Positions 1-40,991 of a stretch of DNA of 40,991 nt are shown here, piece after piece. This stretch comes from Gammaproteobacteria bacterium (GTDB lineage: Bacteria; Pseudomonadota; Gammaproteobacteria; S012-40): NCBI GenBank assembly GCA_029884425.1, contig JAOUHV010000024.1:1-40991 (forward strand). The letters run 5' to 3'. How positions within the stretch are numbered: the stretch's first letter is position 1; each line of letters opens with the position of its first letter. Both the position numbers and the translations under genes were made by a program. The notes under the pieces are model-generated. The model was not told the DNA's origin. It was given only the letters and a program-made list of their open reading frames with translations, and searched no databases.

Positions 1-822
1 CATTGATGAAATCAATTTGCCGATTTCGTCGCTGGAATGTGCTTGCAGGTCTTGTGTCAGATCACCTTGGGCGATGCGTTCAGAGGCACTGACAGCTTTA
101 TTTAAACCACGAACGATGCTGCTGATAATGGCTAATGACAGGGTGACACCGATAATCATGCCGACGATGGTGACGATGCTCATCGTACTGATGGCCTTCG
201 CTTCTTCTTTTTCCACGGTGTCGATAGCGTCTGCGGTGAATTTTTCAACTTCAGCCAGCACGTTGCTGAGATCCTTGTTGAGCTGTTCTTCCAGTTTTTC
301 CACTTCTTCTGCAGCTAAGGCAGCTTCGTGCAAATTATTTTTTGCTACCAGTTGGAAAATCGCTTCTACTTTTCGATCGTAGCTGGCATGGGCTTTTTCC
401 AACGCGATGATTTGTGTCAACAGCTTGGTGAACTCTTCGATTTGCTCTTTGTTGTGCGCGGTGTCCAAGCCCTGTTTTGCAATTTTCTCAGCTTCTTTTA
501 GTTCTTCATCAACAGTGGCTCCCAGCTTCTTAAATTCTTCCAGCGCTTTTTGGTAACCTTCACGCGCGGTTTTTTCTTCAGCCAATACGTTGCCATAGCG
601 CAAAGCTTTTTCCATAGTGATGGATTGTTCCAACTGATGTTCGGTAATACTCGTCATGCTCTTGGTTAGAGGCATGTCGTTGCTGGTGATATCGTGAAGT
701 TCATTACCGATGGATTGCAAACTGCTGATGCCGGTGGCAGTCAGGGTCAGCGCGGCGATAATCAGGGTGCTGGCGAGAATAATGATTTTTGATCTTACAG
801 ACAGATTGATAAGCATGTTCAT
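1..822 (-). CDS. Methyl-accepting chemotaxis protein, N-terminal part (runs off the window)
   Basis: The reading frame is open from an ATG at 822 to the window edge, giving 274 residues of an incomplete protein. An AGGAGAG ribosome binding site lies just before the ATG. Residues about 10-32 form a first membrane helix. A long, charged, Glu/Lys-rich helical region follows (about 35-210), typical of a four-helix-bundle periplasmic sensor. A second membrane helix comes at about 213-237, then a HAMP domain (ending ...ASERIAQGDLTQDL, then SSDEIGKLISSM). This is the order of chemoreceptors, which pass ligand signals to CheA/CheW. The signalling hairpin and methylation sites lie outside the window, so a HAMP-containing kinase or cyclase is not strictly excluded. 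The HAMP sequence and sensor style make a chemoreceptor much more likely. Confidence 0.85.
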   Translation of the reverse strand, partial: MNMLINLSVRSKIIILASTLIIAALTLTATGISSLQSIGNELHDITSNDMPLTKSMTSITEHQLEQSITMEKALRYGNVLAEEKTAREGYQKALEEFKKLGATVDEELKEAEKIAKQGLDTAHNKEQIEEFTKLLTQIIALEKAHASYDRKVEAIFQLVAKNNLHEAALAAEEVEKLEEQLNKDLSNVLAEVEKFTADAIDTVEKEEAKAISTMSIVTIVGMIIGVTLSLAIISSIVRGLNKAVSASERIAQGDLTQDLQAHSSDEIGKLISSM

Positions 823-1159
823 AGTACTCTCCTGATCCAGAATTAAAGCGTCACTACCATGTTGTTGTTGAAGTACAGCAATGCTTGGTTTGGATGTGCT
901 GGTTACTACTGTTGCATGGTAGGTTTTCGTCTGCCGCCGGGATGGTTGAATGTAACTCAAATGTAAACTGCGAGATTAGTCTCAAACAAAACGTGACGTT
1001 TTTTGAGGATTTGAAGTTTTTTGTCTTGTAAATGCCTGGTTTTGCCGGCCAGTTCACAGTTTGTTGAGCAGAAAGTGAACTAGTCACTAATGGTGGGCAT
1101 ATGCCCGCGCAGGATTTACAATAGCCGTCTCCCTTAATTTCCAGTGAATTGTAAATTGC
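823..1159. other. Intergenic region between divergent chemoreceptor gene and pyrD
   Basis: This region must hold the promoters of both divergent genes. I see no convincing sigma-28 or sigma-70 promoter on either strand. A quasi-palindrome, AGTGA-ACTAG-TCACT at 1074-1088, lies about 70 bases before pyrD and might be an operator; this is only a guess from symmetry. A possible 77-codon frame on the minus strand here has no protein-like features. Confidence 0.4.
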
Positions 1160-2182
1160 ATGCTCTATCCCCTGATCAAACCAGTGTTATTCCGTCTTGA
1201 TGCTGAGCGCGCGCATCAATTGACCCTGAAATCATTAGACTTGCTCCAAGGTCTTGGGCTGGCCGGTTGTCTGGCCAAAGCCAAGGTTGAGGATAGCGTC
1301 GAGGTCATGGGCATCCGCTTTCCCAATCGGGTGGGTTTGGCGGCGGGCCTGGACAAGAATGGCGAGCACATTCTCGGGTTGGCGGCGCTGGGGTTCGGTT
1401 TTGTCGAGATCGGTACCGTGACGCCGCGCCCGCAGCCGGGCAATCCCAAGCCGCGTTTGTTCCGGGTGGTCGAAGGCGAGGGCATTATCAATCGCATGGG
1501 GTTTAATAATCTTGGGGTGGATTACCTGCTCGAGCAGGTGAAGCGGACGCCCTTTGATGGAGTGCTTGGCATTAACATCGGCAAAAATTTCGATACGCCC
1601 ATTGAAAAAGCCACCGATGATTATTTGATTGGTCTGGAAAAGTCCTACGATCTGGCCAGCTACATCACGATCAACATTTCTTCGCCCAACACCAAGAATC
1701 TGCGCCAGTTGCAGCAGGGTGACGAAATGCAACTATTGCTCAGCTCACTGAAAAATCGCCAGCAGCAATTGGCTGCCGAGCGTGGTCGCTACGTGCCGCT
1801 GGTGGTGAAGATTGCCCCCGATCTGGATCACGAGCAAATTAAAACCATTGCCCGTCTGCTGAAAGAAAACGGCATCGACGGCGTGATTGCCACCAACACC
1901 ACCATCGGTCGCGAAGGCGTCGAAGGGATGAAAAATGCCAATGAAACAGGCGGCCTGAGTGGCGCGCCGCTGACGCACAAGTCAACGGAAGTGGTGCGGG
2001 CGCTGAAAGCCGAGCTGGGCGAGGCGCTGCCCATTATCGCTGCTGGCGGCATCATGTGCGGTGCCGACGCCGTGGCGAAAATCGAAGCGGGAGCCAAACT
2101 GGTTCAAGTCTATAGCGGTTTGATTTATCGCGGTCCGGCGCTGGTGAATGACGTGGCCAGCGCGTTGGCGAAGATGCGATGA
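1160..2182 (+). CDS. pyrD: Dihydroorotate dehydrogenase (quinone), class 2
   Basis: PyrD oxidises dihydroorotate to orotate, the fourth step of de novo pyrimidine synthesis, using FMN and membrane quinone. The 340-residue length matches class 2 enzymes (E. coli 336). The N-terminal amphipathic segment (residues 1-35), which marks class 2 and docks to the inner membrane, is present. Recognisable blocks are [11 protein letters not shown] (about 59-69), [13 protein letters not shown] (83-95), NRMGFNNLG (111-119), NISSPNT with the catalytic-base Ser175 at the same number as in E. coli, IATNTT, and the phosphate-binding GGI and VYSG segments near the C-terminus. The ATG lacks a clear Shine-Dalgarno sequence. 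The stop codon overlaps the start of the next gene (ATGA at 2179-2182), so the two are probably translationally coupled. Confidence 0.96.
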
Positions 2183-3346
2183 CCGAATTTGTCCAGCCGG
2201 ATTACCAGGGCGCAGGGCTGATTAATTTAATCAGCAGTATTCGTCTGGCCAGTGGTGATCCAAGCAGCGCACATCCGCCTTTGGCCGGGTTGCCGCTGGA
2301 ACCATTGCAGCAGGCGCAGCATCTGGTGCTGCTGGTGATTGATGGCCTGGGCTACGATTTTTTGCAGCGCCAGCAAGGCAGTTTTTTACAGCGGCATTGT
2401 CAGCAGTCGCTGACATCGGTGTTTCCAACCACGACCAGTGCGGCGATTACCTCGGTGATGTCCGGGCTGGCGCCCGCGCAACATGCGCTGACCGGCTGGT
2501 TTATGTACCTGCAGGAGCTGGGGGCAGTGACTGCGATTCTGCCGTTCACCTCTCGTTGTGGCAATGTCAGTTTTCAACGGCAGGGAATCGACATCAGTCA
2601 GGTGGTGGATGCGACGGGTTATTATTCGCGGCTGGATCGTCACGTGTATGTGGTGAGTGAACAGCGCCTGTTGAATTCGCCATTCTCCAACTGTTTTACC
2701 GGATGTGAATAATCTGGGCTACGACAATCTCGCTGGCTGTTTCAAACAATTGAACAAGGTGCTGGCTCAGGATAGTCGTACGTTCAGTTATGTCTACTGG
2801 GCGCAACTGGATCACGACGGTCATGTGTACGGCATGAACAGCCCGCAGACGCAGCAGCATTTTGCGGAACTGGATGCTGCGCTGGAAGCGCTGGCCGATT
2901 CGTTGGCTGGCAGCGATGCTTGTGTGCTGATTACTGCCGACCATGGTTTGGTTGATACGGAGCTGACTCAGGTGATTCACCTGGAACAACACCCTGAGTT
3001 GCAGGCGATGCTCAGTCATCCGTTGTGTGGCGAACCGCGTGCGGCGTACTGCTATCTCAAACCTGGTCGAGAAGCTGCGTTTGAAGCCTATGTTCAAACC
3101 CATCTGCAGGAGTTTTGTGAGGCTCGTCCCAGTCGGGAGTTGGTGCAGCAGGGGTATTTTGGACCCGGCGAGATTCATCCCAAATTACTGGACAGGATTG
3201 GCGATTACACCTTGCTGATGAAATCCAACTACGTGATCAAGGATAGGCTGCTGGGGGAAAAAGCTTTCAATCAGCGGGGCGTACACGGCGGTCTGAGCCG
3301 CCAGGAGGTTTACATCCCGCTGATTTGTTTGACGGGCAGTGGCTAG
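2179..3346 (+). pseudogene. Alkaline-phosphatase-superfamily phosphodiesterase / nucleotide pyrophosphatase, frameshifted
   Basis: Two adjoining frames together make one type I phosphodiesterase/nucleotide pyrophosphatase-like protein of about 390 residues. The 5' part (2179-2712) carries the first metal site VIDGLG (Asp55) and the nucleophile region FPTTTSAA (Thr about 85-86). The 3' part (2705-3346, nominal GTG start) carries LDHDGHVYG and TADHG, the remaining metal ligands. The halves are offset by one base. Stops in the alternative frames confine the shift to about 2675-2709. Dropping one T from the TTTT run at 2694-2697 would join them as ...SNC-LPDVNNLGYD. It may be a real mutation or an extra base in the assembly. 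Neither half alone would hold the full active site. The start overlaps the pyrD stop, so it is probably co-transcribed with pyrD. The substrate is unknown. Confidence 0.85.
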
Positions 3347-3349
3347 CGG

Positions 3350-3646
3350 CTAGCCCATGGTTTCGTAGGAGTTGTTCCAATCATCGTCGTCATCCAAAAA
3401 CTCGGCGGTGATTTCGTCGATCTCGGCGTCCGGTTCTTCAAGACCCCCGCTCCAGCTATCAGGCGTTGCGCATTCCTCAATGGTCATTCCTTCCCACTCA
3501 GAAAATGAAAGCTCGTCCATGGTGCCGTCAAAGTATTGAATTTCTATGGCCTCTGCATCATCGTCAATGTCAACGATCAGAAAAGGTTGCCCCTGATCCG
3601 GGTGTTGATACCACTGGTCGACGATGGGAGAAAGTTCGTTCAGCAT
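3350..3646 (-). CDS. Small acidic DUF6763-type protein
   Basis: This is a 98-residue, strongly acidic protein with clusters of Asp/Glu (an IVDIDDDAEAIE segment and a run of Asp near the C-terminus), no signal peptide and no membrane helix, so it should be cytosolic. The opening residues (MLNELSPIVDQWYQ) and the tract around YFDGTMDELSFSEW resemble a small family of unknown function found in Gammaproteobacteria that I recall as DUF6763; this family assignment is from memory. A good ribosome binding site (AGGAGA) lies 9 bases before the ATG. It is convergent with the phosphodiesterase, with only three bases between their stops. No function can be given. Confidence 0.8.
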   Translation of the reverse strand: MLNELSPIVDQWYQHPDQGQPFLIVDIDDDAEAIEIQYFDGTMDELSFSEWEGMTIEECATPDSWSGGLEEPDAEIDEITAEFLDDDDDWNNSYETMG

Positions 3647-3726
3647 AGCCCCGTCTCCTTTTTTGGATGATCAAACTGAGCATAGAATTGCGGCTGCTGG
3701 TTTGCAAATTCATGCCCCAAAAAACA

Positions 3727-4350
3727 TTAGCTAAATTGGTGTAACAACCCATCCAGTATGTACTGGATGGCCAGGGCGGCGAGCAGCAGTCCGAGGACGC
3801 GACCAACCACATTGGTTCCGGTTTGCCCCAAGATGGCCATGATTTGGGCCGAAAAAATCAGGGCGATGTAGTGCAATATCAACACAAGCGCCAAGGTGCC
3901 TAGCACAATGCCGATCAACGGCGCTTGTTCTTCGGCTTCGCCGAGCAGAAGCAACAGCGTGGTCATGGCACCGGGGCCGGCGATCAGCGGAATGGCCAGG
4001 GGAAACACGCTGATGTCGGTACGCTGTTTGGCTTCGGATTCTTCGCCATGGGTGGTGGAGCGCAAACCCGATTGGCGGGCGAACACCATGTCGATGGCGA
4101 GTAAAAACAGCAGCACGCCACCGGCAATGCGAAATGCATCCATGCTGATGCCGAGGCTGCCCAACAAAACGTGGCCACCCAGGGCGAACAAAAATAATAA
4201 AATTGCTGCGATCAGTGTACCGCGCAGGGCGATGGCCCGGCGTTGGGCGACGGTTTCGTTTTGCGTCAGGACAGCAAAAATCGGCGCAACCCCGATGGGG
4301 TCCAGCACCACAAACAGCACAATAAAAGTATTGATAAAAAATTCCAGCAT
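3727..4350 (-). CDS. MarC family integral membrane protein
   Basis: A 207-residue, very hydrophobic protein with about six membrane helices. The beginning (MLEFFINTFIVLF..DPIGVAPIF) and the tract FPLAIPLIAGPGAMTT near the middle are hallmarks of the MarC/YchE/YhgN family of inner membrane proteins. Their transport role has never been settled; the old link with multiple antibiotic resistance was withdrawn for E. coli MarC. The frame stays open further upstream to 4443, but the ATG at 4350 fits the family N-terminus and has a GGAG site six bases before it. The upstream codons are hydrophilic and unlike the family. It lies 56 bases downstream of the ceramidase-like gene on the same strand, so co-transcription is possible. 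Confidence 0.9.
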   Translation of the reverse strand: MLEFFINTFIVLFVVLDPIGVAPIFAVLTQNETVAQRRAIALRGTLIAAILLFLFALGGHVLLGSLGISMDAFRIAGGVLLFLLAIDMVFARQSGLRSTTHGEESEAKQRTDISVFPLAIPLIAGPGAMTTLLLLLGEAEEQAPLIGIVLGTLALVLILHYIALIFSAQIMAILGQTGTNVVGRVLGLLLAALAIQYILDGLLHQFS

Positions 4351-4406
4351 GAAGACTCCGCAATGCCGTGCATACACGTTAGCTGCGGCATTTTGTATGC
4401 CAGGCT

Positions 4407-5801
4407 TTAGTTGTTTGTCGCCTGCTGGATGAAGGTTTTGCAAACCTCGTTGAGGTAATCGCCGGCCCAGCGGCCAAAGAAATTGACCTTGCGCACGGTG
4501 TAGTGATCCTGATCATAGCGATCAGCGGGCATGAGGTAGCCGATGTAGTCGCCGTTGAATCCGGTGACCCAGGTATAAACGCCGCGCTCTTGTCCCCATT
4601 GCTCTAAACGTTGGGTGAGTTCATTGGCGTAATCGGCGGGTTGACCGAATAAAAACAGCGGACCAATGCGCAGTGCGTGGATATAGCTGTTGCGGTCATG
4701 GAATACCGCGCCAACCAACAATGGGCTGAGTCGCCATTGATCGCCGATGCGAAATTGCTGACTGGGTAATTCCACCGGAATGAGTGCAACGTCGAGCACG
4801 GCCTGATCGGCCTGCCATTGCGCTTGCTGTTTCTGTTGCGCAAACCACTGAACCAAGCGGTCGCTCATGTCCTGCATTTGTGCGAGTTGTGTTGTCACTT
4901 CGCCATCGGGAATTTTTCCGTGACCGATGGGCAAGGCACCGCCGACGCCGCCCGAGGCAAACAGCACCGGACTGTTCAATTGTTTTTCCAACAGCGATTG
5001 CAGCAGGCCAGGATAATCACCGCTGATTTGATGATTGAGTTTGCCTAAAAAAGTGGCGTGCGCGTTAAAGGTGATGAGGTTGGCCAGTGGTTGGTTTTGC
5101 GCATCACGCATTTGCAGCCAGTGCAAACTGCTGCGTTCGTTGTGGCCATCTTGGTGGAGTTGGTTGTAGACAAAACTGTCAGCCGTGGCCGCATCCATGT
5201 CCAGGCGTTGATAGCGCAATGAAATGGGTTGCTGTTGGCTGCGGCTTTGACGGGCAATGTCGGCCAGCGACTGGGTCAGTTGACGGAAGTAGCTCGCGTT
5301 AAATTCGCCCAAGGTTTGTTGTTCCACCAGACCGTGCGCGTATCCTCCCGGACCGGAATGGGTGTGGGTCGCGGTAAAAAATAATTGCTCGCGGGGAATG
5401 TGGCTAAGCCGACTGACTTCGTCGACCAATTCCGGCATGGGCAACAATAACTCGGCTCCGAGCAGCGTGACCTGCTGCGTCCCGTTACTGATGGTGATGG
5501 CCTTGGCATACACCGGGCTGAGTGCGCCCTGATTTTCTTTGGGATCACGCGCCGAATAACCACCCATCGGCGAACCCGGCGCGGGCGTAATGTCGGCACT
5601 GGCGAAGCCCCCGAATAGCGGCAAGGCTTGCTGCGGGTATTGGCGAGTCTGCAATGGTGCCAGGGTGTCGTGTGCGTAGCTGGTGTCAGTATACGGGGTA
5701 TCATCGACCGGCCACGGGCCAATGCCCACAATGCACAGGCTGCAAACCAGCAACAGCAGGATGATTAAGCGGCGACGACGGGTAATCTTGTTCTTCAGCA
5801 T
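4407..5801 (-). CDS. Neutral/alkaline non-lysosomal ceramidase-family protein, membrane-anchored
   Basis: A 464-residue protein with a basic N-terminus and one hydrophobic segment (residues 11-28), so it is either anchored in the inner membrane or secreted. The block FGGFASADITPAPGSPMGGY (about 63-82) and ATHTHSGPGGY (about 144-154) are typical of the ceramidase N-terminal domain; the histidines of THTH and of NAHAT (about 246-250) fit the zinc ligands. The family hydrolyses the amide bond of ceramides. However, the segment that in known bacterial ceramidases holds the nucleophilic Ser (GN-L-S-P) reads GG-A-L-P here (287-291), so ceramide hydrolysis is doubtful. I chose ATG 5801; a GTG at 5840 in the same frame would add 13 residues, and neither has a strong ribosome binding site. 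It is divergent from cobU with a short shared upstream region. Confidence 0.78.
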   Translation of the reverse strand: MLKNKITRRRRLIILLLLVCSLCIVGIGPWPVDDTPYTDTSYAHDTLAPLQTRQYPQQALPLFGGFASADITPAPGSPMGGYSARDPKENQGALSPVYAKAITISNGTQQVTLLGAELLLPMPELVDEVSRLSHIPREQLFFTATHTHSGPGGYAHGLVEQQTLGEFNASYFRQLTQSLADIARQSRSQQQPISLRYQRLDMDAATADSFVYNQLHQDGHNERSSLHWLQMRDAQNQPLANLITFNAHATFLGKLNHQISGDYPGLLQSLLEKQLNSPVLFASGGVGGALPIGHGKIPDGEVTTQLAQMQDMSDRLVQWFAQQKQQAQWQADQAVLDVALIPVELPSQQFRIGDQWRLSPLLVGAVFHDRNSYIHALRIGPLFLFGQPADYANELTQRLEQWGQERGVYTWVTGFNGDYIGYLMPADRYDQDHYTVRKVNFFGRWAGDYLNEVCKTFIQQATNN

Positions 5802-5896
5802 AGCGGAGAAGTTTAGCAGATTGTCGCCGGTTATCTGCACAGACGCTGTCAGTGGTGGCTGATATAATCGCCAACCGAACGCGAAGGGAAGAAAGC

Positions 5897-6412
5897 ATGA
5901 AGCATTTGATACTGGGGGGCGTACGCTCGGGAAAATCGGCCTATGCCGAGGACCTGGCGCAACGCAGTGGGCTGGAGGTGTGTTACATCGCCACGGCTCA
6001 GGCCTGGGACGACGAAATGCGTCAGCGCATCGAACTGCACCAGCAGCGGCGCCCTTCGGCCTGGCGTGGAATAGAGGAGCCGTTGGCGTTGGCCGAACGA
6101 CTGACGGCCGAGGCGGCCAGTCACCGCTGTTTGTTGGTGGATTGTCTGACGTTGTGGCTGACGAATCAGCTGATGAACCAGCCGTCGCCGACCGCGATGG
6201 CGCAGTTACGGCAGCAATTGGTCGCTGCCGTGGTGAATGCCCCCGGACAGATTATTTTAGTAAGTAACGAAACCAGTTTAGGCGTGGTTCCCATGGGGGA
6301 GTTAAGCCGCCGTTTTTGCGATGAAGCAGGGCGCTTGCATCAGGCGCTGGCGGCAGAATGTGATCGGGTTAGTCTGGTCATCGCTGGACTGGCTCAACAG
6401 TTGAAAGGATAA
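5897..6412 (+). CDS. cobU: Adenosylcobinamide kinase / adenosylcobinamide-phosphate guanylyltransferase
   Basis: This bifunctional enzyme phosphorylates adenosylcobinamide and then transfers GMP to it, making AdoCbi-GDP for the nucleotide-loop assembly of vitamin B12. The protein is 171 residues, the usual size. The P-loop GGVRSGKSAYAE lies at residues 7-18. YIATAQAWDDEM and RIELHQQRRP (His48) match the region that carries the guanylylated His in CobU. LVDCLTLWLTN, LVSNETSLGVVP and the GRLHQALA tract complete the family signature. ATG 5897 is chosen because it has a GGAAG site and begins right before the P-loop strand; the frame stays open upstream from GTG 5852 but adds nothing family-like. 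cobT follows two bases after the stop. I see no cobalamin riboswitch in the short upstream region. Confidence 0.94.
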   Translation: MKHLILGGVRSGKSAYAEDLAQRSGLEVCYIATAQAWDDEMRQRIELHQQRRPSAWRGIEEPLALAERLTAEAASHRCLLVDCLTLWLTNQLMNQPSPTAMAQLRQQLVAAVVNAPGQIILVSNETSLGVVPMGELSRRFCDEAGRLHQALAAECDRVSLVIAGLAQQLKG

Positions 6413-6414
6413 AT

Positions 6415-7461
6415 ATGTGGTTTGAACAATCGGTGGCATCCGTGGATGTTGGGGCTCAACAGCGAGCCAGCGAGCGTCAGGGGACGTTAACCAAACCACC
6501 TGGTTCATTAGGTCGGCTGGAAAGTTTGGCTATTCAATTGGCCGGACTGCAAGGTCGGGAGTTGCCGCAAATTGATGGTGTTTACATCGGTGTTTTTGCC
6601 GGTGACCACGGCGTGGCTGACGAAGGTGTGTCAGCGTTTCCGCAGGTGGTGACTGGCGAAATGGTGAAAAATTTTGCCCGTGGTGGCGCCGCGATCAGTG
6701 TGATGGCGCGTATGCATCAAGCCAGGCTGGAAGTGTTTAACTGCGGCACCGTTGGCGAATTAGCACCGATGGACGGTGTACTGGATCGTCGTGTCGCCGC
6801 AGGTACGCAAAATCTTGCCAGGCAGGCGGCCATGAGCGAAGCGCAACTGCAGCAGGCTTTGGCTATTGGTCAGGAAGCCGTGACGCGGGCCAAGCAAAAT
6901 GGCGCGAACGTTTTTATCGCGGGTGAAATGGGTATTGCCAATACCACTGCGGCCACGGCAGTGGCGTGTGCGTTATTGTCTAAACCGGCTGCGCAAATTG
7001 TTGGTCCAGGTACTGGCATTGATGCGGCGGGTGTGGCGCACAAGGCGCAGGTGATTGAACAGGCGTTGGCGCTGCATTCGCTGGCTGCAAATGCACCACT
7101 AGAGGCATTGCGCTGTGTGGGTGGATTTGAAATTGCCGCGATGACTGGCGCCTATATCGCTGCTGCGCAACAAGGCATGACTATCGTGGTTGATGGGTTT
7201 ATTGCATCGGCGTCGGCGCTGTTGGCTTGTCGCATCAATGCTGGCGTACGCGATTGGATGGTGTTTGCCCATGCATCGGCAGAACCCGGTCATGTAGCGA
7301 TGATGAATGCGTTAGATGCAAAACCGCTACTGGATCTTGGGATGCGTTTGGGTGAAGGCAGCGGTGCGGCTGTTGCTGTGTCTCTGTTGCAGGCGGCGTG
7401 TGCGCTGCATGGACAAATGGCGACGTTTGCCCAGGCCGGCGTTTCTGAAAAATCCAATTAA
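6415..7461 (+). CDS. cobT: Nicotinate-nucleotide--dimethylbenzimidazole phosphoribosyltransferase
   Basis: CobT activates the lower ligand of cobalamin: it moves phosphoribose from nicotinate mononucleotide to 5,6-dimethylbenzimidazole, giving alpha-ribazole phosphate. The length of 348 residues is standard. Visible signatures are the early TKPPGSLGRLE, the GDHGVADEGVSAFPQ block, GEMGIANTTAA, VGPGTGID, and near the C-terminus GMRLGEGSGAA, whose Glu314 corresponds to the catalytic base (Glu317 in Salmonella). It begins two bases after cobU, with a GGAT-type ribosome binding site inside the cobU end, and a strong hairpin terminator follows. The pair indicates B12 salvage or completion; the corrin ring genes are not in this window. 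Confidence 0.96.
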   Translation: MWFEQSVASVDVGAQQRASERQGTLTKPPGSLGRLESLAIQLAGLQGRELPQIDGVYIGVFAGDHGVADEGVSAFPQVVTGEMVKNFARGGAAISVMARMHQARLEVFNCGTVGELAPMDGVLDRRVAAGTQNLARQAAMSEAQLQQALAIGQEAVTRAKQNGANVFIAGEMGIANTTAATAVACALLSKPAAQIVGPGTGIDAAGVAHKAQVIEQALALHSLAANAPLEALRCVGGFEIAAMTGAYIAAAQQGMTIVVDGFIASASALLACRINAGVRDWMVFAHASAEPGHVAMMNALDAKPLLDLGMRLGEGSGAAVAVSLLQAACALHGQMATFAQAGVSEKSN

Positions 7462-7462
7462 A

Positions 7463-7493
7463 AAATCGGCCCTGAACAGGGCCGATTTTTTTT
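7463..7493. terminator. Bidirectional hairpin terminator after cobT
   Basis: The arms ATCGGCCCTG and CAGGGCCGAT flank a two-base loop and are followed by eight T on the plus strand and preceded by a run of A. It can therefore also end the transcript of the small membrane protein gene arriving from the minus strand. Confidence 0.93.
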
Positions 7494-7512
7494 CTACTGT
7501 TGTCGCTGTTAA

Positions 7513-7749
7513 TCAAAACTCGCCGCGTAAATCGCGATGCTCACGATAAATTTCTACACACTTGTTGATCACGGCATAGAAAGGATCCCAAACTACCATG
7601 GTAGTAATCCAAAGGTAGATGGTTAATACGTGCATCGCCGCAAACCAGGTGCTGGTGATGTTCATAGCATAGGTGACGATTAGCAGCATGACACCAAAGA
7701 CGACACGTAGAATTCGATCGAATGGGCCGATGAGGGATGCTTTGATCAT
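7513..7749 (-). CDS. Small inner-membrane protein, YgaP-like transmembrane domain (DUF2892)
   Basis: A 78-residue protein starting MIKASLIGPFDRILRVVFG, followed by two hydrophobic stretches (about 14-30 and 37-56), then a short hydrophilic tail (KCVEIYREHRDL). The FDRI-R--G opening is the recognisable start of DUF2892, the two-helix membrane module that is fused to rhodanese in E. coli YgaP but often stands alone, as here. No rhodanese domain is adjacent, so the role is unknown. An AGGAGA site precedes the ATG with good spacing. It is convergent with cobT and shares its terminator. Confidence 0.82.
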   Translation of the reverse strand: MIKASLIGPFDRILRVVFGVMLLIVTYAMNITSTWFAAMHVLTIYLWITTMVVWDPFYAVINKCVEIYREHRDLRGEF

Positions 7750-8018
7750 AGGCTGTCTCCTGTCCTAGGGGGCACTTTAAGTGGTGCAATAGCCGCACCG
7801 TTGTTACCAAAAAAATTTCAGACTGCTATGTATTGCATCGTCTTCCGGACAAAAAACTAGACCGAGAGTGATCGTCTTTTTAGGGATGATTTCTTTGTTT
7901 AGCGAGGGGTTTTGCGCTGGAGTAATTGAAAAATATCCTAATTTGAACAGGTTAGTTTGATTGTTGTGAGATACAGTATTTGGTCTGGATTTGTTCTAAT
8001 TTGCAGATGGACCGCTAT

Positions 8019-8414
8019 TCAAAGACCAAGTAGCCGATCTGTTTCCTGGAGTAATTTTTGGCCATCAATGGGTTTGGTAAAATAAGCGCTGAAGCCGTGG
8101 GCCATGGCATATTCAACTTCTGCGGGCATAGCATTAGCGCTAATGGCGACAATGGGTAGTTGTGGATTGGTATGGCGCAATCGTTGAGTGGCTTCAATGC
8201 CATTAATGCCGGGTAAATTGATATCCATCAAAATCAAATCGTAATGATGCTGAGCGATGAGTGCGAAGCCTTCTTCGGCACTGGTGCTGGTATCTAGTTC
8301 AATTTGTGGATTTTTTTTATAGAACAGTTTGACTAGCTTGAGATTGGGGGCATTGTCTTCAATGTATAACACACGACGGCGTTGGTAAGTGGCGCAAGTG
8401 TGGCTCTCGGTCAC
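8019..8414 (-). CDS. Single-domain response regulator (CheY-like receiver)
   Basis: A receiver domain with no output domain, 131 residues from the GTG at 8414. The phosphorylation site is complete: acidic pair Glu19/Asp20 (YIEDN), phosphoacceptor Asp64 (LMDINLPG), Ser92 (AISANA) and Lys114 (FTKPI). Such proteins signal by phosphorylation-dependent binding to a partner. Translation is set at the GTG because the family sequence begins there. The frame runs open upstream to 8669, but that stretch overlaps the kinase-like gene and its codons look unlike protein. A run of seven G just upstream of the GTG may serve as the ribosome binding site. The gene follows the histidine-kinase-like gene by about 155 bases on the same strand, separated by a strong inverted repeat. 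Confidence 0.87.
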   Translation of the reverse strand: MTESHTCATYQRRRVLYIEDNAPNLKLVKLFYKKNPQIELDTSTSAEEGFALIAQHHYDLILMDINLPGINGIEATQRLRHTNPQLPIVAISANAMPAEVEYAMAHGFSAYFTKPIDGQKLLQETDRLLGL

Positions 8415-8423
8415 AGATATCCC

Positions 8424-8436
8424 CCCCAAAAAATCT
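8424..8436 (-). promoter_or_regulatory. Homopolymer run (T6G7) in the leader of the response regulator gene
   Basis: Reading the minus strand, six T are followed by seven G ending about eight bases before the GTG start. The G run is the only plausible Shine-Dalgarno element. Homopolymer runs of this sort can slip during replication, so its length, and hence translation, might vary; nothing in a single sequence proves this. Coordinates are approximate by a few bases. Confidence 0.3.
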
Positions 8437-8528
8437 TTTGTATATTTCCCAGCAGCTGTCGTTGTGACAGACGAAAAATAACGACGATTCCTATTTATCT
8501 GCGATTCGGCGGAAAAGCTGAGCGGTAA

Positions 8529-8568
8529 AATCACAAAATGCGAATATTTACGCAAAAATTTTGTGATT
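8529..8568. repeat. Perfect 11-bp inverted repeat between kinase-like and regulator genes
   Basis: AATCACAAAAT (8529-8539) and ATTTTGTGATT (8558-8568) are exact reverse complements with 18 bases between, and the spacer itself contains GCG...CGC, extending the hairpin. It begins one base after the stop codon of the kinase-like gene. It could be an RNA hairpin that protects or attenuates the transcript between the two genes, or an operator. It lacks the GC-rich stem of a typical intrinsic terminator. Confidence 0.7.
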
Positions 8569-8569
8569 A

Positions 8570-9673
8570 CTACCGTTTGGCTTTTGGATGCAGCGTGGGA
8601 GGGGTTTTGCTGGGGCAGGGCAGGCTGATGGAAAAGGTACTGCCTTTGTTGATTTGGCTTTCGGCCCAAATGCGTCCGCCCATCTTTTCCAGCAGGTGGC
8701 GAGTGGTGATCAGTCCAATGCCGGCACCCTCCACACCCTCGGAGTAGGCGTCAAAACGATTAAATGGTTCAAACAGATGGTTGATTTGTTGGGGTTTAAG
8801 TCCTTTACCGGTATCACTAATACTGATGACAAATTCACCGTTGGGTTTAGGGTTGCAGCGAATGGTAATTCTGCCGTTTTGTCGATTGTATTTGATTGCA
8901 TTGGATAGCAGGCTGATCAACACTTGTTTGAGACGCTGTTCGTCGGCATTAACCAAATTGGATTGTTGATAGGCGCGGATGATGCCGATGTTGCGTTTCT
9001 CCATCATTGGCTGTAGCTCGTTCAAACAGGTATCAAGGATTTGGTGACAATCCAGGGTGCGAATCTGCAAATTCATCTGTCCGGATTCGATTTGTGACAG
9101 ATCTGAAATGTAACGAACCACCGACAGGATATGATTGCCTGAACGGTAAATTTCGCCGGCAAAATCTTTGATCTCTGCTTGAGTGATGCGATCAGACGTT
9201 AAGTCCATGATACTTGAAAAACCGATGATGGCATTCAATGGTGTCTTTAGTTCCGTGGCAACGCGGGACAGAAAATCGAAGCTGGATGGGCGAACGCTAT
9301 GATTATGGGGGCGCGTTTGGACAGTGAGCAGTAGATGTTTATCCAAAGGAAGCCCAGGCATGACCAAGCGCTGCAATTTGCCACTGAGGCCGAATGTCTC
9401 CAGATTAATTTCCAAAGGCTCGGGAGCAATGCTATCCAGTTCCTTTGACAATGCAGTTCGATCGCAATGAGGTATTAATGCGTACAGATTTGTATCCTGT
9501 GGTGTGTTCTCCGGGAAAAAACGCTGTGCTGCGCGATTCATTGCAGACAGGGAGGCGTACTCGTCAAACAACAGAATGGGTTGCTGGTAAGCATTGTAAA
9601 GCGAATTAAACAAACCCTTTTGGGTATCGCAATCTGGCTTGGCAAATTTGTTAGTTGGTTTTCCGTTTTCCAC
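8570..9673 (-). CDS. PAS/HisKA/HATPase histidine-kinase-like protein lacking the phosphoacceptor His
   Basis: A 367-residue soluble protein: a PAS-like N-terminal part (about 20-120; no membrane helix), a HisKA-like dimerisation region (about 130-195) and an HATPase domain (about 240-352). In the HisKA motif the expected S-H-E-L-R-T-P reads A-T-E-L-K-T-P: Thr140 (ACG codon at 9256-9254) sits where the phosphorylated His should be. The ATP-binding boxes look intact: N box SNAIKYN (Asn258), G1 DTGKG (287-291), F box FEPFNRF, G2 GAGIG (316-320). So it may bind ATP yet be unable to autophosphorylate on His, acting instead as a phosphatase, scaffold or inhibitor. GTG 9673 is chosen because an AAGGAT site lies upstream; an ATG at 9802 in frame falls within the aroG terminator. 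A lone receiver gene follows. Confidence 0.85.
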   Translation of the reverse strand: MENGKPTNKFAKPDCDTQKGLFNSLYNAYQQPILLFDEYASLSAMNRAAQRFFPENTPQDTNLYALIPHCDRTALSKELDSIAPEPLEINLETFGLSGKLQRLVMPGLPLDKHLLLTVQTRPHNHSVRPSSFDFLSRVATELKTPLNAIIGFSSIMDLTSDRITQAEIKDFAGEIYRSGNHILSVVRYISDLSQIESGQMNLQIRTLDCHQILDTCLNELQPMMEKRNIGIIRAYQQSNLVNADEQRLKQVLISLLSNAIKYNRQNGRITIRCNPKPNGEFVISISDTGKGLKPQQINHLFEPFNRFDAYSEGVEGAGIGLITTRHLLEKMGGRIWAESQINKGSTFSISLPCPSKTPPTLHPKAKR

Positions 9674-9769
9674 GCGTTGATCCTTGCGTAAGCCGTGATG
9701 GCAGTGGGTTCTCGCAAAATCTCTAGTGGTTATCGAAATTGGGTGGGAAATAATTAGCAGACAAAAATT

Positions 9770-9796
9770 GAGAAAAACCGCCCTGGTGGGCGGTTT
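9770..9796 (-). terminator. Hairpin terminator after the DAHP synthase gene
   Basis: On the minus strand AAACCGCC-CACC-AGGGCGGTTTTT follows seven bases after the aroG stop: a GC-rich stem and a T run. It lies inside the upstream end of the open frame of the kinase-like gene, which supports a later start for that gene. Confidence 0.88.
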
Positions 9797-9802
9797 AAGC
9801 AT

Positions 9803-10876
9803 TTAGCGAACACGTGCTGGCAGGATGTTTTTTAACTCATTGCGGGTGTTGCGAATGAGTTCTTCCGTGGTTTCCCAGTCAATACAGGCATCGGTCACCG
9901 ATACACCGTATTTCAGTTGTGACAAATCCTGTGGGATAGGTTGATTGCCCCAGCCCAGGTTGCTCTCCAGCATGAATGCCAGGATGGAGTGATTGCCGTT
10001 TTTGATTTGTTGTACCAGATCTTCAGTGACCAAAACCTGTTTGGCTGGATCTTTGGACGAATTGCCGTGGCTGCAATCAACCGTGATGTTGAGTGGCAGT
10101 CGAGCCTTGCGCAATTCATTTTCAGTTTTGCCGATGTGTGGTGCATCATAATTAGGAGTACCGCCGCCACCGCGCAGAACCACGTGCCCATAGCGGTTAC
10201 CACGGGTATGAAATACTGCGCACTGTCCGTTTTGGTTGATGCCGAGGAAGTGGTGTGGGCGAGATGCCGAGTGCAGTGCGTTGATCGCTACATCCAGGCT
10301 ACCATCGGTGCCGTTCTTGAATCCAACCGGCGTAGACAAGCCGCTGGCCATTTCACGGTGCGTTTGTGATTCGGTGGTACGCGCACCAATCGCAGTCCAG
10401 GTGATCAGGTCGGACAAGTATTGCGGCGTGATGGGATCAAGTGCTTCAGTGGCGGTAGGCAATTCCATTTCCGCAAGTTGCAGCAGCAAACTGCGCGCAG
10501 TGTGCAGACCCTTTTCTATATTAAAAGAGTCATCCATGTTCGGATCATTGATGAGTCCTTTCCAGCCGACTGTGGTACGCGGCTTTTCGAAATAGACGCG
10601 CATCACTAGATACAATGTATCGGATACTTCGTCAGCGAGCTTTTTCAGGCGACGTGCATAGTCAAGCGCAGCGTCTACATCATGAATGGAGCAGGGACCC
10701 AACACGACAAACAAGCGGTGATCTTTGCGGTCCAGAATATTGCGCAGGGTTTGACGTCCTTGAAGGACAACCTGTTCAGCGCGGGGTGTCAGCGGATGCT
10801 TTTGCTTAATTTCATCGGGCGTGGGCAACAGCTGCTGCGAGATAACGTTGATGTTGCTGATTTCTGCTTCGGACAT
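9803..10876 (-). CDS. aroG: 3-deoxy-7-phosphoheptulonate synthase (DAHP synthase), class I
   Basis: The enzyme condenses phosphoenolpyruvate and erythrose 4-phosphate, the first step of aromatic amino acid synthesis. The 357 residues match the type I alpha AroF/AroG/AroH family. Visible signatures are VVLGPCSIHD (metal-binding Cys), MRVYFEKPRTTVGWKG, TEALDPITPQYL, GARTTESQTHREMASGLS, VGFKNGTDGS, VDCSHGNSSKD and YGVSVTDACIDW. Which aromatic end product inhibits it cannot be read safely, so the symbol only indicates the family. The frame remains open upstream to 11050, but ATG 10876 gives the family N-terminus, and a TATAAT box at 10906-10901 places the transcript start just before it. A hairpin terminator follows. 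Confidence 0.95.
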   Translation of the reverse strand: MSEAEISNINVISQQLLPTPDEIKQKHPLTPRAEQVVLQGRQTLRNILDRKDHRLFVVLGPCSIHDVDAALDYARRLKKLADEVSDTLYLVMRVYFEKPRTTVGWKGLINDPNMDDSFNIEKGLHTARSLLLQLAEMELPTATEALDPITPQYLSDLITWTAIGARTTESQTHREMASGLSTPVGFKNGTDGSLDVAINALHSASRPHHFLGINQNGQCAVFHTRGNRYGHVVLRGGGGTPNYDAPHIGKTENELRKARLPLNITVDCSHGNSSKDPAKQVLVTEDLVQQIKNGNHSILAFMLESNLGWGNQPIPQDLSQLKYGVSVTDACIDWETTEELIRNTRNELKNILPARVR

Positions 10877-10900
10877 GACTATTAACAGGCTAACTACACT

Positions 10901-10906
10901 ATTATA
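10901..10906 (-). promoter_or_regulatory. Probable -10 box of aroG
   Basis: An exact TATAAT on the minus strand, about 25 bases before the aroG ATG. I see no good -35 box at 16-18 bases, so it may need an activator or be weak. It supports the short aroG start. Confidence 0.4.
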
Positions 10907-11061
10907 AAGGTCGTGTATTCTCCCTTTCTTTGCCCGGTTGGACAAGGTTTTTTCGCAGAGGTGGTTCAATTTTAGCCAAAAAATGGGGAGTTTGCTTTGG
11001 TTGTCCTTGGGAAAACGTCCGAGATGTGACGAAAATCCCAATCCGGTCAATATATTGCATC

Positions 11062-11067
11062 TATAAT
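11062..11067 (+). promoter_or_regulatory. Probable -10 box of the outer-membrane barrel-like gene
   Basis: An exact TATAAT lies 58 bases before the ATG at 11125. No clear -35 hexamer is seen at the proper distance. Confidence 0.35.
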
Positions 11068-11124
11068 GGGTTCGTATGATCTGGTAGAGACACCTTTAAT
11101 ATGTATCCTTTTCAGGAGGGGATT

Positions 11125-11871
11125 ATGTTTAAAAAGACGTTGTTGGTGGGCGCGGTATTGGCGGGTCTGGGGATGCAATCGGTACAGGCTGCGGCAATTG
11201 ACCTTAACAGTTTGACTGGCGGACAGGCTGCGTTCAAAGCACTGAGCGAGGATTTGACCTCGGCACTGAGTTACAAGGCCATCACGCCAGCCGAGCCACT
11301 GGGAATTCTTGGTTTTGACGTGGGTGCCGAGTTGACACTGACAAAACCTGCGAACGATGACAAGTGGGCCAGTGCGATCGGTGAATCCAGCGTTTCTATG
11401 TTGCCAATGCCCAAACTGCATGCACACTTAGGTTTGCCGTTTGGTATTGATGTCGGCGCGGTGTATTCCAATTTGTCAGTCGCAGACATCAGCTATTTTG
11501 GCGGTGAGCTTCGCTACAGTTTTGTCGGCGGTAACACGCTGTTGCCCGCTGTGTCTGTGCGCGGCACCATGACCAAAATGAGTGGTGCAGATCATCTTGA
11601 TCTGGATACCAAGGGATTGGAGCTGAGTATCTCCAAAGGCTTTTTGATGATCACGCCCTATGCAGGTATTGGTCAAGTTTGGGCAACAAGCAAACCCGGA
11701 GCTACATTTAAAGCTCTACCTGCTCCAGCAACACTGTCGGATGTGGATGTTAGCCAAAGCAAGTGGTTTGTCGGTGCCAATATCAACATGGGTCTGATGA
11801 ACTTCGCGTTTGAAACGGATAAAACCGGGGATGCCAGCTCGTACAGTGCGAAAGTTGGTTTGCGCTTCTAA
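11125..11871 (+). CDS. Probable outer-membrane beta-barrel protein of unknown function
   Basis: A 248-residue protein with a clear Sec signal peptide (MFKKTLLVGAVLAGLGMQ, cleavage near VQA-AA about residue 23). The mature part is rich in alternating hydrophobic/polar strands and glycine, and ends in ...SAKVGLRF, a C-terminal Phe with the alternating pattern that the Bam machinery recognises. This suggests a small beta-barrel in the outer membrane. Barrel-like segments include GVGELRYSF-type and GFLMITPYAGIGQVW-type strands. I cannot name a family with confidence. A strong AGGAGG ribosome binding site precedes ATG 11125; an in-frame ATG at 11101 lacks one and would spoil the signal peptide. 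The gene stands alone, divergent from aroG, and ends at a good terminator. Confidence 0.8.
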   Translation: MFKKTLLVGAVLAGLGMQSVQAAAIDLNSLTGGQAAFKALSEDLTSALSYKAITPAEPLGILGFDVGAELTLTKPANDDKWASAIGESSVSMLPMPKLHAHLGLPFGIDVGAVYSNLSVADISYFGGELRYSFVGGNTLLPAVSVRGTMTKMSGADHLDLDTKGLELSISKGFLMITPYAGIGQVWATSKPGATFKALPAPATLSDVDVSQSKWFVGANINMGLMNFAFETDKTGDASSYSAKVGLRF

Positions 11872-11894
11872 GCACAACGTTACCGCGTTTCCGA

Positions 11895-11922
11895 AAGCGC
11901 CCTTTTTAGGGCGCTTTTTTTT
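11895..11922 (+). terminator. Hairpin terminator after the barrel-like gene
   Basis: Arms AAGCGCCC and GGGCGCTT around a TTTTTA loop, followed by a run of T. Confidence 0.92.
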
Positions 11923-12227
11923 GTTTGGTGAAAACCGAGGCGAGGGCGGTGATGCAGGCTATTATTGTCAAAGCGGGTTTGTTTTGATAGTACGGACTCA
12001 AAATGTCGTTGGGTTTGAGTTGAGCCACACTATTTTTACCACAACTGATTGTGGATTCCTGTTGAGTGATGTGTTGGTTAGGGGGAAATCTTGGTTGTCG
12101 GTGTAATAAGCATGTCGAAAATTTTTTGTGTCGAGAGATTTTGTCTGGCGGAATGTTAGGGAAAAGGTTTTCCGTGTTCCTTTTTCTGATGTTGAGAGAC
12201 AAAAAATCAAAATTCAGGGGACCAAAA

Positions 12228-12347
12228 ATGGAAAAATTTGCCTCTTTGCGAAAAAAAATTGCCAAAAACTGGAAAACTTTTCAAAAAAAACCAAAATTTC
12301 TTAAAGTAATGTACAATTTTTCCGAAAAAGGTTTGCGTGAGAAGTAG
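12228..12347 (+). CDS. Candidate 39-residue basic peptide
   Basis: A short frame starting MEKFASLRKKIAKN and ending SEKGLREK, rich in Lys and aromatic residues. An AGGGGA sequence lies about eight bases before its ATG. It ends 57 bases before the histone H1-like gene on the same strand. Against it: the region is full of A runs, which create Lys codons by chance, and I recognise no family. If real, it could be a second small nucleoid-binding peptide or simply a leader peptide. Confidence 0.25.
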   Translation: MEKFASLRKKIAKNWKTFQKKPKFLKVMYNFSEKGLREK

Positions 12348-12369
12348 TTTTTTGTGATGATAAGTTCGC

Positions 12370-12396
12370 TATAATCTTGGGGACGCTATAAGGAGC
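12370..12396 (+). promoter_or_regulatory. -10 box and ribosome binding site of the H1-like gene
   Basis: An exact TATAAT at 12370-12375 is followed by AAGGAGC at 12390-12396 and the ATG at 12405, implying a leader of only about 23 bases. The -35 region is a run of T without a good hexamer. Confidence 0.55.
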
Positions 12397-12404
12397 AAAA
12401 AGTT

Positions 12405-12830
12405 ATGGCAAAGAAGAAAGCAGGTAAGAAAAAGGCAGCTGCTAAGAAGGCAACTTCTGCAGTTTCCAAAGTGAAAGCAGTTGTTGCCAAGAAAAAGGCA
12501 GCTGCTGCGAAGAAAAAGGCAGCAGCAGCAGCTAAGAAAAAAGCAGCCGTTGCTAAGAAGAAAGCAATGATGCTGAAGAAGAAAGCAGCCGCAGCCAAGA
12601 AAAAAGCTGCAGCCGCTAAGGCTCGTGAAGCAGCCATTGCCCGCAAGGAGAAGGCAGCCGCTGAAAAAGCTGTCTCTGCTAAGAAGTCCGCCAAAGCTAA
12701 AGCCTTGGCCGCTTTCGAAGCCAAGTGGGAAAAAGCGTGGGAGAAGAAAGCTAACGCTAAAGCGAAAGCTGCTTCCAAGCGCAAAAAAGCAGGTCCAAAG
12801 AAGCGTAAGGCTAAAGCTGCTAAGGCATAA
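12405..12830 (+). CDS. Lysine/alanine-rich histone H1-like DNA-binding protein
   Basis: A 141-residue protein made almost wholly of Lys and Ala. KKKAAAAK-type units recur from residue 2 to about 70; a central stretch has more Arg and Glu (about 73-95, with AREAAIARKEK), then an aromatic-bearing segment AFEAKWEKAWEKK (about 103-115), then a basic tail ending KAKAAKA. This composition matches the histone H1-like proteins of bacteria, such as the C-terminal half of Pseudomonas AlgP, which bind DNA without sequence preference. It should be abundant and nucleoid-bound; the tidy promoter and strong AAGGAG site fit high expression. The repeats make homology search unreliable, so the function is inferred from composition only. 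Confidence 0.8.
   Translation: MAKKKAGKKKAAAKKATSAVSKVKAVVAKKKAAAAKKKAAAAAKKKAAVAKKKAMMLKKKAAAAKKKAAAAKAREAAIARKEKAAAEKAVSAKKSAKAKALAAFEAKWEKAWEKKANAKAKAASKRKKAGPKKRKAKAAKA
12489..12615 (+). repeat. Degenerate tandem repeats encoding KKKAAAA units
   Basis: Units of AAGAAAAAGGCAGCTGCTGC type recur about every 21-24 bases, coding for Lys-Lys-Lys-Ala blocks within the H1-like gene. They are diverged in third positions, so they are not a recent perfect expansion. Confidence 0.7.
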
Positions 12831-12854
12831 GCCCGAGTTTTTGATGACCGGTTT

Positions 12855-12884
12855 GAAAAGGGCTGCCCAGGGGTGGCCCTTTTC
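12855..12884. terminator. Hairpin terminator between the H1-like gene and moeA
   Basis: The nine-base arms GAAAAGGGC and GCCCTTTTC are exact complements. With T and A runs at the two edges, the hairpin can serve both convergent genes. Confidence 0.8.
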
Positions 12885-12899
12885 ATATTAAGGTAATGG

Positions 12900-14144
12900 C
12901 TACATTAGTTCGACAAGAACTTTTTCCCCGGCGTTTATCCCTTTGTTGTCCCTATCCAAAATGATGTAACAGTTGGCCTGGCTCATTGATGTCAGTACGT
13001 GAGATCCTTGTGGCCCGGTTGTCTTGACGCACAATTCATCTTCGTCGTAGCACAATATGCCCCGTTGGAATTCAACTCTACCCGGACTTTTTTTAAGTTT
13101 GGACAGGCAGCGCAATGTCAGACGAATCGCAGAGCGTGGCGTTTCACCGGACATTTGCTGTAGCGAGTTGGCCAAAAATTGTTGAAATGTGACCATGGCG
13201 GAGACTGGATTGCCGGGTAAACCGAAGAAAATTGTTTTGCCGAGCTGGCCGAAGGCGAGCGGTTTGCCAGGTTTCATCGCGATTTTCCAGAAATCCACTT
13301 GGCCGCGTTCGGCGAGTATCTGTTTGATGTAATCGGCGTCGCCGACGGAAACACCACCCGTAGTGATGAGAATATCGGCGGCATGGGCGCGTGAAAACGC
13401 ATCGCGAATGGCTTGCGGCTGATCAGCGACAATGCCCAGATCGTCAATGTCGACATTGTGCTGTTGCAGCAGACCGAGTAATGCGTATCGATTGCTATCG
13501 TAAATCTGGCCGGGTTGCAGTGTCTCGTCCAGCATTTTAAGTTCGTCTCCGCTGGAAAAAAACGCTACGCGCAATCGTCGTGCAACCGTGACAGTGGCAA
13601 TGCCTAACGAGGCTAACAATCCCATGTCGGCAGGTTTGATGCGATGTCCGGCGGGAAAAACGACATGATTTTTTTTGATATCTTCGCCGGAGTGACGGAC
13701 GTTATCACCCGCACGATGCTGATGACCGATGACAATATGCGATGCATGTACTTCGACGTGTTCTTGCATTAATACGGTATCGGCCCCCGCTGGAATTGCC
13801 GCACCTGTCATGATGCGCAGGCATTGGCCGGCTTGTAATTGGCCAGGATAGGGCGCGCCAGCGAAAATTTTGCCGACAATTTCCAGAGCTCGACTGCCTT
13901 GAGCGGGGATATCGGCTGCACGGATAGCATAACCGTCCATGGCCGAATTGGCGTAGGGCGGAACGTCCATGGGGGAGGTGATTGGTTTGGCGAGTACTCG
14001 ATTGAGTGCGTGCTCAATGGCGACGATTTCTGTCTCGGCAATCGGTGTGACCAGATTTTTTATGCGCTCGCGAGCCTGTTCCACCGTAAGAGAGTTTGGA
14101 TCATATTCATCACACGGCTGGAGTTTGGATGTGTCACTACTCAT
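12900..14144 (-). CDS. moeA: Molybdopterin molybdotransferase
   Basis: MoeA inserts molybdate into adenylylated molybdopterin to make molybdenum cofactor. The 414 residues match the family. Recognisable segments are ALNRVLAKPITSPMDVPPYANSAMDGYA-type N-terminal sequence (core DVPPYANSAMDGY), RIMTGAAIPAGADTV, SSGDEL, YDSNRYAL, ITTGGVSVGDADY with the acidic residues of the active site, MKPGKPLAFG and FGLPGNPVSAMV. An AGGAAA site precedes the ATG, which overlaps the mobB stop as ATGA (14144-14141), a sign of coupled translation. It is the last gene of the mobA-mobB-moeA operon. Confidence 0.95.
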   Translation of the reverse strand: MSSDTSKLQPCDEYDPNSLTVEQARERIKNLVTPIAETEIVAIEHALNRVLAKPITSPMDVPPYANSAMDGYAIRAADIPAQGSRALEIVGKIFAGAPYPGQLQAGQCLRIMTGAAIPAGADTVLMQEHVEVHASHIVIGHQHRAGDNVRHSGEDIKKNHVVFPAGHRIKPADMGLLASLGIATVTVARRLRVAFFSSGDELKMLDETLQPGQIYDSNRYALLGLLQQHNVDIDDLGIVADQPQAIRDAFSRAHAADILITTGGVSVGDADYIKQILAERGQVDFWKIAMKPGKPLAFGQLGKTIFFGLPGNPVSAMVTFQQFLANSLQQMSGETPRSAIRLTLRCLSKLKKSPGRVEFQRGILCYDEDELCVKTTGPQGSHVLTSMSQANCYIILDRDNKGINAGEKVLVELM

Positions 14145-14686
14145 GATGGTTTCCTGTAAAAATGGCTGGCGAAGTAGCCGAGAATAAATTCCACAATTTC
14201 ATTTGGCTTGTTGACGTCGAGTTGCGGGATGATCGGGGCGTCGTTTGGTCGCTCATCGCAGGCCAGGGCAATGATGCGCGGGTCTTGTAGGCACAACAGC
14301 GGCTTGCCAAGCGATGGCCGATGTATTTCTATGCGCGGTATGGATTCGTGTTTGAATCCTTCCACCAGAATTAAATCCAGTTGGCGTTCATCCAGTTGCT
14401 TGATGAGTTCGTTCAAATTTGGTTCGGCATCCGGGCTGGGATTTTCGTGGATGAGTGCCCAGCGTTGTGCAGAGGCCACGATGGTTTGCGTTGCGCCAGC
14501 ATGACGTAATCGATAGCTGTCTTTGCCGGGGTGATCAATGTCGAAATCATGGTGGGCATGTTTGATGATCGCTACCCGCAGCCCCTGTTGTCGAAACAGC
14601 GGAATGATTTTTTCCAGCAGGGTGGTTTTTCCACTGCCGCTGTAAGCAACAAAACCGACGATGGGGGGAGAACTATTAGCGGGCAT
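14141..14686 (-). CDS. mobB: Molybdopterin-guanine dinucleotide biosynthesis adaptor protein
   Basis: A GTP-binding helper of MobA in making the guanine dinucleotide form of molybdenum cofactor. The 181-residue protein has the P-loop AYSGSGKTTLLEK near residue 14-26, then the IKHAHHDFDIDHPGKDSYRLR region (HxxHDFDIDxPGKDS is the family signature), and LDLILVEGFKHE with the conserved VEGFK. MobB is helpful but not essential for the pathway in E. coli. The start overlaps the end of mobA by 11 bases and the end overlaps moeA by four, so the three genes are almost certainly one transcript. Confidence 0.94.
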   Translation of the reverse strand: MPANSSPPIVGFVAYSGSGKTTLLEKIIPLFRQQGLRVAIIKHAHHDFDIDHPGKDSYRLRHAGATQTIVASAQRWALIHENPSPDAEPNLNELIKQLDERQLDLILVEGFKHESIPRIEIHRPSLGKPLLCLQDPRIIALACDERPNDAPIIPQLDVNKPNEIVEFILGYFASHFYRKPS

Positions 14687-15290
14687 GACGAATCCGTGAT
14701 TCGAGTCTGTTCAGATCATCGGGAGTGTTGATATTGGCAAATTGCTCCGCAGAGTGACTGCAATCGAGTTCGGCAAATCGCTGGGTTTGCAGCCAGCGGT
14801 AAACCGCAAACTCCTGGCGGCGTAATGCCTCCTCCATGCTGGCAACACAGCTTGTTTCCATTTGCATGCTTAACAATTGCAGGCGCTCTCCATCATGGGG
14901 AACGGCGATGGGGCATTGCTGGCGCAGGCGTTCAGCCGCCAAGCGGGAAAACAGGTCCAGCGGTAACAGCGGCGTGTCGCAGCTCACGATTTGAGTGACA
15001 GGGTGATTGATGTGTGGCGCACAACTGACTATGCCGGCCAGCGGCCCGGCGTAATTTTGATTGTTGTCAGCGATGATCGGTAAACCAAATTGCTGGTAGT
15101 GTTCGGGGTGATCGTTAGCGCTGATCAAAATTTGCGGAATATCTTTAGGAATGCGCTGCAGAACGTGTTGAATCAGCGGTGTACCGTTGAGAGGCAGCAG
15201 ACTTTTGTTTTTTCCGCCCATGCGCGTGCTTTTGCCGCCGGCAAGTACGATAACGCAAAGGGACTGGTGAAACGCGAGTGTGTTGGGCAT
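14676..15290 (-). CDS. mobA: Molybdenum cofactor guanylyltransferase
   Basis: MobA transfers GMP from GTP to molybdopterin cofactor, giving the bis-MGD form used by enzymes of the DMSO reductase family (nitrate reductases, formate dehydrogenases). The 204 residues match. The nucleotide-binding signature LAGGKSTRMGGKNKSLLPL lies at about 16-34. The tract DNNQNYAGPLAGI and the metal-binding SCDTPLLPLD (about 118-127) are also family-typical. The C-terminal ANINTPDDLNRLE resembles the NVNTPEEL end of E. coli MobA. Its presence implies at least one bis-MGD enzyme elsewhere in the genome. First gene of the operon. Confidence 0.94.
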   Translation of the reverse strand: MPNTLAFHQSLCVIVLAGGKSTRMGGKNKSLLPLNGTPLIQHVLQRIPKDIPQILISANDHPEHYQQFGLPIIADNNQNYAGPLAGIVSCAPHINHPVTQIVSCDTPLLPLDLFSRLAAERLRQQCPIAVPHDGERLQLLSMQMETSCVASMEEALRRQEFAVYRWLQTQRFAELDCSHSAEQFANINTPDDLNRLESRIRHAR

Positions 15291-15364
15291 GGCAAATGAA
15301 AATCACTGTTTGCGTGCTGGAGTTAGTCTACGTTCTATCATGAGTGTCGCGTATCGGCAAATGT

Positions 15365-16666
15365 TCAGGAAATTTGTGCCGCATCGCGACCGCGTTGTTC
15401 ATCGACGCGAGTTAGCAGCAATAATCCGCCGATAAAAAACAGGGTTGTGCACAGCAGCGCCAGTCGATGATCACCGTCGCTGAGATAGGTCAACACTCCG
15501 TAGCTGAGTGGGCCGATAATTGCCGCCAGTTTGGTTGCCAGTCCCCACAGACCAAAATATTCTCCACTGCGTGCAGCGGGCGAGAACATGCCGACCAATG
15601 CGCGTCCGGCACTTTGACTGGCCCCCAGCGCCAATCCAATCAAATTGGCGACGATCCAGAAGGTGAGGCGCTCACTGGAAAAGTACGCCAGCAGCATTGC
15701 TGCAATCCAAATCAGTAAGGTTAAAATCAGAGTTCGCTTGGAACCGATGCGATCCTGTACGCGACCAAAAATAAAGGCACCGATTGCTGCAGTAATGTTG
15801 ACGACCAGGATGAGCAAAATCGTATCCTGGGTTTGAAAGCCCATGACTTCCTGGGCGTAAATGGCGGCGAGCACGATGACGGTGTTGATGCCTGCAGTGA
15901 AAACCGTGAGTGCGATCAGAAAGCGAAACAGGTCCTGATGTTGGCGTGCGTGCGTTAAGGTGTGTCGCAGGCGTTGATAACCTGTAGCTACATAGTCTCT
16001 GGCGCGAAGCTTTTGCTGCGCTGTTGCACGCTCTTTTAGCCACAGCAGTGTGGGGCTGGCGGCCAAGGCAAAGGCGGCGGCAACAATGAGCATGGTGACG
16101 GGCACAAATTGCTCTGCGCTGTCGCCCCGCGCCTGCGCAAGGTTGACGTAGTACAAACACACGCCTAGCACCAACAGGCCGCCGACATATCCCAGGGTCC
16201 AGCCAAAGGCTGAGATTCTGCCCATGTGATCTGCAGGAGAAATTTCCGGTAAAAATGCCGCGACCAGATTTTCTCCAGAGGCAAACATGAACGTGGCGAA
16301 AATAATCAGGCCGATTGCCAGCGCGATGTTACCTTCACCACACAAAGACAGCAGCGCGGTAAAGAGCACACAGCCCAAGGTGGAAAATGCCAGGAAGCGT
16401 TTTTTATTGGCGCTGTAATCGGCAATGGCGCCAATGATGGGAGCGCTGAGCAGCACCAGCAAATTGGCGCAGGCGATGGCCAGCGTCCATAATAAGGTGG
16501 CAGTGCCGTTGCTGTGCTGGCCAGCGATGACGCCAACAAAATAACTATTAAATATGGCGGTAAGTACCACGGTGGCGTAGCCTGAATTGGCAAAATCGTA
16601 CATTGCCCAGGCGATAATTTCTTTTTTGGGAGCCATTCTGGTAGTCTGCGCGTTCATCTTAACCAT
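15365..16666 (-). CDS. MFS transporter, UMF1/Atg22-like family
   Basis: A 433-residue, 12-helix membrane protein. The N-terminal IIAWAMYDFANSGYATVV is the hallmark of the UMF1 branch, related to fungal vacuolar Atg22. The loop ADYSANKKRFLAF after helix 2 matches the MFS motif-A position, and a central hydrophilic loop (about 210-235, ending LRHTLTHARQHQDLFRFL) separates the halves. The substrate is not known; Atg22 exports amino acids from vacuoles, but transfer of that role to bacteria is a guess. Start choice among three nearby Met codons (1, 4, 11) is uncertain because no good ribosome binding site is seen. It is divergent from the Sel1-repeat gene. Confidence 0.88.
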   Translation of the reverse strand: MVKMNAQTTRMAPKKEIIAWAMYDFANSGYATVVLTAIFNSYFVGVIAGQHSNGTATLLWTLAIACANLLVLLSAPIIGAIADYSANKKRFLAFSTLGCVLFTALLSLCGEGNIALAIGLIIFATFMFASGENLVAAFLPEISPADHMGRISAFGWTLGYVGGLLVLGVCLYYVNLAQARGDSAEQFVPVTMLIVAAAFALAASPTLLWLKERATAQQKLRARDYVATGYQRLRHTLTHARQHQDLFRFLIALTVFTAGINTVIVLAAIYAQEVMGFQTQDTILLILVVNITAAIGAFIFGRVQDRIGSKRTLILTLLIWIAAMLLAYFSSERLTFWIVANLIGLALGASQSAGRALVGMFSPAARSGEYFGLWGLATKLAAIIGPLSYGVLTYLSDGDHRLALLCTTLFFIGGLLLLTRVDEQRGRDAAQIS

Positions 16667-16768
16667 TGATTATTAGTGAGTTTTGACTCATTCTAACACG
16701 CCTTAAGAGGCTATAAATATTCCCCCTTTAATATTGGCGTCTCTCGAACAGGAATCAGGAACCCCTTA

Positions 16769-17572
16769 ATGATGTCCACGTATTTGTTCAATTTCTTTCG
16801 CCTGTCCCTCGTGTTGGCAGCCGGTTTAAGTATCAGCTCTCTGACTTCGACAGCCTTGGCTGGGGCGACAGCGCCCGGCTCAGCTTTCAGCGATAGCGCA
16901 ACTGCCGGTGGCGCCCAAGGTGGCGACGCCCGTGGTCAGTATTTGCTGGCCAAAAAATATCGCGATGGCGATGGTATTTTACGCAATTTGAATCGCGCCA
17001 AGCATTGGTTTGAGCGTTCCGCCCAGCAAGGGTTTGCGCCTGCCCAGATTGACTTGGGGCAAATGTATGCGCGTGGCTTGGGCATGGATGTGAATTATTC
17101 CAAAGCCGTCTACTGGTTTGGCAAGGCGGCTGATCAAGGGTATGCGGTGGCGCAGTTTAACTTGGCCAACATGTATCGTCGTGGTTTGGGCGTGAAGCAG
17201 GATGAAGCCAAGGCATTTCAGTTGTACCTGCAGGCGGCCGAGCAGGATTTCGCCGAGGCACAGTACAACCTGGGGCTGATGTACAGCAATGGTATGGGCG
17301 TAGAGAAAGACTTGCAGAAGGCATCAGAATGGATGTCCAAGTCAGCCAAGCTGGGCATGGCTCGCGCCCAGTATCAAATGGGTAAGTTGTATCAGGATGG
17401 CGAAGGTGTGCAGCAGGACCTGGTTCAGGCGGTTTACTGGTATCGTCGTGCGTCGTTGTCAGGCCATGCGGATGGTTACCGCGATGCGGAATTATTGAAA
17501 GTGAAGCTGACCGAGCAACAGCAGGTTCAGTTGGACAAGTTGGTACTGGGGGAGTCCATGGCGGCCAACTAG
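16769..17572 (+). CDS. Secreted Sel1-like repeat protein
   Basis: A 267-residue protein with a signal peptide (residues 1 to about 34, ending STALA-G) and then five or so Sel1-like repeats of about 36 residues (about 50-235). The pattern is A--WF-KAA-QGYA-AQ-NLA-MY--GLGV--D. Sel1 repeats are alpha-helical solenoids that mediate protein contacts, mostly in the periplasm or at the envelope. A partner is not evident. Two ATG codons stand in a row at 16769 and 16772; the AGGAA site fits either. A perfect hairpin terminator follows. The gene stands alone and is convergent with the next one. Confidence 0.88.
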   Translation: MMSTYLFNFFRLSLVLAAGLSISSLTSTALAGATAPGSAFSDSATAGGAQGGDARGQYLLAKKYRDGDGILRNLNRAKHWFERSAQQGFAPAQIDLGQMYARGLGMDVNYSKAVYWFGKAADQGYAVAQFNLANMYRRGLGVKQDEAKAFQLYLQAAEQDFAEAQYNLGLMYSNGMGVEKDLQKASEWMSKSAKLGMARAQYQMGKLYQDGEGVQQDLVQAVYWYRRASLSGHADGYRDAELLKVKLTEQQQVQLDKLVLGESMAAN

Positions 17573-17593
17573 GTTGGTTCGCATCGGAGGGAA

Positions 17594-17616
17594 AGGCGCC
17601 TTCGGGCGCCTTTTTT
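17594..17616 (+). terminator. UUCG-loop terminator after the Sel1-repeat gene
   Basis: GGCGCC-TTCG-GGCGCC followed by six T: a stable UUCG tetraloop hairpin and a U tract, preceded by AAA. Confidence 0.95.
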
Positions 17617-17627
17617 GTGTCTGTTGT

Positions 17628-18491
17628 TTAGGCGAACGCGGGGAAGCCGCTACGCATCATTTCCCGCTTGGCGGTAAGCGCGGTTTCGGCCATCAGCAAT
17701 TCTTCTTCCCAATCGTAAACCTCGGTCGGTGACGGTAGCGGCAGTTGTTCCAGGGGCTGGTTGGAATAAATTCGCACCAAGCGAACTTCTTCAATGTTGC
17801 CGGTGAGGTCAGGCCAGACCTCATGGAACATGTCTTGCGAACGGATGACTTGCCACTCATCAATCAGTTGGTAATCCGCGCTGAGGCGATCACCAAACGA
17901 ACTGCCCAGGCCGGTTTGCGGCTCTGCAGTTTCTGGATGAGTGTGCTCGGTGTAGACGTAGACCACCAGCTTGGGTTTTAGGCGATTAATGTCGTCGCTG
18001 ATATCGGAACAGGATGGCATCCAGGATGAAAAAACAACGTCAGCTGGGCCATCGTAGCCGGCCAAGGTGCCTGGCTGCTGGCGGTAGCAGTTTTCGTCCA
18101 TGAAATTTTCGATCTGATTGGGTTTTTCTTTGGGATCGCGCAGACCAACCACTTGCCCTTGGGGCAGTTCGCGGGCCAGCAGTGAGCCGATGAAGCCGTT
18201 TCGTCCATGGGCATCGACCACGACGGGTTTGTCGGCAACCTGGGCGGCATAGTGCGCGATGGCCAGCATCTCTTTGCGCAGCGGGTAATAGTGGGCAACC
18301 GTGGGGCCATGAGTTTCGGGATCACGGTCGGCATTGCTAAACACCAGATAGTGCAGCGGCAGACCCTTGATGCGTTCCGCAAAATCAGCGGTTTTGTCCC
18401 AGGCAGCATGTTCTTTTTCCTGAAAACCGATGATGCGATTGAACATGTCGCGGGTAAAACCCTCCATGTTGCGGAGTATTTGAAAATTCAT
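17628..18491 (-). CDS. Unrecognised soluble protein with a Rossmann-like glycine motif
   Basis: A 287-residue protein without signal peptide or membrane helix. I do not recognise the family. Around residues 90-125 it reads VVVDAHGRNGFIGSLLAREL, then QVVGLRDP after a short turn: a beta-strand, a glycine-bearing turn, a helix and a second strand ending in an acidic residue. This resembles motif I of SAM-dependent methyltransferases, as does DVVFSSWMPSC further on, where motif IV would be. The fit is loose and function is not established. ATG 18491 is chosen since GAGG lies at proper spacing; a GTG two codons earlier is in frame. The gene lies 20 bases downstream of nothing on its strand except the end of the GGDEF-EAL gene at 18521, so co-transcription with yajQ and that gene is possible. 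Confidence 0.72.
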   Translation of the reverse strand: MNFQILRNMEGFTRDMFNRIIGFQEKEHAAWDKTADFAERIKGLPLHYLVFSNADRDPETHGPTVAHYYPLRKEMLAIAHYAAQVADKPVVVDAHGRNGFIGSLLARELPQGQVVGLRDPKEKPNQIENFMDENCYRQQPGTLAGYDGPADVVFSSWMPSCSDISDDINRLKPKLVVYVYTEHTHPETAEPQTGLGSSFGDRLSADYQLIDEWQVIRSQDMFHEVWPDLTGNIEEVRLVRIYSNQPLEQLPLPSPTEVYDWEEELLMAETALTAKREMMRSGFPAFA

Positions 18492-18520
18492 AGCCACCTC
18501 GTCGTCTGCAGAGCGCAGTA

Positions 18521-20599
18521 TTATACACTAAGCGAGCGCGGAACGAGGCGTAGCGTACTGGCTTCGGGCCACAGATCCCGTTGTTCGTTGAGTATGGGTC
18601 TGGAGCGATTTTTCTTCAGCCAGGCCATGGCTTCGGTGGAGGAAAGTGGTCGACTGAACAGGAAGCCCTGAACGCGGTCGCAGCCACGGCTGCGGAGGAA
18701 AAACACTTGCTCCTGGGTTTCCACGCCCTCGGCAATGACGTGTAACCGCAAGCTTTGTCCCAGCGCAATGATGGCTTCGGCGATGGTGGCACCATCGGGA
18801 TCGGTGGAAATATCCTTGACGAAGGACTTGTCGATTTTTAGCGTGTTGAGCGGGAATTTCTTCAGATAACTGAGCGAGGAGTAGCCAGTCCCGAAATCAT
18901 CAACCGAGATGTGGACACCTAAATCACGCAGTTGATGCAGGGTCTCTGCGGTTTGCTCGACGTTATGCGCGAGGAAGCTCTCGGTAATTTCCAACTCCAG
19001 CAGCGACGGATTAATCTGGTATTCCTGAATGGCTTCGCGCACCATGTCGACGAACTTGGTTTGACGGAACTGGCGCATCGACAAATTAAGCGCCATCCGC
19101 AACGGCGGAATACCTGCTTTTTGCCAGCGAACTAATTCTTTGCAGGCAGCGTGCAATACCCACTGACCGATCGGGTGAATCAGGCCGGTTTCTTCGGCAA
19201 ACGGCACGAACTGTTCGGGCAGAATCAAGCCCTTCTCCGGGTGTTCCCAACGCACCAAGGCTTCGATGCCGATGACACCGTGGGTATGCAAATCGATTTG
19301 CGGCTGGAAGTACAGTCTGAATTCTTCTCGGTCCAGCGCATGGCGCAAGGCGTTTTCCAGAATCAGATGTTCATACGCCTTGGCATTCATGTCAGCGGTG
19401 TAGAACTGATAACGATTTCGGCCCTTTTCTTTTGAACGATACATCGCCGTGTCGGCATTTTTCAGCAATGACTGCATGTCTGTTGCGTCATCAGGGTAGA
19501 GTGTAATGCCAATGCTTGGCGAGGCGACGACTTCATGGCCATCGAGTATGTAAGAGGGCGCCATGACCTCAAGGATTTTTTGAGCGACTATCGCAGCGTC
19601 GTCTGAGTTGTTAATGTCTTCGAGGATGATGGTGAATTCATCACCGCCCAGGCGCGCGATAGTGTCATTGCGGCGGGCGAATTGTTCCAAGCGGCTGGCA
19701 ACGCCACGCAATAGCTGATCACCTGCATGATGTCCTAAGCTGTCGTTAATGTTTTTGAAGCGATCCAGGTCGAGAAAAAACAGGGCTAAACGGCGATTGT
19801 TGCGCTGCGCGCGCAACATGGCGCGGCGCAGACGATCGCGGAACAGGGCGCGGTTGGGCAGGCCGGTGAGTGAATCGTAGTTGGCCAAGTAGGTCAGGCG
19901 CTCTTCGGTTTCTTTGCGTTCAGTTACATCGCGAGACACAGCGACAATTTGTTGGACGCTTTGGCCATTTTCATATTCGGTAATGCACTTGCTGTAGGTT
20001 TCCAGCCAGATGTAACCGCCTTCTTTATGGCGAATACGGTAATTGACCGGGGTTTCGAAACTGTCGTCAATCAACTGGCTGATTAGTTTGCGACGGGCCT
20101 TTTTGTCGTCAGGATGCAGAAAATCCAGTACGGATTGACCACGAATTTCATCGGGCGCATAGCCCAAAACACGCTCAACCGAGGCAGACATGAATGTGCA
20201 CTGCCCGTCCAGGGTGTATTTACTCAGAAAGTCATTGCTGTACTCGGTGAACAATTGATAGTGCTGATAATCTTCCCGATGACGCTGCTGTTCTGACAGT
20301 TTAAGCAGCATCATGGTCGCGCCGGTGTAATGATCTTTGCGATTCGGCAGAACAACAACCTGATAAAGACCATCGGCAAAATTGAGTGTGGTGGAAACGG
20401 TTTCACCCTGATGCACATTCGGCATTAGTTGACTGACGTCAGTAAATGGCGCAGGCAGTTGATGCAGATTGTTTTGATAATACGCTGCGTGATCCTGTGG
20501 ACTGAATCCGTGGGCGGCAGTGATGGTATCCTGGTCGTCCATCACCAATATGAATGCGCCAGAGTAATCTTTCAGGGCGAAATTCGTTGTCTGATCCAT
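18521..20599 (-). CDS. PAS-GGDEF-EAL cyclic-di-GMP signalling protein
   Basis: A 692-residue soluble protein: a divergent sensory N-terminus (1-100), a PAS domain (about 112-228, ending VAVSRDVTERKETEERL), a GGDEF domain (about 232-400) and an EAL domain (about 412-665). GGDEF is intact (residues 318-322) and the inhibitory I-site RxxD is present (309-312, five residues before). The EAL motif is intact (446-448), with NLSMRQF, ELEITES, DDFGTGYSSL, KIDKSFV and EGVET all there. Both synthesis and breakdown of cyclic di-GMP are therefore possible, the balance probably set through PAS. No membrane helix is seen. The gene starts 17 bases after yajQ, which encodes a reported cyclic-di-GMP-binding protein family, so an enzyme and a possible receptor share a transcript. 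Confidence 0.93.
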   Translation of the reverse strand: MDQTTNFALKDYSGAFILVMDDQDTITAAHGFSPQDHAAYYQNNLHQLPAPFTDVSQLMPNVHQGETVSTTLNFADGLYQVVVLPNRKDHYTGATMMLLKLSEQQRHREDYQHYQLFTEYSNDFLSKYTLDGQCTFMSASVERVLGYAPDEIRGQSVLDFLHPDDKKARRKLISQLIDDSFETPVNYRIRHKEGGYIWLETYSKCITEYENGQSVQQIVAVSRDVTERKETEERLTYLANYDSLTGLPNRALFRDRLRRAMLRAQRNNRRLALFFLDLDRFKNINDSLGHHAGDQLLRGVASRLEQFARRNDTIARLGGDEFTIILEDINNSDDAAIVAQKILEVMAPSYILDGHEVVASPSIGITLYPDDATDMQSLLKNADTAMYRSKEKGRNRYQFYTADMNAKAYEHLILENALRHALDREEFRLYFQPQIDLHTHGVIGIEALVRWEHPEKGLILPEQFVPFAEETGLIHPIGQWVLHAACKELVRWQKAGIPPLRMALNLSMRQFRQTKFVDMVREAIQEYQINPSLLELEITESFLAHNVEQTAETLHQLRDLGVHISVDDFGTGYSSLSYLKKFPLNTLKIDKSFVKDISTDPDGATIAEAIIALGQSLRLHVIAEGVETQEQVFFLRSRGCDRVQGFLFSRPLSSTEAMAWLKKNRSRPILNEQRDLWPEASTLRLVPRSLSV

Positions 20600-20616
20600 A
20601 GTTTATTCTGCGCGCC

Positions 20617-21102
20617 TCAGTCGCGAAAATTGGTGAACTGAACAGGCATCCCCAGGTCTTCGCTGCGCAACATGGCGATAACTTCCTGCAAATCGTCGCG
20701 CTTTTTGCCGGTGATTCGTACTTGTTCACCTTGAATGGCGGCCTGAACCTTCAGTTTTTTGTCCTTGACCAATTTGACGATTTTTTTGCCGAGCTCTTTA
20801 TCGACGCCTTCTCTGACGGTGATAATTTGCTGAGATTTATTTATCCCCATTGACTGGGTTTTACCGGACTCCAGGCTGCCTACTTCCAAGCCTCGTTTTG
20901 CCATTTTGTTGTACAAAATGTCGCGAATCTGTCCGAGCTGGAAATCATTGTCTGCCCACAAGGTGAGTTTTTTGTCGCTGTGCTCAATTTTTGCGCAACT
21001 CCCTTTGAAATCGTAGCGTGTGCCGATTTCGCGAGTAACCTGATCAATGGCATTCGCTAGTTCGTGCTTGTCAATTTCAGAGACTACGTCAAACGAGGGC
21101 AC
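20617..21102 (-). CDS. yajQ: YajQ family nucleotide-binding protein (UPF0234)
   Basis: A 161-residue protein matching YajQ along its whole length: [15 protein letters not shown] at the start, [18 protein letters not shown], and the C-terminal [13 protein letters not shown] and [12 protein letters not shown]. The family has two RNA-recognition-like folds and members bind cyclic di-GMP in Xanthomonas and Pseudomonas; other nucleotides or RNA have also been suggested. The next gene on the strand is a GGDEF-EAL protein 17 bases on, consistent with a cyclic-di-GMP role. Confidence 0.96.
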
Positions 21103-21403
21103 AAAAACTCCTTCAAGGAAACTAGCTAAACGATTGGGTGATACTGGGGGGTGAAGCGCCGGTGTAAGTCATACCTTAAACCACCGAGAATGTGTTGTTC
21201 AAGCATAAATAGGGAAAAATTTTGTTAATTCTTTGCGAGCGGAAAATTGGTTTTTCGGGCCTGGATATTGCTCATCCTAGCGGTTTTGTCTTGAGGGCGT
21301 GATAATGATTCCTGCTCGGATCAATCTGGTGGTTGGAACGTCCTGTGCTACAATGCGGCAGCTTTATCATAGCCAGAAAAAAACTCTTTGGGAGAAAATA
21401 TTC
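21103..21403. other. Intergenic region between divergent yajQ and NrfJ-like genes
   Basis: About 300 bases with promoters for two divergent genes. On the plus strand TG-C-TACAAT (extended -10, TACAAT at 21349-21354) lies 50 bases before the NrfJ-like ATG and a GGGAGA site follows. I see no further gene or RNA structure. Confidence 0.4.
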
Positions 21404-21805
21404 ATGTATAAGGTTTTGATTGCACTCTTGTTTGGTGCTTTTGCCTTAAGCGCGCAGGCGGAAATTAACACAGGTATTGGTCATGCTCCGGGCAAGCCGA
21501 GCGCAGCGGGCCCTCATGACATGCCCGCCGGCGGAATGGGGGACGTGGGACAGATGATGATGCCTCCCGAAGGACCCTTGGTTGAAGGTACTGTCATCAG
21601 CAGTATTCCGGGTGCCGGATATGTCTACATCGAAGCAACCGTGGCCGGCAAAAAGACCTGGATTGCTGGAGTGTCCATTGATGTGAAAAAAGGCGACAAA
21701 GTCCAGTTTGTGGAAAACACAGTGATGGAAAATTTCACCAGTCGCAGTTTGGGACGTACCTTTGACCGGATCATTTTTGCGTCCAGCCTGAAAAAAGTCC
21801 AATAA
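21404..21805 (+). CDS. NrfJ-like periplasmic protein
   Basis: A 133-residue protein with a signal peptide (MYKVLIALLFGAFALSAQA, cleavage about residue 19), a low-complexity Gly/Pro/Met linker (about 25-60), and a folded C-terminal part. The latter, from VEGTVISSIPGAGYVYIEA to the sequence MENFTSRSLGRTFDRIIFAS, resembles NrfJ of nitrite-reduction loci, whose LGRTF-x-x-IIF ending is characteristic. NrfJ function is uncertain. No nrf gene is nearby, so this is a stand-alone member. ATG 21404 has a GGGAGA site and starts the signal peptide; an in-frame ATG at 21299/21305 would not. It is convergent with the thioredoxin-like gene with seven bases between. Confidence 0.72.
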   Translation: MYKVLIALLFGAFALSAQAEINTGIGHAPGKPSAAGPHDMPAGGMGDVGQMMMPPEGPLVEGTVISSIPGAGYVYIEATVAGKKTWIAGVSIDVKKGDKVQFVENTVMENFTSRSLGRTFDRIIFASSLKKVQ

Positions 21806-21812
21806 AGACGAA

Positions 21813-22175
21813 CTAGGGTTGTTCTTTGGGAGGAGCCTGCAGGTTGGTCTGTATGGCTTTTTCCAGAGCACTTACCCGGGCTTCAGACTGTAGTTCGCCA
21901 TGAAACTGGCCGTTAGTGTAGAGCATCATGGCGGGTAAGTGGAATAACTCAAACTCGTGTGCCAGTGCGGGTTCCTGTTCGACATCGACATGATACAAAC
22001 TGACCGCCGGATGGACATGCTGGTAGGCCAGCAGGATTTGCTCCCACTTGCGACATGATCCACAACCCGGTTTGGAGAAAAACACGATCGAGATGCCACG
22101 GCGGCTCGCTAGTGTGTGATGAAACTCAAACTGGGAAAGATAGACAAAAGGTGAAGCTGGATTGGTTTGGCTCAT
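21813..22175 (-). CDS. Thioredoxin-fold protein with CGSC motif
   Basis: A 120-residue protein with a thioredoxin fold: SIVFFSKPGCGSCRKWE carries a CxxC active site (Cys-Gly-Ser-Cys), then YHVDVEQEPALAHEFELFHLPAMMLY with the conserved cis-Pro (LPAMM) and NGQ before the last strand. It likely reduces or exchanges disulfides in the cytosol, since no signal peptide is seen; the partner is unknown. I set the start at ATG 22175, although the frame is open to a TTG at 22295. The extra 40 residues are not thioredoxin-like and would cover the probable promoter of the divergent Tim44-like gene. Neither start has a good ribosome binding site. Confidence 0.75.
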   Translation of the reverse strand: MSQTNPASPFVYLSQFEFHHTLASRRGISIVFFSKPGCGSCRKWEQILLAYQHVHPAVSLYHVDVEQEPALAHEFELFHLPAMMLYTNGQFHGELQSEARVSALEKAIQTNLQAPPKEQP

Positions 22176-22213
22176 AAGTTTGTCTATGTCTGTGTTTTCA
22201 TTGGTCAGTTTAC

Positions 22214-22241
22214 TTGTTTTCAGGCTGAAAATCGATAGAAT
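22214..22241 (+). promoter_or_regulatory. Candidate promoter of the Tim44-like gene
   Basis: TTGTTT (22214-22219), a 16-base spacer, then TAGAAT (22236-22241), with the ATG 75 bases downstream. Confidence 0.4.
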
Positions 22242-22315
22242 GGCTTCCACCTCTTGCCGATAGAAAAGGTCGGGAATAGAGGTCAATTTGTTCAAGCAAC
22301 AAGGGATACGAATTC

Positions 22316-23278
22316 ATGAAAGCGTTAATTGCCGCCTTAGTGGTGGGTGTAATGACACTGGGATTTTCAATCGACAACGCCGAAGCCAAGCGTATGGGCA
22401 ACGGCAAGTCTTTTGGTGGAAAACAGAGCTTTAGTCAACCGCAAAACCGTTCTGCACAGAAAGAGCAGGCGGCTGCACCGACAGCGGCTCCTCAGCAGGG
22501 GGCTGGCGCTGCGGCGGCTGCTTCGGGCGGTGCTGCCAAGGCTGGTTTGATGGGCGCGTTGGGCGGATTGATGATCGGCGGCCTGTTGGGCGCGCTGTTC
22601 TTCGGTGGCGCATTTGAAAATATCAATTTCATGGATATTTTGATCATCGCGCTGATCGCCTTTGTGGTGTACAAGATTTTCGCTTCGCGTCGCCGTGCGG
22701 CGACGCAGCAGCAGCCCGTGGCGGCAGGGTATGGTCAGGTCGACGTCACTCCTGAGCAACACCACGCGCCTCAGCAGCGCCAGGCTCATCAGGAACCCGT
22801 TGCTGCACCTCAGCAAAAACAAGGTGCTGGGTTTGACACAGATCTGATGTTCAAAGGTGACAAGCCTGATCTGGGTAGCGCGGCAGTTGCGCCTCGAATC
22901 GTCAGCAAGCCAGCGGGCTTTGACGAAGCGCACTTCCTCACGGGAGCCAAGGAGCTGTTCGTGATGATGCAAAAAGCCTGGGACAACGGTGATCTGGCCG
23001 ACATCCGCGAATTTACGACAGACGCGGTGTTCGCTGAAATTCAGGATCAATACCGTGCCCGCGAAGGTAGCAGCCAGACCGAAGTGATCAGTGCCCATGC
23101 AGAACTGTTCGATGTACGCGAAATCGACAATGCGACAGAAGCGGCAGTGCTGTTCACCATGAGCCTGAAAGAAGACGGCGTCGACGTTCATGCTCAGGAA
23201 ATTTGGCACTTCACCAAACCCAAGGCAGCTTTCAAGCCGACTTGGTACCTGGATGGCATACAGCAGGTTGAAGCCTAA
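22316..23278 (+). CDS. Tim44-like domain membrane protein
   Basis: A 320-residue protein. It has an N-terminal signal peptide (about 1-24, ending NAEA-K), then a Gln/Ala/Ser-rich tract, a Gly/Ala/Leu-rich hydrophobic stretch (GLMGALGGLMIGGLLGALFFGGAF, about 78-100, described here only by position), a second helix (about 106-123), a Gln/His-rich linker, and a C-terminal Tim44-like domain (about 200-320). In that domain FLTGAKELFVMMQKAWDNGDLADIREFTTDAVFAEI and EIWHFTKP..PTWYLDGIQQVE match at intervals. Bacterial Tim44-like proteins sit in the inner membrane; some link to membrane protein assembly but the role is not established. AAGGGAT lies before the ATG. A strong terminator separates it from the next operon. 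Confidence 0.87.
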   Translation: MKALIAALVVGVMTLGFSIDNAEAKRMGNGKSFGGKQSFSQPQNRSAQKEQAAAPTAAPQQGAGAAAAASGGAAKAGLMGALGGLMIGGLLGALFFGGAFENINFMDILIIALIAFVVYKIFASRRRAATQQQPVAAGYGQVDVTPEQHHAPQQRQAHQEPVAAPQQKQGAGFDTDLMFKGDKPDLGSAAVAPRIVSKPAGFDEAHFLTGAKELFVMMQKAWDNGDLADIREFTTDAVFAEIQDQYRAREGSSQTEVISAHAELFDVREIDNATEAAVLFTMSLKEDGVDVHAQEIWHFTKPKAAFKPTWYLDGIQQVEA

Positions 23279-23303
23279 GCGCTAAAACGCAATCCGTTGA
23301 TGT

Positions 23304-23336
23304 GAACCGGGCTCCCGTATGGGGGCCCGGTTTTTT
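23304..23336 (+). terminator. Hairpin terminator after the Tim44-like gene
   Basis: AACCGGGCTCCC-GTAT-GGGGGCCCGGTT with one mismatch, followed by TTTT. Confidence 0.9.
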
Positions 23337-23405
23337 ATTGGCCAATGAAAGGCTTTTTCTGGTACAAATGGGAGAGGTACCAATTAAGTACATGAGGAGC
23401 ATGCC

Positions 23406-24041
23406 ATGGCCGACACGACAGATGATGTTAAGCAGAAAGCGAAATCTGCAGTACTTGATGGCGAGGATTTGCGTCAAGCGGTGCGCGATATCACCTTGCA
23501 AGCGCTACAGTCACGCAAGTTGGACCACCAGAATATTCGCGCAGTCGTAGAGGCTGTTTTGGCGGGCGTGAGTGGCGGATTGCAACAGCCTTGGGATAAG
23601 GCTCGTGACGATGCTGCGCGCGCCTTGCATGGTGTTGATGACGCCCTGCAAAAAGCGGCTCAAGCGGCGAAACTGGCTACCGAAGAAGCCATCGGTCGCG
23701 GAACTGAATTTAGCGATCATGATTTGCGTGCAGCGATTGATGAATTGTCCACGCTGGAATCGATGTTCCTTGAAACTGTCAAAGTGGTTGCCAGCCAAAG
23801 CAGCGGCGTTGTCGCTGATATTTTCAATGATTTGGGCAAACATCTGAAAGCCACGGGCACTCAGGCAGGTGGGCAGGCAAAGGAGGCAGTCAATTCGCTC
23901 TACGATATTCTGTCATCGGCAGGTCGTGACGGCGTTGCCAATCTGACCGTGGCCGGTAAGCACGTGGGTGAGCAATTGGCGCACATTGCCGCCGGATTCC
24001 TTGGCGGTATGGCCGAAGCGATCGCACCCAAGAAAAAATAA
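23406..24041 (+). CDS. Helical phasin-like protein of unknown function (possibly DUF6781)
   Basis: A 211-residue, almost wholly alpha-helical, Ala/Asp-rich protein with no signal peptide. It is amphipathic throughout, with heptad-like spacing (for example VDDALQKAAQAAKLATEEA at about 77-95, and DELSTLESMFLETVKVVASQ at about 112-131), and ends in the basic tail APKKK. The style recalls phasins or apolipoprotein-like surface binders, but I see no definite phasin signature. I recall a family DUF6781 of this kind, but that is from memory. A GAGGAG site precedes the ATG. The ABC1-kinase gene starts six bases after its stop, so both are surely co-transcribed and probably act together. Confidence 0.75.
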   Translation: MADTTDDVKQKAKSAVLDGEDLRQAVRDITLQALQSRKLDHQNIRAVVEAVLAGVSGGLQQPWDKARDDAARALHGVDDALQKAAQAAKLATEEAIGRGTEFSDHDLRAAIDELSTLESMFLETVKVVASQSSGVVADIFNDLGKHLKATGTQAGGQAKEAVNSLYDILSSAGRDGVANLTVAGKHVGEQLAHIAAGFLGGMAEAIAPKKK

Positions 24042-24046
24042 CAAAC

Positions 24047-25726
24047 ATGCTATGGGAAACCTTGAGTGCGGCGCGTGATTTAGGTCGCTTGCACGATATC
24101 GCCACGGTGTTGATTCGTTGGGGATTTGGTGATGTGGTTCGCCGCCTGGGCATGAGCCATGCGCTGGAGCGCGCCGGTAAGGTGTTGCACTGGGGAGCTT
24201 CACCTATTCTGAGCGATATGGAGCCACCGCAACGGGTGGTGAAAGCGTTGCAGGAACTGGGGCCGACGTTTGTCAAATTGGGCCAGTTGCTGGCGACGCG
24301 CGTTGATCTTTTTCCTCCTGACTGGATTGCTGCCTTCGAAACCTTGCAGGATCAGGCTGGAATGCTGGATTTTGAGCAGCTGCGAGCGCAATTAACCGAA
24401 GATCTTGGTGCTGATCCTGACAGTATTTTTGCGGAGCTGGACAAGCACGCTCTGGCGGCAGCCTCGATTGCTCAGGTGCATAGCGCAAAGCTGGTTGATG
24501 GCACGCCGGTCATTTTGAAAATTCGCCGCCCCGACATCGTCAACAAGGTCGAGGCTGACTTGCGGTTGTTGGCGCGCCTGGCCGAACTGGCTGAAAATAA
24601 CATTCAAGAGCTCAAGCGTTTTCGTCCAACCGAAGTGGTCCGACAATTTTCGTTGTCATTGCGGCGCGAACTGGATTTGTCGGGTGAGTGCCGTCATGCC
24701 GAACGGATTGCGGCGAATTTGCAGGACGAATTTGACGTTGTTATTCCCCGCGTTTATTGGCAGTGGAGCAGCGAGCGGCTGAATGTTCAGCAATATATTT
24801 TTGGTATCAGCGGTCGCCAGTTTGCCAAGCAATCTGATCAATTGCACAACGGCCAACGTATTGCCAAATTGGGTGCTCGGGCCATTTTGCACATGGTGCT
24901 GGTCAATGGCTTTTTTCACGCTGATCCGCACCTGGGCAATATCATCGTTACGCCGGATAACAAACTCGCGCTGGTGGATTTTGGCATGGTGGGACGTCTG
25001 TCCGATCAGCGCCGTGAAGAGTTGATTGATTTGCTGTATGCCTTGGTCAAAAAGGACAGTGTGGCAGTGGTTGATGTACTTCTGTTGTGGGTCCGTGGCA
25101 GTAACATTGATGAAACGGCATTAACCGCAGAAGTTGAAAATTTTCTCGACCACTATCATGGGCTGAGTTTGCGACAACTGGATTTTACCGCTGTGTTGAT
25201 CGATTTAACGTCGATCCTGCGCGAGCATCAATTGACCTTGCCTGCTGATTTAGCGTTGCTGATAAAAACGTTTATTTCTCTGGAAGGTGTAGGGCGCAGG
25301 CTGGATCCTGATTTTAATATTGTCGAAGAAGCAACGCCCTTTATGGAGCGGTTGGTGCGTGCCCGTTATGCGCCATCGGCCTTGCTGAAGCGAGGCGCAT
25401 CTGATGCGCAAGCGATATGGCGAATGTTTTCCGATGTGCCCAGGGATGTGCATGCCCTAATCAAATCCATGCGCCGTGGCGGCATGCAGGTGCATGTGGA
25501 TCTGACGCGCCTGGATCATTTCGGTCACAAGATTGATCGCGCGGTCAGTCGATTAACCGTGGGAATTGTTGTGGCCGCGTTAATCGTCGGTACGGCGATT
25601 GTCAGCTCAAATCAAAGCGAAATCACGTTGTTTGGCATGCCGATTTTGGGCGTGGTTGGCTTTCTGATCGCCTGTGTGGGCGGAATAGGTTTGCTGGTGT
25701 CTGCCTGGCGCAGTGGGCGGGATTAA
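24047..25726 (+). CDS. ABC1/UbiB (AarF)-family atypical kinase, membrane-anchored
   Basis: A 559-residue member of the ABC1 atypical kinase family. FVKLGQLLATR (the KxGQ motif) is at about 75-85, the Ala-rich nucleotide loop LAAASIAQVH at about 134-143, the invariant Lys in VILKIRRP, ELDLSGECRHAERIA (ExD), FFHADPHLGNI (catalytic loop), VDFGMVG (metal loop). Two membrane helices close the protein (about 505-525, 530-552). UbiB homologues support ubiquinone synthesis through ATPase activity; other members act in lipid or isoprenoid handling. Here it lacks ubi neighbours and is paired with a phasin-like protein, so I do not call it ubiB. It ends overlapping, tail to tail, with the lipoate ligase-like gene by four bases. 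Confidence 0.88.
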   Translation: MLWETLSAARDLGRLHDIATVLIRWGFGDVVRRLGMSHALERAGKVLHWGASPILSDMEPPQRVVKALQELGPTFVKLGQLLATRVDLFPPDWIAAFETLQDQAGMLDFEQLRAQLTEDLGADPDSIFAELDKHALAAASIAQVHSAKLVDGTPVILKIRRPDIVNKVEADLRLLARLAELAENNIQELKRFRPTEVVRQFSLSLRRELDLSGECRHAERIAANLQDEFDVVIPRVYWQWSSERLNVQQYIFGISGRQFAKQSDQLHNGQRIAKLGARAILHMVLVNGFFHADPHLGNIIVTPDNKLALVDFGMVGRLSDQRREELIDLLYALVKKDSVAVVDVLLLWVRGSNIDETALTAEVENFLDHYHGLSLRQLDFTAVLIDLTSILREHQLTLPADLALLIKTFISLEGVGRRLDPDFNIVEEATPFMERLVRARYAPSALLKRGASDAQAIWRMFSDVPRDVHALIKSMRRGGMQVHVDLTRLDHFGHKIDRAVSRLTVGIVVAALIVGTAIVSSNQSEITLFGMPILGVVGFLIACVGGIGLLVSAWRSGRD

Positions 25727-26766
25727 ATCGCCGGGTCTATGCGGCTTTGCAGCAGCAGCTCGATAAAATGCTCTGCATATGGATGCAGCTCTTGATCAGC
25801 TTGTTGCAGGTACGAGCGGAGTTGTTCGCCGTTGAGCGCGCAATGGTGAAAGCTGGTTTCCAATGCGTGTTGCCTGTCCTGATTGACAAATAAATATGCG
25901 ATTATAATTTTGTGAGTTTGCTGTAACAGCAAACAACGTAAAGCATTGCCGGCTATCGTCGCAACGCGTTCAGTGACATAGGTATGAGCACATATTTTTA
26001 TGCCGTGACTGACCAGTTTTTTACTGATCTGCCATTCGCTGTCTTCCAGCAGTTCTTGCTCCATGAGCATGATTTCGTGTTGTTCGCGTTGAGTTAGTTC
26101 GCTGCTGATCGGTGTGAGTCCCAGACGCTGCGGTATTTGGTGATGCAGTTTCGCAATGAGCGTGGCGTTGTCGACAGATTTTCCTTGTTGCTGGATGGAT
26201 GTCATGCGTTGCTGGAGTTGCTCTGCAAACAACTGACGATATTCGTCAGAGGGCGCGTGGATGACATTGGCCATCAGTCGCGCATCAAATGCATGAATGA
26301 AATTGCCGACCAAAACGGTGGCTTCACCGATGCTGGCTGCGCCGCTGCCAGTAATTTTTTTGCCGCCTACCTGCAAATCCGTCAGACCAATTTGTTGCGC
26401 AGCAATGCCAATGTGCTGGTAGCAGTCGATGATGGGCTGTAACAACCGGGGATAAAGTTCATTTGCGGTTGTGGGTGCGATGGAGCGATGGAAAATGAAT
26501 TGAAAAAACAGTTGCTGCTGATCCAGTAACACGCAGCCGCCACCGGTTTGTCGCGGAATAATGCTCAGATTGTGTGCCTTGCATCGCTGTAGATCAAACT
26601 CAAGTTCGGCTTGCTGATGCATGCCGACGCTGAGATACGGGCGGCCAGGTGAACAAAGCACCAGCACGGGCGCGTCGCCGGCACGCATGGCGTGTGCGAT
26701 GCCATGATAAACCGACTGGGATTTAAGTGGTGAAACACTGCCCAAATTGATAACGCGCAATTGCAC
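25723..26766 (-). CDS. Lipoate--protein ligase-like protein (BPL/LPL catalytic fold)
   Basis: A 347-residue protein. The N-terminal two thirds match the biotin/lipoate ligase fold: NLGSVSPLKSQSVYHG (about 7-22), GMHQQAELEFDLQRC (48-62), IIPRQTGGGCVLLD (69-82) with the glycine-rich lipoate-binding loop, and LQVGGKKITGSGAAS (131-145) with the conserved Lys (136 or 137). An extra C-terminal domain of about 140 residues follows. It could attach lipoate or octanoate to an E2/GcvH-type domain, or transfer octanoate; no target is adjacent. I choose GTG 26766 because family members start just before the first conserved block. The frame stays open far upstream to 27270, but that part lies antisense to uup and is not protein-like. 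Its stop overlaps the ABC1-kinase stop by four bases. Confidence 0.8.
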   Translation of the reverse strand: MQLRVINLGSVSPLKSQSVYHGIAHAMRAGDAPVLVLCSPGRPYLSVGMHQQAELEFDLQRCKAHNLSIIPRQTGGGCVLLDQQQLFFQFIFHRSIAPTTANELYPRLLQPIIDCYQHIGIAAQQIGLTDLQVGGKKITGSGAASIGEATVLVGNFIHAFDARLMANVIHAPSDEYRQLFAEQLQQRMTSIQQQGKSVDNATLIAKLHHQIPQRLGLTPISSELTQREQHEIMLMEQELLEDSEWQISKKLVSHGIKICAHTYVTERVATIAGNALRCLLLQQTHKIIIAYLFVNQDRQHALETSFHHCALNGEQLRSYLQQADQELHPYAEHFIELLLQSRIDPAI

Positions 26767-26895
26767 CCGGTACGTCCATGCGATTGATGTAGCAGTCACT
26801 ATACGGGAGTGGGGTGGGAAAAAGAAGTTGGTCATTGGCTGGAGGGGGAGGCGGCATCCGCGGTAGAATGAGACCCCTTTTTCAGGATTGTCGCT

Positions 26896-28806
26896 ATGCC
26901 CATCGTTAAATTCGATAATGTTTCCCTCGCCTTTGGGCACGTGCCTTTGCTGGACAAGGTCAATCTGGCCATTGATCCCGGTGAGCGGCTGTGCTTGATT
27001 GGTCGCAATGGCGCGGGCAAATCGACCCTGTTGAAGGTGATCATGGGCGAGGAGCACGTCGATGATGGTCTGATGTGGAAGCAGGATGGCGTGGTGATTT
27101 CTCGCCTGCGTCAGGACGTGCCCATGGATGATGACCGTCTGGTGTTTGATGTGGTGACCGATGGTTTGGGTGAAGTGGTGCAACTGCTGCGTGTGTACCA
27201 CGAAACCTTGGTACAACTGGAGACCGATAGCAGTGATGAACTGCTGAACAAACTGAGTCGTTTGCAGCATGATCTGGAAGCGCTGGACGGTTGGAGTTTG
27301 CAGCAGCGGGTGGATTCGGTAATTTCGCAGTTGCAGTTACCGGCTGAAAAACGCATTAACGAACTTTCCGGCGGATGGCGTCGTCGCGTGCTGTTGGCAC
27401 AGGCTCTGGTGAACGGGCCGGATTTGCTGCTGCTGGATGAGCCGACCAACCACTTGGACATTGCTGCGATTCAGTGGCTGGAAGAGTTTTTATTGCAGCA
27501 ACGCATCGGTTTGCTGTTTATCACCCATGACCGCGCGTTTCTAAAACGCCTGGCAACCCGAATTATTGAATTGGATCGCGGCAATTTGACCTCCTGGCCG
27601 GGCAACTACGAGAATTTCTTGCGCCGCAAGGAAGAACGTCTGGCCGCAGAAGAAATTCATAACGCTGAATTTGACAAGAAACTGGCCCAGGAAGAAGTCT
27701 GGATTCGTCAGGGAATCAAAGCACGCCGTACTCGTAACGAAGGGCGGGTGCGCAAGCTCAAGGCATTGCGCCAGGAGCGAACCGAGCGACGCGAATTGCA
27801 AGGCAAGGTCAGCATGGCCGTTGATACCGGCAAAGCCTCAGGCAAGCTGGTGTTTGAAGCCGAGCACATGCGTTGCGATTACGACGGTGAAACGCTGATT
27901 GCGGATTTTTCCACCACCATTATTCGCGGTGACCGGATTGGTCTGATTGGCCCCAACGGTTCGGGCAAAAGTACTTTGCTGCGACTCTTGCTGGGAAGAC
28001 AGCAGCCCACGGCGGGCACCGTGCGTCAGGGAACCAATTTGCAGGTTGCCTACTTTGACCAGCAGCGCGAACAGCTCGATCTGAAGAAAAACGTCATCGA
28101 CAACCTTGCGGAAGGTCGCGAAACCATTGAGATCGGCGGTCGCCAAAAGCATGTGATCAGCTACCTGCGCGATTTTCTGTTCGACCCGGCCCGGTTGCAT
28201 TCGCCGGTTGAAAGCCTGTCCGGCGGTGAACGCAATCGTCTGTTGCTGGCCAAGCTGTTTTCCAAGCCCGCCAACCTGTTGGTGCTGGACGAACCCACCA
28301 ACGATCTGGATATGGAAACGCTGGAGTTGCTGGAGGACCTACTGGGCGAATATGAAGGAACGGTGTTGCTGGTCAGCCACGATCGTGATTTTCTCGACAA
28401 TGTAGTGACCAGTACGATTGTGTTTGAGGGCAATGGTGTGGTCCACGAATACGTGGGCGGCTACGAGGATTATCTTCGCCAAGCCAAAACCCGGGTGGCG
28501 TCGCCCAAGGAAACCAGTCCCGCCAAGTCTGGGGTAACGCAGGCTCCCGCTTCTGCCCCAGCAGCTCCAGTCGAGGTGCCCAAGGCGGCCAAGCGCAAGC
28601 TCAGTTACAAGGAGCAGCGCGAGCTGGAGTCTTTGCCTGGCTTGATCGAATCTCTGGAAAATGAGCAGCAGCGGCTACAAGCAGAAATGGGAGGGGCGGA
28701 TTTTTACAAAAGGGATAAGGATCAAATTGCTAAGGTTTTAGCCCGGGTCGATGAGGTTAATGCGGCCTTGGAAAAGGCGTTCGAGCGCTGGACCGCGCTG
28801 GAGTAA
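26896..28806 (+). CDS. uup: ABC-F family ATPase Uup
   Basis: A 636-residue protein with two ABC domains and no membrane helix. First: GRNGAGKSTLLK (37-48), LSGGWRRRVLLAQAL, LLLLDEPTNHLD. Second: GPNGSGKSTLLR, LSGGERNRLLLA, LLVLDEPTNDLD. The arm between them includes WIRQGIKARRTRNEGRVRKLK, a Uup signature, and the C-terminal tail (from about 555) is Pro/Ala-rich, then a coiled coil of basic/acidic helices, the DNA-binding domain of Uup. Uup has been linked to excision of precise transposon junctions and to ribosome-related functions. The start is at a solid ATG followed by the first strand MPIVKFDNVS. It is not tightly coupled to neighbours. Confidence 0.95.
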   Translation: MPIVKFDNVSLAFGHVPLLDKVNLAIDPGERLCLIGRNGAGKSTLLKVIMGEEHVDDGLMWKQDGVVISRLRQDVPMDDDRLVFDVVTDGLGEVVQLLRVYHETLVQLETDSSDELLNKLSRLQHDLEALDGWSLQQRVDSVISQLQLPAEKRINELSGGWRRRVLLAQALVNGPDLLLLDEPTNHLDIAAIQWLEEFLLQQRIGLLFITHDRAFLKRLATRIIELDRGNLTSWPGNYENFLRRKEERLAAEEIHNAEFDKKLAQEEVWIRQGIKARRTRNEGRVRKLKALRQERTERRELQGKVSMAVDTGKASGKLVFEAEHMRCDYDGETLIADFSTTIIRGDRIGLIGPNGSGKSTLLRLLLGRQQPTAGTVRQGTNLQVAYFDQQREQLDLKKNVIDNLAEGRETIEIGGRQKHVISYLRDFLFDPARLHSPVESLSGGERNRLLLAKLFSKPANLLVLDEPTNDLDMETLELLEDLLGEYEGTVLLVSHDRDFLDNVVTSTIVFEGNGVVHEYVGGYEDYLRQAKTRVASPKETSPAKSGVTQAPASAPAAPVEVPKAAKRKLSYKEQRELESLPGLIESLENEQQRLQAEMGGADFYKRDKDQIAKVLARVDEVNAALEKAFERWTALE

Positions 28807-28908
28807 CCTGCTGAATCCATAGAAGTTCTAACAGCATCACAATGGCTGTGCGACGGGCGTCACAGATTTACAAGTTCGGCCTGTTGAAAACCCCATAGCC
28901 GTCGACTA

Positions 28909-28923
28909 ATAGGTTGAACCTAT
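28909..28923. promoter_or_regulatory. Palindrome upstream of the pilin-like gene, possible operator
   Basis: ATAGGTT-G-AACCTAT: seven-base arms, exact, around a single G. It ends 21 bases before the GTG start of the pilin-like gene, where a promoter-proximal repressor would sit. The symmetry is seen directly; the operator role is inferred. Confidence 0.4.
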
Positions 28924-28944
28924 GGATGTTGTGAGGGACGAATT

Positions 28945-29577
28945 GTGAAAGTAAAAATCAGCCATCTACATGTAAACCATGCCAAGCGCGAAGAAGGTAC
29001 CGTGGTGATCAAAGCGGCAGCCAGCGTTGTGGTTGCGGGTATTTTGTTTGCTGCAGCGGTCGAAGGGGCCGGATTAGTCAACTCCTACAAAAAAGAACAG
29101 CTCTATGATCAAGTGATGGCCATGGAGAGTCAGGTCTGGGGTTATTACCAGCAAAATGGTCGTTGGCCAGGGGACTGCAATAAGGATGGCGTGATCGGCT
29201 ATCAACCGCCGCACAAGTTAGAAACGGGGCAGTTTGCGCCGCAAGCATGCACAGGCAAAGCTGAGGGCTTTACCCAGGCGCTGGGTGATTTGCAGCAACT
29301 GGGCATGGAAAGTGGGCTGCAGAAAAAGGTAGCCCAGGGCGAGTTGCAGATTGGTTCTGGCGAAATTGCCGGGCAAAAAAGCAATGCGATCGTGAGTTAC
29401 GACGTGCCGGTTGAAGTGGCGCAATGGTTGGATATACGCATTGATGGCTTGGCTAACGCCAGTGATGGTCGTTTGCGTATCTGGGGCGAGAATGCTGATG
29501 CAACCCAGTGGGATCAATCAGGCAAGGCAACGGTGACCGTGGCCTATTATTTCGACAAGAGTGTACCTAATTCGTAA
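28945..29577 (+). CDS. Type IV pilin-like / pseudopilin-like protein
   Basis: A 210-residue protein. After a hydrophilic opening with REEG at about residues 15-18 comes a hydrophobic helix (about 20-45, rich in Ala/Val) and then KKEQLYDQVMAMESQVWGYYQQNGRWPGDCNKDGVIGY. The last part, a helix followed by NGRWPGDxNxDG, is a common N-terminal style of type IV pilin-like proteins, and the REEG-helix arrangement matches prepilin layout. However, the residue after the Gly is Thr and Lys occupies the place of the usual Glu at +5, so processing by prepilin peptidase is doubtful. Two Cys lie at the central loop (about 78 and 102). GTG is the start, with GAGGGA before it. It is a lone gene with a palindrome upstream and a hairpin after. 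Confidence 0.62.
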   Translation: MKVKISHLHVNHAKREEGTVVIKAAASVVVAGILFAAAVEGAGLVNSYKKEQLYDQVMAMESQVWGYYQQNGRWPGDCNKDGVIGYQPPHKLETGQFAPQACTGKAEGFTQALGDLQQLGMESGLQKKVAQGELQIGSGEIAGQKSNAIVSYDVPVEVAQWLDIRIDGLANASDGRLRIWGENADATQWDQSGKATVTVAYYFDKSVPNS

Positions 29578-29601
29578 TTTGCTGAAATTGATTTGAAAAG
29601 C

Positions 29602-29632
29602 AAAGGCCGGGAATTTCCCGGCCTTTGTGTTT
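29602..29632. terminator. Perfect 12-bp hairpin between pilin-like gene and tviB
   Basis: AAAGGCCGGGAA-T-TTCCCGGCCTTT (29602-29626), exact arms with a single central base. The following T runs are interrupted on both strands (TGTGTTTT, and TTTGCTTTT on the minus strand), so it is a likely bidirectional terminator for the two convergent genes. Confidence 0.85.
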
Positions 29633-29644
29633 TACTCTTGCGGA

Positions 29645-30925
29645 TTACAAGCGGTCGTCGACCTTATCCTTGGGCAGAATGGATTTTACGTCGTAGAGCA
29701 CGCAGCCGGGGCGGCCTAGTGCCCGTATGGCGTCTGCGCCCATGTCGACAAACTCTTTATGAGCCACGGCCAGGATGATGGCATCGTAGTGGCCGGTTTT
29801 GGGCTTGTCGATGGGGGTTACACCGTACTCATGCTGGGCCTCGGCTTTGTGTACCCAGGGATCGTAGATGTCGACCTTGGCATTGTACTCTTTGAACGCA
29901 TACACGATGTCAATTGCGCCGGTGTTTCTCAAATCAGGACAGTTCTCTTTAAACGTCAATCCCAATACCAGTACGTTGCTGTCAACGACGGCTAGGCGGT
30001 TCTTGATCATTTTCTTGATGACGGTGCTGGCGATGTGCTGCGCCATTTGGTCGTTGACCCGACGACCGGACAAAATGACGGCCGGGTGGTAGCCAACTTC
30101 CTCGGCTTTATGGGTCAGGTAGTACGGATCAACGCTGATGCAATGGCCACCCACCAAACCGGGACGGAAGGGGAGGAAGTTCCATTTGGTGCCCGCGGCT
30201 TCCAGCACTTCCAGAGTGTCGATGCCGATTTTATTAAAGATCAGCGCCAGTTCGTTGACCAAGGCGATATTCAGGTCGCGCTGGGTGTTTTCAATGACTT
30301 TTGAAGCCTCGGCAACTTTCAGGCTGCTGGCTTTGTGGGTGCCGGCCACGATGACGGTGCGGTACAGGGCATCCACATAGTCGGCAACTTCAGGGGTGGA
30401 TCCGGAGGTTACTTTTTTGATGGTGCTGACACGGTGTTCTTTATCGCCGGGATTGATACGCTCTGGCGAATAGCCGGCGTAAAAATCGACGTTAAATTTC
30501 AAGCCAGAGACCTTCTCCAGTACCGGAACGCAAACTTCTTCTGTTGCACCGGGATAGACGGTGGATTCGTAAATGACGATGTCATTTTTCTTCAGTATCT
30601 TGCCCAGGGCTGTTGATGCGCTGACCAGCGGGGAGAAATCCGGGCGTTTGTTTTTGTCGACCGGGGTCGGCACAGTCACAATGTAAACGTTGCACTTGGC
30701 GACGTCGTTGAGCTGATCGGTGTATGACAGCTCGGTCGCTTCCCTCATCTCCTCGTCGCTGACTTCCAGTGTGCTATCATGACCTTGCTTCAATTCCTTG
30801 ACGCGCGCGCTGTTGATGTCATAGCCGATGGTGGCCATTTTTTTTCCAAACTCTACCGCCAGAGGCAAACCGACGTAACCCAAGCCGACGATCGCGAGGC
30901 GGGTATTTTTTAATGAAAACGTCAT
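29645..30925 (-). CDS. tviB: UDP-sugar 6-dehydrogenase, TviB/WbpO type
   Basis: A 426-residue nucleotide-sugar dehydrogenase that oxidises C6 of a UDP-N-acetylhexosamine (or UDP-glucose) to a uronic acid, using NAD. The NAD-binding motif AIVGLGYVGLPLA is at 11-23, TVPTPVDKN at 84-92, YESTVYPGATEE at 119-130, GYSPERINPGDKEH, KVIENTQRDLNIAL (TQRD) and GGHCISVDPYYL with the catalytic Cys262. The overall style matches TviB and WbpO, which make UDP-GalNAcA/GlcNAcA, but the exact substrate is unproven. AAGGAT lies before the ATG. It is divergent from the cyclic-nucleotide-binding gene of the exosortase locus and probably supplies an acidic sugar to the same exopolysaccharide. Confidence 0.9.
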   Translation of the reverse strand: MTFSLKNTRLAIVGLGYVGLPLAVEFGKKMATIGYDINSARVKELKQGHDSTLEVSDEEMREATELSYTDQLNDVAKCNVYIVTVPTPVDKNKRPDFSPLVSASTALGKILKKNDIVIYESTVYPGATEEVCVPVLEKVSGLKFNVDFYAGYSPERINPGDKEHRVSTIKKVTSGSTPEVADYVDALYRTVIVAGTHKASSLKVAEASKVIENTQRDLNIALVNELALIFNKIGIDTLEVLEAAGTKWNFLPFRPGLVGGHCISVDPYYLTHKAEEVGYHPAVILSGRRVNDQMAQHIASTVIKKMIKNRLAVVDSNVLVLGLTFKENCPDLRNTGAIDIVYAFKEYNAKVDIYDPWVHKAEAQHEYGVTPIDKPKTGHYDAIILAVAHKEFVDMGADAIRALGRPGCVLYDVKSILPKDKVDDRL

Positions 30926-31247
30926 TTGATTATCCTTAAAAATGGTTCAAAGAGAATTGGTAAAGTAAAAAATTCACGCTGTGAAATTTTTCGTACCCAA
31001 GTACGGTTTTATCGTCATAGTACGTTTCGGCAAGAGAAATATTACCTTTAGCGTGGTTTGGGTTTGAGGTGATTCTAACTCAGCCGGGTGCAAATTTATA
31101 ATAAAACCTTTGGGTGGGTTGGGCTGGCGTAGGCGGAATTTGTTGCGCAATTGAGTAATTTTTGTGCGATATCGGAAAAGGGTCTAACGAATTTCTCATC
31201 TTGGACCGCTACCGTGGTAATGACAGAATTAATGGGAGAGGTTGGGC
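30926..31247. other. Divergent regulatory region of the exosortase exopolysaccharide locus
   Basis: About 320 bases, A/T-rich. Two inverted repeats lie side by side: AATTCAC-GCT-GTGAAATT at 30971-30988 (one bulge) and CGTAC-CCAA-GTACG at 30992-31005, about 50-80 bases upstream of tviB; another GTACG-like copy follows at about 31020. No complete -24/-12 sigma-54 promoter was found by eye on either strand, though a PrsR-type sigma-54 activator is encoded in the locus. Nothing else is recognised. Confidence 0.45.
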
Positions 31248-31718
31248 ATGGCCTGTATTGAACCGCTGATATCGCACCCCGATTTTACGGAGGGAGAGTA
31301 TTGGCAGCGCATAATAGTTGAGAGGGACACTAAGATAATTGAGCAAGGGCAAGCGGGTCAGCATTTTTACTTCCTGGAACAGGGACAGTTGCGGGTTTTG
31401 GGGCGAGTGGAACTCGAGCAGGACAAAAATGTCAACCCGGGTGTCTACGATGTTGAACCTGGCCAAATTGTTGGTGAGCTGATTTTGTTTGATGACCAGC
31501 CGCGTTCGGCCACGGTCAAGGCCGTTGAGCGTTCGGTATTGCTACAATTTGATGGTGTAAAGACCATGCAGTTCCTGGAGCATCATCCCGAGGTGGGCTT
31601 TGGCTTTATGCGTGAGCTGATGAAGGTGATGGTTGGGCGGCTGCGCTCTACTAACCAGAAGGTTTTTTCGTTGCTAGCCTGGGGGCTAAAAGTTCATGGA
31701 ATTGGTAAGGAATTATAA
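31248..31718 (+). CDS. Stand-alone cyclic nucleotide-binding domain protein
   Basis: A 156-residue protein that is just one cyclic-nucleotide-binding fold with no DNA-binding or enzymatic domain. From about residue 18 it reads IIVERDTKIIEQGQAGQHFYFLEQGQLRV, and the phosphate-binding cassette is VGELILFDDQPRSATVKA (Gly-Glu and Arg-Ser-Ala present; about 86-103). The C-terminal helices (about 110-150) are the usual lid. Some cNMP-binding proteins of this type lie in exosortase/polysaccharide loci. GGGAGAGG precedes ATG 31248; a TTG two codons earlier is also in frame. It is the first gene of the plus-strand polysaccharide block, 89 bases before the sugar transferase. The ligand is unproven. Confidence 0.85.
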   Translation: MACIEPLISHPDFTEGEYWQRIIVERDTKIIEQGQAGQHFYFLEQGQLRVLGRVELEQDKNVNPGVYDVEPGQIVGELILFDDQPRSATVKAVERSVLLQFDGVKTMQFLEHHPEVGFGFMRELMKVMVGRLRSTNQKVFSLLAWGLKVHGIGKEL

Positions 31719-31807
31719 TTACTACTTTAGTGTTGTATAGCGTCCGTGAATATTTTGATAACATTAACAAAATCATGCCTTTGTTGCCGGGACAACCTGA
31801 TTAATCA

Positions 31808-33190
31808 ATGATTCGTCTATTCAAGCACTATATCCATCGAGCTCAAATCATATTGGCATCGGTCGAGACGGCTATATTTTTTGTGGCCATCTACGTCGGG
31901 ATGCAGGTCCGTTTTCCATCATCCACTCCTAATCTTGAGCTGTTGTTGCCCAAAGCGGTGCTTTTTACGCTTGTGATGATGGTGAGTTTGGTGTCGGTCG
32001 GATTATACCAGCGTCATCTACGTGATGAAGCTCTGGGGGTGTTGCTGAGAATTGGCGTTGCTTTTGTGGGTGGCACCGCGTTCATGAGTTTGAGTTTCTA
32101 TTTGCTGCCGGAGTTTTTCGTGGGACGGGGTGTGTTCCTGATAGCGCTGGTGTTTTCGTTGGTGCTGGTACTGGTTAACCGCGCATTTTTTGGAAGAATT
32201 GCTGATCATCATGCCTTGCAACGTAGAGTGTTGGTGATTGGTGCTGGTGAAATGGCGTTGACGATTGACCGTCATTTAAAGCGCAAAACCGATCGGCGGG
32301 GCTTTGTTATTGTCGGCTATGTTCCTTTTGGTCAGGAGGAAGTCAAAGTTGATAAAACGCAGTGTCTTCGCAAAGAGGAGAGTTTGATTAATCTGGCTTT
32401 GCAGCTGGGAGTCAGTGAAGTTGTTTTGGCGCTGACAGAGCGCAGAGGCGGAGCGCTTCCCGTGGAAGAAATGCTCGACTGTAAATTGAGTGGCATTGAA
32501 ATTATCGATTTGCAGACGTTTATGGAGCGCCAGACCGGAAAGGTTTTATTGGAGATATTGAAGCCAAGCTGGCTGATTTTTTCTGACGGTTTTGCACAAG
32601 GGGCTGGGCGCGCATTTGGTAAGCGCGTATTTGATATTTTGGCGAGCTTGATATTGCTGTCGTTCGCGCTGCCGATTATGGTGATCGCGGCAGTTTTGAT
32701 TTATTTGGATGATCGAGGCCCAGTTTTTTATAGTCAGGTGCGAGTTGGTCAGAACTGGAAGTTGGTGCGCATACTAAAGTTCCGCAGCATGCGAGTGGAC
32801 GCTGAAAAAAATGGTGCTCAATTTGCCCAGAAAAATGACAGTCGTGTTACTCGAGTAGGGTCATTTATTAGGAAGACGCGCATTGATGAGTTGCCTCAGT
32901 TGATCAATGTTTTGAAGGGAGACATGAGCTTTGTTGGGCCTCGTCCTGAGCGCCCTGAATTTGTTGAGGAGTTCTCTAAAACCATTCCTTACTATGCTGA
33001 GCGGCATCGGGTGAAGCCAGGAGTGACCGGTTGGGCACAAATAAGCTATCCCTACGGTGCTTCACATAAAGATACTATTGAAAAGTTTCAGTACGATCTC
33101 TATTACGTGAAAAACTACAGTATGTTTCTTGATTTTTCCATCTTACTCCAGACCGCAGAAGTCGTGCTCTGGGGTAAGGGGGCTCGTTAG
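31808..33190 (+). CDS. Polyprenyl-phosphate sugar phosphotransferase, EpsB/XrtA-system type (TIGR03013-like)
   Basis: A 460-residue membrane enzyme that starts lipid-linked polysaccharide assembly by moving sugar phosphate to undecaprenyl phosphate. Four N-terminal membrane helices (about 12-130) are followed by a CoA-binding-like nucleotide segment (RRVLVIGAGEMAL, about 139-151) and another helix (about 280-302), then the conserved bacterial sugar transferase core: RVGQNWKLVRILKFRSMRVDAE, RVGSFIRKTRIDELPQLINVLKGDMSFVGPRPERPEF and PGVTGWAQI. The branch found in exosortase loci is known as the TIGR03013 family; I assign it on context and sequence style. The ATG at 31808 has a poor ribosome binding site. 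prsK starts eight bases after its stop. Confidence 0.92.
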   Translation: MIRLFKHYIHRAQIILASVETAIFFVAIYVGMQVRFPSSTPNLELLLPKAVLFTLVMMVSLVSVGLYQRHLRDEALGVLLRIGVAFVGGTAFMSLSFYLLPEFFVGRGVFLIALVFSLVLVLVNRAFFGRIADHHALQRRVLVIGAGEMALTIDRHLKRKTDRRGFVIVGYVPFGQEEVKVDKTQCLRKEESLINLALQLGVSEVVLALTERRGGALPVEEMLDCKLSGIEIIDLQTFMERQTGKVLLEILKPSWLIFSDGFAQGAGRAFGKRVFDILASLILLSFALPIMVIAAVLIYLDDRGPVFYSQVRVGQNWKLVRILKFRSMRVDAEKNGAQFAQKNDSRVTRVGSFIRKTRIDELPQLINVLKGDMSFVGPRPERPEFVEEFSKTIPYYAERHRVKPGVTGWAQISYPYGASHKDTIEKFQYDLYYVKNYSMFLDFSILLQTAEVVLWGKGAR

Positions 33191-33198
33191 CTGCGCTT

Positions 33199-35271
33199 AT
33201 GAGTGACTTTGGCGCGGTCTTTTATGCTTCAGCCGCACTGGTGTCACTTGCGCTGATTCTTCTAATTTTCCTGTATTGGCGAGCGAAGATGTTCGCGAGC
33301 TGGTTGATTGCTCCGCTGCTGGTCAATGCCGGGTGGGCGGCTGCGTTGTCTTGGGCAAGTTATGTTCAGGCACCAATCACGTTATTTAGTTTATTTGCTG
33401 AAATTGTTCGTGATTTGGTGTGGCTGATCTTTTTGGCCGCTATTTTGCGATATGCACGAAAAAGCCAGAAGGATGTGCCCAGGATATTTTTACGTATTTT
33501 TTTCGGAAGTGTATTGCTGGGTGTGCTGTTGTTGTTTCTGTTGGTTGCACTTAGCACGTTCAAAATTTCAGTACCTGTTTGGTTAGGGTACGATTTTCGG
33601 GTTATCGTACAGGTATTGTTTGCTCTTTCGTGTTTGATATTTGTCGAGCAAATTTTACGAAACACACTTTCTCATGAGCGTTGGGGAATCAAGTTTTTCT
33701 GCATTGGATTGGGGGCGCTGTTTGCCTATGATTTTTATATGTATTCCGATGCATTATTGTTTAGGGAGTTAGATCCCAATATTTGGTATGCGCGCGGGGT
33801 GGCTGAGGTGTTGGCGCTAGGTATGGTGGCGCTGGGCATTAGCCGCATGCCGATGGGTGATAGCCGATTGATGTTTTCCCGGCAAATTGTTTTTTATACC
33901 ACTGGTATGGCGGCGGCGGGCGCCTACCTTCTAGTAATATCACTTGGTGGATATTACATCATGGTGTTTGGCGGTGAATGGGCTGCCATTATTAGAAATG
34001 TTTTTATTTTTTCCTGCATTATCGGCTTTGTTGTTTTGGTATTTTCGGGGCAAATTCGTGCCAGGCTGCGCGTTTTTGTTGATAAGCATTTCCTTAATGC
34101 AAAATATGACTACAAAAATGAATGGCTTTCTGTTATCAGAGAAATGTCGGCGGAAGATGAAAGCAAGGGGAGCGTGGAAACTCGAACCTTGCGTGTAATG
34201 CTGACAGCAATGGATTGCCAAGCAGCAGCTCTTTGGGTGCGTGATAACAAAACGAATTTTATATGCGAAGATCAATTTGGATTTGGTGAATTTGAAGGTA
34301 TTGAAGTAAGCAATCATAGTCGCATAATTCAATTCCTGGAGGAAAGTCAGTGGGTAATAAATATTGATGAATACCACATGGGTATGGAACAGTATCCTGA
34401 TTTTCTGTTGCCTGAGTGGATAGAGAAAAACCCAAGGGTCTGGTTAATAGTCCCACTGATGTTGCAATCAAAATTGCATGGATTTGTCATTTTGTCGCGG
34501 CCGAGGGCAGAGCAAACATTTGGCTGGGAGGATGTCGACCTCCTGAAAACGTTGGGGCGACAGTTAGCGACACATTTAGCTCACGCCCGTTCTGCGAGCG
34601 CATTGGCACATTCCAGGCAGTTTGAGGCATTTAATCGACTGTCGGCGTACGTTATACATGACCTAAAAAATTTGGTGTCGCAGTTAGATTTGGTTGTGAA
34701 AAACGCACAGAAGCATAAACACAACCCTGAGTTTATGGACGATGCAATCAGTACGGTAGGGAATGCGGTAAATCGCATGAACAAACTATTGATTCAACTA
34801 CGAGGGGGGGGAGTGATCTCTGATAGAGATGAGCAGGCCAATATCCGTGATATAGTAGCACAGGCAGTAAGGGAAAAATCAGCTACCGAGCCTATCCCTT
34901 GTATTGAAGGAGAGGGCGTGAATGCCACAATACGAGCAAACAATGACAAACTGGTCTCTGTAATTGGTCACTTAGTTCAAAATGCACAGGAGGCTACTTC
35001 TCGGGATGGTCACGTTGAAGTGCGAACATTCATTGATGGCAGCGATGTAGTGATCGAAGTAGAGGATAATGGGTGTGGTATGAGTGACTCATTCATTCGA
35101 GATAGACTATTTACTCCGTTTGACACCACTAAAGGGTTGACCGGAATGGGCATTGGAGCTCATGAGTCAAAGCTCTATATCGAGCAGTTAGGTGGAAAGT
35201 TACGAGTAAAAAGCGAAGTTGGTAAGGGAACGCTTTTTACTGTGCGCCTCCCTCTGAGTTCAAATTTGTAA
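33199..35271 (+). CDS. prsK: XrtA/PEP-CTERM-system sensor histidine kinase PrsK
   Basis: A 690-residue membrane sensor. About eight N-terminal helices (1-290) are followed by a GAF domain (about 330-475) with VWLIVPLMLQSKLHGFVILSRP, a phosphoacceptor helix AYVIHDLKNLVSQL with His487, and an HATPase domain (about 560-690) with VIGHLVQNAQEAT, VEDNGCGM and GMGIGAHESK. This order is that of PrsK, the sensor of exosortase A loci; the signal is unknown. In contrast to the kinase-like protein at 9.6 kb, the phosphorylated His is present. ATG 33199 lacks a clear ribosome binding site and follows the transferase closely, so coupling is likely. prsR starts shortly after. Confidence 0.92.
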   Translation: MSDFGAVFYASAALVSLALILLIFLYWRAKMFASWLIAPLLVNAGWAAALSWASYVQAPITLFSLFAEIVRDLVWLIFLAAILRYARKSQKDVPRIFLRIFFGSVLLGVLLLFLLVALSTFKISVPVWLGYDFRVIVQVLFALSCLIFVEQILRNTLSHERWGIKFFCIGLGALFAYDFYMYSDALLFRELDPNIWYARGVAEVLALGMVALGISRMPMGDSRLMFSRQIVFYTTGMAAAGAYLLVISLGGYYIMVFGGEWAAIIRNVFIFSCIIGFVVLVFSGQIRARLRVFVDKHFLNAKYDYKNEWLSVIREMSAEDESKGSVETRTLRVMLTAMDCQAAALWVRDNKTNFICEDQFGFGEFEGIEVSNHSRIIQFLEESQWVINIDEYHMGMEQYPDFLLPEWIEKNPRVWLIVPLMLQSKLHGFVILSRPRAEQTFGWEDVDLLKTLGRQLATHLAHARSASALAHSRQFEAFNRLSAYVIHDLKNLVSQLDLVVKNAQKHKHNPEFMDDAISTVGNAVNRMNKLLIQLRGGGVISDRDEQANIRDIVAQAVREKSATEPIPCIEGEGVNATIRANNDKLVSVIGHLVQNAQEATSRDGHVEVRTFIDGSDVVIEVEDNGCGMSDSFIRDRLFTPFDTTKGLTGMGIGAHESKLYIEQLGGKLRVKSEVGKGTLFTVRLPLSSNL

Positions 35272-35286
35272 AGTGGAGAATTGGAT

Positions 35287-36633
35287 TTGGCTGAAAAATC
35301 TACCTTGCTGATTGTTGAAGACGATTTGGGAATTCAAAACCAACTCAAATGGTGTTTTGATGCTTACGAAATTGTTTTAGCCTCCAATCGTGAAGAGGCA
35401 ATAAATGCATTGCGTAGATTCGAACCTCAAGTTGTAACGCTGGATATGGGATTACCGCCTGATCCTGGTGGAACAAGTGAGGGGCTGGCGACATTGGAAG
35501 CGATATTGAATTTGGCGCCAAAGACAAAAGTCGTTGTTGTTACCGGAAATGATGACAAGCCTACTGCAGTAAAAGCAATTGGCTTGGGGGCGTATGACTT
35601 TTATTTGAAGCCCATTGATGCAGATATTTTAGGATTAATTGTAAATCGCGCGTTTCGGGTTGCCGAACTGGAAGCTGAGAACGAGAGGTTGTATCAGGGG
35701 GCGCATTCTCCTTTAGAGGGATTGATCGCAAGCAGTCCACAAATGATGAAAGTTTGTCGTACCGTGGAAAAAGTGGCGCCAACAAATGCGACAGTTTTAC
35801 TTTTGGGAAGCAGTGGTACTGGAAAAGAAGTGCTGGCGAGATCTATACATAGATTGAGTTCTCGGGTGGAACAGCGGTTTGTGGCAATTAATTGTGCGGC
35901 GATACCTGAAAATCTTCTCGAAAGTGAATTATTTGGATATGAAAAAGGTGCTTTTACTGGAGCAGTGAAGCAAACGCCTGGAAAAATAGAGTATGCGCAT
36001 GGTGGAACTCTTTTTCTTGATGAAATAGGTGATTTACCCATGGCTCTTCAGGCGAAATTGCTCAGATTTTTACAAGAAAGAGTTATTGAGCGAGTTGGTG
36101 GACGTGGAGAAATTCCTGTTGATGTGAGGGTGATTTGTGCAACTCATCGTACCTTGCAGGACATGATTGCTGAAGGGCTTTTTAGGGAAGACTTATTCTA
36201 TCGATTGAGTGAGATAACTATCAATATTCCTGCCCTAAAGGATAGGGATGGGGATGCATTAATGATTGCTAGAGCGATATTGAGCAGAGTTGTTGTTGAG
36301 TCTGGCGGAAAGACAAAAGACTTTACTCAGGATGCAGTTGCTGCGATTGAAAATTATGCGTGGCCAGGAAATGTACGTGAGCTGGAAAATAGGGTGAAGC
36401 GCGCATTTATCATGAGCGATGGTACGAAAATATCGGCGGAAGATCTTGAGCTAAATGAAATCGGTGATGAGAAAATGCCATTTAACCTTAGAGAAGTGCG
36501 AGAGGCTGCAGAAAAAAGAGCGGTTAGTCGCGCGCTACACTATTCGAATGGGAATATTGCACAGGCTGCCGAGCTATTGGGAATAAGTCGGCCTACGTTG
36601 TATGACCTAATGAAAAAACTTGGAATACAGTAA
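35287..36633 (+). CDS. prsR: XrtA/PEP-CTERM-system sigma-54 response regulator PrsR
   Basis: A 448-residue NtrC-type regulator: receiver (about 6-125) with VEDD, phosphoacceptor Asp53 (VVTLDMGLPP) and Lys (FYLKPID); AAA+ domain (about 145-380) with LLGSSGTGKEVLA (Walker A), GAFTGA (contact with sigma-54), GGTLFLDEIGDLP (Walker B), and the RPGNVREL-like WPGNVRELEN; a Fis-type helix-turn-helix at the end (NIAQAAELLGISRPTLYDLMKKLG). It should activate sigma-54 promoters of PEP-CTERM and polysaccharide genes after phosphorylation by PrsK. I choose TTG 35287, eight bases after GGAG, giving MAEKST; an earlier TTG at 35281 lies only two bases after it. Few PrsR-type loci use TTG, so the start is worth checking. 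xrtA starts directly after the stop. Confidence 0.93.
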   Translation: MAEKSTLLIVEDDLGIQNQLKWCFDAYEIVLASNREEAINALRRFEPQVVTLDMGLPPDPGGTSEGLATLEAILNLAPKTKVVVVTGNDDKPTAVKAIGLGAYDFYLKPIDADILGLIVNRAFRVAELEAENERLYQGAHSPLEGLIASSPQMMKVCRTVEKVAPTNATVLLLGSSGTGKEVLARSIHRLSSRVEQRFVAINCAAIPENLLESELFGYEKGAFTGAVKQTPGKIEYAHGGTLFLDEIGDLPMALQAKLLRFLQERVIERVGGRGEIPVDVRVICATHRTLQDMIAEGLFREDLFYRLSEITINIPALKDRDGDALMIARAILSRVVVESGGKTKDFTQDAVAAIENYAWPGNVRELENRVKRAFIMSDGTKISAEDLELNEIGDEKMPFNLREVREAAEKRAVSRALHYSNGNIAQAAELLGISRPTLYDLMKKLGIQ

Positions 36634-38097
36634 ATGAACATTCGTATGCCGGCTCTAGGGCTTCACATCTTATTCCTGGCGACATTAGCATTGGTGTTGC
36701 TAATGTATTCAGCAGGTATCGAATTTTTAATGCTGAAGTGGCTGAATTTTGATCATGGAACCTATAATCACGGTTTTCTATTGTTGGCTGTGGCGATTTA
36801 TTTCTTTTACAAACGATTTCCAGCACAAAAATTTTCAGATGAAAGATTCAAAGTAGTTGGGGCCGTATGCTCTGTATTACTAGCGCTAATTGGATTTGCT
36901 TTAGGCGCGATCAATATAGTTGCAGGTCAGGTATTGGTTCTGTATCTATTACTGTTTTTTATGCTGTTGGCAACGTATGGCTGGGGAGGAGCAAAAGCCT
37001 CTATATTTCCACTAGCAATACTGTCATTTGCAATACCCGTCTGGGACGTTATTGACGGAGTTCTACAACAAACTACCGCATTGATGTCTTATTATCTTGT
37101 TCAGTTGAGTGGTATACATATACTGAAGCAGGGAATTGATTTAGTTGTTCCTGCCGGAAGGTTTGAAGTTGCACCATCGTGCAGTGGAATTAGTTATTTT
37201 CTTGCAGCAGCGCCGCTGGCAATTATTTACGCTGCCCGGAATTTTGGATCAAAAAAGCATCAAACTATTGTTGTTGCTTCGATTGTTTTGGCAGCAATTG
37301 TTTCCAACTGGATTAGGGTTGCGATTATTGTTGTTGTTGGTGAAACGACAAATATGCAGCATAGCCTGGTTGAAGATCATTTCAATTTGGGGTGGGTGAT
37401 TTTCGGTGTTTTCTTTATTGGTGCGATTTTAATTTTTAATAGAGTATTTCCAGGTCCTGGGGACGAAGCTCAAATTAATACTGAAACTCCCATTAGCTCC
37501 AAGGTCGCTGCGTCACACGCGACACTTCTATCAGCAGGAATTTTGATTATCTTTCTGGCAAATCTTACGATCACGCAAAAGCTGAATAATGTTTCTAGTG
37601 CATCTGCGCTGGAAGGTATCTCCGTGCCGAGGGAATTCACGTTGACTCAACCTATATCGTTGGCACGGAAAATTGATGTTCCAGGAGACGTGAATGTTGA
37701 TTACTTGGCAGTGTCTATGGATTCGCCGGTATATTTGCGCATTAGTGGTTTTGAGAGACAAACTCAGGGATGGGAGATTGTCTCCTCGTTGACTAAACCA
37801 GAAAATTATTTTGAAACTCCAGGAGGATGGGTGGAGTATGCGGGAAAACGGAATCTTTCCTCTTTGGTTGTTAATAAATATTTTTTACACATTAATGGAA
37901 TGAAGCGTTATGTGGTGTGGCAATGGTATTTCGTCAATGGGCACCACACTGGAGTGAGTGTTGAAGCAAAGCTTGCTGAATTCGCTGGGTATGTGCGTGG
38001 TAATAATGCCGGCGCCGTCATTTTTTTGATGGTGGAAACTGGAATGGAGGACTCGCTGATTCAGTTTGCTCAAGAACTGACTGCGAATGAACGGTAA
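36634..38097 (+). CDS. xrtA: Exosortase A with C-terminal EpsI domain
   Basis: A 487-residue protein: an eight-helix exosortase (about 1-275) followed by an EpsI-like periplasmic domain (about 320-485). Exosortases recognise PEP-CTERM tails of exported proteins and move them to the cell surface or outer face of the membrane. The proposed catalytic residues are all present: Cys183 (VAPSCSGISYF), Arg228 (SNWIRVAI), His249 (VEDHFNLGW). The EpsI part has GWEIVSSLTKPENYF-like and YVVWQWYFVNGHHTG, as seen in the fused XrtA type. Its ATG comes right after the prsR stop, and prsT starts 20 bases on, so these are one operon. EpsI is named from polysaccharide loci but its biochemical role is not clear. 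Confidence 0.94.
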   Translation: MNIRMPALGLHILFLATLALVLLMYSAGIEFLMLKWLNFDHGTYNHGFLLLAVAIYFFYKRFPAQKFSDERFKVVGAVCSVLLALIGFALGAINIVAGQVLVLYLLLFFMLLATYGWGGAKASIFPLAILSFAIPVWDVIDGVLQQTTALMSYYLVQLSGIHILKQGIDLVVPAGRFEVAPSCSGISYFLAAAPLAIIYAARNFGSKKHQTIVVASIVLAAIVSNWIRVAIIVVVGETTNMQHSLVEDHFNLGWVIFGVFFIGAILIFNRVFPGPGDEAQINTETPISSKVAASHATLLSAGILIIFLANLTITQKLNNVSSASALEGISVPREFTLTQPISLARKIDVPGDVNVDYLAVSMDSPVYLRISGFERQTQGWEIVSSLTKPENYFETPGGWVEYAGKRNLSSLVVNKYFLHINGMKRYVVWQWYFVNGHHTGVSVEAKLAEFAGYVRGNNAGAVIFLMVETGMEDSLIQFAQELTANER

Positions 38098-38117
38098 ATA
38101 CGTAAGGGATAGTAGTG

Positions 38118-40898
38118 ATGAAACCGATATCTAAAATTTCTGTTTTTCTTTTGGCCATGTTTGTTCTGTCTTCGTGTGGATACTTTAAAAGTACCGAGGA
38201 TAAATTGGCCGATGCAGCCGACTTATTGGCTGAGGATAAGTATGGGGCTGCGGTTATCGTGATTAAAGGCGTATTGGATAGTGAGCCAGATAACGCGGCG
38301 GCGAGATACTTATTAGGAAAAACGTATTTTTTGCTCGGTGATAATGAAGGTGCGGAAAAAGAGCTTGAGATTGCCTTCAGGAAAGGCGGTCGTGATATCA
38401 AGGAGTTGCCCTATTTATGGTTGTCATCATTGCGAGAGGCAGGAAATGTTGTTGCGCTTGAAGAAAAACTGGCAACTTCAGAGATTTCCGGAAAATTAAG
38501 TGATTTACAAAGAAAAAATTTCGAAGCCTGGATTTTGTTAAGAAAGGGAAATGCAGGTGAAGCAAAAGCTCTCTTTAATGCAGTGCTTGGGGAGAATGCA
38601 GCCGATGTTGATGCGTTATATGGTTTAGCGTGGGCTTCAGTAGCGGAGAATAATGATGTCGCAGTGTTGGAATATCTGAAGTCATTATTTGACGCCTCAT
38701 CTTCTGTTAATGTCCCTGCAGCGCTGTTATATGCGGAAGTATTATTTAAGCTCAATCGTGGTTCGGAGGCGGAAGAAAAGTTGCGTCAGGCGTTGGCGAC
38801 CGAGTCGCAAGATTTATTCACATTGAGGAATTTAAATATTCGGATTGGTTTGATACGAATTTTGCTTGAGAAAAATAATTTTGAAGAAGCTAGTGTCCTT
38901 ATAGAGAAGACATATAAATTAGCGCCAAATCATGGTTTGGTGGCGTATTTCCAAGGGTTTAATCTATACAGAAAGCAAAACTACGCACAAGCGAAGCAGA
39001 TATTAACGACGGTTATTAACTCTGTTCCTGATCATAAGCCAACTCTGCTCTTATTGGGCAGTATCAATTACATTGAAGAAAATTATGCCCAGGCAGGATT
39101 CTATTTAGAGCGATATTTGCAAGATCAGCCTGATAACTTGCAGGCCAGAAAAATGCTGGGGGCTGCCCAGCTGAAGTTGAATGAGCCAGGCGCTGCGTTG
39201 CAATCACTAAAACCAGTGATGGGGAGTGGTGATGCCGATGTATTGAAAATAGCAGGGGCCGCTTCTTTGGCTATGGGAAAGCAGGATGCAGGTATCGATT
39301 ATTTCAAATCGGTTGTTCAGTCAAATCCGGATGATGTGGATGTCAGGGTCGAATTAGCCAAGGCATACATCATGGCTGGTGATGATGTAAATGCCAAAAG
39401 GGAACTCGAGAAAACACTGAAAGCAGGAAAAACATCTGAGCAGGCGTTTTTGTTGCTGCTCAATATGCACTTGAAAGCGGGCAATAAGGATCTTGCGACC
39501 GATTTGGCAAAAAGTGAAGTCGATCGTCATAAGGGTGGGGCGTTCTATAGAAATGCATATGGTCAGATGCTAGTTCAGCAAAATAATCTATCCGAGGCAA
39601 AAAAACAGTTTGTAAAAGCGACAGAGGATGATGCCGAATTCTGGCCTGCCAAACTTAACTTGGCTAAGACCCGGGTATTAGAGAATGATATTGCCGGCGC
39701 GCTGAAGACGTATCGTGCGTTACTTGATGATAAATTAAATCCACAAATAGCCACTGAGTACGCTGGATTTTTATTAAAACAGAATGATGAAAAGCATCTG
39801 ATTGAATTTCTAGAGTCGTTGCCGATTGAGACAGAGTATTTGAGGTTATCTTCGTTTTTGCTGACTTTGTATAATAAATCGAACAATAAAGATGCTTACG
39901 CGCGATACCTCACAAAACTTGAGGAGTCAAAAGCGGGGCGGGTGTTGGCGCTGAAGATAAAAGGGCGCGATATTCTTCGTGAAGGAGATACTGCCCAGGC
40001 TACATCTTTGTATAAAAAGGTTGTTGATAATGAACCGGACTCTCCATCTGCCTATTTTGACTTGGCACGAGCACAAAGTGCTGGTGGTGATAATTCAAAG
40101 GCGAAGGATACCTTGAAAAAAGCGTTGACGTTGAATCCCAACTTTGTACCAGCCATTGCTGCATTGAGCAGTCTTTATGCCGAGGATGGGAATGCAAAAG
40201 CTGCAGGTGATTTAATTGATCAATTTATTGCTAAAAATCCTAATGCAGCAGTAGGTTATGAAATGAAAGGAGATCATTTCGTACGTAACAATCGAACAGC
40301 TGAAGCAATAGCCATGTTTCGGAAAGCACAGCAATTTGACCCACGGCGGTTGCCTTTGGGGATAAAGTTGGCTCGAGCGTATGGTAAGCAGGGGGATGTT
40401 AAATCAGCCATTAATACCCTAAATCAGTTGCGAGATGTTGTAGACGCATCGTCCCAGTTTGACGTGGAACTGGAGCGAGTACGAGTTTTTGGTGTTGGTG
40501 GAAATATTGCGCAACTTAGGGAAGAGGTACAAAAAACGGCTACTCGTTATCAGAGGGATCCGGCAAAGCTAAATGATCTAGCTTGGGTTATGCATGAATT
40601 TGAGGTGATTTCGGCGTTAAAGCTGGCTGAGGATGCATGGCGACAGTTGCCAGATAATGCAGCGGTTAATGATACGTATGGCTGGATTTTGTATAAGAGT
40701 GGAAAGTTCCCGCAAGCTATTGAAAAACTGAAGAAAGCATATGAATTGGCTCCTAAATCGCCAGAAATTGCCTATCACTATGGGGTAGTTTTGCATGAAA
40801 CCGGTCAGAAAGATGCGGCAAAGAAAATTTTGTCGGCTCTTAATGCGCCAGGAGTGAATTTTCCAGGCAAAGACTCATTGAATAAATATCTGCGGTAA
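38118..40898 (+). CDS. prsT: XrtA/PEP-CTERM-system TPR-repeat lipoprotein PrsT
   Basis: A 926-residue lipoprotein: signal peptide with lipobox LSSC (Cys about residue 20), then tetratricopeptide repeats almost to the end. They are clear at DALYGLAWASVAEN (about 155), EEASVLIEKTYKLAPNHGLVAYFQGFNLYRKQNYAQA, PDNLQARKMLGAAQLKLNEPGAALQ, PDDVDVRVELAKAYIMAGDD, and PNFVPAIAALSSLYAEDGNAKAA, ending ...IAYHYGVVLHETGQKDAAKKIL. TPR lipoproteins of this sort sit at the outer membrane and help polysaccharide export; PrsT is the exosortase-A branch. ATG 38118 has AGGGAT upstream; the GTG just before it is in frame. The sequence is A/T-rich. It is the last complete gene in the window. Confidence 0.92.
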   Translation: MKPISKISVFLLAMFVLSSCGYFKSTEDKLADAADLLAEDKYGAAVIVIKGVLDSEPDNAAARYLLGKTYFLLGDNEGAEKELEIAFRKGGRDIKELPYLWLSSLREAGNVVALEEKLATSEISGKLSDLQRKNFEAWILLRKGNAGEAKALFNAVLGENAADVDALYGLAWASVAENNDVAVLEYLKSLFDASSSVNVPAALLYAEVLFKLNRGSEAEEKLRQALATESQDLFTLRNLNIRIGLIRILLEKNNFEEASVLIEKTYKLAPNHGLVAYFQGFNLYRKQNYAQAKQILTTVINSVPDHKPTLLLLGSINYIEENYAQAGFYLERYLQDQPDNLQARKMLGAAQLKLNEPGAALQSLKPVMGSGDADVLKIAGAASLAMGKQDAGIDYFKSVVQSNPDDVDVRVELAKAYIMAGDDVNAKRELEKTLKAGKTSEQAFLLLLNMHLKAGNKDLATDLAKSEVDRHKGGAFYRNAYGQMLVQQNNLSEAKKQFVKATEDDAEFWPAKLNLAKTRVLENDIAGALKTYRALLDDKLNPQIATEYAGFLLKQNDEKHLIEFLESLPIETEYLRLSSFLLTLYNKSNNKDAYARYLTKLEESKAGRVLALKIKGRDILREGDTAQATSLYKKVVDNEPDSPSAYFDLARAQSAGGDNSKAKDTLKKALTLNPNFVPAIAALSSLYAEDGNAKAAGDLIDQFIAKNPNAAVGYEMKGDHFVRNNRTAEAIAMFRKAQQFDPRRLPLGIKLARAYGKQGDVKSAINTLNQLRDVVDASSQFDVELERVRVFGVGGNIAQLREEVQKTATRYQRDPAKLNDLAWVMHEFEVISALKLAEDAWRQLPDNAAVNDTYGWILYKSGKFPQAIEKLKKAYELAPKSPEIAYHYGVVLHETGQKDAAKKILSALNAPGVNFPGKDSLNKYLR

Positions 40899-40977
40899 AT
40901 GGATCAAGTTTAAGAAGGATTCGTTTGGTCCGATACAGTCTGATGGTTTTGAAACTTTTTTAAGAGTAATAAAACGT

Positions 40978-40991
40978 ATGCCTAGATTTGT
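40978..40991 (+). CDS. Possible start of the next gene (cut by the window)
   Basis: An ATG (MPRF...) stands at the window end, 79 bases after prsT, with only weak AAGAG upstream. Too short to identify. Confidence 0.2.

Follow-up and report, generated by a model that had tools for sequence, protein, structure and literature searches.

The locus raises the question of what a histidine-kinase-like protein can be when threonine stands at the position of the phosphoacceptor histidine, and what the lone receiver encoded beside it has to do with it. The window, meaning the whole stretch of DNA analysed, is 40,991 nucleotides long, and the features at issue are the following.

8570..9673, minus strand: pseudo-histidine kinase gene, 367 aa, GTG start at 9673, stop at 8570
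9254..9256, minus strand: codon ACG of Thr140, the HisKA phosphoacceptor position (numbered from GTG 9673)
9242..9244, minus strand: codon of Thr144, the retained H+4 residue, which is the phosphatase residue of HisKA kinases
8912..8914, minus strand: codon AGC of Ser254, replacing the first N-box Asn
8019..8414, minus strand: lone receiver gene, 131 aa, probable GTG start, closest to hybrid-kinase receivers

The reading preferred here, given a probability of about 0.55, is that the protein arose from a HisKA-HATPase-receiver hybrid and is now a natural pseudo-histidine kinase, that it does not autophosphorylate, and that, if it is functional, it would be a phosphatase or sensor of the receiver.

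The protein has an N-terminal region without a recognised family, followed by HisKA (DHp) and HATPase_c (CA) domains with Pfam scores of 38.2 and 97.2 bits, respectively, both above the cut-off. Pfam found no PAS domain at the N-terminus, where the structure model is of low confidence; the DHp helices are predicted with confidence, alpha1 comprising residues 129-158. An alternative ATG lies upstream at 9802, but GTG 9673 is the more sensible start because it is fronted by the Shine-Dalgarno sequence AAGGA, while the ATG immediately precedes the strong terminator-like hairpin of an aroG-type gene.

9770..9796, minus strand: hairpin resembling a terminator, with a 9-bp stem and z -3.9; it follows the aroG-type DAHP synthase gene and lies upstream of the kinase start

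Alignment to solved structures places T140 opposite the His of HK853-type kinases, which bears out the sequence-only reading that Thr, encoded by ACG at 9256-9254, occupies the HisKA phosphorylation site. That reading also counted ACG as two changes away from CAC, which is wrong, as ACG differs from both CAC and CAT at all three bases. An alignment with the true His elsewhere in the helix had been named as grounds for withdrawing the assignment; alpha1 contains no substitute His (the histidines of the protein are residues 69, 113, 123, 125, 181, 210, 299, 326, and 362), and the Thr140 reading stands. Active HisKA kinases have the phosphoacceptor His in the H-box; here the HisKA and HATPase_c folds are recognised and the phosphorylation site is missing, as in a pseudo-histidine kinase. 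Glu141, the H+1 acid, is retained. The substitution is rare among the sequences compared. The alignment held 189 kinase rows from related genomes, named genomes, and the own genome, of which 3 were gapped, and the Thr140 protein, occupying three rows through overlapping loci, was counted once; in the resulting 184 rows the site is His in 182, Thr only in this protein, and Asn in one other. All 43 aligned kinases from elsewhere in the own genome have His. The Asn belongs to a Parabacteroides kinase (L085, 820-2955, plus strand; SHINNEIRNPLNAI), a possible pseudo-histidine kinase. A DNA pattern for the Thr-type H-box matched in 2 of 369 class genomes, the own genome and one other (G359), the latter rejected as a second Thr-type H-box in the class since the match arose by chance on the strand opposite a binding-protein gene and is not a kinase; the His-type pattern gave 174 matches in 94 of the 369.

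A second departure lies in the ATP-binding domain. The N, G1, F, and G2 boxes had been said to remain, which holds in the alignment for G1, F, and G2 but not for the N box, since only the second of its two Asn residues, Asn258, is retained of the pair found in active HisKA kinases. The first is Ser254; that column is Asn in 177 aligned rows and Ser in the Thr140 protein only. We take Ser254 to correspond to this N-box Asn from the alignment to HK853-type structures. Active HisKA kinases use the first N-box Asn in phosphoryl transfer, where it is paired with the H+1 acid (PMC8292422). Its loss, overlooked in the sequence-only reading, strengthens the case for a dead kinase: autophosphorylation has most likely been lost, judging from the residues, because Thr140 cannot take the phosphorelay phosphate and Ser254 removes the N-box Asn. 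Dimerisation and ATP binding are probably still in place, the latter because the G1, F, and G2 boxes are intact. At the 39 columns with 90% conservation or more among 29 relatives, the Thr140 protein departs 9 times and the relatives 0 to 3 times, the figure of 9/39 being somewhat inflated because the columns were defined without this protein. Its departures are concentrated in the DHp domain, with 8/18 there and 1/21, residue 254, in the CA domain (Fisher p 0.006).

The adjoining receiver has Asp64 and every switch residue, as had been claimed for it (E19, D20, D64, S92, K114). It is closest to receivers that form the C-terminal domain of hybrid kinases, which makes it, judged by relationship, a detached hybrid receiver. 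The kinase core is likewise closest to hybrid kinases that carry a single C-terminal receiver, and several genes are common to both searches: in a set of 102 hybrids, the eight nearest to the kinase and the eight nearest to the receiver both include L117, L121, L123, L124, and L126. Because the same fused genes are nearest to both parts, the pair is read as the two fragments of a former hybrid kinase gene, whose kinase half would have changed fast during or after the break; this ancestry is indicated by the nearest relatives, the deep branches of the tree being unresolved. The ordinary hybrids of the same class that are nearest to both parts, such as L117, L121, L126, and the own-genome C79 (L136), are each a single open frame with the His and the N-box Asn present, unlike the Thr140 protein. 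Evolution is unusually fast in the kinase half and normal in the receiver half: the terminal branch of the kinase is 1.44 substitutions per site (rank 101 of 103, median 0.60), that of the receiver is 0.71 (rank 69 of 103, median 0.58), and the kinase/receiver distance ratio of 1.32 is the highest in a 16-gene IQ-TREE set.

Kinase and receiver are not joined in one polypeptide as in a hybrid; the kinase ends in tandem TAG TAA stops, and the receiver begins 155 nt on in another frame. A simple frameshift split of one hybrid is rejected on account of these stops and the long spacer. Insertion of a dispersed element between the two is also rejected, since the spacer, searched against the own genome, matches only itself. 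Directly after the kinase stop lies an inverted repeat.

8529..8568, minus strand: inverted repeat with 11-nt perfect arms (8529-8539 and 8558-8568), followed by TTTT

From its sequence, the repeat is a possible terminator. Co-transcription is uncertain because the repeat and TTTT follow the tandem stops, and the two genes may not be one transcriptional unit. A T6G7 tract (8416-8430, minus strand) directly precedes the probable GTG of the receiver; its length could vary and affect expression. A kinase and receiver in another genome (G046, L175) were considered as a parallel split pair and rejected, as their two frames overlap and the kinase there retains its His; the pair was also set aside because other hybrids in G046 are broken by frame changes. 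The G046 hybrids L175, L181, and L182 are spread over two frames that overlap or adjoin, which points to frameshifts or to sequencing indels in the G046 assembly.

If the pair were conserved in relatives, as the sequence-only reading envisaged, it would be a signalling unit; no orthologous pair was found in related genomes. The N-terminal 130 aa have no orthologue in 13 family genomes or 369 class genomes, 56 relatives contain no near-full-length orthologue of the whole protein (the best full-length matches are about 41%), and a pattern search of the named genomes for an orthologue of the kinase gave none; the genus is sampled by one genome. The idea of a conserved unit is thus unsupported in the genomes searched, and calling it little described was too strong, since 722 of 76,471 HisKA domains (0.9%) are without His (PMC12632262) and several cases have been studied. 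With about 44 HisKA kinases in the own genome, that rate predicts about 0.4 without His, so finding one is unsurprising. The Thr140 protein is a single case, not conserved, within this class, whose share of HisKA domains had already been counted. As no orthologue was found, selection for a function appears to be without support at the sequence level.

If the protein does have a function, then that of a phosphatase or of a DivL-like sensor of a phosphorylated receiver would be the likeliest by analogy. The phosphatase action of CrdS depends on the H+4 residue, and CrdS H371A retains most of this activity, with a half-life of the phosphorylated response regulator of 2.6 min, compared with 0.7 for the wild type and 53.5 with no kinase (PMC3510030). 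A phosphatase or sensor role is favoured because the H+4 residue, Thr144, is kept here and because the CrdS mutant without its His is still largely active; phosphatase action does not, however, explain pseudo-histidine kinases in general (PMC12632262). The pseudokinase would bind phosphorylated receivers, its neighbour first of all, and either dephosphorylate them through Thr144 or, in the manner of DivL with DivK~P, sense their state. The phosphate on the receiver might in turn come from a different kinase, from an HPt protein, or from a small phosphodonor; the own genome has 15 HPt domains.

Among known systems, DivL from Caulobacter is a pseudokinase with Tyr550 that senses the single-domain receiver DivK~P (PMC4211667). 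The kinase sequence matches DivL structure 4q20 with E 6e-23, and in both a HisKA fold has another residue in place of the His, kinase activity is poor or absent (predicted for the Thr140 protein), and a single-domain receiver is a possible partner. DivL orthologues have Tyr at the site and a multi-PAS N-terminus, neither of which is found in this 367-aa protein with Thr and no Pfam PAS. DivL is conserved in alphaproteobacteria and coupled to CckA, whereas the Thr140 protein has no orthologue in the genomes searched, and DivK, unlike the receiver here, is not known to derive from a hybrid kinase by detachment. DrBphP from Deinococcus has lost the N-box Asn and the H+1 acid, has no kinase activity, and keeps phosphatase activity (PMC8292422). 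The Thr140 protein, too, lacks this Asn, the partner of the H+1 acid, and a phosphatase rather than a kinase is proposed for it by analogy; however, DrBphP retains the His and lacks the H+1 acid, while the Thr140 protein lacks the His and retains the H+1 Glu. DrBphP further has a phytochrome sensor and Glu at H+4, where the Thr140 protein has Thr. CCNA_03265, also from Caulobacter, is a hybrid kinase without the conserved His and with the receiver Asp present (PMC11481889). Both cases combine a His-less kinase domain with an intact receiver, but CCNA_03265 is still fused and has H151 nearby as a candidate substitute, while here the genes are separate and alpha1 has no His.

If the protein is real and functional, then both partners in phosphoryl transfer, the His and the N-box Asn, have been lost while the ATP-binding and phosphatase residues have been kept, and it would be a test case for hybrid kinases turning into phosphatases or sensors. 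That the split hybrid has become a lineage-specific two-gene switch, with the former kinase an ATP-binding phosphatase or phospho-sensor of its own former receiver, is an improbable extension; were it true, other kinases or HPt proteins would supply the receiver with phosphate and the receiver would report to the former kinase, reversing the direction of signalling.

The kinase gene may instead be decaying, a case in which a hybrid broke up, kinase function was lost, and the protein is heading towards a pseudogene with no present role. Two active-site losses, the long terminal branch, and the lack of an orthologue fit this account, and another gene in the window also looks broken; still, an open frame of 367 codons with a Shine-Dalgarno sequence, an ATP site departing at a single conserved CA column with departures unevenly spread, and an intact receiver make decay a doubtful explanation, though a possible one. 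A pseudokinase could also pair with another kinase of the own genome and tune it, as RetS tunes GacS (PMC4866733) and the inactive ChrS pseudokinase tunes HrrS (PMC9491836). The confidently predicted DHp helices and more than 40 other kinases in the genome would allow such a heterodimer, but there is no close paralogue (the best is 38% identical) and no partner is indicated, so this role is unlikely.

An error of sequencing or assembly, with His as the true codon, is very unlikely. Two compensating one-base indels would lead from GTT GCC CAC GAA, which occurs in the own-genome kinase L161, to GTT GCC ACG GAA, with one C lost and one G gained relative to the L161 wording, and there is a frameshift elsewhere in the window. 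Two such errors would, however, have to lie only a few bases apart, none of the 43 other HisKA genes in the assembly is interrupted by an in-frame stop at the match, and Ser254 is a separate departure that the error would not explain, the whole DHp being divergent. As an origin of the Thr, two compensating indels would be a shorter route than three substitutions, but in the sampled genes of the window GCC accounts for 31% of the Ala codons, so that the out-of-frame CAC speaks for it only weakly. Finally, phosphorylation of Thr140, or of another residue as the acceptor, is scarcely credible even with the ATP-site boxes largely intact and Glu141 kept, because no HisKA protein phosphorylated on Thr was found as a precedent, the N-box Asn that phosphoryl transfer requires has gone, and alpha1 offers no His. 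The pseudokinase reading as first put forward therefore keeps its ATP-binding and phosphatase elements, with G1, F, G2, and Thr144 intact, and loses its suggestion of Thr as the phosphoacceptor.

Elsewhere in the window, a type I phosphodiesterase-like gene (2179-3346, plus strand) lies in two overlapping frames, split near 2690-2705; its relatives are single genes of about 390-450 aa, and the split is either a real frameshift or an assembly indel. At 33199-38097 (plus strand), after a sugar transferase, a GAF-HATPase kinase without a Pfam HisKA, a sigma-54 response regulator with a receiver, and an EpsH exosortase gene stand in a row, presumably a PrsK/PrsR-exosortase cluster.
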